A stretch of DNA of 64,000 bases from Fusobacterium varium. GTDB lineage: Bacteria; Fusobacteriota; Fusobacteriia; Fusobacteriales; Fusobacteriaceae. This document shows, piece by piece, positions 1-64,000 of the stretch. The stretch spans positions 3,162,001 to 3,226,000 of the forward strand of contig AP017968.1 in the NCBI GenBank assembly GCA_002356455.1, given 5' to 3'. The notes beneath the pieces were generated by a model that searched no databases, had not been told where the DNA came from, and saw only the letters and a list, made by a program, of their open reading frames with translations. Positions within the stretch are counted from its first letter, which is position 1. Each line of letters starts with the position of its first letter. A program made the position numbers and the translations under genes.

Positions 1-1
1 T

Positions 2-1924
2 GGTGCTGGTGTAAATAGTGGAACAGTGACAATAGAAGCAGATAAGAATTTTTCACTTAATGGCGGAATTATTAATGCCTATAAAACTGCTGTTACAGTT
101 AAAGATGGAGCTTCATTTACTGGTACAGATGTAACAATCAATGGTGGGGGCTTAGATAAAACTACTCCTGTTATTTCTGGAGATTCAGGAGCTAATACAG
201 TAAATATATCTGGAAATTCTTTTATCAATGGAAAAGTTGATTTAGAAGATGGAGATGATACTTTATCTATTGGAAATTCCACTCAAATCAATGGAGATAT
301 AGATGGTGGAACAGGAACTGATACTCTTTATTTTGGTTCAGCTATTGCCAGAGCAGTGGGAAATGATAATATAAATCTTTTCCATAAAATATCAAATGTG
401 GAAGAAATAAATATAAATCAAAAAGTAACTGCATTTGAAACTTCTGAAATTACAGGAGCAGATAAGATTAATATTGGTAAAAATGGGGAGCTTGTATTAA
501 GAATAGATGGAACAAATAGTAATAAACATGCACTTTCCAATGGAAATAGTAGTGGAACAATAGATTCAGATGGTGGAAAACTTCTTCTTGCGCTTAATGG
601 AGTATCTGATGGAAGTACAATAGATATGGGAATGAATCTTGGAGATGGAATATATGGAGTGGAAAATCCAGACATAGAATATAGAGATTTATTTACTTTA
701 GATACAACTTCATATTTACATTCTATTAGAAAAACTCCTGGTTCTTCAACAATAACAGTTGAAACTAAATCTACACTTCCACTGTCACCAACAACACCTG
801 AATATACAAATTATGGGAAATTAAATAAAATATATCAAAGTATGAGGGTTGTAGATGGTGTAAAAGAATTTAATGTAGATACTGATGAAAAATTCTCATC
901 TTTTATGGGATACTTAAATGATATCTATGCAGGAAATCCATACTCATATTCTTCTGAACTATCAAGAAAATCAATGGGAATGTTCAGAGATATAGCTACT
1001 GAAAATTCATTTAAAGCAGATACAGGAAAATGGATGATATACGGCGGACTTACTCATATAGATGGAGGAACTAAAGATACATACTATGGAAAAGGATACT
1101 ATACTTATGATATAGGAAGTTCTGATATAGATTCTGATACAAAAATCACAGGAGCATATATGCTTGGAGAGTATGGAGTATCTGATGACTTTAAAGCTGG
1201 AGTGGCAGTTGGAGGAAACAAGTTTAAATCTGACTTGTCTAATGGCTCAAAAGTTGATGGAGATGCGCTGTATATTGGAGGATATGCTAAGAAGTATCTT
1301 GGAAATCTAAAAGTAACAGCAGGAGCAGGATTCCAGTATGGAGATTATGATGCAGACAGAACAGCAGCAGGAAGAGAAATTACAGAAACAAGAAGCTATT
1401 CTTCAAGCTACAATGATTTGACTTATGATATTTATCTGAATGGAAGATATTCACTTAATATTGGAGATAATCTATACTTAGAACCTTATGGAACACTGTC
1501 ATATACATATGTAAAACAGGATGGAGCAGATGAGGGAAATAAAACTTTAGCAATAGAAACAGATTCACAATCATTTGACTACACAGTTGGAAAAATGGGA
1601 ATAGATCTTAAAAAAGTGATACCACATGAAAAAGGAAAGAGTACATTATCAATTGGAGCAAGCTATACAAAAATACTTGATGGAGCAGATGAGGAATATA
1701 TCACAGGAAGATTTAAAGGTGGAAGCGACTTTGATATATTAGTTGCCCACAAGAATGAACATAGCTTAGGATTGAATGCTAAATATGCACTTGAACTGGA
1801 AAATGGAATCTTGTTTGATGTAAAAGGAAGCTATGCAATAGAAAGAGATTCACATAATCAATCTGGAAAGAATAAAACTGAAGGTGAATGGATAGTTGGA
1901 GCAGGGCTGGGTTATAAGTTCTAG
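2..1924 (+). CDS. Autotransporter, C-terminal part (5' end outside window)
   Basis: The reading frame is open from base 2, so the gene begins left of the window and about 640 residues of its C-terminal part are visible. The first ~330 residues are Gly/Asp/Thr/Asn-rich with short beta-strand repeats, typical of a passenger beta-helix. The last ~290 residues alternate polar and hydrophobic strands with many Tyr and Gly and end in GLGYKF, a terminal Phe as expected for an outer-membrane autotransporter beta-domain. Family knowledge says the barrel sits in the outer membrane and exposes the passenger at the surface. The passenger's role cannot be read here. A GTG at 26 is not the true start. Confidence 0.9.
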   Translation, partial: GAGVNSGTVTIEADKNFSLNGGIINAYKTAVTVKDGASFTGTDVTINGGGLDKTTPVISGDSGANTVNISGNSFINGKVDLEDGDDTLSIGNSTQINGDIDGGTGTDTLYFGSAIARAVGNDNINLFHKISNVEEININQKVTAFETSEITGADKINIGKNGELVLRIDGTNSNKHALSNGNSSGTIDSDGGKLLLALNGVSDGSTIDMGMNLGDGIYGVENPDIEYRDLFTLDTTSYLHSIRKTPGSSTITVETKSTLPLSPTTPEYTNYGKLNKIYQSMRVVDGVKEFNVDTDEKFSSFMGYLNDIYAGNPYSYSSELSRKSMGMFRDIATENSFKADTGKWMIYGGLTHIDGGTKDTYYGKGYYTYDIGSSDIDSDTKITGAYMLGEYGVSDDFKAGVAVGGNKFKSDLSNGSKVDGDALYIGGYAKKYLGNLKVTAGAGFQYGDYDADRTAAGREITETRSYSSSYNDLTYDIYLNGRYSLNIGDNLYLEPYGTLSYTYVKQDGADEGNKTLAIETDSQSFDYTVGKMGIDLKKVIPHEKGKSTLSIGASYTKILDGADEEYITGRFKGGSDFDILVAHKNEHSLGLNAKYALELENGILFDVKGSYAIERDSHNQSGKNKTEGEWIVGAGLGYKF

Positions 1925-1945
1925 TGGAAATAACAGGGGGAAGTT

Positions 1946-2239
1946 ATGACAGAAGGGGAATTTATAAGATTCTATAAAAAGAGAAATGGACTAAAGAATC
2001 AGCAGGAAGTAAAAGAAAAGATAGACTTATTCTGGAATACACTGCTAAAAGTTCTGGATAAAGGGGAAAAGGTAACCTTTAAAAATTGGGGAACATTTGA
2101 AGAAAAAGAGGTAAAACCAAGAAAAATAATGATAACTAAAATAAATAAATCTGGTTATACAAAAGCTAAAAAGAAGATAAGATTCAGAGCAGGAGCGGGC
2201 TTGCAGGATATAGTAAATGGAGCTGGTACTGATGAATAA
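1946..2239 (+). CDS. HU/IHF-family DNA-binding protein (first of pair)
   Basis: This 97-residue basic protein has the HU/IHF layout: N-terminal helices (EGEFIRFYKKRNG, then a helix to ~40), then KVTFKNWGTFEEKEVKPRK at ~44-62, matching the F..(I/F)GTF(E/x)...R family signature, and a basic C-terminal stretch. A purine-rich RBS (GGGGGAAG) precedes the ATG. It lies 21 bases after the autotransporter stop and overlaps the next HU-like gene, so the three may be co-transcribed. It is more divergent than a standard HU: the usual DNA-intercalating Arg-Asn-Pro arm is not evident (KIMITKINKSGYTKAK occupies that region). A nucleoid or regulatory role is inferred. Confidence 0.8.
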   Translation: MTEGEFIRFYKKRNGLKNQQEVKEKIDLFWNTLLKVLDKGEKVTFKNWGTFEEKEVKPRKIMITKINKSGYTKAKKKIRFRAGAGLQDIVNGAGTDE

Positions 2240-2504
2240 GAGAGAATTAGCAAAAGTATACATTGAAACAAGCAAAGGGGAAATATCAGCAAGAAAGGCA
2301 CTGAAAGAAATAGAAGTATTTCTTGAAACAATGCAGGAGGCTTTGCAGAAAAGCCATTCATTGATTTTTAGAAATATAGGAACATTTGAAGTAAAGGAAA
2401 GAAAACCAAGAGTAATAGCCAATCCGGTAACTAAAGAACCTATGAAGATTTATCCAAGAAAAACAGTGAAATTCAGAGAATCTAAAAAAATAAGCAAAGA
2501 ATAA
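2232..2504 (+). CDS. HU/IHF-family DNA-binding protein (second of pair)
   Basis: A 90-residue HU-like protein: MNKRELAKVYIE start, LIFRNIGTFEVKERKPR core, then an arm with ANPVTKEPMKIYPRKTVKFR, which closely follows the HU/IHF arm pattern (R.A.NP.T...I.......FR). I prefer ATG 2232 over the in-frame ATG 2217 because it gives the usual family N-terminus and has GGAG at 2219-2222 at good spacing; the start then overlaps the preceding stop by 8 bases, suggesting translational coupling. Expected to bind and bend DNA non-specifically. It keeps the NP tip that the neighbouring copy lacks, so the two may form a heterodimer (inference). Confidence 0.85.
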   Translation: MNKRELAKVYIETSKGEISARKALKEIEVFLETMQEALQKSHSLIFRNIGTFEVKERKPRVIANPVTKEPMKIYPRKTVKFRESKKISKE

Positions 2505-2527
2505 ATATTTTAATTAATTGAAGAGAT

Positions 2528-2576
2528 AAAAAAAGCTGAGTAACATTTAAAAAAATGTTTTACTCAGCTTTTTTTA
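2528..2576. terminator. Bidirectional intrinsic terminator
   Basis: Stem AAAGCTGAGTAA...TTACTCAGCTTT with an A-run on the left and a T-run on the right. It serves the HU pair (+) and the convergent M20 gene (-). Confidence 0.85.
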
Positions 2577-2590
2577 CATCTTAATTTATT

Positions 2591-3772
2591 CTATTTATTT
2601 AAAAAATCTACTGCCAGTTGTGAAAGAGCTTTTGCACTTATCTTTAAATGTTTTTCATTCCACAATAATTTTGGATGATGAAGCATAGCCTCAATATCCT
2701 CTTGAGTATCTCTTACTCCCACTAAGAAAAAATTAGAGGGTATTTTTTTTCCAAAATACGAGAAATCTTCTGACCCCATAAGAGGTTCCTTCATTACTAT
2801 TATATTTTCCTCTCCTACTACTTTTCCTAATGTTTCCTTTGAAAACTCAAACATCTCATGATTATTTTTTACTGCTGGGTACATTCTATTTACATCAAAT
2901 ACATAAGAAGCTCCATAAGAGCTTGTAATCCCTTTTATAATACATTCCATTCTCTCAACAATCTCATTTGTCAATTCTTCATCAAATGTCCTTATAGTTC
3001 CTTTTATAGTCAGCTTATCTGGAATTACATTATATGTTTCTCCTGCCTTTATACTACAACATGATAACACTGCAGGTTTAAGTGTAGATATATTTCTGCT
3101 CATTATATTTTGAAAATTTGTTACTATCTGGCTTCCTATTATAATTGGGTCTACAGTTTTTTCTGGCTGTGATCCATGTCCTCCTACTCCTTGTATCATT
3201 ATATCAAAAGAAGTTGTATGTGACATCATATCCCCATCTTTTACTAATATTTGTCCTGCTTTATACGCTGGCCAAATATGACATCCAAATGCTGCATCTA
3301 CTTTTGGATTCTCAAGTATTCCAGCTTTAATCATAGGATCAGCTCCACCTGGTCCCTCCTCTGCTGGCTGAAATACAAGTTTTATATTACCTGATATTTC
3401 GTCTTTCAATTCATTTAAAATCATTGCTGCTCCCAAAAGTCCTGCTGCATGTCCATCATGTCCACAGGCATGCATATTCCCTGCTATTTCAGATTTAAAT
3501 TCACAATTGCTCTCTTCATCAATAGGCAGTGCATCTATATCCGCTCTCAACAGAACTGTTTTTCCATCCTTTTTTCCTTTTATAAGGCCAACTATACCTG
3601 TTACAGCTATTCCACTGTCATATGGAATCCCTATTCTATCTAATTCCTTTTTTATTATCTCTGCTGTTTTAAATTCTTTAAATCCCAACTCAGGAAATCT
3701 ATGAAGTTCTCTCCTTACTTCCATTATTCTTCCTAAATGTTTTTCTGCCAGCTGTTCAATTTTTTCTTTCAT
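2591..3772 (-). CDS. M20 family amidohydrolase (AbgB/HipO-like)
   Basis: This 393-residue enzyme fits the M20D amidohydrolase size. Metal and catalytic motifs are visible: RADIDALPI at 76-84, MHACGHDGH at 100-108 (Cys103 and His105 as metal ligands), FQPAEEG at 134-140 with the catalytic Glu, and MGSEDFSYF near 335. Such enzymes hydrolyse N-acyl amino acids or p-aminobenzoyl-glutamate in the cytoplasm. It lies 24 bases downstream of an AbgT-type transporter, and that pairing favours import and cleavage of an aminoacyl-type conjugate. Only one subunit is present, whereas E. coli uses AbgA plus AbgB, so the exact substrate is open (hippurate- or indole-acetyl-amino acid-type substrates are alternatives). 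Confidence 0.85.
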   Translation of the reverse strand: MKEKIEQLAEKHLGRIMEVRRELHRFPELGFKEFKTAEIIKKELDRIGIPYDSGIAVTGIVGLIKGKKDGKTVLLRADIDALPIDEESNCEFKSEIAGNMHACGHDGHAAGLLGAAMILNELKDEISGNIKLVFQPAEEGPGGADPMIKAGILENPKVDAAFGCHIWPAYKAGQILVKDGDMMSHTTSFDIMIQGVGGHGSQPEKTVDPIIIGSQIVTNFQNIMSRNISTLKPAVLSCCSIKAGETYNVIPDKLTIKGTIRTFDEELTNEIVERMECIIKGITSSYGASYVFDVNRMYPAVKNNHEMFEFSKETLGKVVGEENIIVMKEPLMGSEDFSYFGKKIPSNFFLVGVRDTQEDIEAMLHHPKLLWNEKHLKISAKALSQLAVDFLNK

Positions 3773-3796
3773 TATATTTCCTCCTGATATTTTATA

Positions 3797-5329
3797 TTAT
3801 AGTCCAAATGGTAGTCCACAAGTAAAGAACACTGCAAGAAGAAGAATGCTTACTATAAGTGTTATTAGTGAATAAGGAATCATATTTGCAATTAGAGTTC
3901 CTATACCAAAATTTTTATCATATTTTCTTGCCACTGCCAATACTAATGGTAAATATGGGAACAGTGGTGAAAGCATATTTGTAGAAGCATCTCCTATTCT
4001 ATATGCCATTTGTGTAAGTGAAGGGTCATATCCCAGCAGCATAAACATTGGAACAAATACTGGAGAAAGAATAGCCCATTTAGCTGATGCACTTCCTATA
4101 AATATATTTATAAAGGCAACTAAAAGAATGTATGCCACCAATAATGGCATTCCTTCAAGTCCTAATCCTCTTATCCCATCAGCTCCTTTTATTGCCATAA
4201 TTATTCCTAGATTACTTTTAGAAAAAAGGCTTAAAAATTGAGCTGAAATAAATACTATAAATATATATCCACCCATTTCCCCCAAAGTCTGTGATATCAT
4301 CCTTACAACATCTTTATCACTTTTTATTTTTCCAGTAATTTTTCCAAAAACAAGACCTGGTATAAAAAATGCAAGTGCCATTATAGGAATAAGTCCAGCC
4401 ATCAATGGAGATTTAGTCGATACAAGAGAACCTGCATCATCTTTCAAAAAAGCTCCCTTCCCAACTGCTAAAAATATAATCAATACTGCATATATTAAAA
4501 AAGAAATACCAGCATATCTAAGTCCTTTTCTTTCAACTTCCAATATTTCTTTCTCTTCATTTTCTCCTAATTTTTTCTCAGGAGCAGGAAATCTTGGCTC
4601 TACAAATTTAACCGTTACCCATGCTATAACAAATATCTGAAGTATTGAATTTGTTATATTAAAATAAAGTGTCATAGCTGGACTCTTAGTAAAAGTTGGT
4701 GACAAAAGCTGGGTGGCTGGTATAGTAAAAGATGTAAGAAGTATATCATTCAAACTTACAAATAATCCTGAACAAAAACCTATTGCTGCCCCTGCAAATG
4801 AAAGCAGCATTCCAACAATTGGATTTTTTCCAAGATTAAGAAATATTAAAGCTGCTAAAGGTGGAAGTACAATAAATCCTGCATCTCCTATTCCAGTAAA
4901 TATCAATCCCATTATTACAACTGTAAAATATATTAAATTGCTTGGTACCTTTTTTACTACAACAGTAAGAAGACTTTCTAAAAATCCACTTTTATCTGCA
5001 AGCCCTATTCCTATCATTGCCACTAATACTACCCCTAAAGGTGGATAAGTTTGAAAAACTGTTACCATACTCATAAGTATTTGTTTTAAATTCTCCTTAT
5101 TCAATAAATTTTCAGCAGTTATCATATTATGAGTGAGTGGATGTTCAACTGCAACTCCAGCCTTGCTGCAGACAAAAGATATTATTAATATTGCTATACA
5201 TAATATTAAAAATATAGATACTGGATCTGGAAGTTTATTTCCAATTACTTCAAAACAGTTTAAAATTTTATCCAATGCTGTTATATTTTTTACATCTGCA
5301 TTCCTTCCTTTTTTTTCAATCTTCCCCAT
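3797..5329 (-). CDS. abgT: AbgT family transporter
   Basis: This 510-residue polytopic membrane protein has about 11-13 hydrophobic segments and AbgT-like stretches: a cytoplasmic N-terminus followed by LPDPVSIFL, PPLGVVLVAMIGIGLADKSG, FTGIGDAGFIVLPPLAA and a C-terminal MAYRIGDASTNMLSPLFPYLPLVL. The family transports p-aminobenzoyl-glutamate inward in E. coli, and some members export sulfonamides. It is first in a two-gene unit with the M20 amidohydrolase and divergent from a ROK regulator gene, which is the natural candidate for its control. RBS GGAGGAAAATAA precedes the ATG. Confidence 0.9.
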   Translation of the reverse strand: MGKIEKKGRNADVKNITALDKILNCFEVIGNKLPDPVSIFLILCIAILIISFVCSKAGVAVEHPLTHNMITAENLLNKENLKQILMSMVTVFQTYPPLGVVLVAMIGIGLADKSGFLESLLTVVVKKVPSNLIYFTVVIMGLIFTGIGDAGFIVLPPLAALIFLNLGKNPIVGMLLSFAGAAIGFCSGLFVSLNDILLTSFTIPATQLLSPTFTKSPAMTLYFNITNSILQIFVIAWVTVKFVEPRFPAPEKKLGENEEKEILEVERKGLRYAGISFLIYAVLIIFLAVGKGAFLKDDAGSLVSTKSPLMAGLIPIMALAFFIPGLVFGKITGKIKSDKDVVRMISQTLGEMGGYIFIVFISAQFLSLFSKSNLGIIMAIKGADGIRGLGLEGMPLLVAYILLVAFINIFIGSASAKWAILSPVFVPMFMLLGYDPSLTQMAYRIGDASTNMLSPLFPYLPLVLAVARKYDKNFGIGTLIANMIPYSLITLIVSILLLAVFFTCGLPFGL

Positions 5330-5535
5330 TTATTTTCCTCCTTGAAGTTCAAAATTCTTAGTATTTTCTTCAAAAATATACAATTTTATTTTTAAAAAAT
5401 ATCTTTTTAAAATATTTTTATCATATTTTAAAATATACTATTCAAACAAAAAAAACTCAAATATATTAAATATATAACTTTGATTTTTCATTACAGAATT
5501 CATTTTTAAAATAAAATGATAAATTTATAAACTAT

Positions 5536-5570
5536 TGTTTTGCTTTTGCAGACAAATATTATATAATAAA
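5536..5570 (+). promoter_or_regulatory. Putative promoter of the ROK gene
   Basis: TTGCTT (5540-5545) and TATAAT (5562-5567) are separated by 16 bases, about 45 bases before the ROK start at 5612. The remaining 5330-5535 divergent region is AT-rich with no clear operator. Confidence 0.55.
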
Positions 5571-5611
5571 TTATAGTTATTTTACCGGGGGAATATAAAG
5601 GGGGAGTCGTT

Positions 5612-6748
5612 ATGTATCAAAAAAACATTAAAGAAAACAATGAAAACAAAATCTTTGAATATGTTTTCAACTCTAATCACAATTTTGTTATTAATGAAGT
5701 TGCAGAAAAGATGGATATGAGTTTTCCTACAGTAAAAAGAATAATAACTTTTTTTCTGGAGAAAAATATCATAATTGAAGAGGACAAGGTAGGTAGTGGA
5801 GTAGGTAGAAAAGCCAGAGAATACTCCTTCAATGATTTTTTCTGCCATTCTGTAGGGGTACAGATTTCAGAGGAAAAAATTAAAATGGTCCTTACAAATG
5901 CTAAAGGTATTGTTATTAAAAAGCACTCTAAGACACTTCAAAAAGGTGGTCTTTCTATTACAGATGCCTTAATGGAAGAATTAGAATTCTTTTTAAGCAG
6001 ACTATCCAAATCTGTTTTTAAAAGTATTATTGGAATAGGAATATCTGTTCCTGGAATAGTAAATGAAGAAGGGAAGTTTATAGAATTTAATTCCAAAAAT
6101 AAAACTGATATTTCCATAATTGAAAAAATAAAAAAAAGATTTGATATTCCTGTTCTTGTAGAAAATGAATCAAATCTTTCTGCAATTGCTGAAGCCTTTT
6201 TAAGTGAAAATTCACTTTTATCGAATTTCACAGCTCTTACTATTAATGATTATGTTGGAATAAGCTCTTTTACTAGAGAAAAAAATCAAAATGATTTTCA
6301 TTTCAAAGCAGGAAGAATGCACCATATGATTGTCAATCCAGAAGGAAAAGCCTGTGATTGTGGTTCAAAAGGTTGCTGGGGGGCATATGTTTCAAATCAT
6401 GCTTTGGTTGAAGAATTTCATAAAGTATTTAAAAAAATAAAAAAATATGAAAACATTTTCCAAGATGAATATTTGGAAACTAAAGAAGGTAAAAAAATAT
6501 TAGCTGAATATATAAAATACCTTGCTATTGGTATTAAAAATCTGTTATTTTTTTCCAATCCAGAAAAACTTATAATTTCAGGTAAAATATGCCAGCAGCA
6601 AAAATATATTAAAGAAAAACTTCTAGAAGAAATATATAGTGAGCATATTTTCTATCGTGGAAAAGAAACTATAACTTTTTCTTCTTTCGAAGAAAATTCA
6701 AGTCTTATAGGTGCTGCCATATTTCCAATAGTAGACTCATTATTTTAA
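5612..6748 (+). CDS. ROK family transcriptional regulator
   Basis: This 378-residue protein has an N-terminal winged-helix region (FVINEVAEKMDMSFPTVKRI, ~25-45) and a ROK domain. The ROK zinc motif CDCGSKGCWGAY lies at 248-259. The place of the catalytic Asp of sugar-kinase ROK proteins (ENDxN) reads ENESN at 184-188, so it is likely a ligand-sensing repressor and not a kinase. A strong GGGGGAG RBS precedes the ATG. It is transcribed divergently from abgT and the M20 gene, which suggests it controls them; the effector is unknown. The HTH portion is compact and the C-terminal half is Lys-rich. Confidence 0.85.
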   Translation: MYQKNIKENNENKIFEYVFNSNHNFVINEVAEKMDMSFPTVKRIITFFLEKNIIIEEDKVGSGVGRKAREYSFNDFFCHSVGVQISEEKIKMVLTNAKGIVIKKHSKTLQKGGLSITDALMEELEFFLSRLSKSVFKSIIGIGISVPGIVNEEGKFIEFNSKNKTDISIIEKIKKRFDIPVLVENESNLSAIAEAFLSENSLLSNFTALTINDYVGISSFTREKNQNDFHFKAGRMHHMIVNPEGKACDCGSKGCWGAYVSNHALVEEFHKVFKKIKKYENIFQDEYLETKEGKKILAEYIKYLAIGIKNLLFFSNPEKLIISGKICQQQKYIKEKLLEEIYSEHIFYRGKETITFSSFEENSSLIGAAIFPIVDSLF

Positions 6749-6772
6749 AATAAAAAAATTCCCTGTATAACT

Positions 6773-6814
6773 ACACTCTCTGTCTTAAATAACTAAGATG
6801 GAGGGTGTTTTTTA
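6773..6814 (+). terminator. Intrinsic terminator after ROK gene
   Basis: A 15-bp stem (including G-T pairs) ACACTCTCTGTCTTA / TAAGATGGAGGGTGT with a 6-base loop is followed by TTTTTTAT. Confidence 0.8.
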
Positions 6815-7206
6815 TTTAATTATTTCTTCTTTTCTATTGTAATTATAGCTATTTTTTATACCTTATTTTTCTTTCTTAAAATTTATATTTTACTCATATA
6901 TTTATTTTTTTTATTCTCTGCTCCTCTTCATATTATTAAAATTTAAAATAAATTATTTAAGTATATATAATTTTATTTCGATTAATTAAAAATCATATTT
7001 ACAAATATTTTTATATATATATTTCTTAATTATTTTCTCTTTACTTCTTTTTATTTATTGCATTTTAAAACAAAAAATAAATACAGATTTTCAAACATCA
7101 ATATTTTTCTATTCTACATGAGCTATTTCCCATAAAACTTATTTATAAATCACTACTTCTATACTTGACTTTTTCTCATTAACATGATAAAAATTTTATA
7201 GTTTAA

Positions 7207-7251
7207 TTATAAAATATTTTGCTTTATAAAATATTTTTAGCAGTGTATAAT
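7207..7251 (+). promoter_or_regulatory. Putative promoter/operator of the nitrogenase-like operon
   Basis: TATAAT at 7246-7251 lies 44 bases before the operon start; the base positions 17 upstream read TTTATA (7223-7228). A 14-base sequence TTATAAAATATTTT occurs twice in direct orientation at 7207-7220 and 7224-7237, each holding the palindrome AAAATATTTT. The second copy overlaps the -35 region. A regulator-binding role is inference. Confidence 0.45.
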
Positions 7252-7295
7252 ATAAAGTATTGATAATTAAAAAATTTTTAAAGGAGCAATTGAGA

Positions 7296-8057
7296 ATGGA
7301 TAATATAAGAAAAATAGCAATATATGGAAAAGGGGGGATAGGGAAATCTACTACAACATCTAATTTGTCGGCAGCTCTTGCTATAATGGGGAAAAAAGTA
7401 ATGCAGATAGGGTGTGACCCTAAGTCAGATTCAACCAAAAATCTTATGAAGGGAAAAAGAATTCCAACAGTCTTAGAAATGATAAAAGAAAAAGGAGAAG
7501 ATTTAGAACTGGAAGATATAGTTTATGAAGGATTTGGCGGAGTCCTCTGCGTTGAAGCAGGAGGCCCTACTCCTGGTGTAGGATGTGCTGGAAGAGGAAT
7601 AATATCTGCTTTTGAAAAATTAGAAGAACTTGAAGCTTTTGAAAAATATAAACCTGATATTGTTATTTATGATGTATTGGGAGATGTTGTCTGTGGAGGA
7701 TTTGCAATGCCTATAAGAGGAGGCTACGCCAGAGAAGTTTATATAGTCAGCTCAGGTGAAATGATGTCTTTATATGCTGCCAATAACATAGCTATGGCAA
7801 TTCGAGGCTTTGGTAAACGTGGCTATGCTAAATTAAATGGACTTATACTGAACTCTAAAAATATTGAAAATGAAGTGGCTATTGTAGAAGAAGCTGTAAA
7901 GGAAATTGATACAAAAATTGTTCAATATATTCCTAGATCATCCGAAATACAAAAAGCAGAAAGCATTGGTGGTACTGTATTTGAAGCATTCTCTCAATCA
8001 GAAATGCAGAAAGTATATCAACAACTAGCAGAATATGTATTAGCTCAGGAATATTAA
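7296..8057 (+). CDS. NifH-like nitrogenase iron protein (electron-donating ATPase)
   Basis: This 253-residue protein starts at ATG 7296 (AAAGGAG 7280-7286) and not at the in-frame ATG at 7260, giving a standard Fe-protein N-terminus. It carries P-loop GKGGIGKS at 11-18, DPKSD at 41-45, the [4Fe-4S] ligand motif GVGCAGRG (Cys97) with Arg100 (the ADP-ribosylated position in NifH), and DVLGDVVCGGFAMP (Cys133). Every hallmark of a homodimeric ATP-dependent reductase is intact. By family, it would pass low-potential electrons to the partner encoded by the next two genes. It is shorter at the C-terminus than nitrogenase NifH (~290) and nearer in length to non-nitrogenase relatives. No other nif genes are in the window, so nitrogen fixation is not implied. 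Confidence 0.92.
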   Translation: MDNIRKIAIYGKGGIGKSTTTSNLSAALAIMGKKVMQIGCDPKSDSTKNLMKGKRIPTVLEMIKEKGEDLELEDIVYEGFGGVLCVEAGGPTPGVGCAGRGIISAFEKLEELEAFEKYKPDIVIYDVLGDVVCGGFAMPIRGGYAREVYIVSSGEMMSLYAANNIAMAIRGFGKRGYAKLNGLILNSKNIENEVAIVEEAVKEIDTKIVQYIPRSSEIQKAESIGGTVFEAFSQSEMQKVYQQLAEYVLAQEY

Positions 8058-8080
8058 AATATAAAAGATGGAGATAAAAG

Positions 8081-9412
8081 ATGGATGGAATAAAAATGGC
8101 TGAAAGCCTAAAAAAATTAAGAGATGTAAGGAAGATTAAAGATGTCGAACCCTTAAGCAACGCACTGTTTCCAGGATATCATTGTCCACTTATGGGAGCT
8201 ATGCTTACAATAAAAGAGATAGAAGATGCAATAATGATGGTTATAGGTCCTGATGAATGTACCTACTACACTAAAATGGCTACAAGCAGAATGCGTGGTG
8301 TTGGCATGACTGGAGCTGTAGGTGCTTCTGGTGGATCAGAAGGAAATATAGTATCTCTTGTCTTAGATGGACATGATGTCTCTTTTGGCTGTAAAGAAAA
8401 ATTGGAAGAAGCATTTGAAGAATTAGTGGAAGAATACCAACCTAAAACGGTTTTTTTAGTTACTACCTGTGTAGTAGAAGTTATTGGAGATGATATTGAT
8501 TCTTTAGCTGAAGTTTTTGAAGAAAAATATAATTTCCCTGTAAAAGTTGTTCATGCAGAAAATTTTAAAACTGATGATCATCTTCCTGGAATACAAGATA
8601 CTATGACTGTATGTATCAATCTTATGGAAAAGCAAGAATGTAATGGTAGTATCAATGTTCTTGGACAACGCCTTGGTGATTTCAATAAATCAGAACTATA
8701 TAGAATATTAAAAGAAGCTGGAGTCCTAAAGGGGCTGCAATTACCTGGACAATGTACTTTTGAACAGATAAAAACTGCTCCTTCTGCCAAAGTAAATATT
8801 GTAGTTCATCCTATTGGAATTCCTCTTGCTAAAAAAATGAAAAAGAAATTTGATATTCCATATATAATGTTTGAAAGAATGTCAACTCCTGAAAATATTT
8901 ATAATTCCTACAAAGAATTATTTCAATTATTAAAAAAACCTCTCCCTGAGGAAATAGAAACTCTATATAAATTATCTAAAGAAAAAGAAAAAAATATAAA
9001 AAGTTCTATGAAAAATCTAAAATACTTCAGCGGAAATACTGCTTTATCAACTTATGAATTTCATTCATATTTGATTGAATTAGGTCTTGATCCTATTTTA
9101 ATTCAGACTTCTGATATTCCATCAGAAGATGATCCACATTTAAAAATTATTCTTGAAAAAGCAGATCCTTTTGTAACAAGAGCTGCCAATATAGGTCCTC
9201 TCAAGTATCTTTATAGTGTATTGAAACCTGATATAAGTATAGGAGCTGGTAATTCATCTGAAATGAGAAAATATGGAGTAGTACCAGTTATATTAACTAA
9301 TGCTTACAACATATTAGGATTTGAAGTAAATACTATGGTATTGGAAACTATTTCAAAAGCTAATAAAGATTCAAAACACTTAAAAGGAGGGAATATAAAT
9401 GAGCTTATGTAG
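8081..9412 (+). CDS. NifD-like nitrogenase component 1 subunit
   Basis: A 443-residue oxidoreductase of the nitrogenase component-1 superfamily. Three cysteines align with the P-cluster ligands of NifD: Cys35 (GYHCPLMGA), Cys60 (GPDEC) and Cys130 (TTCVVEVIGDD). The two FeMo-cofactor ligands are missing: the region equivalent to NifD VHC reads VVHPIG at 241-246 and the C-terminal cofactor-His region (~398-415) has no His. The spacing of the cysteines resembles BchN of dark protochlorophyllide reductase. The start at 8081 has GGAG seven bases upstream and lies 23 bases after the NifH-like stop; its 3' end overlaps the next gene by 14 bases. The product is probably the cluster-bearing half of a heteromeric reductase of unknown substrate. 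Confidence 0.9.
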   Translation: MDGIKMAESLKKLRDVRKIKDVEPLSNALFPGYHCPLMGAMLTIKEIEDAIMMVIGPDECTYYTKMATSRMRGVGMTGAVGASGGSEGNIVSLVLDGHDVSFGCKEKLEEAFEELVEEYQPKTVFLVTTCVVEVIGDDIDSLAEVFEEKYNFPVKVVHAENFKTDDHLPGIQDTMTVCINLMEKQECNGSINVLGQRLGDFNKSELYRILKEAGVLKGLQLPGQCTFEQIKTAPSAKVNIVVHPIGIPLAKKMKKKFDIPYIMFERMSTPENIYNSYKELFQLLKKPLPEEIETLYKLSKEKEKNIKSSMKNLKYFSGNTALSTYEFHSYLIELGLDPILIQTSDIPSEDDPHLKIILEKADPFVTRAANIGPLKYLYSVLKPDISIGAGNSSEMRKYGVVPVILTNAYNILGFEVNTMVLETISKANKDSKHLKGGNINELM

Positions 9413-10637
9413 AACTTATCCTACTCCATCAAATAGAATGGCAGTAATATGGAGTTTAATGCCTATAAAAAATTCAGTTGTTTTAGAATATGGCCCAGCT
9501 GGGACTACTCATTTTGGTGCTGGATTCTATGGTTCTTTTAATATAGACTTAGAAAATTCATTATTCACTACTCATATAAGTGAAGATGATATAATTATGG
9601 GAGATGTATCAAGATTAGAAAAAGCAATAGTTGAAGTAGATGAAAGCTATCACCCAGAAGTTATATTTATAGTGGCATCAGCTGTGATTGCAGTAATAGG
9701 AACTGATATAAAAGGAGTCTGTACATATATGCAGGATAAGGTTAAAGCAAAACTTATCTGCTTTGATGATGGTGGATTTGGTGGAGATTATACTATGGGA
9801 TTGGAAAATACATATACATTATTTATTAAAGAGTTTGTTCTTTCTGAAAATTCATTTAAAAACTCTGATAAATATAATATCCTTGGAGCTTCAGCTGCAT
9901 CTTATAGAATAAGATCAGATGTCTGGGAAATAAAAGATTTAATGAAAAGAGCTTTCACTATGGAAAATGGTACAGTTCTTGGGCTTGAAGCTGGGATAGA
10001 TGATTTAAAAAAAATGGGAGAAGCTGCTTTGAATATTGTTCTTAGAAAAGAGGCACTTCCAGCAGCAAAATTATTAAAAGAAAAATTTGGTACACCATAC
10101 ATATATCAGTGCCCATATGGATATAATGGAACATTAGTATGGGTTGATAAAATATCCATATTATTATCTAAAAAAATTGAAGTTTCATTTAAAAAACAAC
10201 TTGAAGAAAAAATAAAAGATGTTAAAGATATGTCCAGAATGATGATGGCAACACGTATGAGAACACAGCCTGCAGCGTCAATAATTGGTGATTATGATAC
10301 TATTGTAGGATTTAGTGATTTTTGTAGAGAGTTTGGTTTTATGATAGATAAAAAAATCTGTAATCATTCTTTAAAAAATATTGATGCAGATAGTGAAAAT
10401 ATAATTTCTTATAAAAAAGAAAAAGATAAAATCAATGTTCTTAAAGCTATCAATGGGCAACTTGTATTTGGAGATGAAATTTCTCTAAATATCTGCAATA
10501 ATTCTAATACTAAAGTATGCATAAGTTTCCCTTATCCTAGTAAAACACAGATAGCAACACATCTTCCATTCATGGGAGAAAGAGGTACAGATTACCTTAT
10601 GGAAATAATAAGAGAATATCTTTCTAATATGAAATAA
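9399..10637 (+). CDS. NifK-like nitrogenase component 1 subunit
   Basis: A 412-residue second component-1 subunit, translationally coupled to the D-like gene (AAAGGAGGG 10 bases before ATG 9399). Of the three cysteines that NifK offers the P-cluster, only Cys4 (SLCRTYPTPSNRM) seems retained. The second site reads EYGPAGTTHF (30-39) and the third ASAVIAVIGTD (93-103), with Ala or Ser in place of Cys. The C-terminus (FPYPSKTQIATHLPFMGERG, 377-396) keeps the family's closing motif. The very short N-terminus places Cys4 almost at the start. With three Cys from the partner and one from this chain, a single [4Fe-4S] cluster at the interface is the simplest model. Other potential ligands include Asp, as in BchB. 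Confidence 0.85.
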   Translation: MSLCRTYPTPSNRMAVIWSLMPIKNSVVLEYGPAGTTHFGAGFYGSFNIDLENSLFTTHISEDDIIMGDVSRLEKAIVEVDESYHPEVIFIVASAVIAVIGTDIKGVCTYMQDKVKAKLICFDDGGFGGDYTMGLENTYTLFIKEFVLSENSFKNSDKYNILGASAASYRIRSDVWEIKDLMKRAFTMENGTVLGLEAGIDDLKKMGEAALNIVLRKEALPAAKLLKEKFGTPYIYQCPYGYNGTLVWVDKISILLSKKIEVSFKKQLEEKIKDVKDMSRMMMATRMRTQPAASIIGDYDTIVGFSDFCREFGFMIDKKICNHSLKNIDADSENIISYKKEKDKINVLKAINGQLVFGDEISLNICNNSNTKVCISFPYPSKTQIATHLPFMGERGTDYLMEIIREYLSNMK

Positions 10638-10640
10638 ATA

Positions 10641-10677
10641 AAAAAGGTTGAAAAACTTAAATTTTTTCAACCTTTTT
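10641..10677. terminator. Bidirectional intrinsic terminator
   Basis: AAAAAGGTTGAAAAA / TTTTTTCAACCTTTTT stem closes the nitrogenase-like operon; the flanking A- and T-runs could also serve the convergent gene ending at 10739. Confidence 0.85.
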
Positions 10678-10738
10678 ACTTTTTCTGTAAATCAGCTTTC
10701 ATGGTTCTTGCAACTTATCTTCTATTTTTGATGCTTAA

Positions 10739-11464
10739 TTATTCTAATTCCTCTAAACGTTTGAATTTTTTTACTATAGAAGAAGGCAGAAGAAATTGGT
10801 ATTTTTCCATAAGTTCAAAAACATTTTTTAAAAAAATACATTCTATATCTCTATCTCCTAATTCCTGTTTTTCTTCATTAGTTGTAAATAAATATATTTT
10901 TATTTTTTTCTTCATTTTATCTATAGCTTCTAAATCAATTAAATCATTGTCAATTTTAACAATAATTCCAACTCTCTTTCCTTCCATATCTAACATTTCA
11001 AGATCTATAAAAGGATACTTGTTAAGCCTTCTTGTAGGTGCTATAAAAAGCCTTTTTGTCAATTGAAGATATACTATTAACACTTTTCTTATATCATAGC
11101 TTCCAAATATAGTTGCCCATTTTCCTAAAAATATTTTTTTGTTCTTATTTAATATTTCATCATTTAAAGGACTGCTTATAAACTCTCTTGTAAGTGCTAA
11201 CAACATTTTATTCTTATTTTTATATATAGGCAGGACTTTTTTTATCATTTTTTCTACATATTTAAATTCTTCTGCTGTAAAACGACATCCAAGTGCTCTG
11301 TATACCCTTTCTTCTGTAACAGTTTTTTTCCTCCCCATCTTCATTGGAGTTTTAGTTTTTTCAGTAGTTTTAGTCTTAGTTTTAGAACCAGTATTTGTCT
11401 TTGATACAGCTTTTTTTCTCGGTTTGGCTTCTGTTTTTACTGTTTCTTTAGCTTTATCTTTCAT
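10739..11464 (-). CDS. Hypothetical protein with Lys-rich N-terminal tail
   Basis: I do not recognise this 241-residue protein. Residues 1-50 are a low-complexity Lys/Thr/Ala tail (repeated TKT/KTK), probably disordered and nucleic-acid- or surface-binding. Residues ~60-105 (CRFTAEEFKYVEKMIKKVL...) resemble residues ~28-62 of the small protein encoded just upstream (11514-11738). The C-terminal ~130 residues look like an alpha/beta domain with strands such as VGIIVKIDNDLIDLE and IKIYLFTTN, where a two-domain fold could sense or bind something, but no catalytic motif is visible. It follows the small gene by 49 bases on the same strand, so they probably share a transcript. Confidence 0.6.
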   Translation of the reverse strand: MKDKAKETVKTEAKPRKKAVSKTNTGSKTKTKTTEKTKTPMKMGRKKTVTEERVYRALGCRFTAEEFKYVEKMIKKVLPIYKNKNKMLLALTREFISSPLNDEILNKNKKIFLGKWATIFGSYDIRKVLIVYLQLTKRLFIAPTRRLNKYPFIDLEMLDMEGKRVGIIVKIDNDLIDLEAIDKMKKKIKIYLFTTNEEKQELGDRDIECIFLKNVFELMEKYQFLLPSSIVKKFKRLEELE

Positions 11465-11513
11465 ATATTACCATTCCTTTTATAATTTTAGATAATAATC
11501 TTCATCTTTACCA

Positions 11514-11738
11514 TTATTTTTCATCTTTATTTTGAACAGCTATATGTTTTTCATAAAATTCGAATAACTTTACTATAACTTTTCCATTTGTTTTATATTT
11601 CTTTTTTAAGATTTTAAAGTATTTCTCAATAAAATCATAATCTTCTTTTTTATATTTACTGTCCATAAACCGATATCTTTTTACCTTTGCTTTCTTTTTT
11701 CCCATTGTTTCTGTTTTTATATTTTTTTCAATTTTCAT
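11514..11738 (-). CDS. Small basic hypothetical protein, related to its neighbour
   Basis: A 74-residue, highly basic protein (KKKAKVKRYRFMDSKYKKEDYDFIEKYFKILKKKYK). It has a strong RBS (AAAAAGGAGGATC) directly before the ATG, which supports translation. The helical segment with pattern YKKEDYDFIEKYFK...YK matches FTAEEFKYVEKMIK...YK of the 241-residue protein downstream (acidic pair, aromatic, V/I-E-K, then YK), so both carry one copy of the same short helical domain. Function unknown; DNA binding would fit the charge, but this is inference. Confidence 0.55.
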   Translation of the reverse strand: MKIEKNIKTETMGKKKAKVKRYRFMDSKYKKEDYDFIEKYFKILKKKYKTNGKVIVKLFEFYEKHIAVQNKDEK

Positions 11739-12308
11739 GATCCTCCTTTTTCAAGAACCTATCTATATTATTTTTTTATTATTTACTTATTTATTATCCT
11801 AAATATCATAAAGAATACTCATTGATATTTTTATTCTTTTATTCATTAAACTCTTTTTTTTATTTTAACATATATTTTTATTTTAGAAAATTTATTTTCT
11901 AATGATATATTCTGAATAGTTTTACCAATAAAATCTTCTTTAATTTCTTACTATAAATTAATATTTTTTATAATTTCAAATTTTATCAAATTCAACTTAT
12001 TGCTCAATTTTACCCCTATACCATAAAATAGTTATTGCTTTTTATTATATCATATTTTCTAAAAAAAGACTCCCATTTTTTTAGTATTTTCTTTCCTTTT
12101 AAATATTATTCTTTATTTACAATTTTAATTTTTTCATCAAATTTTTTCAATTTTCCATGTTTGTTTTTTTATATCTTAAATCTTAAAAAAATAAAATATG
12201 ATTACAAAATAAAAAACATTTTCTTTAATAAAAACATCTATTTTTTAAAGGAAATATAATAGTCCACTTGTAATAAATAATATATACAAAAATAAGGAGG
12301 AATTAAAC
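11739..12308. other. 570-base AT-rich intergenic region
   Basis: Divergent region between the small basic gene and the repeat lipoprotein. It is extremely A/T-rich; an open frame at 12035-12259 has only low-complexity Phe/Ile/Lys/Tyr residues and no RBS, so I do not call it. The RBS AAGGAGG at 12294-12300 belongs to the lipoprotein gene. Confidence 0.55.
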
Positions 12309-12872
12309 ATGAAAAAAATATCTATTTTTACATTAGCACTTTTAACTACTGTTCTATTAACTGGTTGTGGTGAAAAAACTATAGAAAGTGCAAAAACTGA
12401 GGCTGCTCAAAAAGTAGAAGAAGTTAAAACTGAAGCTAATAGAAAGGCTGAAGAAGTTAAAGAAGAAACTAATAAAAAAGCAGAAGAAATTGATCAAAAA
12501 ATCGACGAAACTAAAGAGGCAGCTTCTAAAAAAGTAGAGGAAATTAAAACTGAAACTACTCAAAAAGCTGAAGAATTAAAGAACGAAGCAACTCAAAAAG
12601 TAGAAGAAACTAAGGATGCTGCTTCTAAAAAGGTAGAAGAAATTAAAACTGAAACTACTCAAAAAGCTGAAGAATTAAAAAATAAAGCTGACCAAAAAGT
12701 TGAAGATGCTAAAACTTCTGTTAAAGAAAATGCTGAGAAAGCTGATCAAAAAATTGATGAAACTAAAGAGGCTGCTTCTAAAAAATTAGATGAACTTAAA
12801 GAAAAAGCTCTTCAAAAAACTGAGGAAACTCTTAATAAGACTGTTGATGCTGAAACAGCAAGCCAATCTTAA
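12309..12872 (+). CDS. Repeat-rich coiled-coil lipoprotein
   Basis: A 187-residue protein with a lipoprotein signal peptide (KKISIFTLALLTTVLLTGC, lipobox LTGC with Cys20). The mature part is almost wholly Lys/Glu/Ala helix built on an 11-residue rhythm (e.g. A.QKVEE.KTE), like apolipoprotein/LEA-type amphipathic helices. A 33-residue unit containing AASKKVEEIKTETTQKAEEL repeats at residues ~71 and ~104, and a diverged copy lies at ~155; at DNA level the two copies at 12522 and 12621 are nearly identical over ~60 bases. It is probably anchored to a membrane as a long helix. An envelope-spacer or stress role is inference; such proteins are often misannotated from composition alone. Confidence 0.75.
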   Translation: MKKISIFTLALLTTVLLTGCGEKTIESAKTEAAQKVEEVKTEANRKAEEVKEETNKKAEEIDQKIDETKEAASKKVEEIKTETTQKAEELKNEATQKVEETKDAASKKVEEIKTETTQKAEELKNKADQKVEDAKTSVKENAEKADQKIDETKEAASKKLDELKEKALQKTEETLNKTVDAETASQS

Positions 12873-12904
12873 TTTCAATAAAATTACATTGAACTAATTT
12901 ATAA

Positions 12905-12941
12905 ACAGGCAGTTATAAAAATTATAACTGCCTGTTTATTT
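12905..12941. terminator. Bidirectional intrinsic terminator
   Basis: AACAGGCAGTTATAA / TTATAACTGCCTGTTT stem between the lipoprotein (+) and SUKH (-) genes. Confidence 0.85.
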
Positions 12942-12942
12942 T

Positions 12943-13602
12943 CTAATCTTCTTTCTCTACATCTTTTATAAAAAAAGCATATCCTCTAAGTTCCTCTTCT
13001 TCTTTTTCTATATGTGCTAAAGATTTATCAATCCACAATTCCAGCCATTCAAAGAATTTCATGCTTTTTCCTGTTTTTGGGCTTGTCAATGGATAAACAC
13101 CAGCATCATTAGCAAAATCAAAATACCATATATTTCCATATTCTGTCCCTTTTACAACAAGTACACTATACATCCCACATCCTTCATGAGCAAGAAAAAT
13201 TATTCCTCTTACAGATTTCTCATATATTTCATTTAAAAATATTTCCTGTTCTTCCTCATTATCATCATCTATTTCATCCATACTTTCATATACATCAAAT
13301 AAATTCAGAGGTTCTTTATATGTATATGGAAATTCCATAGATAAATCTATAGAATTATTATCATTTTCTTCTAATTCAAGTAAGCCATAAAAAGGTCCTG
13401 CCCCTCCATTTCCCACATTTTTTAAATACTCTTTGTATTCCTCTGGCAAAGTTATTTTATTTCTTTTTTCAAACTTTTGAAGTTCTTCTCCTGTAAACTT
13501 TGAATTAATTACATATCCATGTGAATTTGAACCAAAAATAGAAAATTCTTTATCTAATTCTATCAATTTTTTTAATTTTTCTTCAATTCTTTTACATTCC
13601 AT
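12943..13602 (-). CDS. SMI1/KNR4 (SUKH) domain protein
   Basis: A 219-residue acidic cytoplasmic protein. Residues ~33-70 (FTGEELQKFEKRNKITLPEEYKEYLKNVGNGGAGPFYGLLEL) match the SUKH-1 opening, with LP..YK.FL...GNGG as the core signature; a later GCGMYSVLVVKGTEYGNIWYFD segment fits the family's central strands. Many bacterial SUKH proteins are immunity proteins for secreted toxins, but no toxin gene is adjacent here, so it may be orphan immunity or a housekeeping regulator. RBS AAAAGGAGG sits just upstream of ATG 13602. Confidence 0.8.
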   Translation of the reverse strand: MECKRIEEKLKKLIELDKEFSIFGSNSHGYVINSKFTGEELQKFEKRNKITLPEEYKEYLKNVGNGGAGPFYGLLELEENDNNSIDLSMEFPYTYKEPLNLFDVYESMDEIDDDNEEEQEIFLNEIYEKSVRGIIFLAHEGCGMYSVLVVKGTEYGNIWYFDFANDAGVYPLTSPKTGKSMKFFEWLELWIDKSLAHIEKEEEELRGYAFFIKDVEKED

Positions 13603-13780
13603 ATTTTCCTCCTTTTAGTTTAATATATTTACTTAAGTATATCATATCTGATTTTTTTATTCTTGTGATTTCTTTTATTGATTTCATATAGCAAAAATAA
13701 AATGTCTATTAGGTAAATTTTATTTTTTGTAAATTATCTTACAATTTTAGAAAGAAATCACTTCTGAGAAAATAATATGA

Positions 13781-13810
13781 TTGACTGCCCCTTGCAAAAC
13801 AAAGTATAAT
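13781..13810 (+). promoter_or_regulatory. Putative sigma-70-type promoter
   Basis: TTGACT (13781-13786), 18-base spacer, TATAAT (13805-13810), 29 bases before the start at 13840. Confidence 0.6.
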
Positions 13811-13839
13811 CTTATAAAGCACTGATTGGAGGTATGATT

Positions 13840-14178
13840 ATGGCATACAGTTTTAAATATGGATTTAGAGAAAATTTAATTCTTCAAAAAGAAGTTTTAA
13901 AATCGGAAAAAACTCTTCAAGAATATGAATTAGAAAATATATTTTATGAACTTGAGAAATTTTTCAATTTAAATTTTTTAGAATTAGAAGAAATAAAAGA
14001 TGAATACTATGTTGGAGATGTAATTGAACTTTTATCTAAAGTTAAATCTCAAAAAATCTATTTTTCTCAAGAATATGCACGTTATAATACTCTTGAAGAA
14101 AAAAGAAAATGTCTTCTGGATAATATCAAAATATTATTGGATATAGAAGATGCAAAAGATAGTTTAATTATAGAATAG
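13840..14178 (+). CDS. Hypothetical protein
   Basis: This 112-residue protein was not recognised. The start at ATG 13840 has GGAGG at 13828-13832 with 7-base spacing; the in-frame ATG at 13834 would be one base from the RBS. It is acidic and helical (ILQKEVLKSEKTLQEYELENIFYELEKFF) with no signal peptide, membrane segment or cysteine motif. It has its own promoter and ends 13 bases before the SIMPL-domain gene, so the two are likely co-transcribed. Confidence 0.6.
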   Translation: MAYSFKYGFRENLILQKEVLKSEKTLQEYELENIFYELEKFFNLNFLELEEIKDEYYVGDVIELLSKVKSQKIYFSQEYARYNTLEEKRKCLLDNIKILLDIEDAKDSLIIE

Positions 14179-14191
14179 AGGGAGGTTGTTA

Positions 14192-15016
14192 ATGCTGAAA
14201 AAATATTTATTCTTATTATTGATTATCATAAGTTATACTGCTTATGGAGAGGATAATAACTCATTGTATCAATTAGAAAAATTAAAATATGAAATAGAAA
14301 AAGAGCAATATAAAGGTGAATATGTTATTATAGGCAGATTAAATGACATTGTTGGAGAGGGAACAGTTAATCTCAATCCAGAATTTTTTATAATGAACTT
14401 TGGGCTTAAAACTGAAGAAAGCTCAGTAGCTTTTGGAAATGATAAAGACAGCAAAGTAAAAGCTTCTGAAGAAAATGCTAAAACTATTAAAGAATTTAAA
14501 GATTATCTTATCTCTATTGGAGTAAAACCAGAAAATATAGCAACAACAAGATATACTGCTAATACAGCTTCTAAATCAATGGTTTCTCAAACAGCAAGTG
14601 TAAATCATGAAATAAAAGTAAAATTTGATATCTCTACTGATATTGGAGGAGTTCTAAAAAAAATTGAACCTACTGATATAAAATATATTGGTGATATAGT
14701 TTATGGAGTATCAGAAAAAACTAAAAAAGAGGCAAAATTAAAAGCTTATGAAATAGCCATGGAAGATGCTGTTAATCAAGCTAAAATACTTACTAAAACT
14801 GGAAACAGTCAACTTGGAGACCTTAGAAATATCTATGAAAATAAAGGTGCCTCTGTAAACAGAGTTGAAAACAGAATTGCAAACTTTAATCTAAAAAGCA
14901 AAAGTGCTGAGTCATCAGGTAAAAGTGAAGCTCCTATTCCTATTTCAATAACTCAGGATTTTAAAATATCTGTAACTTTAGTCTGTTCTTTTGATATGAT
15001 AAAAAAAATAAAATAA
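14192..15016 (+). CDS. Exported SIMPL (DUF541) domain protein
   Basis: A 274-residue protein starting at ATG 14192 (GGGAGG at 14180-14185), with a signal peptide (LKKYLFLLLIIISYTAYG, cleavage near residue 19). The rest fits the SIMPL/DUF541 family: early GEGTVNLNPE strand with a VGEG element, DYLISIGVKPENIATTRYTA at ~107-126, KIEPTDIKYIGDIVYGVSEKTKKEAKLKAYEIAMEDAVNQAKIL region near 170-210, and a final set of strands with GK(SE)APIPISITQDFKISVTLVCSF. The family forms periplasmic oligomers (BP26-like); its molecular role is poorly defined, and here no partner is visible. Confidence 0.85.
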   Translation: MLKKYLFLLLIIISYTAYGEDNNSLYQLEKLKYEIEKEQYKGEYVIIGRLNDIVGEGTVNLNPEFFIMNFGLKTEESSVAFGNDKDSKVKASEENAKTIKEFKDYLISIGVKPENIATTRYTANTASKSMVSQTASVNHEIKVKFDISTDIGGVLKKIEPTDIKYIGDIVYGVSEKTKKEAKLKAYEIAMEDAVNQAKILTKTGNSQLGDLRNIYENKGASVNRVENRIANFNLKSKSAESSGKSEAPIPISITQDFKISVTLVCSFDMIKKIK

Positions 15017-15020
15017 CTAA

Positions 15021-15068
15021 AAAAGTGGATAAACTAAAATATAATACTTTTTAGAATATCCACTTTTA
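15021..15068. terminator. Bidirectional intrinsic terminator
   Basis: AAAAGTGGATA / TATCCACTTTT stem between the SIMPL gene and folP (convergent). Confidence 0.85.
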
Positions 15069-15070
15069 TT

Positions 15071-15889
15071 TTATCTTCTTATTATTCTATCTGCTACCAT
15101 AGCAGCCCTTTTGTTTTCAAGCACATCATGTACTCTGACTATATCTGCTCCTTTTTCTATTCCTATTACAGTTGTAGCAATAGTTCCTTCCACTCTCTGA
15201 TCTACAGGAGCATCATTTAAAATTGTTCCAATAAATCTTTTTCTGGAAGTACCTAAAAGTATTCTTCCCATATCTCTTAATTCTCCCATTCTACCTAAAA
15301 CCTCTAAATTTAAATTTATATCCTTTCCAAAACCTATTCCTGGATCAAGTATTATTTTTTCCCTACTTATATCAAATTTTTTTGCTATCTCATGTGTCTT
15401 TTGAAAAAATTTTCTCATACTTAAAATTATATCTTCCTCATATACCTTATTATTTTGATTATGCATAGCTATCAATGGAACATCATATTTCTTTGCAAGA
15501 GCAGCCATTTCTCCGTCGTCATATTGTAATCCCCATATATCATTTAGTATATGTGCACCAGCTTTTAAAGCTGCTTCTGCTACTTCATGCTTATATGTAT
15601 CTATAGAAATTATTGTATCCAATTCAGAATTTATTCTTTCTATTACAGGAACCACTCTCATTATTTCCTCTTCCACTGATATCTGCTCATGCCCTGGTCT
15701 TGTTGACTCACCACCTATATCTATTATATCAGCTCCATCTTTTATTAATTTTGCAGCCTGTTTTACAGCTGTTTCTATATTTGTATATTTCCCACCATCT
15801 GAAAAAGAATCTGGTGTTACATTAAGAATCCCCATTATTAGTGTTCTTTTTCCTAGCTCAATACTTTTTTCTCTGCATTTAAGTAACAT
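15071..15889 (-). CDS. folP: Dihydropteroate synthase
   Basis: A 272-residue protein of standard DHPS length. It shows the pterin-site motif MGILNVTPDSFSDGG (19-33), IIDIGGESTRPGH (60-72), ILDPGIGFGKD (180-190) and a C-terminal RVHDV with the catalytic-site Arg/His. It joins p-aminobenzoate to dihydropterin pyrophosphate in folate synthesis. It stands alone here, not next to folE/folBK (24.1-25.5 kb), but would supply the same pathway. RBS AAGGAGAAA precedes ATG 15889. Confidence 0.96.
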   Translation of the reverse strand: MLLKCREKSIELGKRTLIMGILNVTPDSFSDGGKYTNIETAVKQAAKLIKDGADIIDIGGESTRPGHEQISVEEEIMRVVPVIERINSELDTIISIDTYKHEVAEAALKAGAHILNDIWGLQYDDGEMAALAKKYDVPLIAMHNQNNKVYEEDIILSMRKFFQKTHEIAKKFDISREKIILDPGIGFGKDINLNLEVLGRMGELRDMGRILLGTSRKRFIGTILNDAPVDQRVEGTIATTVIGIEKGADIVRVHDVLENKRAAMVADRIIRR

Positions 15890-15991
15890 TTTTCTCCTTT
15901 CTTTTGCTATAAATTTTTCAAGTAAAAATAACTTTATACATAGATTTTAATATATGTAGAAAATAAAAACAAGAAAATACTAAAAAAATTC

Positions 15992-16039
15992 TTGACATAG
16001 CAAGTAATTAATTATATAATCAAAATATAATAATTACAA
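15992..16039 (+). promoter_or_regulatory. ahpC promoter with PerR-box-like palindrome
   Basis: TTGACA (15992-15997), exact 17-base spacer, TATAAT (16015-16020): a near-perfect promoter. Immediately downstream, ATATAATAATTACAA at 16025-16039 matches the PerR consensus TTATAATNATTATAA at 12 of 14 defined positions and would cover the start of transcription. Confidence 0.7.
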
Positions 16040-16094
16040 ATTAAAAGTAATTACAAAATAAAGTAATTCAAATTAATTAAGGAGGAAGAAAATT

Positions 16095-16655
16095 ATGTCG
16101 TTAATTGGTAAAAAAGTATCAGAATTTAAAACAATGGCCTACCATATGGGAGACTTTAAAGAAATAACTAATGAATCTATGAAAGGGAAATGGGCAGCAG
16201 TGGTATTTTATCCAGCTGATTTCACATTTGTATGTCCTACAGAGCTTGAGGATCTGGCAGAACATTATGAACAATTTAAATCTGAAGGATGTGAAGTATA
16301 TTCAGTTTCTACAGATACTCACTTCGTACATAAAGCATGGCATGATACATCAGATAGAATAAAAAAAGTTCAATATCCTATGCTTGCTGATCCTACTGGA
16401 AAATTAGCTAGAGATTTTGAAGTTATGATAGAAGAAGAAGGTTTAGCTTTAAGAGGAAGCTTTATCATCAATCCAGAAGGAGTTATCGTTGCTTATGAAG
16501 TACATGATAATGGTATCGGAAGAGAAGCTGGAGAACTACTTAGAAAACTTCAAGCTGCTAAATTTGTAGCTGAGCATGGAGAAGTTTGTCCTGCAAAATG
16601 GAAGCCTGGTAGTGACACTATAAAACCAACTATTGACCTTGTTGGAAAACTTTAA
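16095..16655 (+). CDS. ahpC: Alkyl hydroperoxide reductase subunit C (2-Cys peroxiredoxin)
   Basis: A 186-residue AhpC. The peroxidatic Cys47 lies in FVCPTELEDL and the resolving Cys165 in GEVCPAKWKPG, the AhpC1-type signature; this is the standard length. It reduces hydrogen and alkyl peroxides, with electrons from an AhpF-type flavoprotein, here the gene 88 bases downstream. A short hairpin between the two may reduce but not abolish read-through. Expression is probably peroxide-responsive, given a strong promoter and a PerR-like palindrome upstream. RBS AAGGAGGAAG precedes ATG 16095. Confidence 0.96.
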   Translation: MSLIGKKVSEFKTMAYHMGDFKEITNESMKGKWAAVVFYPADFTFVCPTELEDLAEHYEQFKSEGCEVYSVSTDTHFVHKAWHDTSDRIKKVQYPMLADPTGKLARDFEVMIEEEGLALRGSFIINPEGVIVAYEVHDNGIGREAGELLRKLQAAKFVAEHGEVCPAKWKPGSDTIKPTIDLVGKL

Positions 16656-16663
16656 AAATATAA

Positions 16664-16711
16664 AAGAGGAAGACTGATAGAGATTTATTCAGAAGTCTCC
16701 TCTTTTTTTAG
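16664..16711 (+). terminator. Hairpin between ahpC and reductase gene
   Basis: AAGAGGA-AGACT / AGTCT-CCTCTT with a bulge and T-run. It may be partial, setting a higher ahpC than reductase level. Confidence 0.65.
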
Positions 16712-16743
16712 ATATAATTTTTTAATAATAGAAAGGAAAAAAT

Positions 16744-18375
16744 ATGGAAAAAATTTATGATTTAATAGTAATAGGTGGAGGTCCTTCTGGATTATCTACA
16801 GGTATATATGCTGGAAGAGCTATGTTAGATGTTCTTATCATAGAAAAGGATAAAGCTGGGGGACAAATATGTTTGACTAATGAAATAGTTAATTACCCTG
16901 GAATAACTGAAATATCAGGAAGTGAATTTGGAACTCAGCTGAAAAAACAAGCTGAAAACTTTGGAGTAGAATTTGTTTCTGATGAAGTAAAAGATATGGA
17001 TTTTTCCCAAGATATAAAAACTATAAAAACATCTTCTGGTGAATATAAAGCTCTTTCAATAGTACTTGCTACTGGTGCTTCTCCTAGAAAACTGAATTTC
17101 CCAGGAGAAGAAGAATATACTGGAAGAGGTGTAGCATATTGTGCTACTTGTGATGGAGAATTTTTTACTGGAATGGAAGTTTTCGTGGTAGGAGCTGGCT
17201 TTGCTGCTGCTGAAGAAGCTATATTTCTTACAAAATATGCTACAAAAGTTACTATAATTGCAAGAGAACCTGAATTTACTTGTGCTAAATCAATAGCTGA
17301 AAAGGTTTTAAATCACCCTAAAATAGAAGTGAGATTCAACACTGAACTTCTTGAAGCTAAAGGAGATATTCAGTTAAGAAGTGCTGTATTTAAAAACAAT
17401 ATAACTGGAGAAATATCTGAGTATAAAGCTAAAGATGGAAAATCTTTTGGAATATTTATCTTTGTAGGATATGAGCCTCAAAGTAAACTTTTCAAAAATC
17501 ACATAGAGCTTGATCAATATGGATTTATTCCTACTGATGGAGATTTACAAACTAATGTAAAAGGTGTATATGCAGCTGGAGATATCAGACCTAAAAAGCT
17601 TAGACAACTTGTAACTGCTGTATCAGATGGTGCTGTTGCTGCTGTAAATATTGAAAAATATGTACATGATTTGAGAGAAAAACTTGGATTAGTAAAAGAG
17701 GAGAAAGAAAATGAAAATACTTCTCAAGCTCAAATTAAAGATGTAGAATTACTTGACAGCAGTCTGAAAGAACAGCTTGGAGATATTGTTTCAAGATTTG
17801 AAAACAATATTGAACTTGTTGTTATAAAAGATTCTACTGTGGAAAAATCTTCAATGATTGAAGCTATGGTAAAAGAAATATGTTCTGTTTCAAATAAGCT
17901 GAAATTCACTTCTTTTGAAAAAGGAGAAAATCCTGAATTTGAAAAGAAAATTAAAGCAGACAGATTTCCTACAATAGCTATTTTAGATAAAAATGGCTAT
18001 TTCTCTGGAATAAAATTCTCTTCTCTTCCTAGTGGACATGAATTGAATTCTTTTATTCTTGCTATGTACAATATTGCAGGTCCAGGTCAAAAAATATCTG
18101 ATAATACTATGAAGAATATTAAAAATATCTCTTCTCCTGTAAGTATAAAAATAGGTATATCACTCAGCTGTACTAAGTGTCCAGAAACTGTTCAGGCAGC
18201 ACAGAAGATAGCTATAGAAAACAAGAATGTAAATGTAGAGGTTATTGATGTATTTACATTCCCAGATTTCAAAGAAAAGTATGATATTATGAGTGTTCCA
18301 GCTATGATAATTAATGACAAAGATATTTTCTTTGGGCAAAAAAATATAGATGAAGTAATAGAAATATTGAAATAG
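16744..18375 (+). CDS. AhpF-like thioredoxin reductase with C-terminal thioredoxin-fold domains
   Basis: A 543-residue flavoprotein. Residues 1-315 are thioredoxin-reductase: FAD motif GGGPSG (11-16), redox pair CATC (Cys133/Cys136), an NADPH-binding VVGAGFAAAEEA segment, and GVYAAGDIR with FAD contact. Residues ~330-543 form a tandem thioredoxin-like domain like the N-terminal domain of AhpF, with CTKCPETVQ (Cys476/Cys479) as its active pair and the cis-Pro loop SVPAM. In E. coli AhpF these domains come in the opposite order, so this is a domain permutation. It would move electrons from NAD(P)H to AhpC just upstream. Confidence 0.9.
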   Translation: MEKIYDLIVIGGGPSGLSTGIYAGRAMLDVLIIEKDKAGGQICLTNEIVNYPGITEISGSEFGTQLKKQAENFGVEFVSDEVKDMDFSQDIKTIKTSSGEYKALSIVLATGASPRKLNFPGEEEYTGRGVAYCATCDGEFFTGMEVFVVGAGFAAAEEAIFLTKYATKVTIIAREPEFTCAKSIAEKVLNHPKIEVRFNTELLEAKGDIQLRSAVFKNNITGEISEYKAKDGKSFGIFIFVGYEPQSKLFKNHIELDQYGFIPTDGDLQTNVKGVYAAGDIRPKKLRQLVTAVSDGAVAAVNIEKYVHDLREKLGLVKEEKENENTSQAQIKDVELLDSSLKEQLGDIVSRFENNIELVVIKDSTVEKSSMIEAMVKEICSVSNKLKFTSFEKGENPEFEKKIKADRFPTIAILDKNGYFSGIKFSSLPSGHELNSFILAMYNIAGPGQKISDNTMKNIKNISSPVSIKIGISLSCTKCPETVQAAQKIAIENKNVNVEVIDVFTFPDFKEKYDIMSVPAMIINDKDIFFGQKNIDEVIEILK

Positions 18376-18379
18376 ATAA

Positions 18380-18419
18380 ATAAAAAAGAGTAATCTTAAT
18401 GAGACTACTCTTTTTTTAA
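18380..18419. terminator. Bidirectional intrinsic terminator
   Basis: AAAAAAGAGTA / TACTCTTTTTTT stem between the reductase (+) and kduD (-). Confidence 0.8.
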
Positions 18420-18421
18420 TT

Positions 18422-19195
18422 TTATCTAACTAGCCAGCCACCATCTACAGCTAATATATGCCCATTTATATAATCTGAAGCTCTGCTTGCTAAAAATACT
18501 ATTGCCCCCATTAAATCAGATGGTTCTGCCCATTTATCTGCTGGTATTCTACTTAGTATTTCAGCATTTCTTTTTTCATCTGCTCTTATAGGTGCTGTAT
18601 TTGCTGTTTTTATATACCCAGGAGCTATTGCATTTACCTGAATATTTTTACAAGCAAGTTCATTAGCAAAAGCCTTAGTCAAACCAGCAACTCCATGCTT
18701 ACTTGCAGTATATGGAGGTACAAATTTTCCACCTTGAAATGAAAGCATTGAAGCTACATTTATTATTTTTCCACTTTCTTGTTTTGCCATTATTTTAGCT
18801 ACATCCTGACTCATATAGTAAACTGCATTCAGATTAATATTCATTACTGCTTCCCAGTCAGAATCTTTATATTCCAGCAAAGGAGCTCTTCTTATAGTTC
18901 CTGCATTATTTACTAATATATCTATTTTCCCATAGACCTTCATACATTCCTCTACTGCTGCACTAACTTGAGCTCTCTCTGTTAAATCTGCTTGAAAAAA
19001 ATGAATTTTTCTTCCTTCAGCCTCTACAAGTTTTCTTGTTTCTTCCCATTCTCTATCATAAGTAGTAACAAATAAATCTGCTCCTGCTTTAGCAAATGCC
19101 ACAACATATGCCTGTCCTAGTCCTGTATTCCCTCCTGTTACAATTACTATTTTTCCTTTCAAAGAGAAAAAGTCCATTGAAAATTCGCTTAACAT
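18422..19195 (-). CDS. kduD: 2-deoxy-D-gluconate 3-dehydrogenase / 2-dehydro-3-deoxy-D-gluconate 5-dehydrogenase
   Basis: A 257-residue short-chain dehydrogenase: TGGNTGLG cofactor loop (20-27), NNAG (94-97), catalytic Ser in ASMLSF and YTASK (161-165), closing with GHILAVDGGW. Overall it fits KduD, which uses NAD(H) to convert 3-deoxy-D-glycero-2,5-hexodiulosonate to KDG. KduI is encoded directly upstream (33-base gap), and the TRAP genes before it form one run, strongly supporting a KduD role over a general SDR. RBS TAGGAGG precedes ATG 19195. Confidence 0.93.
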   Translation of the reverse strand: MLSEFSMDFFSLKGKIVIVTGGNTGLGQAYVVAFAKAGADLFVTTYDREWEETRKLVEAEGRKIHFFQADLTERAQVSAAVEECMKVYGKIDILVNNAGTIRRAPLLEYKDSDWEAVMNINLNAVYYMSQDVAKIMAKQESGKIINVASMLSFQGGKFVPPYTASKHGVAGLTKAFANELACKNIQVNAIAPGYIKTANTAPIRADEKRNAEILSRIPADKWAEPSDLMGAIVFLASRASDYINGHILAVDGGWLVR

Positions 19196-19228
19196 TTTTT
19201 GCCTCCTAATAAAATATATATTCTGCCT

Positions 19229-20059
19229 TTATCTTATATCTTCCATTGCTACGTGATCCATATCTGTAAATGTTTGATTTTCTCCTACCATTCCCCAGAT
19301 AAATGTATAGCTTGCTGTTCCTACGCCACTATGAATTGACCAAGATGGTGATATTACTGCTTCTTCATTTTTCATTACAATATGTCTTGTTTCTTTGGGT
19401 TCACCCATCAAATGAAATATTCTTGTATCTTCTTTCATATCAAAATAAAAATATACTTCCATTCTTCTATCATGAGTATGAGTTGGCATACTATTCCATA
19501 CTGACCCATCTTCCAACATTGTCATTCCCATAACTAATTGGCAAGATTGACATACATCTGGGTGAATATATTGATTTATTGTTCTTTTATTTGAAGTCTC
19601 TATACTTCCTAGCTTTACTTTTCTAGCATCTTCTAAACTTATTTTTACTGTTGAATATTTATGGTGTGCAGGTGCTGAGTTTAGATAAAATTTTGCAGGA
19701 TTTTCACAGTCTACAGATTTAAAGAATACTTCTTTAGTACCCATGCTTACATACATAGCATCTTTATTATTCAATGAAAATTCTTCTCCATCTAAAACAA
19801 CTACTCCAGCTCCTCCTACATTGATAATTCCAAGTTCTCTTCTTTCTAAGAAAAAGTTAGAACCTAATTCCTTGCTTCCTTCCAGTTTTAATACATCTCC
19901 ATGAGGACAAGCTCCTCCTACTATAATTCTATCTATATGTGAATATACTAATTTTATATTATCTGATGTAAATAAATCTTCTATTAAGTATTCCTCTCTC
20001 AATCTCTCTGTATCATAATCTTTTGCATCTTTATTGCTTGAAGCATAACGAATTTCCAT
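19229..20059 (-). CDS. kduI: 5-dehydro-4-deoxy-D-glucuronate isomerase
   Basis: A 276-residue cupin-type isomerase of standard KduI length. The metal-binding region MPTHTHDRRMEVYFYFD (~192-208) provides His and Glu ligands, with HSGVGT (~242) as the further His. N-terminal MEIRYASSNKDAKDYDTERLREEYL is typical KduI. It converts 5-keto-4-deoxyuronate (from unsaturated uronic acids) to DKII, which KduD then reduces. Located in a five-gene unit with TRAP transporter and KduD; the substrate source may be host glycosaminoglycan or plant pectin oligomers cleaved elsewhere. Confidence 0.95.
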   Translation of the reverse strand: MEIRYASSNKDAKDYDTERLREEYLIEDLFTSDNIKLVYSHIDRIIVGGACPHGDVLKLEGSKELGSNFFLERRELGIINVGGAGVVVLDGEEFSLNNKDAMYVSMGTKEVFFKSVDCENPAKFYLNSAPAHHKYSTVKISLEDARKVKLGSIETSNKRTINQYIHPDVCQSCQLVMGMTMLEDGSVWNSMPTHTHDRRMEVYFYFDMKEDTRIFHLMGEPKETRHIVMKNEEAVISPSWSIHSGVGTASYTFIWGMVGENQTFTDMDHVAMEDIR

Positions 20060-20103
20060 TTCTCCTCCTCCAATATATAATTTTATATTTTAATTTAACT
20101 TTA

Positions 20104-21411
20104 TTATTTTATCAATCCAAATGCCTGTGGTAATATCAATGAAAATCCTGGTATAAAAGTTACCAAAAATAATATAAGGATTGTTACTGCATAAAATGGC
20201 AGCAGCCATTTAAATACCTCCTCAATACTAACTCGTCCTACCTTGCATCCTGTAAATAAAATCGGTCCAACTGGTGGTGTTATTGTTCCTATACATAAGT
20301 TAAATACAAGCATTATTCCAAAATGAACAGGTGTCATTCCAAATCTTTCTACTATTGGTAAAAAAATTGGAGTAAATATTAAAACTGCAGGTGTAGGATC
20401 CATAAATGTTCCTATCAATAAAAGTATTATATTCATAATTATCAATATTATTATTTTACTGTCAGTTACTCCTAAAAGCAATTCAGCTATTTTTTGAGGT
20501 ATATTTGCAAAAGCCATTACCCATGACATTATAGATGAGACCCCTATCATAAATATTACTATTGCTGTCATTTGAGCAGAACTTAAAAATATTTTAGGTA
20601 AATCACTAAGTTTCATTTCTCTGTATACCAAAGAAAGAATCAACGAATATACAACAGCTATGGCTGAACCCTCTGTTGCTGTAAATACTCCTTTTAAAAT
20701 CCCTCCTATTACAATTATTATTAATAATAAACTTGGAACAGCATCTAATACTGTTTTTACTATTTGTTTTACATTTATATTTCCTTCTGATTTATATTTT
20801 AATTTTTTAGCCATAATTCCAGCAACTGCCATTACTCCCAATCCCCATAGTATTCCAGGCAGATATCCTGCTATAAATAGAGCTGAAATTGAAACGCTCC
20901 CTGCTACTGTTGAATATACAATCAATGTATTGCTTGGAGGAATTAGCATTCCTGTTGGAGCTGAAGATATATTTACTGCTGAACTAAATCTTTTATCATA
21001 TCCTTCTTTTTCTTCTATTGGAGAAATTGTTCCCCCTACTGCTGCAGCTGCAGCTACTCCTGAACCACTTATAGCTCCAAAAAGCATATTTGCGACAACA
21101 TTAGCCTGAGCCAGTGGCCCATAGAATCTTCTTCCAAAAAGTTTTGCACAATTAATAAGCCTTATTGCAATTCCACCAGTATTCATTATATTTCCAGCTA
21201 GAATAAAAAATGGAATTGCCAATAATGAAAAAGAGTTAGTTCCAATAAATACTCTTTGAGCAGATGTTCCCATTGCCCCATCAAATGGCAGTATAACCAG
21301 CATAGCTATTGTTGAAGAAAGTCCTATACTTATACTTATTGGAACTCCTATTGCTAAAAAGATCACTAGTGAAACAAATATAAATATTCCTATTTGCAAA
21401 GCTAAATCCAT
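20104..21411 (-). CDS. TRAP transporter large permease subunit (DctM)
   Basis: A 435-residue membrane protein with about 12 hydrophobic segments and DctM signatures: NSFSLLAIPFFILAGNIM, GSGVAAAAAVGGTISP (conserved large-subunit motif), LIPPSNTLIVYS, PVGPILFTGCKVG. It is the Na+-driven transport subunit. It lies 13 bases after the small permease and 44 bases before kduI on the same strand, so its cargo is probably an unsaturated uronate or related sugar acid. Confidence 0.94.
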   Translation of the reverse strand: MDLALQIGIFIFVSLVIFLAIGVPISISIGLSSTIAMLVILPFDGAMGTSAQRVFIGTNSFSLLAIPFFILAGNIMNTGGIAIRLINCAKLFGRRFYGPLAQANVVANMLFGAISGSGVAAAAAVGGTISPIEEKEGYDKRFSSAVNISSAPTGMLIPPSNTLIVYSTVAGSVSISALFIAGYLPGILWGLGVMAVAGIMAKKLKYKSEGNINVKQIVKTVLDAVPSLLLIIIVIGGILKGVFTATEGSAIAVVYSLILSLVYREMKLSDLPKIFLSSAQMTAIVIFMIGVSSIMSWVMAFANIPQKIAELLLGVTDSKIIILIIMNIILLLIGTFMDPTPAVLIFTPIFLPIVERFGMTPVHFGIMLVFNLCIGTITPPVGPILFTGCKVGRVSIEEVFKWLLPFYAVTILILFLVTFIPGFSLILPQAFGLIK

Positions 21412-21424
21412 AATTTCTCCTTTT

Positions 21425-21904
21425 TTATTCTTCTTCTTTATTAAAAATTATTTTCTTAATATTATATATTACATAGAAGACTATGAAGACTCCACTAATT
21501 GGAATTGCAGAATAAATAATCCCTATCGGTATTTGTAATACTGCATCTACCTGCGTCATTTGCTTCAAAGAAGAAAAATAACCTCCATATATCATTACTC
21601 CCAAAACAAATATTGATATTATTATTTCTTGAATAACATCAATTATTCTTTTTATGTTTTCAGGTGCCATATCCCTTATAAAAGAAATCTGCATATGCTC
21701 TCTTTTTCCAAAAACGTAGGCTGAACCATACATTACTAGCCAAACAAATAAATATTGAGATGTTTGTTCTGTAAAAACACTGGGTTTATTAAAAACATAT
21801 CTAGTTATAACCTGCCATGTTACTAACAGTGTCATTATTCCCATTATGGCGATACAAAAAATTTCTATAATCTTATCAAGAACATTTTTTATTGCTTTCA
21901 TCAT
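21425..21904 (-). CDS. TRAP transporter small permease subunit (DctQ)
   Basis: A 159-residue protein with four hydrophobic helices, with the family pattern TLLVTWQVITRYVFNKPSVFTEQTSQYLFVWLVMYGSAYVFGKREHM, which holds the conserved W...R and E.....(L/F).W. It joins DctM in the inner membrane. GGAGAT RBS lies before the doubled ATG at 21904. It sits between the solute-binding protein gene and the large permease gene, the usual DctPQM order. Confidence 0.93.
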   Translation of the reverse strand: MMKAIKNVLDKIIEIFCIAIMGIMTLLVTWQVITRYVFNKPSVFTEQTSQYLFVWLVMYGSAYVFGKREHMQISFIRDMAPENIKRIIDVIQEIIISIFVLGVMIYGGYFSSLKQMTQVDAVLQIPIGIIYSAIPISGVFIVFYVIYNIKKIIFNKEEE

Positions 21905-21927
21905 TTTATCTCCTTACTTAAATAAGA

Positions 21928-22932
21928 TTATTTTGCTAATTCTCTTACTTTAGCATATATATCTTTAGTCAGTTCAGAAGAATTAGCCACTTCTTCCTGT
22001 AAAGGTTTTACTCTTTCTTGAAATGGTTTAATATCTACCTCAATAAATTTTGCTCCATTTTCTATTGCAATTTTTTTAGCTGCCTCCACATTTTCATTCC
22101 ATACTTCAAATTCATTTTCAATAGTTTGTTTCATTAAATCATCAAATATTTTTCTATTTTCTGAAGACATTCCATTATATAATTTTTCATTAATAATAAT
22201 TAAATCTGGAACCATCAAATGATTAGTATAAGAAAAATAAGGTGCTATTTCATAGTGTTTTAAATCTACATAAGTTACTTCATTATTTTCTCCACCTTCT
22301 ATAACTCCCTGTTGAACTGCTGTATAAACTTCTCCCTGCCCCATAGGAGTTCCTATTCCTCCCATATAATCTACCATTTTCTTCATTGTATCTGACTGCA
22401 TCACTCTAAATTTATACCCTTTTAAATCCTCTGGTTTCATCATTGGTTTATCTGTATAAAGACATCTAGCTCCTGCTGTAAATGCTCCTATTACCTCAAA
22501 TCCGCTTGAAGAAACAGATTTAAATAATGGTTCTAATACATCTGATAAAAAAACTTTTTTCTGATGCTCTAAATTATCATATAAATATGGCAGCCCTATA
22601 ACACTAAAATCTTTATTAAAGCTTTCAACAACTGGATTCCCTACTACTGACATTTGAATAACTCCATTTTGCACCAGTTCAGCTGTTGCTCTTTGATCTC
22701 CCAATAAAGCATTTGGAGATATTTCTAATTTATAAGCTCCTTTTGTCTGTTCTTCCAATTGATTGCTGAATTTTGTTAATGCTTTATATTGAGGATGGTT
22801 TTCTGATTGATTAAAAGCAACTTTTAAAACTTGAGTTTTAACTTTTTCTTCAGCTGCAGTTTCTTTTTCCTTTGAACATCCAATAAACATCCCTATAAGC
22901 AGCAAACTTCCTGCAAATAATATTTTTTTCAT
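21928..22932 (-). CDS. TRAP transporter solute-binding lipoprotein (DctP)
   Basis: A 334-residue protein with a lipoprotein signal (KKILFAGSLLLIGMFIGC, Cys at ~19). The mature protein follows the DctP fold: LKVAFNQSENHPQYKAL near the start, LGDQRATAELVQNGVIQM, the ligand carboxylate-binding Arg region (GYKFRVMQSDTMKKMVDYMGG), PMGQGEVYTAVQQGVIEGGEN and a distal helix. This subset typically binds sugar acids. It is first in the dctPQM-kduI-kduD unit, divergent from an IclR regulator gene, and its transcript start lies at a palindrome likely bound by that regulator. Confidence 0.93.
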   Translation of the reverse strand: MKKILFAGSLLLIGMFIGCSKEKETAAEEKVKTQVLKVAFNQSENHPQYKALTKFSNQLEEQTKGAYKLEISPNALLGDQRATAELVQNGVIQMSVVGNPVVESFNKDFSVIGLPYLYDNLEHQKKVFLSDVLEPLFKSVSSSGFEVIGAFTAGARCLYTDKPMMKPEDLKGYKFRVMQSDTMKKMVDYMGGIGTPMGQGEVYTAVQQGVIEGGENNEVTYVDLKHYEIAPYFSYTNHLMVPDLIIINEKLYNGMSSENRKIFDDLMKQTIENEFEVWNENVEAAKKIAIENGAKFIEVDIKPFQERVKPLQEEVANSSELTKDIYAKVRELAK

Positions 22933-22969
22933 TTGTGAGCCCCCTCTGAATTTATTTCTTAGTTTTGTT

Positions 22970-23035
22970 CTTATTTGCGAACAAGTTCGTAAATAAGTAT
23001 AAATAAAATATACTCTAAGTTTTTTAATAAGTCAA
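22970..23035 (-). promoter_or_regulatory. Promoter and palindromic operator of the TRAP-kdu operon
   Basis: On the minus strand TTGACT (23035-23030), 17-base spacer, TATATT (23012-23007) form a good promoter. The predicted start near 23000 is followed at once by a palindrome, 22970-22997, with arms CTTATTTGCGAAC and GTTCGTAAATAAG (12 of 13 paired) around AA. It is the obvious site for the divergent IclR-type repressor. Confidence 0.7.
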
Positions 23036-23191
23036 GTATTATTTTAATTTTTTATTATCATATTATGGATTTTAAGTCCTATAAAAATACAAAAATTCTA
23101 TCTAAATTTTTAGACTTTAAATTTTAATAGCTTTTTCTTATTTTTTTTGTTAAGATATTAAATAGAATTATTTTTAAGAAAGAAGGAAAAG

Positions 23192-23965
23192 ATGGAAACT
23201 TTATTACATAATCCTACAGAGAGAGTCACTAATATTTTAAAAATTATAGCTAAAAATTCTGATAAATTAAATTTTTCAAGCATTTCAAAATTAACTAATA
23301 TGCCTAAAAGCACCTTATCTCCAATTTTAAAAACCTTAGTTGAACTTGAATTTCTAGTTTTAGATCCTATTTCTCAAACTTATTCCATTGGTTTAGCCAC
23401 TTTTCAGGTAGGACAAGCTTATTTAGAAAATGTAAATGGTCTTGAAATTATAAAATCCCATATGAGATCAATAGTTGCCCAATGTAATGAAACTTGTCAA
23501 ATAGGAATAAATCACAATAATGAAGTTCTTTATTTAACAAAAGTTGAATGCTCTCTCCCTATAAAGTTAATGTCCTCTATTGGAAGAAATCTTCCTTTAT
23601 ATTGTACAGGGCTTGGAAGAGTACTTCTCTGTGAGTATTCAGAAGATGAAATAAGAAATTTATATTCTGATGGAATGAATCAATTTACAGAAAATACTGT
23701 CACAAATATAGAAGAACTACTTGAAATCGTAAAAAAAGCTAAAATCAATAAATTCGCTGAAGAATTTGGAGAGGTTACTTCTGATGCATGCTGCATAGCT
23801 GTTCCTATAATAATAAATAATAAAATAAATGCTGCTATGGGTGTCAGTCTGCCAATTTTTAGAGCTAATCAAGAAGATATTTTAAAAATAAAAAATCTTT
23901 TAAAAGAACATTCGTTATTAATTTCAAAAGAATTAGAAAATTTAAATATAAAAAGCATTATTTAA
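23192..23965 (+). CDS. IclR family transcriptional regulator (KdgR-like)
   Basis: A 257-residue IclR-type protein: N-terminal winged helix (~10-65: ERVTNILKIIAKNSDKLNFSSISKLTNMPKSTLSPILKTL) then an effector domain with CNETCQIGINHNNEVLYLTKVE (~100-125), SSIGRNLPLYCTGLGRVLL (128-147, the IclR signature region) and SDACCIAVPI (~195-205). Such regulators often repress uronate-catabolic operons in response to KDG. Its divergent position beside dctPQM-kduI-kduD and a nearby palindrome support that role; the effector is inferred. Confidence 0.9.
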   Translation: METLLHNPTERVTNILKIIAKNSDKLNFSSISKLTNMPKSTLSPILKTLVELEFLVLDPISQTYSIGLATFQVGQAYLENVNGLEIIKSHMRSIVAQCNETCQIGINHNNEVLYLTKVECSLPIKLMSSIGRNLPLYCTGLGRVLLCEYSEDEIRNLYSDGMNQFTENTVTNIEELLEIVKKAKINKFAEEFGEVTSDACCIAVPIIINNKINAAMGVSLPIFRANQEDILKIKNLLKEHSLLISKELENLNIKSII

Positions 23966-24014
23966 TAAAAAATATAAATTATTTTATAGGTTTTTGTTAA
24001 CTTTTACTTTAATA

Positions 24015-24053
24015 GAAAAAGCTGACATGAAAAAATTCAAGTCAGCTTTTTTA
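24015..24053 (+). terminator. Intrinsic terminator after IclR gene
   Basis: AAAAAGCTGAC / GTCAGCTTTTTT stem with 14-base loop. Confidence 0.85.
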
Positions 24054-24102
24054 GTGATAATAATTGAGCTATTCTAAGCTTGGAACAGCTCTCTTTTTTA
24101 TT

Positions 24103-24951
24103 TTAACTTAATACTTCATTTTCTTCTTTATCTACAGCTTCATCTAAAATTCTTTTTAGATTAAAGATTGTTTTTTTCTCCAAAGGATGAACTGCATTTG
24201 GAGCTATTTCACACAGTGGGTCAAGTACAAAGCTTCTATCACACATCCATGGATGAGGTACAGCCAAATCATCTTCTTCTATTACTTCTTTATCAAAAAG
24301 GAGTATATCTATATCAATAATTCTAGGTCCCCATTTTTTTATTCTCTTTCTTCCCATCTCTTCTTCTATTCCCAAAAGTTTTTCTAAAAGCTCATGAGGG
24401 TATAGAAGTGTTTTTACTTCAAGACAGACATTAAGAAAATCATCCTGTTCCATTACTCCAAAAGGTTCTGTTTCAATGATAGTACTTATTTTTGTAACAC
24501 TTGTATTTTTAAGTTCTTTTATCTTTTCTACAGCAGTAAGAATATTTTGTTTCTTATCTCCCATATTTGAGCCAATAGAAAGATATACAGTATGTCTTTT
24601 TCTTATTATCTCTACAGCTACATTTTCAAAATGCATCTGCAAAGGTGCCCAAGGTTTCTTCACTGTTACTTTTACTTCAGAAATCAAAGGATATTTACTT
24701 AATATCATCTCTGCTATATCTTCAGCACAAGTTTCAATTAAATCTATGCTTTTCCCAGTAAATATTTCTCCTATATCATTAGCTACAAGTCCATAATGAG
24801 TAGACTTTTTCAAATTACCAGTCTTCCCAGCTTCTCTTGTTGATGTTGTCATCTCTGCTGAAACCAGAAACTTCTGTCCCAGTTTCTTTTCTTCTGGGAA
24901 TACTCCATGATATGCTATAAATTCAAGGTTGTTGATATATATTTTATCCAT
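24103..24951 (-). CDS. folBK: Bifunctional dihydroneopterin aldolase / HPPK
   Basis: A 282-residue fusion. Residues 1-118 are FolB (DKIYINNLEFIAYHGVFPEEKKLGQKF, then ESAEDIAEMILSKYP-type helix and KVTVKKPWAPL). Residues ~122-282 are FolK: YLSIGSNMGDK, ETEPFG, GPRIIDIDILLF, VPHPWMCDRSFVL. It makes 6-hydroxymethyl-dihydropterin and its pyrophosphate, the partner for FolP. I start it at ATG 24951 because GGAG lies 6 bases upstream; ATG 24963, four codons earlier, has no RBS. It follows folE by 18 bases in the same unit. Confidence 0.93.
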   Translation of the reverse strand: MDKIYINNLEFIAYHGVFPEEKKLGQKFLVSAEMTTSTREAGKTGNLKKSTHYGLVANDIGEIFTGKSIDLIETCAEDIAEMILSKYPLISEVKVTVKKPWAPLQMHFENVAVEIIRKRHTVYLSIGSNMGDKKQNILTAVEKIKELKNTSVTKISTIIETEPFGVMEQDDFLNVCLEVKTLLYPHELLEKLLGIEEEMGRKRIKKWGPRIIDIDILLFDKEVIEEDDLAVPHPWMCDRSFVLDPLCEIAPNAVHPLEKKTIFNLKRILDEAVDKEENEVLS

Positions 24952-24969
24952 GACATTCTCCATAAAATT

Positions 24970-25530
24970 TTATTTTAGCAGTGAAAGAATCTCCATTCTT
25001 CTCACAGCATCATCTTCAAATACCCCTCTGTAAGAAGTGGTTATTATCTCACTGTTTACTCTCTTTTCTCCCCTCATAGTCATACACATATGCTTAGCTT
25101 TTATGACTATCATTACCCCTTGACAATTAAGAGTTTCATATATTGCATCAGCTATTTGAGCTCCTAATCTTTCTTGTATTTGAGGTCTTTTAGAAAGTAT
25201 ATCTATTACTTTTATTATATCACCAAATCCAACTATTTTTCCATTTGGAATATATGCTATATCTATTTTACCAAATATAGGAAGAAAATGATGTTCACAC
25301 ATAGAATAGAAATCTATATTTTTTTCTATTATCAAATCATTTTTTTCCACTTCAAATGTTCTTTTAAGGACCTCTTCAGGATTTTGAAGCAATCCAGAAA
25401 AAAGTTCTGTATAACTTTGTGCTACTCTTTTTGGTGTATCTTCCAATCCTTCTCTTTTTACATTTTCTCCTAAAGCATCTAATATATCTCTAAAAGCATT
25501 TTCTATCTTATCTATATCTATTTTTTTCAT
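24970..25530 (-). CDS. folE: GTP cyclohydrolase I (type IA)
   Basis: A 186-residue FolE. Zn and active-site motifs appear: Cys-Glu-His-His in MCEHHFLPIFGKI (~78-90), SKRPQIQERLGAQI (~113-127), and KHMCMTMRGE with the third Zn ligand Cys (~147). It converts GTP to 7,8-dihydroneopterin triphosphate, the first step of folate synthesis. It lies between a PTS-IIC-like membrane gene (15-base gap) and folBK (18 bases) in one run. RBS AAAGGAGAAA precedes ATG 25530. Confidence 0.96.
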   Translation of the reverse strand: MKKIDIDKIENAFRDILDALGENVKREGLEDTPKRVAQSYTELFSGLLQNPEEVLKRTFEVEKNDLIIEKNIDFYSMCEHHFLPIFGKIDIAYIPNGKIVGFGDIIKVIDILSKRPQIQERLGAQIADAIYETLNCQGVMIVIKAKHMCMTMRGEKRVNSEIITTSYRGVFEDDAVRRMEILSLLK

Positions 25531-25545
25531 TTTTCTCCTTTGAAA

Positions 25546-26577
25546 TTATAGATCCAATTTCAAATCTCCATCTTTTATCCAATTTTTCTTTCTCATAAAA
25601 TTAGCTATGAGAAGTGTAAGTACAGCTGGAAGAATAAAATGAAGCATTAGTATCCCTATATAAAGAGATGCTCCTCCTCTTCCTAACCCTTCCATGGTAG
25701 AAAGAGTACCAAATTGTCCTACCAGTCCACTTGTTCCCATTCCTGCTGCTATTGGAATATTTTGATATTTCAATATTACAGTTGATACTGGTCCTAATAT
25801 AGCTGAAGCCAATGTAGGAGGTATCCATATTTTCCAGTTCTTAACAATATTTCCTATTTGCAGCATAGATGTTCCCAGTCCTTGTGCTACAAGACCTCCC
25901 CATCCATTTTCCTTAAAACTCATTACTGCAAATCCTACCATTTGTGCTGAACAACCTACTGTGGAAGCTCCTGCTGCCAATCCACTCAGCCCTACCATCA
26001 TACATAGTGCTGCACTGCTAATAGGAAGTGTCAATGCTATCCCTACTACTACTGATACTATTATTCCCATATAGAATGGCTGAAGCTCTGTTGCATACAT
26101 TATGAAAGCTCCAAATGCCTCCATAAATCTTGCTACTCCAGGACCTACATAATATACAACTAATGCTCCTGTAAGAATAGTAACTGCTGGAGTCACTATT
26201 ATATCTATTTTTGTTTCTTTAGATACCATTTTTCCAAATTCTGCTCCAACTACTGCTCCTATGAAAGCTCCTACTGGTCCTCCATAAATAGCTCCTGCTG
26301 CTCCAGTTATTGTAGATGAAAACAATACAAGATGAGGTGCTTGAAGTCCATAGGCAACTGCTACTCCAATAGCTGGCCCTGTCATATCTCTTGCTATTTT
26401 CCAGATAACATCTGTAAGAAAAGTTATTCCCAGTTTTCCTCCAATTGTATTAAGTATAGTTCCTATAAGAAGCGTTGAAAAAAGTCCCAAAGCCATATGA
26501 CTGAAAGCATCTATACAATATCTTTTTACTGTTATCTCTATATTTTTCCTTTTAAAAAAATTTTTTAATGATTTCAC
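25546..26577 (-). CDS. PTS EIIC-like membrane protein (PTS_EIIC_2 type)
   Basis: A 343-residue polytopic membrane protein with ~9-10 hydrophobic segments, many Gly and Ala, and stretches like FSHMALGLFSTLLIGTILNT, AAGAIYGGPVGAFIGAVVGAEFGK and GMGTSGLVGQFGT. This matches the EIIC-like family that lacks the IIA/IIB domains, found in many anaerobes. The substrate is unknown. It is the first gene of the unit with folE and folBK, an unusual partner for a phosphotransferase-type permease, which raises the idea of a pterin- or folate-related cargo; this is inference from context only. No IIB partner is encoded nearby. Confidence 0.75.
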   Translation of the reverse strand: MKSLKNFFKRKNIEITVKRYCIDAFSHMALGLFSTLLIGTILNTIGGKLGITFLTDVIWKIARDMTGPAIGVAVAYGLQAPHLVLFSSTITGAAGAIYGGPVGAFIGAVVGAEFGKMVSKETKIDIIVTPAVTILTGALVVYYVGPGVARFMEAFGAFIMYATELQPFYMGIIVSVVVGIALTLPISSAALCMMVGLSGLAAGASTVGCSAQMVGFAVMSFKENGWGGLVAQGLGTSMLQIGNIVKNWKIWIPPTLASAILGPVSTVILKYQNIPIAAGMGTSGLVGQFGTLSTMEGLGRGGASLYIGILMLHFILPAVLTLLIANFMRKKNWIKDGDLKLDL

Positions 26578-26602
26578 TTTTTTCCCCTTTACATTCTTTA
26601 TG

Positions 26603-26630
26603 AGAAGAGCCTGATTTCTCAGGCTCTTTA
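26603..26630 (-). terminator. Hairpin with GAAA loop between glyS and EIIC-like gene
   Basis: Ten-bp stem AAGAGCCTGA / TCAGGCTCTT (26605-26628) closed on the minus strand by GAAA. A U-tract is poor, so it may be a weak terminator or an mRNA processing/stability element. Confidence 0.55.
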
Positions 26631-26639
26631 AGTATTTTA

Positions 26640-28712
26640 TTATCTTTCTTCTATCTGGTTAAGATCAGCCATTTTTATAAATAAATCAGCTAGAAATTTA
26701 AGTTGAGAAAGTCTGTTATTCTTAACATCTTCATCTTTATCCATTACCATTACTTCATCGAAATATCTGTTAATAATATCTTTGCCTGAAACTATAGCCT
26801 GAAGATATCTATTATAGTCTTTATTATTCAAAGCATCTATTACTTTTGAATTTAATTCCAATGAGAAATTATATAGTTCAGTTTCTACTGGTTCTTTAAA
26901 TAAATCTTGATTTATAATACCTTTTTCATGATCTTTGGAAATATTTCCCACTCTTTTCAATACTGGAAGAAGTATTTCAAAGGCTTCTTCTTTAGCAAAA
27001 GATTCTAAAGTTTTTATTTTTTCTAAAGCTTCTACAGCATTGTCACTATCAGTGTTAAGAACAGCTGTAACTATATCTTTACTGTATTTCATTTCAGTAA
27101 ATATATTCGTTTCTCTTTGCTTAAAAAACTCTAATACTTCTGTAAGTACAGTCTCTCTATCTCTTTTTAATACTCCACATCCTTGAAGTGCATCTAAAGC
27201 TTTTTCAATTAAAGCTTTTAAAGAAATATCCAATCTTGAATTAAGTATTACATTTACAATTCCAAGAGCTGCTCTTCTCAAAGCAAATGGATCTTTTGAT
27301 CCGCTTGGAATAACTCCTACACCAAAGCACCCTACCAATGTATCTATTCTATCAGATATTCCAGCTACTATCCCTTCTAATTCTGTAGGAAGATTATCTC
27401 CTTGGAATCTTGGATAATAATGTTCTTTTATACCAAGAGAAACTTTTTCTCCCTCTCCAGATTTTAGTGCATAGTCTGCTCCCATAAATCCTTGAAGTTT
27501 AGTAAATTCCTTTTCTCCTATCATATTAGAAACGAGGTCAGCTTTAGCCAGTAATACAGTTCTTAATATACTGTCTTTTCTGTCATTATACCCAAGAGTA
27601 TCTATTAAATATTTAGCTATTTCAGTTGCTCTTTCTATTTTAGAATAGATAGTTCCTAGATCTTTTTGGAATACTACTGTTTTTAATTTTTCTATATTAT
27701 CAGCAAGAGGTGATTTTAAATCTTCCTGATAGAAGAATCTAGCATCAGCAAGTCTTGCAGATAATACTTTTTCATTTCCTTTTCTTACTTGTTCAGAAGT
27801 TTCTACACCATTTCTAACAACTACAAATTTAGGTAGAAGTTTTCCATTTGAATCAAGTATAGGGAAATATCTTTGATGTACTTCCATTGATATTATAAGT
27901 ACTTCCTGTGGTACTTCCAAGAAATCTGAGTTGAAGCTTCCAACTATAGGACATGGATATTCTATAAGATTAGTTACCTCATCTAAAAGCTCATCTTCTA
28001 CAAGTACTTGTTCTCCTGAATTTGTACAATTTTCATTAATAAGTTTTTTAATAAGAGTCTTTCTTTCTTCAATATCTATTATTACATTATTTTCTCTTAT
28101 TTTTTCAAAATATTCATCTATGGTATTTACTTCAAACTCTTTCCCAAAGAATCTATGTCCTTTAGATTTATTTCCACTTTCCATTCCTTCAATTTCAAAT
28201 TTTACCACTTCATTATCACAAAGTGCTAAGAACCATTGTACAGGTCTTGCAAATCTTAATTTTTTATCTGACCAAGTCATAGATTTTTGGAAGTTTAATT
28301 CTAATACAAGACTTTTTAATATTTCAGGAAGAAGCTCTTTAGTTTCTTTTCCTTTCATAAATTTTCTTGCAGCTATATATTCACCTTTTGGAGTGCTTAC
28401 TATTTCAAGATCTTCTGCTTCTATTCCTTGTGATTTAGCAAATCCAAGTCCTGCTCTAGATATCTCTCCATTACTTCCATAAGCTACATTTTTAGCTGGT
28501 CCCATATTCAATATATTAAGATCTTCCTGCTGTTCTCCTAACTCACATACATCCAAAACCAATCTTCTTGGAGTCCCATAAGTTTTTATATCCTTAAAAC
28601 TAATTCTTCCATCTTTAAGTTTTGCTTCTAAATTATTTTTTAAATCTTTCAATGCCTGATTTAGAAATCTTGCAGGCAGTTCTTCCATTCCAATTTCAAA
28701 TAGTAATCTCAA
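26640..28712 (-). CDS. glyS: Glycyl-tRNA synthetase, beta subunit
   Basis: A 690-residue protein of standard GlyS length: N-terminal [28 protein letters not shown] (~155), [20 protein letters not shown] (~252) and [19 protein letters not shown] near 480. Together with the alpha subunit (glyQ, immediately upstream) it forms the alpha2-beta2 enzyme that charges tRNA-Gly in most Gram-negatives. It ends the tex-HK-ileS-lspA-glyQ-glyS run on this strand. Confidence 0.96.
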
Positions 28713-28769
28713 TGTTCTTCCTCCTCTTCCATTTCAATCCACTCTAATAAAATAATTTTTCAAAATCAA

Positions 28770-29639
28770 CTATTTTTTTAAAAGAGGGTAACCTAGATCC
28801 TTTCTGTTTTGTACATAAACTTCAGCACATCTTCTTGCTAAATTTCTAACTCTTAAGATATAAGCCATTCTTTCAGTTGTAGATATAGCTCCTCTTGAAT
28901 CTAAAACGTTAAATGTATGAGAGCATTTCAATACATAGTCATAAGCTGGCAGAACTAATCCTGCATCTAAAATTTTAGCTGCTTCTTTCTCATATTCATC
29001 AAACCATTTGAAATGACTTTCTAAGTCTGCTAATTCAAATGAATATTTTGAGTTTTCATATTCAAACTGAAATCTCATATCTCCATATTTTACACCAGGA
29101 GCCCATTCTAAATCATATACATTTTCTTTATTTTGAATATAAAGAGCAAGTCTTTCTAATCCATAAGTTATCTCAACAGGAATAGGATCTAATTCCAGTC
29201 CTCCTACCTGTTGAAAGTATGTAAATTGAGTAACTTCCATACCATCTAACCATACTTCCCAACCAAGTCCCCAAGCACCCAAAGTTGGAGATTCCCAGTC
29301 ATCTTCAACAAAACGAATATCATGTTTTTCAGGGTCAATTCCCAATACTTTTAAACTTTCAAGATAAAGTTCCTGAATGTTTAATGGAGATGGTTTCATA
29401 ATAACCTGAAATTGATGATGTTGATAAACCCTGTTAGGGTTTTCTCCATATCTTCCGTCTTTTGGTCTTCTTGATGGCTCTACATAAGCAACATTCCATG
29501 GTTCAGGTCCTAAAGACATTAAGAATGTGTTAGGGTTAAATGTTCCTGCACCTTTTTCGATGTCATAAGGATTCCCCAATACGCATCCTTTAGAACTCCA
29601 GTATTTTTGAAGAGCAAAAATTATCTCTTGAAATGTCAT
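28770..29639 (-). CDS. glyQ: Glycyl-tRNA synthetase, alpha subunit
   Basis: A 289-residue alpha subunit: [36 protein letters not shown] at the start, the class II motif 2-type [20 protein letters not shown](V/L)[30 protein letters not shown] and [11 protein letters not shown]. The family N-terminus and an AGGAGG RBS point to ATG 29639; an in-frame start at 29678 would overlap lspA. It is paired with glyS 57 bases downstream. Confidence 0.96.
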
Positions 29640-29652
29640 TTTTAATCCTCCT

Positions 29653-30108
29653 CTATTTTTTCTTCTTTTTTTCTGCAAAAAAGTAATCTAGAAGTATCAA
29701 TACAACTCCTATATTTATCCATACATCAGCTAGATTGAAAACAAAAGACCAGATACCTCTAAAGTCTATCATATCAATGACAAATCCTCTCCATATTCTG
29801 TCTATCATGTTTCCTATTGCTCCAGCTAAAACAAAAGTAAATCCTAATTTTTCTAATAAGGGCATTTTATTTCTGCCCTTATACAAATAATATGCAATAG
29901 CTACAATTGCTATAACTGTAGCTATGCTTATTACATCAAGCTTCCCTTGAAACATCCCAAAGGCTATTCCTCTATTTTTTACATATGTAAAATGGAAAAA
30001 ATCAGTCAGTACACCGATAGTATCTCCCTCAAAAAAGTTTTTATCAACGATGTATTTAGATATTTGGTCTAATAGAACCAGTATAAAGACTAAAATTATA
30101 TAGATCAT
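29653..30108 (-). CDS. lspA: Lipoprotein signal peptidase (signal peptidase II)
   Basis: A 151-residue membrane protein with four hydrophobic helices. The catalytic Asp pair is in [18 protein letters not shown] (~107) and [12 protein letters not shown] (~128). It cleaves prolipoproteins after lipid attachment at the inner membrane. Expected clients in this window include the lipoproteins at 12309, 21928, 47857 and 60538. It lies 8 bases downstream of ileS, the classic ileS-lspA pair of Gram-negatives. Confidence 0.95.
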
Positions 30109-30116
30109 ATTATCTC

Positions 30117-32918
30117 CTAGCTATTCTTTAATACACTTGCACATCTTGGACAAAGAGTTGGGTGTTCAGGGTCTTTTCCAAGTTCAGTAGAATATTTCCA
30201 GCATCTTTCACATTTCTCACCATCAGCATGAAGCACTTTGATATAAAGATCTTGAGTCTCTTCTCCCTTTACAAAAGTATCATCTGCATTTTCTGCAATC
30301 TCTACTTCTGAAACAATAAGGGCAAGTTCGAGTTTCTCTCTATTTTCAACTAAGAATTTTTGTATTTCTGTATCTGTTGAATGAAGTATTACTTTAGCAT
30401 CAAGTGAGTTTCCAATTATTCTATTTTCTCCCTGTCTTGCTTTTTCAAGTATTTTATTAGCTTCTTTTCTTACTTTAATTATTTCTACCCATTTATTTTC
30501 TATATCTGGATTTAAATATTGATCATTTTCTTTATACCAGTCAGTCAGCAGAACTGATTCACTATCTCTCAATACTTCTGGCAGAGTTTCCCATATTTCT
30601 TCTGAAGTAAATGAAAGTATAGGAGTTATCATCTTAGTAAGAGTAACTAAAATTTCTGTCATAACAGTTTGAGCTGCTCTTCTTTCTATTGAATTAGTTC
30701 CCTCAGTATATAATCTATCTTTTATTATATCAAGATAAAATGCAGACATATCTATTCCAGCAAAATAATGAATATCTTGGAAAAGATTGTAGAATTCATA
30801 TCTATCATAATTTTCTGTCACTTTTCTTTTCAGTATTTCTAATTTATTTAATGCCCATTTATCTATTTCCATCAATTGTTCATATGGAACTTTATCAGTA
30901 TTAGGATCAAAATCATTACTATTTCCTAATATATATCTTGCTGTGTTTCTTACTCTTCTATATGCTTCTGCCATTTGTTTTAAAATATTATCTGATATTT
31001 TAACATCTTCTCTATAATCTACAGAAGCACACCACAATCTAAGGATATCTGCTCCATATAATTTTATTACATCAGATGGAACTACTGTATTTCCAACTGA
31101 TTTAGACATTTTCTTACCTTCTCCATCATTTACAAATCCGTGAGTCAGTATCTTTTTGAATGGAGCATCATGTGTAGAACCTATAGAAGTCAGAAGTGAT
31201 GTCTGAAACCAACCTCTATGCTGGTCCGATCCTTCCAAATACATATCAGCTGGTCTATGCAAAAGATCTCCTCTCGTTTCAAGCACTGCTCTATGAGATA
31301 CCCCTGAATCAAACCAAACATCCATGATATTTGTTTCTTTTCTAAGTTCTAATCCTTTAAGTTCATATTTTTCCATCAGCTCATCGCCAATAAGTTCTTC
31401 AGCTGAATATTTAAGCCATGCTGCTGTTCCTTCTTTTTTGACTATTTCAACTACTCTTGCAAGTATTTCTTTATTGAATATCTCTTTTCCATTCGCTTCA
31501 TTAAAGAATACTGGGATTGGCACTCCCCATACTCTTTGTCTTGATATACACCAGTCAGGTCTTGTTTCAAGCATAGATCCAATTCTATTTCTTCCCCATG
31601 CTGGTATAAATTCTACATTATCCAAAGCTTTTAAAGCTCTTTCTCTTATATCTGAACCTTCAACATTTACAAACCATTGTTCAGTAGCTCTGAATATAAC
31701 AGGAGTTTTTGATCTCCAATCATGTGGATAAGAGTGTTCTATCATTTTTAGCTTCATCAAATGCCCTGATTTTTCTAAATAAGCACATATCGCCTTATTA
31801 GCTTGTGCATAAAATAATCCTGCAAATTCTCCTGCTTCTTCTGTTAGTACTCCTTTATTATTAATTGGAGAAATAACTGGAAGTCCATATCTAATTCCTA
31901 CTACATAGTCATCTTGTCCATGTCCAGGAGCTGTATGTACGCATCCTGTACCTGCATCAGCAGTTACATGAGTACCTAATATAACCATTCCTGTTCTGTC
32001 GAGAAATGGATGTTGATATGTAGTTCTTTCTAAATCCTTACCTTGAAATTCTTTTATTAATTCAAACTGCTCAAGATCCATTTCAGTAAATGCTTTTTCT
32101 GCAAGATCTTTTCCTAATATCAGATTTCCTTTTTCAGTTTTATATACACCATACTCAAAATCTGGATTTAAACTTATAGCAACATTTGCAGGTAAAGTCC
32201 AAGGAGTAGTTGTCCATATTACTACCCATGCTTCTTCAGTAAGTTCTAATCTTTCTAAAAGATCAGTGTTAGCTTTCATTCTTACATATATTGAAGGTGA
32301 TGATACATTTTTATATTCTATTTCTGCTTCTGCTAAAGCTGTTTCTGTAACTGGCGACCAATATATAGGTTTTAACCCTTTGAAAATATATCCATTTTCA
32401 TAAAGCTCTCCAAATACTTCTAACTGTTTACCTTCATATTCAGGTTTCAAAGTAAGATATGGATTTTCCCAATCTCCTAATATTCCTAATCTTACAAATC
32501 CTTCTTTTTGGATTTCTACCCATTTTTTAGCATATTCAGCACACAATTTTCTGATTTCTACTGCTGACATTTCCTTAGCTTTTGAACCTAATTTTTCAGT
32601 AACTTTTAATTCTATAGGAAGCCCATGTGTATCCCAACCAGGCACATATGGTACTTTATATCCTCTTAATCTTTTATATTTTAAGATTATATCTTTAAGA
32701 ATTTTATTCAAAGCATGCCCTATATGAATTTCACCATTTGCATATGGTGGTCCATCATGCAGAATGAAAGTCTGAGTACCTTTCTTCAAGCCCTTTGAAT
32801 AAATATCCTTTTCCTGCCACATTTTTATAAATTTGGGTTCCTTATTCGGAAGATTGGCTTTCATCTGAAAACTCGTCTTCGGAAGGTTCAATGTAGCACC
32901 ATAATCTTTTTCGCTCAT
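30117..32918 (-). CDS. ileS: Isoleucyl-tRNA synthetase
   Basis: A 933-residue class I synthetase. HIGH motif as [15 protein letters not shown] (~55-69), editing domain with [28 protein letters not shown] as [10 protein letters not shown] (~602), and a C-terminal zinc finger [12 protein letters not shown]...CPRC (~900-926). Full length and intact. The RBS AAGGAGGAG lies inside the last codons of the sensor kinase gene and the ATG is only two bases after its stop, so the two are co-translated. Confidence 0.97.
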
Positions 32919-32920
32919 TG

Positions 32921-35326
32921 TTAAATCTCCTCCTTATATACATTTAAAGTTATTTTTACATCTGTTCCTTCATCCACTTTAGATGAGAATTTAATTACTC
33001 CATGATGATCTTTTATAATTCTATGCACTATTGCAAGTCCTAATCCAGGAGTATTTTCATTAAAACTTATAAATGGGTCAAATATATTAGAAAGCTGTTC
33101 TTCAGTCATACCAATTCCATTATCTATTATATTTATCCTTATTTTATCTATATTCTTATCTTTTGTTACTAATAAATTAATTTTTTTACTGCTTATATTT
33201 TTATTCATAACTGCTTGTTTAGCATTTTTTATTAATTCGTGAAATACTTTTTCTAGTTGTTTTTTATCTCCCATTATTTTTCCATTATAATTAATAAACA
33301 TAGAAAGTGTTATATTATTAGCTTCTAAATCAGGCTGCATTTTTTCTATAACATCATATAAGAATTTTTCAAATTCTATTATCTCCATTTTGTTTTCATA
33401 ACTTTTAGAATACTCTTTTAATATAGCATTTTCATGTTTTATTTTAATCACTTCTTCTCTAATAGAATTTATTCCATTTCTAAGACAACTATTATTATAG
33501 TCGCATTCTGCCATTCTTTCAACAATAGAAATTACTTTTTTCAAAGAATCTTCTCTTCTGCCAAAAAATCTATCTGCAAGTTTTCCAATAGTAGCAGTTC
33601 TTTCATAGTCTATTTTTTCTTCTTCCAGCATTTTATTTCCAATTCTTATAGAAGTATTTATACATAATAATGTCATAAGTTCAGCTTCTTCTTGAGAAAT
33701 TATATTATTTTTTCCAAAATAATCTACAAGTATACATCCATAATTTCTGGAATCTGTATATACAGGAAATATCAAAAAATTATTAATTCCCAGACTTTTA
33801 AAAAGATCATTTCCAAGATTATATCTATACCCTTTATCATTATAATAGATAATCCTCTTTTCCTTTAATGCTTTTCCTAAAAGATTATCATCTTTAAAAG
33901 GAACTTTGATAAGTGCAACTAATTTAGTAAGAGTGCTTATTTGGAATTCAAATCCATCACTTTCTTCCTTTTGAGTTTTCATCATATCATTTTTTACTAC
34001 ACTGTTTACATGAGAACATTCTCCTACAAGAGTATCTATTTCCCTACTGTATCTAAAATACATTGCCCTGCTGTATCCTAATCCCATTTCTGAAGTAAAT
34101 GCTGATTGTAGACTTCTTACAGTTAAAGTTATATCATCTTCTATTTGTAATCCCATAAGAATTTTTTCAATAGCATCAATTCTGTTAAGATTTTCCTGCA
34201 GTTTTATATTTTTTTCTTTCATTATTTCTTCATTATTTCTAATACTTTCAGCCATTTGCTCAAAAGACTTTGAAAGTGTCCTTATTTCTTCTACATCTTC
34301 ATTTTTAAGTGTAAAATCATAGTTACCCTTACTTATTCCCTCAGCAGCATCTATAAGTTTACTCAGAGGAGATAAAAGTTCATAAAATATACGTGCACAT
34401 ATAGTTGTACTTGTTACTATAAGCCCTACTACTATCAAAAGTATTGAAAATGAAACCTTAACTTTTGTCCTAAGTATACTATCTCCAGAAAGTGCTATTC
34501 CAATGTTTCCTATATATTGCTTATTATAATTATGAATATTATACATTGAAAGATAATAAGCCTTATTATTCACTGTTTTTTTGCCATAAAAATAGTCATA
34601 TTCCCAATTTAACTTCTTTTTAAAAAATCTTTCACCTTTTTTTAATTCCATATCCCCTAATTGATATGTATTATCAACTACTAAGAATATCTTATCTTCT
34701 TCAGTTAGACCTACAAAATTTCTTAATTCATTTAAAACATTATCATTTATTGGCATAGTCATTACAATAAATTTTTTTTTGCTGTTATTTCCTTCAGAAG
34801 TATAAGGTAAAAGTATTCTTGCATATATATCCTTACCTACTTTTGAAAAATAATAATTACTCATCTCACTTTCACTTCTTGAAAGATTTCTTTCAAGAAT
34901 ATGTCTGCTTCTTTCATCTATTCTGAAATAATCTTTTCCATTTCCTGATTCTCCTAGTGTACTTCCATCAGCAGAAACTATTGTAATTAAACTTTCTGAA
35001 TACATTTTAAGATTTTTTTTAGTGAGTTGATTTCTTATGAGTTTTGCTACAGTATTATAAGTAATTGTATTATTTAAATTTTTTCCTGCAAGAACATTTA
35101 TATTTCTAGATACTTGAAAAAGATCATCTTTTGCATTTATAATAGCAGCATTATAACCTCTGCTCAAAAGAATTATTTTATCTCTTCCAGAATCTATTAC
35201 TTTATTTTCAAGACTTTCAAAAGAAATAAAAATTAGAAAAAGAGCAATAGTAACAGAAGTTATCATTATTGCTATATCATTATAAAATATTATTTTAATA
35301 AGAAGAGAATTCTTTTTTATTCTCAT
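32921..35326 (-). CDS. Membrane sensor kinase-like protein with HAMP, GAF and HATPase domains
   Basis: An 801-residue protein (ATG 35326, GGAG nine bases upstream): membrane segments at ~12-36 and ~291-312 flanking an extracytoplasmic sensory region, HAMP ~313-365, GAF-like ~385-560, and a C-terminal ATPase with N box [12 protein letters not shown] (696-707), DNGIGM (736-741), DPF (751-753) and GLGL (762-765). The dimerisation region begins [14 protein letters not shown] (576-589), where a kinase of this class has its phospho-accepting His, but here there is none (GRRED follows). It is co-transcribed between tex and ileS with no response regulator nearby. Input and target unknown. Numbering counts the alternative start one codon earlier. 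Confidence 0.85.
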
Positions 35327-35329
35327 CAA

Positions 35330-37495
35330 TTAAATCTCCTTTTTAGTTAACGCCACTCTTTCTCTTTCTTTATCCACATCTTTAATCCTAACTTTTATAA
35401 TTTGTCCTACTGAAAGAACTTTGCTTGGATCATCTATGAATTTATTAGATATTTCAGAAATATGAAGTAAAGCATCATTTTTTAGTCCAATATCCACAAA
35501 AGCCCCAAATTTAACAACATTTCTCACGGTTCCTTCTATTTCCATTCCTACTTGTAAATTTTCTATTTTAAGTATATCTGATTTCAATAAAGGTTTTTCA
35601 AAGCTATCTCTAGGATCTCTCCTGTCTCTGATAAGCGATTGGTATATATCCTTTACAGTTTCTACTCCATATTCCTTTTCTTTAGCAAATGAAGTATAGT
35701 CAAAAGATTTCAATTTTTCTCTTGCCCCATTTAAATCTTCTCTGTAGTTTTCCAATGTAAATCCTACTTTTTCCAATATTTCTTTTGCTATATGATAAGA
35801 TTCTGGGTGAATTATTGTATTATCAAGAACATTTTCTCCATCGGGTATCACAAGGAATCCTGCCATTTGTTCGTAAGCTTTTGCTCCTACTCCTTTTACT
35901 TTAAGAAGCTGTTTTCTGTTTTCAAAATTTCCATTTTCTTTTCTGTAATCAACAATATTTTTAGCTATATTCTTTTTTATTCCTGATATATGAGATAATA
36001 ATGCCCAAGAAGCTGTATTAAGATTAGCTCCTACATTATTTACTACATAAGTTATTACAGAATCAAGAGATTCATCAAGACGCCCTTGATTAACATCATG
36101 TTGATACATTCCTACTCCTATTGATTTAGGATCTATTTTTACAAGTTCAGCAAGAGGATCCTGCACCCTTCTTCCAATAGAAATAGCCCCTCTTACAGTT
36201 ACATCTAAATCTGGAAATTCTTCTGCTGCTATTTTAGAAGCAGAATATATTGAGGCTCCAGCTTCGTTTGCTATAAGATATTTTACAGAAAGATGGTTTT
36301 TCTTTATTACATTTGCAACAAAGCTTTCTGTTTCTCTTGAAGCAGTTCCATTTCCTATAACAATTATATCTATTTCATATTTTTTTGCATAATCTACTAT
36401 TCTTTTTTCAGCCTCAGCGAGCTGTTTTGGAGAATGCATTTCTTCAACAAGAAAAAACACATCTTTTTCTCTATAAAATCCATTTTTATCTATAATTGCT
36501 ACTTTACATCCTGTTCTGTATCCTGGATCAAGTGCTAATATATTTTTTTCTTTTAAAGGTGCCTGCATTAAAAGATTTTTAAGATTTTCTTTAAATACAG
36601 CTATTGCTTCAAGTTCAGCCTTATCAGTAAGAATATTCCTTACTTCTCTCTCTATTGAAGGAAGAATAAGTCTGTCTAAAGAATCTCCTATTATTTTGAG
36701 ATAAGTTTCTTTTAGATTCTTGTTAAGAAAATCCTTGAGTATTAAATTTTCTACTCTGTTTCTACTCATTTCATCAAGAGTTACAGAAACTGATAAAATA
36801 TCTTCTTTTTCTCCTCTATTTACTGCAAGTATTCTATGTGGAGGTATTTTAGAAACAGGTTCTTTATATTCATAATAATCTCCATATACTTTTTTGACAT
36901 CTAGCTCTTTGGCCTTTTTAGTTTCCTTTGTAACTAAAATTCCAGATTTAAGCATTATTTCTCTAATTTTCTCTCTATATACAGGAGTTTCAGATATATT
37001 TTGAGCAATTATAAGCATGGCACCTTCCACAGCTTCTTCCACAGTAGGAACTTCTTCTGTTATGAATTCGCCAGCTTTTTCTATTACTTTTTCCATTGAT
37101 GAAAGTTTCATCATTTCATCAGCAAGAGGCTCCAATCCTCTTTCTTTAGCCACATCAGCTTTAGTTTTTCTTTTTTTTCTATATGGAAAATATATGTCTT
37201 CCACTTCTTGAAGCTTTTCAGCTGCTTCAATATTTTTTTGTATTTCTTCAGTTAGTTTTCCTTGTTCTTCAATTAATCTTATTACTTCTTCTTTTCTTTT
37301 TTCCAAATTTCTTAGATAAGTTACAGTTTCAAGTATTTTCCCTATTTCTATCTCATCCAGATTTTCAGTCACTTCTTTTCTATATCTTGAAATGAAGGGT
37401 ACTGTTGCTCCTTCATCTAAAAGCTGCATTGTATTAGTAACTTGAGATATTTTTAGTCCTAAGTTTTTGGCTACTACATTATATATTTTTTCCAT
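35330..37495 (-). CDS. tex: Tex-like RNA-binding transcription accessory protein
   Basis: A 721-residue protein with the Tex domain order: N-terminal helical HTH region (VAKNLGLKISQVTNTMQLLDEGATVPFISRYRKE), a YqgF/RNase H-like domain (LALDPGYRTGCKVAIIDKNG, ~320-338), the helix-hairpin-helix part (GKVKGVGAKAYEQMAGFL type), and a C-terminal S1 domain (GMEIEGTVRNVVKFGAFVDIGLKNDALLHISEIS, ~646-680). It is a conserved nucleic-acid-binding protein linked to transcription and stress. Its last codons form the RBS of the sensor kinase gene. Confidence 0.94.
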   Translation of the reverse strand: MEKIYNVVAKNLGLKISQVTNTMQLLDEGATVPFISRYRKEVTENLDEIEIGKILETVTYLRNLEKRKEEVIRLIEEQGKLTEEIQKNIEAAEKLQEVEDIYFPYRKKRKTKADVAKERGLEPLADEMMKLSSMEKVIEKAGEFITEEVPTVEEAVEGAMLIIAQNISETPVYREKIREIMLKSGILVTKETKKAKELDVKKVYGDYYEYKEPVSKIPPHRILAVNRGEKEDILSVSVTLDEMSRNRVENLILKDFLNKNLKETYLKIIGDSLDRLILPSIEREVRNILTDKAELEAIAVFKENLKNLLMQAPLKEKNILALDPGYRTGCKVAIIDKNGFYREKDVFFLVEEMHSPKQLAEAEKRIVDYAKKYEIDIIVIGNGTASRETESFVANVIKKNHLSVKYLIANEAGASIYSASKIAAEEFPDLDVTVRGAISIGRRVQDPLAELVKIDPKSIGVGMYQHDVNQGRLDESLDSVITYVVNNVGANLNTASWALLSHISGIKKNIAKNIVDYRKENGNFENRKQLLKVKGVGAKAYEQMAGFLVIPDGENVLDNTIIHPESYHIAKEILEKVGFTLENYREDLNGAREKLKSFDYTSFAKEKEYGVETVKDIYQSLIRDRRDPRDSFEKPLLKSDILKIENLQVGMEIEGTVRNVVKFGAFVDIGLKNDALLHISEISNKFIDDPSKVLSVGQIIKVRIKDVDKERERVALTKKEI

Positions 37496-37582
37496 ATTTC
37501 CCCTTCTTAAAATTATTATAAATTTTCACACGAATTTCTCTATATTATACCAAATCTTTTAATTATTGTCTAATTAAAGATT

Positions 37583-37617
37583 AGAAAAAGAGGCTCTACA
37601 CCTTGGTATAAAGCCTC
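37583..37617 (-). terminator. Intrinsic terminator after rpsP
   Basis: On the minus strand GAGGCTTTATACC / GGTGTAGAGCCTC (small bulge) then TTTTTCT. Confidence 0.8.
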
Positions 37618-37636
37618 CCTTTATAATATTTTTAGA

Positions 37637-37900
37637 CTATTTTCTTTTAGTTTCTTCGAATTTTGCCCATACTCCTGCCTTAACTAAAATTGATTTTACA
37701 GTTCTAGTAGGTTGAGCTCCATTGCTTAGGAATTTAATAATTTCTTCTTCTTTTAGTACTACTCTAGAATCTTCTAATGGGAAATAGTTACCTAAATAAG
37801 CAATAGCTTGCCCATCTCTTTTTGATAAAGCTTCCATAGCTACGATTCTATAAGAAGGTCTTTTTTTGTCTCCTAATCTTGTAAGTCTTAATTTTAACAT
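37637..37900 (-). CDS. rpsP: 30S ribosomal protein S16
   Basis: An 87-residue S16: MLKLRLTRLGDKKRPSYRIV start, GNYFPLED and the final helix with GAQPTRTVKSILVKAGVW. Last gene of the ylxM-ffh-rpsP unit. In many bacteria rimM, trmD and rplS follow; here an intrinsic terminator and tex follow instead. Confidence 0.97.
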   Translation of the reverse strand: MLKLRLTRLGDKKRPSYRIVAMEALSKRDGQAIAYLGNYFPLEDSRVVLKEEEIIKFLSNGAQPTRTVKSILVKAGVWAKFEETKRK

Positions 37901-37942
37901 TGTTTCACATCTCCTTTTATTTCTTTGAATTTTATTTATTTC

Positions 37943-39289
37943 TTAAAAAGGGAATCTTCCTCCCTTTCCACCTTTCATTCCTGGAAATTGCGGCATTTTT
38001 CCACCACTGAACATCTTCATCATACTCTTCATTTGTTCAAATTGTTTCAGCAATCTGTTGATATCAGCAACTTCTGTTCCGCTTCCTAGAGCTATTCTTC
38101 TTTTTCTATTGGCCTTAAGTATATCAGGTTTCTTTCTCTCTTCTTTAGTCATAGATTGAATTATAGCTTCTACTTTTTTCATTTCTTTTTCAGCAGGTGC
38201 TATATCTCCAATTTGTCCCATTCCTGGTATCATTTTTAAAATACTTCCAAGAGAACCCAATTTTTTTATATTCTGAAGCTGTTTCAAAAAATCATTTAAA
38301 TCAAATTTTTGCGTCCTTATTTTCTCTTCCAGCGACTTTGCATCATCTTCATCTATAGCACTTTGTGCTTTTTCTACCAGCGATACTACATCTCCCATTC
38401 CTAGGATCCTTGATACAAGTCTCTCTGGATGGAAAAGCTCTATATCATCTATTCTCTCTCCAACCCCTACAAACTTAATTGGTTTACCCACAACAGATTT
38501 AATTGAAAGAGCTGCTCCCCCTCTTGTATCTCCATCTAATTTTGTAAGTACTATTCCATCTATACTAAGCACATTGTTAAAAGATTCTGCTAGATTTACA
38601 GCATCCTGTCCAATCATAGCATCTACTACCAACAAAATTTCTTGAGGTCTTACAGCTTTTTTAATGTTTCTAAGTTCATCCATAAGTTTTTCATCTATGT
38701 GAAGTCTTCCAGCTGTATCTATTATCATATATGTTGAATTTAACTCTTTTGCTTTAGCCAGTCCATGTTCACAAATAGCCACTGCGTCTTTATTATCTTC
38801 CTCTGCATATACAGGAACATCTATTTGTTCTCCTAATACTTGAAGTTGCTTTATAGCTGCTGGTCTATATACATCAGCCCCTACCATTAAAACAGATTCT
38901 CCCTGTTTTTTTAGATAATTAGCTAATTTTGCAGCAAAAGTAGTTTTTCCTGCTCCTTGCAATCCAGAAAGCATCAGTACAGTAGGATTTCTTACTCCCT
39001 TAGTAAGTCTTGAATTCGTTCCTCCAAGAAGCTCAACAAGTTCATCATTAACAACTTTTATAAACTGCTGACCTGGATTTATACCTTTCAATACATCTGT
39101 TCCTATAGATTTTTCAAGTATTTTATTCGTAAAATCCTTTACTACTTTGTAATTGACATCAGCTTCCAGCAATGACATTCTTACTTCTTTTAAAGCTTCT
39201 TTTATATTACTTTCACTTAGTTTTCCATGACCTCTTACTTTTTTAAAAATTTCCTGAAATCTAGAACCTAAATTATCTAACATATTCAC
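37943..39289 (-). CDS. ffh: Signal recognition particle protein Ffh
   Basis: A 448-residue SRP54: N domain (~1-85), G domain with GLQGAGKTTFAAKLA (~107-121), DTAGRL and TKLDGDTRGGAALS (~247), then a Met-rich M domain (PGMGQIG ... EQMKSMMKMFSGGKMPQFPGMKGG). It binds the 4.5S RNA and signal sequences of nascent membrane proteins. It lies 6 bases after ylxM and 42 before rpsP, a widely conserved order. Confidence 0.97.
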   Translation of the reverse strand: MNMLDNLGSRFQEIFKKVRGHGKLSESNIKEALKEVRMSLLEADVNYKVVKDFTNKILEKSIGTDVLKGINPGQQFIKVVNDELVELLGGTNSRLTKGVRNPTVLMLSGLQGAGKTTFAAKLANYLKKQGESVLMVGADVYRPAAIKQLQVLGEQIDVPVYAEEDNKDAVAICEHGLAKAKELNSTYMIIDTAGRLHIDEKLMDELRNIKKAVRPQEILLVVDAMIGQDAVNLAESFNNVLSIDGIVLTKLDGDTRGGAALSIKSVVGKPIKFVGVGERIDDIELFHPERLVSRILGMGDVVSLVEKAQSAIDEDDAKSLEEKIRTQKFDLNDFLKQLQNIKKLGSLGSILKMIPGMGQIGDIAPAEKEMKKVEAIIQSMTKEERKKPDILKANRKRRIALGSGTEVADINRLLKQFEQMKSMMKMFSGGKMPQFPGMKGGKGGRFPF

Positions 39290-39295
39290 CTCTAC

Positions 39296-39610
39296 CTAAA
39301 ATAGCTTTTCAATTATATTGTTTAAATTTTCTATTTTAAAATCTTTTTTTAGTTCCAAAAGTTCTTGATAAACTTGTTTCTCTCTTTCATGAAAACCTAG
39401 TTTTTCTTCATAATCTTTTAATAATTTAATTCCTCTTTTGATATTATCATAAACAGCTTGTCTACTCACATCATTATTTTTAGCAATCTCTGATAGTGAA
39501 AGATCATCTTCAAAATGATTTATAAGATATTCTCTCTGTTTATCACTAAGAAGATTTTTATAATAATCTAAAAGAGTTGAAACCTCTAAAAACTCATCTA
39601 ACTCCATCAT
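39296..39610 (-). CDS. ylxM: YlxM family DNA-binding protein
   Basis: A 104-residue HTH protein: LLDYYKNLLSDKQREYLINHFEDDLSLSEIAKNNDVSRQAVYDNIKRG (~13-60) is a sigma-70 region-4-like helix-turn-helix, the YlxM signature. It is encoded directly upstream of ffh, as in Firmicutes, where it may regulate the SRP operon. The gene starts at a doubled ATG at 39610. Confidence 0.92.
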   Translation of the reverse strand: MMELDEFLEVSTLLDYYKNLLSDKQREYLINHFEDDLSLSEIAKNNDVSRQAVYDNIKRGIKLLKDYEEKLGFHEREKQVYQELLELKKDFKIENLNNIIEKLF

Positions 39611-39689
39611 ATCACCAATGTATTATATAAAATTTTATAATTTATGTCAAGTGTTTTTTCTTTACATTATTATTTTTTATGAGTTATAT

Positions 39690-39718
39690 AAAAAGGGAGG
39701 TTTCTGCTCTCCCTTTCT
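39690..39718 (-). terminator. Intrinsic terminator after purA
   Basis: On the minus strand AAAGGGAG / CTCCCTTTTTAT stem with small loop. Confidence 0.75.
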
Positions 39719-39732
39719 ATTCAAATTAAATT

Positions 39733-41022
<1,290 letters not shown>

Positions 41023-41031
41023 CTATTACGA

Positions 41032-41733
41032 TTATTTTATTTTTTCTATCTCAATATAATTGATATTTTTATTATGTTTACATAAAAACAGCTGTTCAAA
41101 TTCAGTTTTAATATTATCTGCTGCTTTTTCACTTTTATGAAGATCTGATGTATTATATATTATTTTATATCCTTCTATTGAATTTACAAGGTCAATAACA
41201 TCTTGATAGTATTTGTCATGGTCAGTCTTAAAGAAAAATTTCCCATTTTTTTTCAATATTACATCAAGTATTTTAAAAAAACTTTCCTGTACAACTCTAT
41301 TTTTTTCATTTTCTTCCCAAGGATCAGGAAAATTTACATATACTCCTTCTATTTCATTTTCATCAACAAAGGAAAGTATCTCTTCTCCTCTTCTTCTTAA
41401 AAACAAAACATTTTTGGAATTATCTCTTTTTACTTTTGTTGCAGAAAGTACTAATCTCTTAAATCTAAGTTCAAGTCCTATATGATTTCTCTTAGGATAT
41501 CTTATTGCCATACCTTGAGCAAAATTTCCGCTTCCAGAACCTATTTCAAGATAGACAGGATTGTCATTTTTAAAAAACTCCTTCCATCTCCCCTTATATG
41601 AATCCATAATTTTTTTGTCAAAAATAATATACTCTGGATAGTCAAGAAGTTTTAATATATATGGATTGTAATTTTTTCTTGGATTTTTAAAAAAATGCTT
41701 CCATAACTCATCTTTTACGCTATCGTTTGCCAT
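41032..41733 (-). CDS. trmB: tRNA (guanine-N7-)-methyltransferase
   Basis: A 233-residue Rossmann methyltransferase: LEIGSGSGNFAQGMA (SAM motif, ~77-91), GLELRFKRL, NFPDPWEENEKNRVVQ (the TrmB FPDPW signature) and KTDHDKYY. It methylates G46 of tRNA. Its start is directly at the waaA stop (one-base overlap), suggesting translational coupling. Confidence 0.92.
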   Translation of the reverse strand: MANDSVKDELWKHFFKNPRKNYNPYILKLLDYPEYIIFDKKIMDSYKGRWKEFFKNDNPVYLEIGSGSGNFAQGMAIRYPKRNHIGLELRFKRLVLSATKVKRDNSKNVLFLRRRGEEILSFVDENEIEGVYVNFPDPWEENEKNRVVQESFFKILDVILKKNGKFFFKTDHDKYYQDVIDLVNSIEGYKIIYNTSDLHKSEKAADNIKTEFEQLFLCKHNKNINYIEIEKIK

Positions 41734-42974
41734 TAATCCTCCATTTTTAAAAGTTTATCTATTCTCACTAAAATTTTTTCAGCTGTTTTATTATTTTCTT
41801 CAAAAAATATTTCTATATTTTTCTTATATATATCACTATTTTTTTCTATTTTATTCACAGCTTCTAAAAATTCATCTGCATCCTCTACTTTATATCCTAT
41901 ATTTTTTTTCAAAATCTCTTTAGAAATATCTTTTACATTTTGTAGATATGGTCCAAATATTGGTGTTTTTCCATAAAAAAGTGGTTCTAAAAGACTATGT
42001 CCCCCTATATCTACAAGAGTTCCTCCTACAAATGCTATGTCAGCAATTGAGTATAATTTTCTTAATATGCCAATTTTATCCACAAGTATTATATCAGTTT
42101 TTTCAAAATTGTCACTATCTATTTTACTGTATTTTTTATATGTCATGCCTTCTTTTTTTATTAAAACTTCTATTTCAGGTACTCTCTCAATATGTCTCGG
42201 CACTAATATAAGTAATGTATTTGTAAGTTTCTTGAAAACTTTAAAAATAATTTCATATTCTCCAGTTCTTGTACTTCCAGCAGTAAATATTTTTCTTTCA
42301 TATACACCTAAAGATTTTTTTAAATCATCTTTAGTTTTCTCATCAAATCTTTCAAGCTCTATATCAAACTTTAAGTTTCCAAGAATTTCTACCCTACTCT
42401 TATCTGCTCCTATTTTGACTATTTTTTCACTATCAAGCTTTGACTGCATATAAAATCCATCTACATCTTTAAAAAGATTTTTAAGATAAAAATTCAATTT
42501 TTTATATCTTACATAGCTTCTGTCTGATATTCTTCCATTAACTATTATTACTTTTCCTTTTTTGTGAGATTCATGTATAAGATTAGGCCATATCTCTGTT
42601 TCAATAAGAATAAGAATTTTCATCTCTATTTTTTCCAATATACTTCTTATAATTTTTCTATTATCTAAAGGAAAATACAAAATATCTACCCTACTATTAT
42701 CTTTATATTTATCTTTTGCTGTTCTCATCCCAGTATCTGTCATTACTGTAAGAAGTACTCTTTCTTTTCTTTCAGAAAGTATTTTTTTTACCAGTGCCTC
42801 TGAAAGATTTACTTCTCCTACTGAAGAACAGTGTACCCAGATATATTCTTCTTTTTTCAATATATCCAAATTTTGATTTATTCTCTTATAGAAAAATTCT
42901 TTTTTTTCTTTATTTAAAAGCATATACATATATATAAATGGTGTAATAAATATTCTCAGAATGTCATATAACAT
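41733..42974 (-). CDS. waaA: 3-deoxy-D-manno-octulosonic acid transferase
   Basis: A 413-residue GT30-type protein: N-terminal membrane anchor (LRIFITPFIYMYMLLNKEKKEF), HCSSVGEVNLSEAL (~48-61, with catalytic Glu), TVMTDTGM, IETEIWPNLI (127-136), TAGSTRTGEYEI and the donor-binding VGGTLVDIGGHSLLEP (~320). It adds KDO to lipid A at the inner membrane, showing that the organism makes LPS, which supports a diderm envelope. It is tightly packed with cmk and trmB. Confidence 0.94.
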   Translation of the reverse strand: MLYDILRIFITPFIYMYMLLNKEKKEFFYKRINQNLDILKKEEYIWVHCSSVGEVNLSEALVKKILSERKERVLLTVMTDTGMRTAKDKYKDNSRVDILYFPLDNRKIIRSILEKIEMKILILIETEIWPNLIHESHKKGKVIIVNGRISDRSYVRYKKLNFYLKNLFKDVDGFYMQSKLDSEKIVKIGADKSRVEILGNLKFDIELERFDEKTKDDLKKSLGVYERKIFTAGSTRTGEYEIIFKVFKKLTNTLLILVPRHIERVPEIEVLIKKEGMTYKKYSKIDSDNFEKTDIILVDKIGILRKLYSIADIAFVGGTLVDIGGHSLLEPLFYGKTPIFGPYLQNVKDISKEILKKNIGYKVEDADEFLEAVNKIEKNSDIYKKNIEIFFEENNKTAEKILVRIDKLLKMED

Positions 42975-43634
42975 TTAATTTACCTTCCTGTCTATACATT
43001 TAGATATAGCTTGAACCACTTCTTCTATCGTCATTTTGCTGCTATCTATCTCCACCGCATCATCTGCTTTCATAAGAGGACTCTCTTTTCTTGTAGAATC
43101 TATATGATCTCTCTCCTTTATAGAAGTTATTACAGATTCAAAATCAGCTTCTATTCCTTTTTCTTTGTATTCATTAAATCTTCTTCTAGCTCTTTCTTCT
43201 GGTGAAGCAACTAAAAATATTTTAACTTGAGCATTTGGAAAAACCACTGTTCCTATATCTCTTCCATCTAAAATAGTTTTTTTGCCTTTGCTTATTTCTC
43301 TTTGCAATTCTACGAGTTTTACCCTGACAGCTTTTATTGCTGCCACTGGAGAAACTATTCCACTTACTTCAGGTGTTCTTATTTCTTCTGATACATCTTC
43401 TCCATTAAGAAAAAACTTATTTTCTACAATATCCAGTTTTGTATTTTCCAGCATTGCTTCCACACTTTTTTCATTTTCAAGATTTATATTATTTCTTAAA
43501 GCATATAAAGCAATCATCCTATACATTGCCCCTGTATCTAAATATGTAAGTCCATATTTAGCTGCAACTATTTTAGCTATTGTACTTTTTCCGCTTCCTG
43601 CTGGTCCATCTACTGTTACTATGAATTCTTCCAT
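42975..43634 (-). CDS. cmk: Cytidylate kinase
   Basis: A 219-residue nucleotide kinase: VDGPAGSGKSTIAKIVA (8-24, P-loop), YLDTGAMYRMIAL, LDGRDIGTVVFPNAQVKIFL and the lid with RRFNEYKEKG. It phosphorylates CMP and dCMP. It ends directly at the waaA start and follows prmA by 15 bases, forming a conserved-looking unit. Confidence 0.95.
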   Translation of the reverse strand: MEEFIVTVDGPAGSGKSTIAKIVAAKYGLTYLDTGAMYRMIALYALRNNINLENEKSVEAMLENTKLDIVENKFFLNGEDVSEEIRTPEVSGIVSPVAAIKAVRVKLVELQREISKGKKTILDGRDIGTVVFPNAQVKIFLVASPEERARRRFNEYKEKGIEADFESVITSIKERDHIDSTRKESPLMKADDAVEIDSSKMTIEEVVQAISKCIDRKVN

Positions 43635-43649
43635 TTTTCCCCCTGATTA

Positions 43650-44582
43650 TTAATTAGCTTTTATAAGCATTGCTCTCCATTCTTTATCAGCTTTTATCTC
43701 TATTATCTCAAAACCTAATGCTTCGATTTCTTTTTTCAATATTTCGCATTTATCTTCAATGATACCAGAGAAAATTATTAAACCATCTTTTTTTACTACT
43801 TTTGATATATCATTAAGTAAAATTAAAAGTACATCAGTAAGTATATTAGCAACTACTACATCAAACTTTTTATCTTCAACTACAGATATAAGATCTCCTT
43901 TAAATACTTTAGCTTTATTTTCATCGATTTTATTAAGTTCGAGATTTTCTTTTGCTGACTCTACAGCTAATTCATCTATATCTGTTCCATATATTTCAGA
44001 AGCTCCAAGTCTATCAGCAGCTATCATAAGTATCCCTGATCCTGTTCCTACATCTATTACACTGTCTCCTTCTTTAATATTCTCTTCCATTAATTTAAGA
44101 CATAAAGATGTTGTAGGATGTGAACCTGTTCCAAAAGCTCTTCCTGGATCAAGTTCTATTATTAATTCATTATCATCTGCTTTATACTCTCTCCAAGTAG
44201 GTTTTACTACGAATTTTTCGCTTACTTTTTCAGGGAAAAGATATTTTTTCCAGCTATTTTGATAATCTTCTTCATCATATTCATAAAAATCAACAGTATA
44301 TATTATATCATCTCTTTCTGAAAATTGCTCTTGAAATCTTTCTAATATAGTATTTTTTCTTTTTTCAGAATATGGATTTAATGGAAAATAAGCTGATATA
44401 GCATGATCCACCATTAAAAAATCTTTTTCATTTTTATAAAAATCCAATGGGTTTTTATGAGAAAGAGGTTCCTCTATCTTTAAACCTGTAACTCCAAAAC
44501 CATAAAATATATCTGATATTTCTTTTGTGGCTTTTTCTATATCATCACTTTCATAAATTACTTTTATTTCTACTACTTTCAT
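43650..44582 (-). CDS. prmA: Ribosomal protein L11 methyltransferase
   Basis: A 310-residue PrmA: N-terminal L11-binding region, then SAM fold LDPGRAFGTGSHPTTSLCL (~148), VIDVGTGSGILMIAA and VVANILTDVLLIL. I choose ATG 44582 because GGAG lies 6 bases upstream and it gives the usual start MKVVEIKVIYES; an ATG at 44594 overlaps the preceding stop and has no suitable RBS. It lies next to cmk and a YmdB-type gene. Confidence 0.93.
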   Translation of the reverse strand: MKVVEIKVIYESDDIEKATKEISDIFYGFGVTGLKIEEPLSHKNPLDFYKNEKDFLMVDHAISAYFPLNPYSEKRKNTILERFQEQFSERDDIIYTVDFYEYDEEDYQNSWKKYLFPEKVSEKFVVKPTWREYKADDNELIIELDPGRAFGTGSHPTTSLCLKLMEENIKEGDSVIDVGTGSGILMIAADRLGASEIYGTDIDELAVESAKENLELNKIDENKAKVFKGDLISVVEDKKFDVVVANILTDVLLILLNDISKVVKKDGLIIFSGIIEDKCEILKKEIEALGFEIIEIKADKEWRAMLIKAN

Positions 44583-44593
44583 TCTCATCTCCA

Positions 44594-45385
44594 TTAACTA
44601 AAACTTATTTCAGTAAGTGATTTATTTATTCTCTCTATACTTTTACATTCTCCAGTTTCCATATCTATTTCCACTTCTATCCCATTCAGCCTTTCATTTC
44701 CTTCAGCTATCTCAAATCTTTGAGGCAGTGCATTCAAAAACTTTGGAAGAATAGATTCAACAGACATCCCTATTACTCCATTATCTGAGCCAGTCATACC
44801 AACATCAGTAATATATCCTGTTCCTTCTGGCAATATTTTATTATCTGCTGTCTGAATATGAGTATGTGTTCCATATATTACTGAAACATATCCATCTACA
44901 TGCCACCCCATAGCTATTTTTTCCGATGTAGCTTCAGCATGAAAATCTATTATAATTATTTTTGTTTCTTTTTTTATCTCTTCTATTAACTCTTTTGCCT
45001 TTTTAAATGGACAATCAATAGGCGGCATAAAAACTCTTCCTTGAAGAGAAATTATTCCAATTTTATTTCCATTTCTATCCTTAACTATAGTATGTCCTAT
45101 CCCTGGTACTCCATCTGGATAATTTGCTGGTCTTAATACCTTATCTGTCTTATCCAAATAATCATAAAATTCTTTTTTATCCCAAATATGGTTACCTCCA
45201 GTTATAACATCACATCCCCAGCTAAATAACTGATCTGCTAGTTTTCCTGTTATTCCAAATCCTGCTGCTGAATTTTCTCCATTCACTATAACAAGATCAT
45301 AATTCTTTCTCTTCCTTTCTAAATACACTCTAAGCGTTTCTCTTCCAGGATTTCCTACTATATCTCCAACTATTAAAATTTTCAT
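44594..45385 (-). CDS. ymdB: YmdB-like metallophosphoesterase
   Basis: A 263-residue calcineurin-type phosphoesterase of the TIGR00282 group: VGDIVGNPGRETL at 5-17, VNGENSAAGFGIT, GGNHIWDKKE, DFHAEATSEKIAMGW and YGTHTHIQTADNKILP carry Asp, Asn and His metal ligands. In Bacillus YmdB hydrolyses cyclic nucleotides and is encoded by the gene after rny, as here (although a terminator separates them). Its physiological role is uncertain. Confidence 0.9.
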   Translation of the reverse strand: MKILIVGDIVGNPGRETLRVYLERKRKNYDLVIVNGENSAAGFGITGKLADQLFSWGCDVITGGNHIWDKKEFYDYLDKTDKVLRPANYPDGVPGIGHTIVKDRNGNKIGIISLQGRVFMPPIDCPFKKAKELIEEIKKETKIIIIDFHAEATSEKIAMGWHVDGYVSVIYGTHTHIQTADNKILPEGTGYITDVGMTGSDNGVIGMSVESILPKFLNALPQRFEIAEGNERLNGIEVEIDMETGECKSIERINKSLTEISFS

Positions 45386-45448
45386 CTTCTTCCTTCTTTC
45401 TATATCGTTTTATCCAACACAAATTATATCATTTTTTCTTCAATTTTA

Positions 45449-45489
45449 AAACCCCACTAAAATATATGTTCAATATTTTAGTGGGGTGA
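45449..45489 (-). terminator. Intrinsic terminator after rny
   Basis: Long stem CCCCACTAAAATAT / ATATTTTAGTGGGG; on the minus strand followed by TTTTAAAATT. Confidence 0.85.
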
Positions 45490-45512
45490 TTATTTTCTAT
45501 TATATTTTTTTC

Positions 45513-47078
45513 TTATTTAGCGTATTCTACTGCTCTAGTTTCTCTAACAATAGTAACTTTTATCTGTCCAGGATACTGCATTGTTTCCTCTATTTTCTTA
45601 GCTACATCTCTAGACATCTTAGTTGCTGCATCATCACTTATAGAATCTGGATTGATTATTATTCTAATCTCTCTTCCAGCTTGTATAGCATAAGATGATT
45701 CAACTCCATTAAATGAATTTGCTATTTCCTCAAGACTTTCCAGTCTCTTCAGATAAGCAGTAAGAGTTTCTCTTCTTGCACCTGGTCTTGATGCTGATAT
45801 AGCATCTGCTGCCTGTACAAGTATAGCTTCCACAGTTTCAAATTCAACTTCATTGTGATGAGCCATAACAGCATTTATTACATCTGATTTTTCTCCAAAT
45901 TTTCTTAAAAATTCTCCACCAATAATAGCATGAGAAGCTTCTATATCATTTTCAAGAACTTTTCCTACATCATGTAAAAGTCCTGCTCTTTTTGCTAACT
46001 CTGTATCTGCACCTATCTCAGCAGCTAAATTAGCTGATAATTTTGCTACTTCTATTGAGTGAGTAAGTACATTTTGCCCATAACTTGTTCTAAATTTTAA
46101 TCTTCCTAAAGTTCTTATTACTTCAGGATGCATTGCTGGTATTCCTAATTCAATTAATGCTTCTTCTCCAGCATCTACTATTTCTTTTTCTATTTCTTTT
46201 TTAGCTTTATTTACTACTTCTTCAATTTTACCTGGATGAATTCTTCCATCAGTAATAAGTTTTTCAATAGCTATCCTTGCTATTTCTCTTTTTACTCCAT
46301 CAAAACTAGAAAGCACAACTGCCTCTGGAGTGTCATCTATTATAATATCTACACCTGTTAATGCTTCAATAGCTCTTATGTTTCTTCCTTCTCTTCCAAT
46401 TATTCTTCCTTTCATTTCATCATTAGGAAGATTTACAACTGAAACAGTTGCATCTACTACATAATCAGCTGATGCTTTACCTATAGAAGTTGAAAGTATT
46501 CTTCTAGATATTCTATCCTTTTCATCTTCAAGTTTGCTTTCAAATTCTTTAATAGCTACAGCAGTTTCATGTGTAAGATCATCTCTCAATTTTGCTATAA
46601 GAATATCTCTTGCTTCAACTTTCGAAAGTCCAGATATTCTCTCAAGCTCATTTTCCTGCTGTAATCTTATTTTATCTATTTCTTCTCTTTTTAATTCAAG
46701 TTCTTCAGTAGTTCTTTCAAGTTCTTGGCTTTTCACTTCTAATTTTTCTATTTTATTATCCAAAGTTTCTTCTTTTTTAGTAAGTCTTGCTTCCTTTTGA
46801 AGAAGTTCATTTTTAGAATTTTTAATTTCTCTTTCAGCTTCTTCTTTTAATTGGTATACATGTTCTTTAGCCTTAAGTTCTATTTCTTTTCCTTTTGCTA
46901 ATGCTTCTTTTTCAGCTAATTCTATTATTTCTTTAGCTTTTATTTTCGATTTTGTAACTTCATCCTCTAAATCATTTAACTCATTTATTTTTTTATCTAT
47001 AACAGACTTTTTATACATCAGTGAAATGATAATACTAAGTCCGATTATCGCTAAGCCTATACTTATTCCTATATTCAT
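45513..47078 (-). CDS. rny: Ribonuclease Y
   Basis: A 521-residue RNase Y: N-terminal membrane helix (ISIGLAIIGLSIIISLMY), long coiled coil (~25-200), KH domain (GRIIGREGRNIRAIEALTGVDIIIDDTPE, ~213-241) and HD domain with LLHDVGKV (~355-362) and the family end KVTIVRETRAVEYAK. It is the membrane-bound endonuclease that starts mRNA decay in bacteria lacking RNase E. Encoded after a STAS gene and before a terminator and ymdB. Confidence 0.96.
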   Translation of the reverse strand: MNIGISIGLAIIGLSIIISLMYKKSVIDKKINELNDLEDEVTKSKIKAKEIIELAEKEALAKGKEIELKAKEHVYQLKEEAEREIKNSKNELLQKEARLTKKEETLDNKIEKLEVKSQELERTTEELELKREEIDKIRLQQENELERISGLSKVEARDILIAKLRDDLTHETAVAIKEFESKLEDEKDRISRRILSTSIGKASADYVVDATVSVVNLPNDEMKGRIIGREGRNIRAIEALTGVDIIIDDTPEAVVLSSFDGVKREIARIAIEKLITDGRIHPGKIEEVVNKAKKEIEKEIVDAGEEALIELGIPAMHPEVIRTLGRLKFRTSYGQNVLTHSIEVAKLSANLAAEIGADTELAKRAGLLHDVGKVLENDIEASHAIIGGEFLRKFGEKSDVINAVMAHHNEVEFETVEAILVQAADAISASRPGARRETLTAYLKRLESLEEIANSFNGVESSYAIQAGREIRIIINPDSISDDAATKMSRDVAKKIEETMQYPGQIKVTIVRETRAVEYAK

Positions 47079-47105
47079 AATTTATCCTTTCTCCATTTTT
47101 TTATT

Positions 47106-47453
47106 TTATTTAAAGCTTTCCACTGCCTCATCTTCTGTTTCATATATTTCAAATATTTCATCTAATCCTATCATTTCGAATATAGTTTTAATATTTTCAT
47201 TTAATTTTATAAGTTTTATATCTCCACCTATTTCTTTTACCACTCTTAATTTTCCTCTTAGGATTCCCATAGCTAAACTGTTTATATGAACTAATTCTTC
47301 AAAATCAATTATAAATTTTATTGTGTCCATTTCAACAAGTTTTGTTATTCTTTCTTTTAATTTTGGAGCTACTAAAGCATCTAATTCCCCAACTACTTTT
47401 ATAACTTTTATATCCCCAACATTTTTTTCGATTATATCAAAATTCTCTACCAT
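47106..47453 (-). CDS. STAS-domain anti-sigma factor antagonist
   Basis: A 115-residue STAS protein: KVIKVVGELDALVAPKLKERI (18-38), FIIDFEELVHINSLAMGILRGKL (~50-72, where Ser58 or a close position would be the phosphosite). Like SpoIIAA/RsbV it would bind the anti-sigma kinase encoded just upstream (3-base gap). No sigma factor gene is present in the window, so the pair may act on a protein other than a sigma factor, or on a distant one. Confidence 0.85.
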   Translation of the reverse strand: MVENFDIIEKNVGDIKVIKVVGELDALVAPKLKERITKLVEMDTIKFIIDFEELVHINSLAMGILRGKLRVVKEIGGDIKLIKLNENIKTIFEMIGLDEIFEIYETEDEAVESFK

Positions 47454-47456
47454 TTT

Positions 47457-47849
47457 TTATACAGCCTCCTTAATTCTCTTTTCTATCTTAAAAAGTGTTC
47501 CATTTAATTTTTTTTCAATTTTAAAATTATCAGCTATGGCTCTTGCTATATATAATCCCATTCCGCCTTCTTCTTTACTTAATTTTTCCTCATCAAAACC
47601 TATTCCATTATCTTCTACTATCAATTGTATTATATCATTTGACTTTTGTATTTCTAGAATAATGTCTCCTGGTTTATACTTATATCCATGTTCTACCACA
47701 TTTGTTGAAAGTTCATCTACAACAGACAACAGTTGAAATATATCTTTCTCATTTATATGCTGAACTTCTAAATAAGTTTTTACCAAAGCTCTAATAAGAG
47801 ATAAATTCTCTAAAGAAGATGGGATTGACATCCTAATGATATTTTTCAC
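47457..47849 (-). CDS. RsbW/SpoIIAB-like anti-sigma kinase
   Basis: A 130-residue HATPase_c protein with N box ELSTNVVEHGYKYKPGD (~45-61), DNGIGF (G1) and GGMGLYIARAIAD (G2). It matches small serine protein kinases of the RsbW type that bind both a STAS antagonist and a sigma-like partner. Situated between a lipoprotein gene (7-base gap) and the STAS gene, it is likely co-transcribed with rny and miaA. Partner unknown. Confidence 0.85.
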   Translation of the reverse strand: MKNIIRMSIPSSLENLSLIRALVKTYLEVQHINEKDIFQLLSVVDELSTNVVEHGYKYKPGDIILEIQKSNDIIQLIVEDNGIGFDEEKLSKEEGGMGLYIARAIADNFKIEKKLNGTLFKIEKRIKEAV

Positions 47850-47856
47850 TCTCCTA

Positions 47857-48375
47857 TCACCTTCTCTCTTTAAATTCTGTTATTTTCCATTCCCCTTTTT
47901 CTAATAAAAATTTTACATCAAAGTATATAGTTCTATCTTCAAAATTAAATGCAGTTATGTTACTGGCATTTTTTTTATGAAATTTTGGCTTAGTAACAAA
48001 TATATTCATTTGAGAAAAATCTATTTTTTCTATTTCATTCCCTAAAAAAACATTTTTTAAAGAAAAATTAAGTGTTTTTTGTAAACTCTTTGTATCACCA
48101 CTCTGCAAATCTATCTTCAATTTCTCTATCAATGTTTCTAGAGCAATTTTATCTTTTTCTCTTTCAGCTAATAATTTTTGATATTTAATAATCAGTAAAT
48201 TTTCACCTTGTGTCATTTTGTTCTCATTAAGTTGTTTTTTAAGATTTTCTAAATCCCAATTCTCGTATAAATATACATATTGTTTTTCATACTCATTTTC
48301 AACTCTTTTATTTATTAAATTAGAACATCCTGTCAAAAAAAAGACTGAAATTATCCAAATAAAAATCTTCCTCAT
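47857..48375 (-). CDS. Hypothetical lipoprotein
   Basis: A 172-residue protein starting at ATG 48375 (the GTG at 48387 is four codons earlier). Lipoprotein signal MRKIFIWIISVFFLTGC, Cys17. The mature part is Lys/Glu-rich and helical (EYEKQYVYLYENWDLENLKKQLNE... KDKIALETLIEKLK), followed by a small beta-like end (AFNFEDRTIYFDVKFLLEKGEWKITEFKE). I do not recognise a family. It is encoded next to the RsbW/STAS pair and could be an outer sensor for it, which is pure inference. Confidence 0.65.
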   Translation of the reverse strand: MRKIFIWIISVFFLTGCSNLINKRVENEYEKQYVYLYENWDLENLKKQLNENKMTQGENLLIIKYQKLLAEREKDKIALETLIEKLKIDLQSGDTKSLQKTLNFSLKNVFLGNEIEKIDFSQMNIFVTKPKFHKKNASNITAFNFEDRTIYFDVKFLLEKGEWKITEFKERR

Positions 48376-48463
48376 AATTATATACACCTAATCCTTATTA
48401 CTATTAATAATACCATATCACTATGTTTTTATCAAGAATTTAATTACACTTGATTGCAGTTAA

Positions 48464-49366
48464 TCATAACTTTAATTCAGATGTTATTTTATCTATTATT
48501 CTTTCTTCACCCATTTTATCTAGATCATACCATATATATGAAGGGTCATTTTTAAACCATGTAAACTGTCTTTTTGCATATCTTCTTGAATCTCTTTTTA
48601 TATTTTCAATGGCTTCTTCAAAAGTACAATTATTATTAAAATAATCTATCAGTTGTGTATAACCTATAATATTTATTTTTTTTAAATTTTCACCATATTT
48701 TTCATATAATTCTTTTACTTCTTTTACAAGACCTTTTTCTATCATTATTTCTACTCTTAGATTTATTCTTTCATAAAGAATATCTCTATCTCTTTCCAAA
48801 GCTACTTTTAAAAAGCTGTAATTATTTCCTTTAATATTTTTTTTAGAAAGGACTGAAAATTTTTCTCCTGTCAATTTAAAAACTTCAAGAGCTCGTTCCA
48901 CTCTCCTTCTATTATTTTTATGTATATCCAATGCAGCCTCTGGATCTATAGCTTTAAGTTCATTGTATAGTTCATCTGTATCTTTTTTCATAAGTTCTTC
49001 ACGAAGTAGTGAATCAGCTGTTGGCAAAGAAGATAATCCCTCTGTTATGGAACTTATGTATAATCCTGTTCCTCCTGTTATAATAATATTTTTTTTCTCT
49101 TTTTCCTTTTCTTTTAAAATATTATCTACATTCTTTTGATAATCTCCTACATTATACTTTTTTATAGGTTCTACCACATCGAGCATATGATGTTTTACTC
49201 CCTGCATTTCTTCTATATTAATTTTAGCTGTTCCTATATTCATTCCTTTATATATCTGGGCTGAATCTGCTGAAATTATATCTGCCCCAATTAATTTTGC
49301 CAACTTAATAGATAAATCTGTTTTCCCTACTCCAGTAGGACCTGCTATAACTAATCCTTTTAGCAT
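48464..49366 (-). CDS. miaA: tRNA dimethylallyltransferase
   Basis: A 300-residue MiaA: GPTGVGKTDLSIKLA (9-23, P-loop), ISADSAQIYKGMNIGTAK, VKHHMLDVVEP, TGGTGLYI and the C-terminal KRDSRRYAKRQFTWFKND. It adds the dimethylallyl group to A37 of tRNAs reading U-initial codons. It follows obg by ~70 bases including a hairpin and precedes the lipoprotein gene; it is a normal housekeeping copy. Confidence 0.96.
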   Translation of the reverse strand: MLKGLVIAGPTGVGKTDLSIKLAKLIGADIISADSAQIYKGMNIGTAKINIEEMQGVKHHMLDVVEPIKKYNVGDYQKNVDNILKEKEKEKKNIIITGGTGLYISSITEGLSSLPTADSLLREELMKKDTDELYNELKAIDPEAALDIHKNNRRRVERALEVFKLTGEKFSVLSKKNIKGNNYSFLKVALERDRDILYERINLRVEIMIEKGLVKEVKELYEKYGENLKKINIIGYTQLIDYFNNNCTFEEAIENIKRDSRRYAKRQFTWFKNDPSYIWYDLDKMGEERIIDKITSELKL

Positions 49367-49386
49367 CTATTTTCCTTTCTAAATCA

Positions 49387-49418
49387 CAAAAAAGCTGAAC
49401 AATGTAAATTCAGCTTTC
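49387..49418 (-). terminator. Intrinsic terminator after obg
   Basis: On the minus strand AAAGCTGAA / TTCAGCTTTTTT stem with loop of about 8-9 bases. Confidence 0.75.
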
Positions 49419-49436
49419 ATGTTTTTTATATACTTA

Positions 49437-50747
<1,311 letters not shown>

Positions 50748-50917
50748 TCAAATTTACTATCAATATATTTTACCTTAATTTATACATTTTTGCAAGTTTT
50801 CTTCATGATGTTTAAACACAGATAAAATATTTTTTTATTGCTTTTTTTCGGAATTTATTGTATATAATATCTATATGTTATCTATTATTTTAACTTTTTC
50901 TTGGGAGGAATATATTA

Positions 50918-51373
50918 ATGATGAAAAAATCTATTGTAATTCTTGCAGGAGTTTTGTTGATTCAACAAATATCTCTTTCTAAAGTTATTAACAAAGATAT
51001 AACTTTTACTGAAAAAACTTATGGAGTATGTTCTACTGAAATGACTGTTTCTGTTAAAGATGGTAAAATTGAATCATTTTTTGCTGTAAAAGGATGTCCT
51101 GGAAACCTTGCTGCAATTGGGAAACTGCTGCCTGGTATGGAAGTAACTAAAGTAATTGAACTTTTAGATGATAATTATTGCTCTGGAGCTCCTTTAGCAG
51201 GATATACTTCATGCATGGATAACTTAGTTGAAATGCTAAAACAACATGTTACTGGAGAAGGAGAGGGCCCTTTAATTGAAGTCAGAAAAGCTCAAAAAGC
51301 AGCTGCTAATAAAGTAGCTTTTGCTGGTCATGTTTGTTCTGGTTGTGGTCTTTGTCAAGCTTCTTTATCTTAA
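50918..51373 (+). CDS. Exported TSCPD-domain Cys-rich protein
   Basis: A 151-residue protein with an N-terminal signal peptide (MKKSIVILAGVLLIQQISLS, ~1-22). Residues ~33-110 resemble the TSCPD domain (TYGVCSTEMTVSVKDGKIESFFAVKGCPGNLAAIGKLLPGMEVTKVIELL...YCSGAPLAGYTSCMDNLVEML), usually cytoplasmic and seen in ribonucleotide reductases, so an exported copy is unusual. It ends with CSGCGLCQASLS, a CxxCxxC cluster, possibly binding metal or a [Fe-S] group. GGGAGG RBS precedes the doubled ATG. It lies 29 bases upstream of an exported FMN-binding protein and is probably one operon with it. Confidence 0.8.
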   Translation: MMKKSIVILAGVLLIQQISLSKVINKDITFTEKTYGVCSTEMTVSVKDGKIESFFAVKGCPGNLAAIGKLLPGMEVTKVIELLDDNYCSGAPLAGYTSCMDNLVEMLKQHVTGEGEGPLIEVRKAQKAAANKVAFAGHVCSGCGLCQASLS

Positions 51374-51402
51374 AAATTACTTAAATTTATAGGAGGAACA
51401 AA

Positions 51403-51705
51403 ATGAAAAAATTACTTATTTCTGCTTTAATAGTTGTATCTTCAGTTGCTGTTTTTGCAGCATCAGAAGGAATAGGATTTGGATATAAAGATGAAATTAA
51501 AGTTTCTGTGGAAAAAGATGGAGATAAAATTGTTGCCATCAAAGTTTTAGAAATGAAAGACACTAAAAGAATAGCTGAACCAGCTATTGAAAAACTAACT
51601 TCTGAAATTATAGCTAAACAATCTGTTGAAGTTGATGATGTAGCAGGTGCTACTTATACTTCTCAAGGATTCAAAGAAGCTGTAGCAGATGCTTTAAAAA
51701 AATAA
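51403..51705 (+). CDS. Exported FMN-binding-domain protein
   Basis: A 100-residue protein with a signal peptide (KKLLISALIVVSSVAVFA, cleavage ~19) and an FMN_bind domain. Near the end DDVAGATYTSQGF (78-90) matches the flavinylation motif Dxx(s/t)GA(T/S)xT, with Thr84 the likely site for covalent FMN. ApbE would attach the flavin outside the cytoplasm. Such small proteins carry electrons in extracytoplasmic chains. AGGAGG RBS lies just before the ATG. Its pairing with a TSCPD protein, 29 bases upstream, suggests a joint redox task. Confidence 0.85.
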   Translation: MKKLLISALIVVSSVAVFAASEGIGFGYKDEIKVSVEKDGDKIVAIKVLEMKDTKRIAEPAIEKLTSEIIAKQSVEVDDVAGATYTSQGFKEAVADALKK

Positions 51706-51755
51706 TAATCTTTAAAAAAAGGGGCTGTTGCAAATTTAAAACAGCCCAATTATCA

Positions 51756-51793
51756 AAAAAGCTGACTTGAAGTTTTCTTCCTGTCAGCTTTTT
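51756..51793 (+). terminator. Intrinsic terminator inside the left IS end
   Basis: AAAAAGCTGAC / GTCAGCTTTTT stem; shields the transposase gene from transcription from the FMN-binding gene. Confidence 0.75.
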
Positions 51794-51857
51794 CTTTTTA
51801 AATAAAAAAAGGTATAAAATACTAAAAATTTTTTCAAATTTCTAATATAATATACCT

Positions 51858-53336
51858 ATGCAAAAACCAACTAATAATAACATTTTTTTTCAATTAAATC
51901 AACCTAAACTTTTTAACTTTTTACAATATGAAATTTCTGATAATGATCCTGTAAGAAAACTTAGCTCAATATTGGAGGGATTAGATTTTAGTAGTTTAAT
52001 GCAAGTATTTTCTTACAAAACAAAGGTACATCCTATCAGAATGTTTTCTATCATTGTTTATGCCTATTCGCGCAATTTAACTTCTACTAGAGATATAGAA
52101 ATGGCTTGCCATGAAAATATTAAATTCAGGTTTCTTTTACAAGATTCTAAAATTCCTGATCACTCTACTATTTCTAGATTCTTAGTAAAAACTGAAGATA
52201 TTCTTCCAGATCTATTTGAACAATTCGTTGAAAAAATTTTTGAAATGGAAAATATTTCCACTGAAACAATATATATTGATGGCACTAAAATTGAAGCATA
52301 TGCTAATAAATATACATTTGTTTGGAAAAAATCTATTGAGAAATATAGAACTAGATTAGATGAAAAAATTCTTGAATTAATTTCAAATTTTAATGATGAT
52401 TTCAACTTACAATATGACAACTTCCTTGAAATATATTCATATCTTTCTAATTTGAATTTTCAAATAGTCAAAGGTAGAGGAAAGAGAAAATCTAAAGAGC
52501 AAAAGTATTTAGAATTATGCGCAGAATACTTAGAAAAGTATCAAAAATATTCTAATCATTTTAAAAATCTTAATGGTAGAAATAGCTATTCAAAAACTGA
52601 TATAGATGCTACTTTTATGAGAATGAAAGATGACCATATGAGAAATGGTCAATTAAAACCTGGATATAATCTGCAAATAGGAGTGATTAGTGAATATATT
52701 TCTTCATATGAAATTTTTTCTAACCCTTCTGATTCTAAAACTTTGATTCCATTTTTAGAGAAAATTTCATCTCAAAATTTAAAAATTAAAAATATTGTAG
52801 CTGATGCAGGATATGAAAGTATTTCAAATTATGAATATTTGGAAAAAATGGACTATACTTCATATATAAAACCAATATATTTTGAAAAATCTAAAATCAG
52901 AAAGTTTAAAAATGATTTAAACAGAGTAGAAAATTTAATATATAATCATTCTGAAAATAAGCTATTTAGAAAAGATGGATTAGAATTAGAATTTCTATAC
53001 TCTAACAAAAATAATACAGTTCAATATTTTTGGAATCCTGAAACTAACAAAAAAATTAAGTACAATGCGAGATTTAGAATTTTATCAAATAAATCAAAAG
53101 AGAATGTATCAAGCAATTATGGAAAACAATTAAGAATGAACAGAAGTATTCAAGTAGAAGGTGCTTTTGCAGTTTTGAAAGAAGATATGAAATTGCGAAA
53201 ATTAAAAGTTCGAAGTAAAAAAAGTGTTTTAAGAGAAATATGTTTGTTTTGTATCGCTTACAACTTCAACAGATATCTAAGCAGAAATATAAATAATCGC
53301 TTAGGAACAACACTTCACTCATTAAAAGTAGCTTAG
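51858..53336 (+). CDS. IS1182-family transposase
   Basis: A 492-residue DDE transposase of full length, with the IS1182 N-terminus (FFQLNQPKLFNFLQ...ISDNDPVRKLSSIL), the catalytic core segments YIDGTKIEAYANKYTFVW (first Asp), NLQIGVISEYISSYEIFSNPSDSKTLIPF, NIVADAGYES (second Asp) and the C-terminal region with RSIQVEGAFAVLKEDMKLRKLKVRS containing the Glu. No stop or frameshift, so it looks functional. It sits within matched inverted repeats. Confidence 0.93.
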   Translation: MQKPTNNNIFFQLNQPKLFNFLQYEISDNDPVRKLSSILEGLDFSSLMQVFSYKTKVHPIRMFSIIVYAYSRNLTSTRDIEMACHENIKFRFLLQDSKIPDHSTISRFLVKTEDILPDLFEQFVEKIFEMENISTETIYIDGTKIEAYANKYTFVWKKSIEKYRTRLDEKILELISNFNDDFNLQYDNFLEIYSYLSNLNFQIVKGRGKRKSKEQKYLELCAEYLEKYQKYSNHFKNLNGRNSYSKTDIDATFMRMKDDHMRNGQLKPGYNLQIGVISEYISSYEIFSNPSDSKTLIPFLEKISSQNLKIKNIVADAGYESISNYEYLEKMDYTSYIKPIYFEKSKIRKFKNDLNRVENLIYNHSENKLFRKDGLELEFLYSNKNNTVQYFWNPETNKKIKYNARFRILSNKSKENVSSNYGKQLRMNRSIQVEGAFAVLKEDMKLRKLKVRSKKSVLREICLFCIAYNFNRYLSRNINNRLGTTLHSLKVA

Positions 53337-53401
53337 ATAAATAAAAAATCATCTACTTCTTTTTTTGATACTTAAAAATAAATATAAAAATATAAATTAG
53401 C

Positions 53402-53432
53402 AGAAATCTATTTTATAGATTTCTATTTTTTT
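53402..53432 (+). terminator. Intrinsic terminator after transposase
   Basis: AGAAATCTA / TAGATTTCT stem then ATTTTTTT, downstream of the transposase stop. Confidence 0.8.
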
Positions 53433-53503
53433 ATGAAAAATAAGAGAGGCTGCACAAATTAGTTTATCAATCACTAATTTGCAACAGCCCCTTTTTTATT
53501 ATT

Positions 53504-54544
53504 TTACCACCAATTTTTTCTTTTAAAAAACAAAATCATTCCTATAACAACCATAAACATTAGTATCAAAATAAAATAATATCCATATTCCCAAGATAAT
53601 TCAGGCATATATTGAAAATTCATCCCATAAACTCCAGCTAAAAAACTCAAAGGAATAAAAATAGTAGATATAGTTGTCAATACTCTCATTATTTCATTCA
53701 TATTGTTTCCAATAGATGAATGACAAAGTTGGATTAAATCATTACTTCTATTATACATTATTTCTATACTTTCGTAGATAATAGTTCCATGATCATGAAG
53801 ATCTTTCAAGTATATACTCATGCTCTCATCAAAATAATCAACATTTGAAATTTTTGTTAAAATTTCTTTAATAGGCATAACATTCCTTTTAAATTTCGAA
53901 ATTTCTTTTTTTAAGCTCATAATATCTTCAATGATTTTTTGTGATGGATTCTTAATTATTTCATCTTCTAAAATTTCCATTTTTTCTTCAAAATCCTCTA
54001 AAATTAAAAAATAATTATCCACAATAATATCAAAAAGGGCATAAGCCAGATAGTTTTCTTCTTTCTTTCTTATTCTTCCTATTCCTTTTTCTATTCTTTC
54101 TTGTAAGTTTTCAAAAATATTTCCAGATTTTTCTTGAAAAGTTATTAGATAGTTTTCTCCTAAAAGAAAAGAAATTTGTTCATATTCAATTTTATTAGTT
54201 TTTTTATTTAAATATATCATCTTCAAAAAAAGAGCTATGTACTTATCTCTTTCTTCAAATTTTGGACGTTGATTTATATTTAGAATATCTTCTAATATTA
54301 AATTGTCTATTTCATAAAAAATTCCTATTTCTTTTATTAATTCAACATTATGTACTCCTTCAATATTTATCCAATTTACAGAATCTTTTTCATTAAAAGA
54401 AGATAATTTAACAAGGGAATTCTCAGTTACTTTTTTTACAGTTCTGTCATTATATGAATAAAAAGTAATTTTAATTCTCTCATCTTTTAATTCTCCTGTA
54501 TATATAAGAGTTCCTGGTGCTAATCCAACTTTTTTATTTTTCAT
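53504..54544 (-). CDS. corA: CorA-like magnesium/cobalt transporter
   Basis: A 346-residue CorA: long soluble N-terminus with helical neck (DILNINQRPKFEERDKYIALFLKMIYLN), then two C-terminal membrane helices with the CorA signature GVYGMNF at the end of the first (~312-318). The loop after it (QYMPELSWEYG) is the usual Met/Pro/Glu type. It makes a Mg2+ (also Co2+/Ni2+) channel. The IS element is just beyond its 3' end. RBS AAGGGGGAG precedes the ATG. Confidence 0.92.
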   Translation of the reverse strand: MKNKKVGLAPGTLIYTGELKDERIKITFYSYNDRTVKKVTENSLVKLSSFNEKDSVNWINIEGVHNVELIKEIGIFYEIDNLILEDILNINQRPKFEERDKYIALFLKMIYLNKKTNKIEYEQISFLLGENYLITFQEKSGNIFENLQERIEKGIGRIRKKEENYLAYALFDIIVDNYFLILEDFEEKMEILEDEIIKNPSQKIIEDIMSLKKEISKFKRNVMPIKEILTKISNVDYFDESMSIYLKDLHDHGTIIYESIEIMYNRSNDLIQLCHSSIGNNMNEIMRVLTTISTIFIPLSFLAGVYGMNFQYMPELSWEYGYYFILILMFMVVIGMILFFKRKNWW

Positions 54545-54665
54545 ATAACTCCCCCTTAAAATATTTTATTTTAATTTTACTTTTTATTCCTCCTTATTCC
54601 TTTTAATTTATTAACATTTATTATTTAAATTCAATAAATTGTCCTATTTTAATGAAAAATCAATT

Positions 54666-54704
54666 GAAAAAACTGCAAATAATGAATATATCTGCAGTTT
54701 AAAA
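54666..54704 (-). terminator. Intrinsic terminator after ROK gene
   Basis: On the minus strand AAACTGCA / TGCAGTTTTTTC stem with a ~13-base loop. Confidence 0.75.
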
Positions 54705-54718
54705 ATAAAGTTTACTTT

Positions 54719-55888
54719 TTATATCTCTCTGAATATATTATAGTTAACTACAGCAAATGGAGAGAGTTCATAAATATTATCAGAAAACTCTGATACTTTT
54801 ATTTCATAATTTTGTTCATCTAAGGTCACTTTTTTTACTTCATTGACAAGAGTCTTAAATAAAAAACTGCTTTTAAATATAGCACCAAAAAGAATTATTT
54901 TTTCAGGATTAATTACTGAAATTATTCCATCTACAGCATGAGCAGTAAGATAAATAGCTTCATTCATTATATTCAAAGTAAGTAAATCTTTTTCTTTTAC
55001 AGCTTTTATTATATCCTCAATATTCAATGTTCCTTTTTCATTAAGGATATTCTTAAGACTACTGTAATTATTTAACTTTATTTGAGATATTATTTTTTTA
55101 ATAACAGCTACATTTGATACCTCAGTCTCAAGACACCCTCTTTTTCCACAAGAACATTTTTCTGAACTATTTCTTTTTACAACCATATGTCCTAATTCTC
55201 CTGACATGGATCCATATCCTTGATATAGTGAGTCATTAAGAAATATACTTCCTCCAACTCCATCCCCTATATTTAATACAACAAAATTATGTTTATCCTT
55301 ACATGAGCCAAATATTTTTTCTGTAAGAGCCATTCCTCTAACGTCATTCTCGATAAAAACTCTTTTGTTAAATTTTTCCTCCAATACTTCTTTAAGTTTT
55401 ATATTTTTCCAGTTATAATGTGGAGAAAAAATAGATACTCCTGCTTCACTATCAACCATCCCATTCATTATAACAGATATTATTGTTATTTCTTTATTTC
55501 TGCTCAATTCTCTTTTTATAATGGCTTCAACTGTTTTAAGTATATTATTTTCCTTTTTTAATAATCTTTTCTTTAATGAATATTTTATAGTTTTTAATAC
55601 TTTTCCATTTATATCTCCAAGAGTTACTTGAATAAATCTTGGTGCTAGTGATATTCCCAAAATTAACCCTATATTTTCCTCATTTATTCTTAAAATAAGA
55701 GGTTTTCTCCCTCCAGTAGAAATTCCTTCACTATACTCTTTTATAATTCCTCTTTTTAAAAATCCATTCACTATCTTTCCAATTCCTGCTGGGGTAATAT
55801 CTAATTCTTTAGCTAATTCTACTCTTGAAATTCCATCACTATTTTTTATAAATTCCAAAGTTTTTATCTTTGCGGTTGCTGTTTTCAT
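54719..55888 (-). CDS. ROK family repressor (probably of gal genes)
   Basis: A 389-residue protein: N-terminal winged helix (SDGISRVELAKELDITPAGIGKIVNGFLKRGII, ~17-49) and ROK domain with FIENDVRGMALTEKIFGS (~180), the ATP/sugar loop LNIGDGVGGSIFL, and zinc motif CSCGKRGCLETEVS (~250). The END of sugar-kinase ROKs is retained (END), so sugar binding is likely. It lies divergent to galK-galT-galE, and exact 13-base inverted sites flank both promoters, which suits a repressor of those genes. RBS AAGGGGGAA precedes the ATG. Confidence 0.88.
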   Translation of the reverse strand: MKTATAKIKTLEFIKNSDGISRVELAKELDITPAGIGKIVNGFLKRGIIKEYSEGISTGGRKPLILRINEENIGLILGISLAPRFIQVTLGDINGKVLKTIKYSLKKRLLKKENNILKTVEAIIKRELSRNKEITIISVIMNGMVDSEAGVSIFSPHYNWKNIKLKEVLEEKFNKRVFIENDVRGMALTEKIFGSCKDKHNFVVLNIGDGVGGSIFLNDSLYQGYGSMSGELGHMVVKRNSSEKCSCGKRGCLETEVSNVAVIKKIISQIKLNNYSSLKNILNEKGTLNIEDIIKAVKEKDLLTLNIMNEAIYLTAHAVDGIISVINPEKIILFGAIFKSSFLFKTLVNEVKKVTLDEQNYEIKVSEFSDNIYELSPFAVVNYNIFREI

Positions 55889-55929
55889 ATTTTCCCCCTT
55901 TCTTCTGTATATTTTTATTATACAATATT

Positions 55930-56054
55930 TTTTCTAAAAATCCAAAATCTTATTTTACTAAGTTTATAAAGTTGATATGTTTTTTCATAATTTTTATTGT
56001 TAAAAGTAATTTATACTATATACTTATATTAAGATAGACTAGATTTTTAGAAAA
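55930..56054. promoter_or_regulatory. Divergent ROK/galK regulatory region with two operator sites
   Basis: TTTTCTAAAAATC at 55930-55942 and its exact complement GATTTTTAGAAAA at 56042-56054 lie near the two gene starts. Between them is a galK promoter, TTGTTA (55997-56002), 16-base spacer, TATACT (56019-56024). The right site would lie just downstream of the gal start. Confidence 0.65.
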
Positions 56055-56079
56055 GAATTTGCGGAGGTTGAATATAATT

Positions 56080-57255
56080 ATGATAAAAGGATTAGTACAA
56101 GATTTTAAAACTCTATTTAATTATTCAGGAGCTGTTGAAGTATTCTTTTCTCCTGGAAGAGTAAATCTTATAGGAGAACATACTGATTATAATGGCGGAT
56201 TTGTATTTCCTTGTGCCTTAGATTTTGGCACTTATGCTATTGTAAAAAGAAGAGAAGATAAAATTTTTAGAATGTATTCTAAAAATTTTGAAAGATTAGG
56301 AATAAAAGAGTTTTCATTAGATAAGCTTACAAATACTCCATCAGATAACTGGGCCAATTATCCTAAAGGAGTAATAAAAACTTTTATAGATGCAGGATAT
56401 AAAATAGACAAAGGATTTGATATCTTGTTCTTTGGAAATATCCCAAATGGTGCTGGACTTTCTTCTTCAGCTTCAATTGAACTCCTTACATCAGTTATTT
56501 TAAAAGAAATTTTTAACCTTAGCATAGATATGATAGAAATGGTAAAACTTTCTCAAAAATCTGAAAATGAATTTATAGGAGTAAATTGTGGAATAATGGA
56601 TCAGTTTGCTATTGGAATGGGTAAAAAAGATAATGCTATTCTTTTAGACTGCAACACTCTTGAATATCACTATGCTCCTGTAGAATTAAATGGTGCATCA
56701 ATAGTTATAGCTAATACAAATAAGAAAAGGGGTCTTGCTGATTCTAAATATAATGAAAGAAGAAATTCTTGTGAAGCAGCTGTTAAAGTTTTAAATGAAA
56801 ATGGGATTAATATAAGAAATCTTGGAGAACTTTCAGTAGAAAAATTCAATAAAGCAAAACATTTCATAACTGACGAAGAACAACTAAAAAGAGCAACTCA
56901 TGCTGTAACTGAAAATGAAAGAACTAAAATAGCTGTTGAAAAATTGAACTCTGGAGATGTTGAAGCTTTTGGAAAACTTATGGATCAATCTCATATTTCT
57001 TTGAGAGATGACTATGAGGTAACAGGATTTGAACTTGATTCTCTAGTAGAAGCCGCATGGGAAGCAAAAGGTGTAATAGGTTCTCGTATGACTGGTGCTG
57101 GTTTTGGAGGTTGTACCGTAAGTATTGTAAAAGATGAATTTATTGATGAATTTATAAAATCTGTTGGAGAAAAATATAAAATTAAAACTGGATTAACTGC
57201 TGATTTCTATGTGGCTAAAATTGGTGATGGAAGTAGAAAGTTAGGTGATTTTTAA
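56080..57255 (+). CDS. galK: Galactokinase
   Basis: A 391-residue GHMP kinase: FSPGRVNLIGEHTDYNGGFVFPCAL (~21-45, GalK signature), PNGAGLSSSASIEL (phosphate loop, ~125), NCGIMDQFA with the catalytic Asp, and GSRMTGAGFGGCTV. It phosphorylates galactose to galactose-1-phosphate. The start at ATG 56080 has GGAGG at 56063-56067 (spacing 12, slightly long). Its stop overlaps the galT start by one base. Controlled by the divergent ROK gene (inference). Confidence 0.97.
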   Translation: MIKGLVQDFKTLFNYSGAVEVFFSPGRVNLIGEHTDYNGGFVFPCALDFGTYAIVKRREDKIFRMYSKNFERLGIKEFSLDKLTNTPSDNWANYPKGVIKTFIDAGYKIDKGFDILFFGNIPNGAGLSSSASIELLTSVILKEIFNLSIDMIEMVKLSQKSENEFIGVNCGIMDQFAIGMGKKDNAILLDCNTLEYHYAPVELNGASIVIANTNKKRGLADSKYNERRNSCEAAVKVLNENGINIRNLGELSVEKFNKAKHFITDEEQLKRATHAVTENERTKIAVEKLNSGDVEAFGKLMDQSHISLRDDYEVTGFELDSLVEAAWEAKGVIGSRMTGAGFGGCTVSIVKDEFIDEFIKSVGEKYKIKTGLTADFYVAKIGDGSRKLGDF

Positions 57256-58775
57256 TGAATATATTTGAAGAGGTAAAATTGCTATTAGCTTATGGATTAA
57301 AAAACGACCTTATAGGAAAATATGATGAAATTATATCCAGAAATGAAATTATGTTTCTTTTAAAACTTAAAGACTGGGAAGATGTGGATATCTCTTCTAA
57401 AACTATACCTCAATATCCAAATGAAATACTGGAAAATATATGTAACTGGGCTGTTGAAAAAGGTATAATTGAAGATAGTATTGTTGTAAAAGATCTTTTT
57501 GATACAGAAATAATGGGGAAAATAACTCCATCTGCTACTCATGTAATAGATAAATTTATAAAAATATCAAGTCTTGGAGGAATAGAAAAGGCTACTGATA
57601 ATTACTATGAATTTGCTCAAAAGACTAACTATATAAGAACAGACAGAATAGCAAAAAATATGCATTGGTATTCAAATACAGAATATGGCGATATGGAAAT
57701 AACTGTAAATCTTTCTAAACCTGAAAAGGATCCAAGAGATATAGCTAAGGAAAGACTTCTTCCTCCATCATCTTATCCAAAATGTCTTTTATGTTATGAA
57801 AATGTTGGATATGCTGGAAGATTAAATCACCCAGCCAGACAAAATCACAGAGTTCTCCCATTTTTCTTAGAAGGAGAACAATGGTTTCTTCAATATTCTC
57901 CATATGTTTATTATAATGAACATGCCATTATTTTTTCTGGTGAACACAAACCTATGAAAATAAACAAAGATGCTTTTAATAGAATAACAGCTTTTGTTGA
58001 ACAGGTTCCTCATTATTTTGTAGGATCAAATGCTGACCTCCCTATTGTTGGAGGATCAATTTTAAGCCATGACCATTATCAAGGAGGCCACCATGAATTT
58101 CCAATGGCAAAATCTCCTATAGAAAAAACTGTAATTTTTAAAGGATTTGAAGATGTTGAAGCTGGTATAGTCAAATGGCCTATGTCAGTTATAAGAATAA
58201 AAAGTCCTGATAGAAAAAAACTGGTAGAGCTTGCAGTAAAAATACTTGATAGCTGGAGAAGATATAGTGATGAATCTCTAGGAATATACGCATTCTCTGA
58301 AGATACGCCTCATAATACTGTTACTCCTATTGGAAGAAGGAGAGAAAAAGATTTTGAGCTTGACCTTGTTCTTAGAAATAATAGAACAAGTGAAGAACAT
58401 CCTTTAGGAATATTTCATCCACATGAAGATGTACATAATATAAAAAAGGAAAATATAGGGCTTATTGAAGTTATGGGACTTGCTGTACTTCCAGGAAGAC
58501 TAAAAGAAGAACTTGAAATACTTGGAAAACATCTTACAGAAGCTGATTTTGAAACTAAAATTAAAAATGACCCTAAAGTTGAGAAGCATTTAAACTGGGC
58601 TGTTAATATTAAGAAAAAATATTTTGAAATAACTTCTAAAAATGTAGAAAGTATCTTAAAAGATGAAGTAGGAATGACTTTTTCCAAAGTTCTTGAAGAT
58701 GCTGGGGTATACAAAAGAAACCCAGAGGGAGAAAAAGGCTTATTAAGATTTGTTCAATATATTAACATGAATTAG
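57255..58775 (+). CDS. galT: UDP-glucose-hexose-1-phosphate uridylyltransferase (type 2)
   Basis: A 506-residue GalT of the long, Firmicute-type class: PPSSYPKCLLCYENVGYAGRLNHPARQNHRVLP (~170-200), INKDAFNRITAFVEQVPHYFVGSNADLPIVGGSILSHDHYQGGHHEFPM (~235-285, with the catalytic His motif), and HNTVTPIGRRR. It converts Gal-1-P plus UDP-glucose to UDP-galactose plus Glc-1-P. ATG overlaps the galK TAA by one base, so translation is coupled. Confidence 0.95.
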   Translation: MNIFEEVKLLLAYGLKNDLIGKYDEIISRNEIMFLLKLKDWEDVDISSKTIPQYPNEILENICNWAVEKGIIEDSIVVKDLFDTEIMGKITPSATHVIDKFIKISSLGGIEKATDNYYEFAQKTNYIRTDRIAKNMHWYSNTEYGDMEITVNLSKPEKDPRDIAKERLLPPSSYPKCLLCYENVGYAGRLNHPARQNHRVLPFFLEGEQWFLQYSPYVYYNEHAIIFSGEHKPMKINKDAFNRITAFVEQVPHYFVGSNADLPIVGGSILSHDHYQGGHHEFPMAKSPIEKTVIFKGFEDVEAGIVKWPMSVIRIKSPDRKKLVELAVKILDSWRRYSDESLGIYAFSEDTPHNTVTPIGRRREKDFELDLVLRNNRTSEEHPLGIFHPHEDVHNIKKENIGLIEVMGLAVLPGRLKEELEILGKHLTEADFETKIKNDPKVEKHLNWAVNIKKKYFEITSKNVESILKDEVGMTFSKVLEDAGVYKRNPEGEKGLLRFVQYINMN

Positions 58776-58834
58776 GTTAATATTTTTAAAAATATGATGT
58801 ATAATATAGAAAAATATTTTCTAAGGAGGATAAA

Positions 58835-59824
58835 ATGGCAATTTTAGTTTGTGGTGGAGCTGGGTATATTGGAAGTCATGTTACTAGAGCTCTTATTGAC
58901 AATGGAGAAGAGGTAATTGTGCTTGATAATCTTCAAACTGGTCATGTTGATGCAGTTCATGAAAAAGCAAAACTTGTCCTAGGTGATTTAAGAGATAATG
59001 AATTTATGGAAAGAGTATTTAAAGATAATAAGATAGATGGTGTAATTGATTTTGCTGCCTTTTCTTTAGTAGGTGAAAGTGTAGAAGAGCCTTTAAAATA
59101 TTTTGAAAATAATTTTTATGGAACTTTGTGTTTACTAAAAGCTATGAAAAAATATAATGTTAATAAAATAGTTTTTTCATCAACAGCAGCTACATATGGA
59201 GAACCTGAAAATATACCAATTCTTGAAAGTGATAAAACTTTCCCTACCAATCCATATGGAGAAAGCAAACTTGCAGTTGAAAAAATGCTTAAATGGTGTG
59301 ATAAAGCCTATGGAATAAAATATACAGCTTTAAGATATTTTAATGTTGCTGGTGCCCACTCTACAGGTGAAATAGGAGAAGACCATAGTCCCGAAAGCCA
59401 TCTTATCCCTATTATACTTCAAGTAGCTCTTGGAAAAAGAGAACATATTGGAATATATGGAGATGATTATCCTACTGCTGATGGTACTTGTATTAGAGAT
59501 TATATTCATGTAATGGATCTCGCTGATGCACATATTCTTGCTCTAAAAAGATTAAACAATGGTGGTGAAAGTGAAATATTCAATTTAGGAAATGGAGAAG
59601 GATTCTCTGTTAAAGAAGTCATTGAAGTCGCTAGAAAAGTAACTAAGCATCCTATTCCTGCAATAGTTTCTCCTAGGAGAGCTGGAGATCCTGCTAAACT
59701 TGTAGCAAGTTCTGAAAAAGCTATGAAAGAATTAAAATGGAGTCCTAAATATAATACACTTGAAAAAATAATTGATACAGCTTGGATATGGCATAAAAGT
59801 CATCCAGATGGATACAATGATTAA
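58835..59824 (+). CDS. galE: UDP-glucose 4-epimerase
   Basis: A 329-residue extended SDR: VCGGAGYIGSHVTRALIDNG (NAD site), SSTAATYG with the Ser/Thr, YGESK-type catalytic pair NPYGESKLAVEK, RYFNVAGAH and the end region ALERDYIHVMDLADAHI. It interconverts UDP-glucose and UDP-galactose, completing the Leloir route with galK and galT. It lies 59 bases after galT; GGAGG lies before ATG 58835. Confidence 0.96.
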   Translation: MAILVCGGAGYIGSHVTRALIDNGEEVIVLDNLQTGHVDAVHEKAKLVLGDLRDNEFMERVFKDNKIDGVIDFAAFSLVGESVEEPLKYFENNFYGTLCLLKAMKKYNVNKIVFSSTAATYGEPENIPILESDKTFPTNPYGESKLAVEKMLKWCDKAYGIKYTALRYFNVAGAHSTGEIGEDHSPESHLIPIILQVALGKREHIGIYGDDYPTADGTCIRDYIHVMDLADAHILALKRLNNGGESEIFNLGNGEGFSVKEVIEVARKVTKHPIPAIVSPRRAGDPAKLVASSEKAMKELKWSPKYNTLEKIIDTAWIWHKSHPDGYND

Positions 59825-59834
59825 TTTCTAATAA

Positions 59835-59873
59835 GAAAGGCTGAGCTTAATATAAGTTCAGCTTTTCCTTTTT
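59835..59873 (+). terminator. Intrinsic terminator after galE
   Basis: A 15-bp stem AGAAAGGCTGAGCTTA / TAAGTTCAGCTTTTCC (with wobble pairs) followed by TTTTTT. Confidence 0.8.
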
Positions 59874-59881
59874 TACTATTG

Positions 59882-59912
59882 TAATAAAAAAGGACTAAGT
59901 TTCCTTAGTCCT
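59882..59912 (-). terminator. Intrinsic terminator after cspA
   Basis: Stem AGGACTAAG / CTTAGTCCT with a GAAA loop on the minus strand, followed by TTTTTT. Confidence 0.85.
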
Positions 59913-59927
59913 AGTCATTTTTAAAAA

Positions 59928-60125
59928 TTATCTAGTTTTTATGTTAGAAGCTTGAGGTCCTTTTTGACCTTGAGTTACTTCATATACAACTTCTTCGTTT
60001 TCTTCTAAAGTTTTAAATCCATCTTTTTGAATTTGAGAATAATGTGCAAAAACTTCTTTCCCATCTTCACCTGTAATAAATCCAAAACCTTTGTCTTGAT
60101 TAAACCATTTAACTGTACCTTTCAT
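59928..60125 (-). CDS. Cold shock protein (CspA family)
   Basis: A 65-residue [20 protein letters not shown] (RNP1) and VFAHYSQI (RNP2 position; classical VFVHFSAI). A short single-domain RNA-binding chaperone. Its mRNA probably has a long leader, since a possible -10 lies ~180 bases upstream of ATG 60125. RBS GGAGG is close to the ATG (TTTGGAGGTAACAAATG). Confidence 0.95.
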
Positions 60126-60300
60126 TTGTTACCTCCAAAAATTTTTTTAATGATAAAAATCTATCATTTTGCAATAATCTTAAATGTAAGATTATCTAGT
60201 AAAATTTAATACTTATAAAGGATAATTTCAAAGAAAAAATTCAGTTAAATATTAAAACATTATTTTCAAAACATATAAATCTCTCAATCACTATACAATT

Positions 60301-60329
60301 ATTATACATCATTTTTTAATTTTTGTACA
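60301..60329 (-). promoter_or_regulatory. Possible cspA promoter
   Basis: On the minus strand TATAAT (60306-60301) with TGTACA 17 bases upstream. This gives a ~170-nt leader. Confidence 0.45.
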
Positions 60330-60477
60330 CAATTATTTTTATTTTATTATTTTATTACACTTTTTTTTACTTCAAATCCCCATTGTATAATGTTTCATGA
60401 TTCTAAATTTTTTTTATAAACTTTATTTTTCAATTCTTAATTTTCATTTTTTCTTAAATAATTCTCATAGCTTTTAA

Positions 60478-60506
60478 TTGGAAAACGTTTTTGCCTGTGC
60501 TATAAT
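60478..60506 (+). promoter_or_regulatory. Promoter of MORN lipoprotein gene
   Basis: TTGGAA (60478-60483), 17-base spacer, TATAAT (60501-60506) preceded by extended TGC; 32 bases before the gene's ATG. Confidence 0.65.
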
Positions 60507-60537
60507 GTAAATACTTTATATTTATGGAGGAAGCAAA

Positions 60538-60981
60538 ATGAAGAAATTTTTACTGCTTATTTTTTCAATAATATTATTGAGCAGCTGTTATAAAAAGGAA
60601 AGAGAAGTAGATATCTCTAAAAAACAGGAAAGAAATGGAATAGTTTATATAATTAACGAAAGTAAGCCTTATTCTGGGAAGATTTTGAGAAAATATGACA
60701 ATGGACAAATACTTCTTTTAATGAGTTATAAAAATGGTAAACTTGATGGAAAATATGTACATTTCTATAGAAATGGTCAAATATATATAGATAGTGAATA
60801 TAAAGATGGTAAACTTAATGGTTTGTATAAAAAATATCACTATAATGGACAGATTCTTGTAGAAGCCACTTATATTGCTGGAGAACCTAATGGAATTTAT
60901 TTAGAATATTCAAAAGAAGGTGAAAAAACCAAAGAAATAAAATATGATAAAGGAACTATTTTAGAAATTATACAAGAATAA
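60538..60981 (+). CDS. MORN-repeat lipoprotein (YwqK-like)
   Basis: A 147-residue protein with lipoprotein signal (MKKFLLLIFSIILLSSC, Cys17). The mature part is three to four MORN-type repeats (GKILRKYDNGQILLLMSYKNGKLDGKYVHFYRNGQIYIDSEYKDGKLNGLYKKYHYNGQILVEATY), as in the YwqK family. Fusobacteria carry many such genes. Role unknown; surface interaction or interference with toxins has been proposed for the family. It has an extended -10 promoter just upstream and an intrinsic terminator-like region after it. Confidence 0.85.
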   Translation: MKKFLLLIFSIILLSSCYKKEREVDISKKQERNGIVYIINESKPYSGKILRKYDNGQILLLMSYKNGKLDGKYVHFYRNGQIYIDSEYKDGKLNGLYKKYHYNGQILVEATYIAGEPNGIYLEYSKEGEKTKEIKYDKGTILEIIQE

Positions 60982-61088
60982 CCTTAATTTTTAAAAATTT
61001 TCTTATCACTTTATCTTTATACTAATATATTGTGTACACTATTTTATATTTTTTATACTATATGGATAATAACAACAATTTTAGAACT

Positions 61089-61118
61089 ATCAGGAGTCAA
61101 ATACTCCTGATTTTTTGA
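61089..61118 (+). terminator. Intrinsic terminator
   Basis: ATCAGGAGT / ACTCCTGAT stem with TTTTTTG tail, between the MORN gene and the DASS gene; 108 bases after the MORN stop. Confidence 0.75.
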
Positions 61119-61226
61119 TTTAAATTGACAAGAAAGTCTTATAAGGATATAATTTTCAACAACTCTATGAGTATTTATAATATTTATATAGAGTTATACT
61201 GTTATAAGATAAAGGGGGAAAATTTT

Positions 61227-62675
61227 ATGTCTGCTAAAAGTGTAAAAAGATATTCATATATCTTTCTTGCATTAATTTTAATTTTATTTGTAAAACATCT
61301 TCCACTTCCTGTTGGAATGAAACCATTAGGAATGAATGTAATTGGTATATTTTTAGGCAGTCTGCTATTATGGCTTACTGTTGCTATTGATTGGCCCAGT
61401 TTATTGTGTATAACTGCAATAGGGTTGATTCCTGAGATTGGGTTTAAAAATGTTTTTTTAAGCTCTTTTGGAAATGATACTTTTGCTTTTTTAATGTGTA
61501 CCTTTCTTTGTACTCATGTTTTAGCAGAAACTCCATTTTTAAAAAGATGTGCTGTTTCTTTTATAACAAGTCCTATAGCTAAAAAAGGTCCTTGGTTATT
61601 TGTTATATCTTTTATTTCAGCCATCATATTTATAGGATGTTTTGTATCTCCATCTGTATTATTTGTTGTCTTTCTTCCTATATTAGAAAAAATCAATGAA
61701 ATACTAGGAATAAAAAAGGGAGATAAAATAGGAAAAATGCTGATGATCAGCCTTGCTTTTTGTGTATCTGTTGCTGCTGGAATGACTCCTATAGCTCATG
61801 TATTTAGTATTATGGCTATGGGATTTTATACAACTGCTACTGGACTTACTATCGGATATGCTGAATATATGGCTTTTGCTGTTCCAGTAGGTATTATTTG
61901 TACAATATTTTTAATTCTTATATTCAGATTTATACTTAATCCAGATATGACAAAAATAAAAAATATAGATGTATCTGCCTTAAAGAATGAAATAAAACCT
62001 ATGGAGAAAAAAGAAAAAGTTATCCTTAGTATATTTTGTATAATAGTTGCCTTATGGGTACTTCCCAGTATCTTAAAACCTTATTTTCCAATAATATGCA
62101 AAAAAATTTCAGCTATGGGAACTGCTATGCCTCCAATGCTTGGAGTTATCTGTTATTCCATAATATCTTTTAATGAAAAACCTGTATTAAACTTTGCTGA
62201 AGGAATGAGAAAAGGAGTTCAATGGTCAAGTATTATAATGGCTGCTGGAACCCTTGCTTTAGGCAGTGCTATGACAAATCAGCATGTAGGTCTAGCTAAA
62301 TATCTTGTTGAAACTCTAAATCCTATTTTAAAAGAGGTAAGTCCTATGCTTCTTGTGTTTATATTCACACTTTGGGCTTGTATTCAAACAAATTTCTCAT
62401 CTAATATGGTTACTGTTACAGTTGTTACCACTGTAGCTATTCCCTTAGTACAGGCTACTAATGGTGCAGTATCAGCTCCTGCAATAGTTTCTATTATTGG
62501 AATGATGTCAGCCTTTGCTTTTGCCACTCCTCCAGCCATGCCGCATATAGCAATAGCTATTGGGTCAGAATGGGTAGAATCTTCTGATATGTTTAAATAT
62601 GGATTTATTTTTATGTTTATTGCTGTTATTGTTACTATCTTTATAGGTTATCCAATAGCTTCAATAATCATGTAA
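61227..62675 (+). CDS. DASS (SLC13-type) anion transporter
   Basis: A 482-residue polytopic protein. I start at ATG 61227 (AAGGGGG at 61212-61218); an in-frame ATG at 61125 would add a hydrophilic tail overlapping the terminator. It has ~12 hydrophobic segments and family features: DWPSLLCITAIGLIP, the first SNT-like CFVSPSVLFVVFLPIL, GMTPIAHVFSIMAMGF, NFSSNMVTVTVVTTVAIPL (second symmetric motif) and FATPPAMPHIAIAIG. Such transporters move di- or tricarboxylates with Na+. Substrate not assigned. Confidence 0.82.
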   Translation: MSAKSVKRYSYIFLALILILFVKHLPLPVGMKPLGMNVIGIFLGSLLLWLTVAIDWPSLLCITAIGLIPEIGFKNVFLSSFGNDTFAFLMCTFLCTHVLAETPFLKRCAVSFITSPIAKKGPWLFVISFISAIIFIGCFVSPSVLFVVFLPILEKINEILGIKKGDKIGKMLMISLAFCVSVAAGMTPIAHVFSIMAMGFYTTATGLTIGYAEYMAFAVPVGIICTIFLILIFRFILNPDMTKIKNIDVSALKNEIKPMEKKEKVILSIFCIIVALWVLPSILKPYFPIICKKISAMGTAMPPMLGVICYSIISFNEKPVLNFAEGMRKGVQWSSIIMAAGTLALGSAMTNQHVGLAKYLVETLNPILKEVSPMLLVFIFTLWACIQTNFSSNMVTVTVVTTVAIPLVQATNGAVSAPAIVSIIGMMSAFAFATPPAMPHIAIAIGSEWVESSDMFKYGFIFMFIAVIVTIFIGYPIASIIM

Positions 62676-62724
62676 AAAAGGATGATACTAAGTTAGAATT
62701 AACTTTAGTATCATCCTTTTTTAT
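62674..62724. terminator. Bidirectional intrinsic terminator
   Basis: Long stem AAAAAAGGATGATACTAAG / CTTTAGTATCATCCTTTTTT between the DASS gene and the MgtC gene (convergent). Confidence 0.9.
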
Positions 62725-63434
62725 TTAATTATCTTAATTGATATTACCTCTTTATTTTTTGAAAATTCAGATGTAAGATCTAAAATACTGTACTGCCTAG
62801 GAATAACAAGAGTATACAATATTCTATTCTCATTAGGATTTTTTTTCATACTTCTTACTCTTATACTAAATTCCTTAAATATCTCATTCGTGTTGGAATA
62901 ATACATACCATTATTAATTTCTGAATCATATTCTATTTCTATTTTTGAAATTGTTCTGTCATCAATAAATCTTCTTTCTACTTTTTTTAATGTTATAAGA
63001 ACTAAAAGAACTGCTAGTCCTGAAAGAAAGGACATAGTATAAAATCCCCATCCTACTCCAAGACCTATACATCCTGTTACCCATATAGAGGCTGCTGTTG
63101 TTAACCCTCCAATAGTACCTTTATCTCTCATTATAGTTCCTGCACCTAAAAATCCTATTCCGCTGACTACTTGAGCCCCTATTCTTCCTAAGTCAGTTTT
63201 TATAACTTGTGCTACATTTCCATTTTCCATAGCAAATCTAACTATATTTATTCTTAAATGATCTTGTACCATAGAAACTACTGCTGCCCCTAGACATACA
63301 AGAATATGGGTTCTAAATCCAGCAGGTCTGTTATTATGACCTCTCTCATACCCTATCATCCCACCAATAATTATAGCCATTCCTATTCTTAAAACTATTT
63401 CGTACACACTAAGGTTCATAGTGAAATTATCCAT
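62721..63434 (-). CDS. MgtC/SapB family membrane protein
   Basis: A 237-residue protein: N-terminal MgtC region with four or five helices (LRIGMAIIIGGMIGYERGHNNRPAGFRTHILVCLGAAVVSM ... GFLGAGTIMRDKGTIGGLTTAASIWVTGCIGLGVG), then a C-terminal ACT-like soluble part (~160-237) with RFIDDRTISKIEIEYD. Linked to Mg2+ homeostasis or acid stress, not itself shown to transport Mg2+. RBS AAAAGGAGGG precedes the ATG. Confidence 0.9.
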   Translation of the reverse strand: MDNFTMNLSVYEIVLRIGMAIIIGGMIGYERGHNNRPAGFRTHILVCLGAAVVSMVQDHLRINIVRFAMENGNVAQVIKTDLGRIGAQVVSGIGFLGAGTIMRDKGTIGGLTTAASIWVTGCIGLGVGWGFYTMSFLSGLAVLLVLITLKKVERRFIDDRTISKIEIEYDSEINNGMYYSNTNEIFKEFSIRVRSMKKNPNENRILYTLVIPRQYSILDLTSEFSKNKEVISIKIIK

Positions 63435-63573
63435 GAAGTATCCCTCCTTTTCTATGATTAAATTATTTTATTTGTGAATCTATTTTTAAAACATTAAACT
63501 ACATATTTTTACATAATAAAACATTTTTCTATAAAAATCAATATATAAATATTTCATTATAATTACCCCTGCT

Positions 63574-63625
63574 AAAAAAATAGAGAAAGATCATATTTAT
63601 TATATTTTTGATCCTTCTCTATTAT
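63574..63625 (-). terminator. Intrinsic terminator after the 2HCT gene
   Basis: On the minus strand ATAGAGAAGGATCA / TGATCTTTCTCTAT stem followed by TTTTTTTAG, just beyond the stop at 63649. Confidence 0.85.
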
Positions 63626-63648
63626 GCTAATTTTCAACTTTTTTATTT

Positions 63649-63999
63649 TTAAACAAATATGTTTATTAGAAGTGAAGTGAGTAAAAGCATAAAAGCTCCA
63701 CCTATTCTTGATGAAATTTGAGAAAAAGGCATAAGTTCCACTCTATGGGCTGCCGACATTACTGCCACATCTCCTGTCCCTCCCATATTTGCCATACATA
63801 AGCCAGCTGTTATAGACCCTTCCACTACATAAAACCCTATTAAATGACCAACAACAGCTGTTCCTATAATAGCTCCTATCACAGTTGCTGCAACCAATAG
63901 AAGGTATATAGGACTGAAAGCCTCTATTACTTCTTTTAAACTTGTATAAGCTACTCCTATTCCAACTAAAAGAGCTGATGTAAAATTTTTCATTATAAA
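63649..63999 (-). CDS. 2-hydroxycarboxylate transporter family protein, C-terminal part (5' end outside window)
   Basis: The frame is open to the right edge (the codons before Met 63993 read Ile and Phe), so this is the last ~117 residues of a longer gene. The segment TAGLCMANMGGTGDVAVMSAAHRVELMPFSQISSRIGGAFML is the 2HCT (CitS/MaeN) signature, including the second re-entrant GGxG loop and the Arg near the end that binds the carboxylate. The family imports citrate, malate or lactate with Na+ or by exchange. The full protein is normally ~440 residues. Partner enzymes are not in view. Confidence 0.85.
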   Translation of the reverse strand, partial: FIMKNFTSALLVGIGVAYTSLKEVIEAFSPIYLLLVAATVIGAIIGTAVVGHLIGFYVVEGSITAGLCMANMGGTGDVAVMSAAHRVELMPFSQISSRIGGAFMLLLTSLLINIFV

Positions 64000-64000
64000 A

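What the first reader, a model, noticed from the sequence alone, without database searches (positions are those of the whole stretch)
50918..51705. Exported TSCPD plus exported FMN-binding protein pair
TSCPD domains are normally cytoplasmic and part of ribonucleotide reductase. Here one carries a signal peptide and a C-terminal CxxCxxC cluster, and is followed 29 bases later by an exported protein with a flavinylation motif (DDVAGATYTS). Together they look like a two-part extracytoplasmic redox module, possibly linked to metal or thiol chemistry.
Basis: partly seen in the sequence, partly recalled or inferred. Interest (0 to 1): 0.5.

Follow-up and report, generated by a model that had tools for sequence, protein, structure and literature searches.

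The report
Exported cysteine protein with flavin partner
A Fusobacterium-type bacterium exports a small seven-cysteine protein, whose core resembles iron-sulfur scaffold proteins, from a two-gene unit with a small exported flavin protein; together they probably form an undescribed electron-transfer pair outside the cytoplasm, but what they act on is unknown.

Summary
Window 50918-51373 encodes a 151-aa Sec-type exported protein with a TSCPD domain (Pfam 58 bits, cut-off 22.8) and a C-terminal CxxCxxC. A 29-bp gap separates it from a 100-aa exported FMN_bind protein with an ApbE-type site. The long TSCPD form occurs in 18 of 98 Fusobacteriota genomes; all 17 aligned copies keep seven cysteines. 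The FMN_bind gene lies directly downstream in 10 of 10 non-Cetobacterium genomes, in unrelated surroundings, but in 0 of 8 Cetobacterium genomes; one Fusobacterium kept the FMN gene and lost the TSCPD gene. So the pair is real but not obligate. Predicted structure and a profile alignment place TSCPD in the IscU/SufU-type fold, with three cysteines on IscU's cluster-ligand cysteines; an IscU-like domain with a cysteine tail is already reported at the C-terminus of class II ribonucleotide reductases. The genome has a lipoprotein ApbE, Rnf, exported FMN_bind reductases and a CcdA-thioredoxin, and no DsbA hit. Best reading: the flavinylated carrier delivers electrons to a cysteine or metal centre in the exported IscU-fold protein. 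Cofactor, partner and substrate are untested. New variant of a known kind; interest 0.5.

The parts
50863..50868 (+). TATAAT-like box inside an upstream block that recurs in close relatives; probable promoter
   Evidence: Read: TTGCTTTTTTT..GAATTTATTGTATATAAT recurs in L017-L019 and in G026, which lacks the TSCPD gene. The consensus scan did not list it, so this is inference.
50918..51373 (+). Exported TSCPD-domain protein, 151 aa
50918..50980 (+). Sec-type signal peptide (about residues 1-21), no lipobox, no twin arginine
   Evidence: Hydropathy and A/S-x-A/S sites in 17 of 17 long forms; no signal-peptide predictor was available
51011..51247 (+). TSCPD domain, IscU/SufU-type fold by prediction; Cys38, Cys60, Cys88, Cys99 invariant
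51329..51355 (+). C-terminal HVCSGCGLC cluster (His138, Cys140, Cys143, Cys146 invariant)
   Evidence: modelled with low confidence
51391..51396 (+). AGGAGG ribosome-binding site of the second gene
51403..51705 (+). Exported FMN_bind protein, 100 aa
51634..51663 (+). ApbE-type flavinylation site DDVAGATYTS; candidate acceptor Thr84 (51652-51654)
   Evidence: AGAT invariant in 10 of 10 paired proteins; flavinylation itself not tested

Best explanation
The two genes form a small operon for an extracytoplasmic electron-transfer pair. SHOWN: both products carry signal-like N-termini, are conserved and under purifying selection, and are neighbours in three genera amid unrelated genes. SUPPORTED BY PREDICTION: the TSCPD protein has an IscU/SufU-type core whose Cys38, Cys60 and Cys99 sit where IscU has its cluster-ligand cysteines, plus Cys88 and a flexible tail with HxCxGCGxC. 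INFERRED: the cell's ApbE attaches FMN to Thr84 of the small FMN_bind protein; this carrier takes electrons from a membrane donor (Rnf is the candidate present) and hands them to the cysteine or metal centre of the TSCPD protein. The tail would act as a swinging thiol or metal shuttle towards a client not yet known, much as the cysteine tail after the IscU-like domain re-reduces class II ribonucleotide reductase. The FMN protein is probably a general carrier and the TSCPD protein one of its clients.
For: Domain calls above cut-off. Adjacency in 10 of 10 non-Cetobacterium genomes with the long form, gaps 13-32 bp, with different flanks in the four genomes of three genera inspected at length. 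Seven cysteines invariant in 17 of 17. Models with pLDDT 63 and 76. In one search, 24 of the 50 listed structures are titled IscU/SufU/NifU or an ISC complex and 13 are lipoate ligases or transferases. Global profile alignment puts three cysteines on those of IscU; score 17.9 against at most 15.7 in 60 column shuffles. ApbE, Rnf and FMN_bind reductases in the genome. No DsbA hit, with 8 of 14 controls positive, and a CcdA-thioredoxin fusion, which makes reduced exported cysteines plausible. Of 18 genomes with the long TSCPD, 17 also have a small FMN_bind relative at E 1e-30 or better, against 7 of 43 other Fusobacteriaceae genomes. Published parallel: IscU-like domain plus zinc finger in class II RNR (PMC9669993, passages) and electron transfer by the cysteine tail (PMC5704485, passages).
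Against: Adjacency fails in 8 of 8 Cetobacterium genomes and G026 lives without the TSCPD gene, so the two are not obligate partners. The co-occurrence figure is not corrected for phylogeny, and its threshold was chosen after seeing the data; within Cetobacterium it is uninformative (8, 10 and 7 of 12). No fold match reaches Z 8, and MerA domains score similarly. The first profile comparison found nothing. IscU's aspartate ligand is not conserved. The published flavinylation motif is [S/T]GA[S/T]; here the first residue is Ala. Nothing shows contact between the proteins, a metal, or covalent FMN.
Confidence: 0.48

Rival explanations
1. Metal holder without flavin coupling: the exported TSCPD protein binds zinc or an Fe-S cluster through its core cysteines and tail and stores, senses or delivers metal; its operon mate is incidental.
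For: IscU-type fold and cysteine positions; the tail HxCxGCGxC looks like a metal site; a second, short TSCPD in the same genome is the last gene behind a FecCD-type ABC transporter.
Against: Repeated adjacency to FMN_bind across three genera. The FecCD link concerns a different paralogue without a signal peptide. No conserved metal-transport neighbour of the long form.
Confidence: 0.25
2. Two independent proteins sharing a promoter: the FMN_bind protein is a general shuttle for the cell's exported FAD reductases, and the TSCPD protein does something unrelated.
For: Separated in 8 of 8 Cetobacterium genomes and TSCPD absent from G026. The small FMN_bind protein resembles the N-terminal FMN_bind domain of the exported reductases.
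Against: The same gene order and short gaps persist in three genera while every other neighbour inspected differs; 17 of 18 genomes with the long TSCPD have a small FMN_bind relative.
Confidence: 0.22
3. Extracytoplasmic Fe-S scaffold: the protein works as IscU does, assembling or carrying a cluster outside the cytoplasm, with electrons supplied by the flavinylated protein.
For: Fold and three cysteine positions; the flavin could supply the electrons that assembly needs (inference).
Against: The conserved Asp of IscU is not matched and LPPVK-HC is absent. No cysteine desulfurase was seen among the flanking genes inspected (by eye). Sec export normally means that a cluster is not inserted before export (established knowledge).
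Confidence: 0.05

Closest known systems
TSCPD / TIGR03905 short proteins (about 80 aa, four Cys)
   Same: The four TSCPD cysteines and the domain
   Different: Short forms lack the signal peptide and the CxxCxxC tail; the long form scores below the TIGR03905 cut-off in all three members scanned
C-terminal region of class II ribonucleotide reductase (NrdJ): IscU-like domain plus zinc finger
   Same: IscU-like domain followed by a cysteine cluster at the very C-terminus; the tail carries electrons in NrdJ (PMC9669993 and PMC5704485, passages)
   Different: Here exported, without the reductase barrel, with CxxCxxC in place of the six-cysteine zinc finger
IscU / SufU / NifU_N scaffold proteins
   Same: Predicted fold; three cysteine positions
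   Different: No Asp ligand, no LPPVK-HC motif, exported, extra Cys88 and tail
ApbE-flavinylated FMN_bind carriers (RnfG/NqrC domain, multi-FMN proteins)
   Same: FMN_bind domain with GAT site; sequence match to the solved CbFMN4 and SaFMN3 domains
   Different: Single small soluble exported domain, paired with TSCPD; TSCPD is not mentioned in the main text of the flavinylation survey PMC8238504

Membership tests
Pfam TSCPD PF12637 | Score above gathering cut-off | tested here: met
   58 against 22.8 bits
NCBIfam TIGR03905 | Score above curated cut-off | tested here: not met
   64.2 against 67.7 bits; two other long forms 63.9 and 67.1
Pfam FMN_bind PF04205 | Score above gathering cut-off | tested here: met
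   60.6 against 22 bits
ApbE substrate | [S/T]GA[S/T] acceptor motif | tested here: inconclusive
   AGAT in 10 of 10 paired proteins: acceptor Thr present, first residue Ala. PMC11334425 writes '[S/T]GA[S/T]-like'. FMN_bind domains of exported reductases of the same genome also show AGAT
ApbE substrate | ApbE in the genome, exported side | tested here: met
   One ApbE, E 1.6e-69, start resembling a lipoprotein signal
ApbE substrate | Covalent FMN on the Thr | not testable with these tools
   Needs protein
IscU/SufU/NifU_N scaffold | Fold | tested here: inconclusive
   Best IscU and SufU rows Z 5.7 (86 aligned at 3.0 A; 82 aligned at 3.2 A); no row at Z 8
IscU/SufU/NifU_N scaffold | Three ligand cysteines | tested here: met
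   C38, C60, C99 aligned to IscU C36, C61, C105 of L070
IscU/SufU/NifU_N scaffold | Asp ligand (CGD) and LPPVK-HC motif (motif names recalled) | tested here: not met
   C-S-T faces C-G-D; no LPPVK
Class II RNR C-terminal domain | Attached to the RNR barrel | tested here: not met
   151-aa exported protein; the genome's RNR-like TSCPD protein is a separate gene

The most novel reading that the evidence does not exclude
A flavinylated carrier feeds electrons to an exported IscU-fold protein that holds a metal or Fe-S centre: a new type of extracytoplasmic redox protein, with the IscU fold recruited outside the cytoplasm and a CxxCxxC arm.
Probability: 0.18. Interest if true: 0.75.

Novelty: new variant of a known kind. 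Interest (0 to 1): 0.5.

Why it matters
A role for the IscU-like domain is stated as not reported even in ribonucleotide reductase (PMC9669993). A small, separate, exported version with an apparent electron-donor partner would be an easy protein on which to learn what the domain binds and does. It would also add a protein type to flavin-based electron transfer outside the cytoplasm.

Tried and rejected
Rejected: chance TSCPD call; a role as a ribonucleotide reductase part (exported, no barrel); one universal pair. Tried without result: single-sequence and profile search of solved structures with the TSCPD protein (best E 0.93 and 0.33, unrelated); hhalign of the narrow alignments (0.2% probability; effective sequence number 1.7); relatives in viral contigs with the long form (none); long forms outside Fusobacteriota in plasmids (only two Cetobacterium plasmids cover the query) and phages (11 records, none over 80% of the query). 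Foldseek alone gave no E below 0.001 for either model. Literature: 'TSCPD' gave 2 papers, neither titled or abstracted on the domain; 'TIGR03905' 0; Fusobacteri + FMN-binding + ApbE gave 1 paper on another subject; IscU-like + periplasm + iron-sulfur gave 1, on Sulfurospirillum; Fusobacterium + proteome + FMN-binding + periplasm gave 1 on another subject. I found no description of the pair in these searches; most subscription papers are not held. A decay reading of the G019 copy (no ATG; ATA at that place) was weakened by its low dN/dS of 0.035 against G024. The consensus scan gave no promoter-like site clearly above chance.

The reach outside Fusobacteriota is limited: the one genome-contig scan used a single-sequence query and returned one Fusobacterium MAG.

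Full report
WHAT IS THERE. Two genes lie head to tail on the + strand: 50918-51373 (151 aa) and 51403-51705 (100 aa), 29 bp apart, each preceded by a purine-rich ribosome-binding site. The first is a TSCPD-domain protein (Pfam PF12637, E 1.2e-15, residues 32-110), the second an FMN_bind protein (PF04205, E 2.4e-16). The first misses the TIGR03905 cut-off by a few bits, so it is a TSCPD protein but not a member of that short-protein family as curated. An insertion sequence (51715-53497, perfect 22-bp inverted ends, DDE transposase) sits 9 bp behind the second gene, so what follows the pair here says nothing about the operon.

WHOSE GENOME. The window lies in a 4.12-Mb genome. Genus g1, the window's own, includes G025, whose contig C11 (11,760 bp) has the length of a record deposited as a Fusobacterium sp. 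MAG. Genus g3 is Cetobacterium: contig G010:C2 (704,842 bp) and the place of the gene match a C. somerae plasmid.

EXPORT. No signal-peptide predictor was available. Hydropathy separates the long TSCPD forms cleanly from the short ones: 17 of 17 long forms and 10 of 10 paired FMN_bind proteins pass, 0 of 31 short forms do; 16 of 17 and 10 of 10 also have K/R and no acidic residue at the start (19 of 31 short forms do too). There is no lipobox cysteine or twin arginine in the window protein.

CONSERVATION. The long form is present in 18 of 98 Fusobacteriota genomes searched: 7 of 12 in the own genus, 2 of 2 in g2, 8 of 12 in Cetobacterium, 1 of 1 in g13. In 17 aligned copies all seven cysteines (38, 60, 88, 99, 140, 143, 146) and His110 and His138 never vary. 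The FMN_bind gene follows directly in 10 of 18: all 7 of g1, 2 of g2 and the one of g13, with gaps of 13-32 bp; it is absent next door in 8 of 8 Cetobacterium. In the four genomes whose surroundings I read at greater length (G027, G002, G053, G003) everything else around the pair differs between genera. dN/dS is far below 1 for both genes.

LIMITS OF THE PAIR. Cetobacterium has a small FMN_bind relative elsewhere in 10 of 12 genomes and the long TSCPD in 8 of 12; both occur in 7. On a tree of small FMN_bind proteins the G002 paired copy groups with the Cetobacterium stand-alone copies (96/83), so these are one family; most deeper forks are not resolved. G026 has obg-side DNA and the upstream block like the window's, then DNA unlike it, then the FMN_bind gene; the TSCPD gene is gone. 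In Fusobacteriaceae 17 of 18 genomes with the long TSCPD have a small FMN_bind relative at E 1e-30 or better, against 7 of 43 without it (Fisher 1e-8). This is not corrected for shared ancestry and the threshold was set after seeing the list. The pattern suits a carrier (FMN_bind) with a client (TSCPD) that can be lost.

FOLD. A model from the 17 long forms has pLDDT 63; one of the mature protein from 48 sequences has pLDDT 76, pTM 0.70, order b-b-b-a-a-a-a, with the tail poorly modelled. Of 994 chains aligned to the second model, 116 reach Z 2, 36 reach Z 5 and none reaches Z 8. Of the 50 structures listed, 24 are titled IscU, SufU, NifU or an ISC complex (best Z 5.7), 13 are lipoate ligases or transferases (best 6.5), 12 belong to MerA, persulfide reductases, xanthine/aldehyde oxidase or CO dehydrogenase, and RnfG, and one, 1su0, bears no informative title (recalled as a SufU-like protein). 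Such Z values may mean only a common arrangement. The independent support is sequence: a global profile alignment puts Cys38, Cys60 and Cys99 opposite the three ligand cysteines of IscU; its score, 17.9, exceeds all 60 column shuffles (highest 15.7) and the reversed control (7.2). Earlier comparisons with narrower or untrimmed alignments found nothing or only a 16-column match. A 2022 analysis of ribonucleotide reductases (PMC9669993, passages read) had already predicted an IscU-like domain followed by a zinc finger at the C-terminus of class II enzymes and states that no role for the domain has been reported. That this domain is the TSCPD domain is my inference from the TSCPD match near the end of this genome's RNR-like gene (769-aa open frame; sequence).

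WHAT THE DOMAIN DOES ELSEWHERE. In class II RNR the cysteine tail behind this domain binds zinc and relays electrons to the active site (PMC5704485, passages). In two of six viral contigs with a short TSCPD gene, it lies directly behind anaerobic RNR (NRDD) and a radical-SAM gene, in one followed by a thioredoxin-like gene; a third has a ThyX gene a few genes downstream. In this genome another short TSCPD gene is the last gene behind a FecCD permease and an ABC ATPase. These point to thiol or metal chemistry, without naming it.

EXTRACYTOPLASMIC CONTEXT. The genome has one ApbE whose start resembles a lipoprotein signal, an Rnf operon with an FMN_bind RnfG, and seven large FMN_bind proteins (open frames of 567-602 aa), most with signal-like starts by eye. 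It has a CcdA-thioredoxin fusion and no DSBA-family hit (the search rings in 8 of 14 control genomes). A review on F. nucleatum describes CcdA with an exported thioredoxin as a route for reducing exported proteins (PMC12288474, passages).

MECHANISM. The best reading is a flavin-to-cysteine (or flavin-to-metal) relay: ApbE attaches FMN to Thr84; the carrier is reduced at the membrane, with Rnf the candidate donor; it reduces the TSCPD protein; the flexible HxCxGCGxC tail passes electrons on. Every step after export is inference. Main alternatives are a metal holder not coupled to the flavin, and two independent proteins under one promoter.

NOVELTY. TSCPD does not occur in the main text of the large survey of flavinylation (PMC8238504, find), and my searches found no paper on the pair. 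Public annotation of the Cetobacterium copies reads only 'TSCPD domain-containing protein'. I rate it a new variant of a known kind: known domains in a new place and combination.

Noticed in passing
window 51715-53497: Insertion sequence with perfect 22-bp inverted ends and a 492-aa DDE transposase (51858-53336), inserted 9 bp behind the FMN_bind stop codon; G027 has no such transposase gene right behind its FMN_bind gene.
   Followed up: partly
L141:1254-4237 and L143:295-4493: Viral contigs with a short TSCPD gene directly behind anaerobic RNR (NRDD) and a radical-SAM activase-like gene; in L143 the NRDD carries an intein with homing endonuclease and a thioredoxin-like gene follows.
   Followed up: partly
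L003:1489-3183 (own genome C1:2384975-2386669): Short TSCPD variant (CCDGD in place of GCDGN) is the last gene behind a FecCD permease and ABC ATPase, suggesting a link with iron, haem or cobalamin uptake.
   Followed up: partly
L113:1501-2109: ArsC/glutaredoxin-like gene downstream of a short TSCPD gene; a similar gene is seen in L114 by eye.
   Followed up: no
L023:1501-1950 (G019): Long TSCPD gene with ATA in place of the start ATG and a few changes at conserved positions, yet low dN/dS (0.035) and an intact FMN_bind neighbour.
   Followed up: partly
L025, L027, L028, L031 upstream of the long TSCPD gene: AGCTATAT-AGCTATAT type repeats forming a palindrome (AGCTATATAGCT) in the promoter region behind TTGACATATT, operator-like, in these Cetobacterium genomes.
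   Followed up: no
L100 and L105 (genus g6): A small FMN_bind gene lies directly behind a 400-aa gene that by eye resembles a 2-hydroxyacyl-CoA dehydratase component.
   Followed up: no
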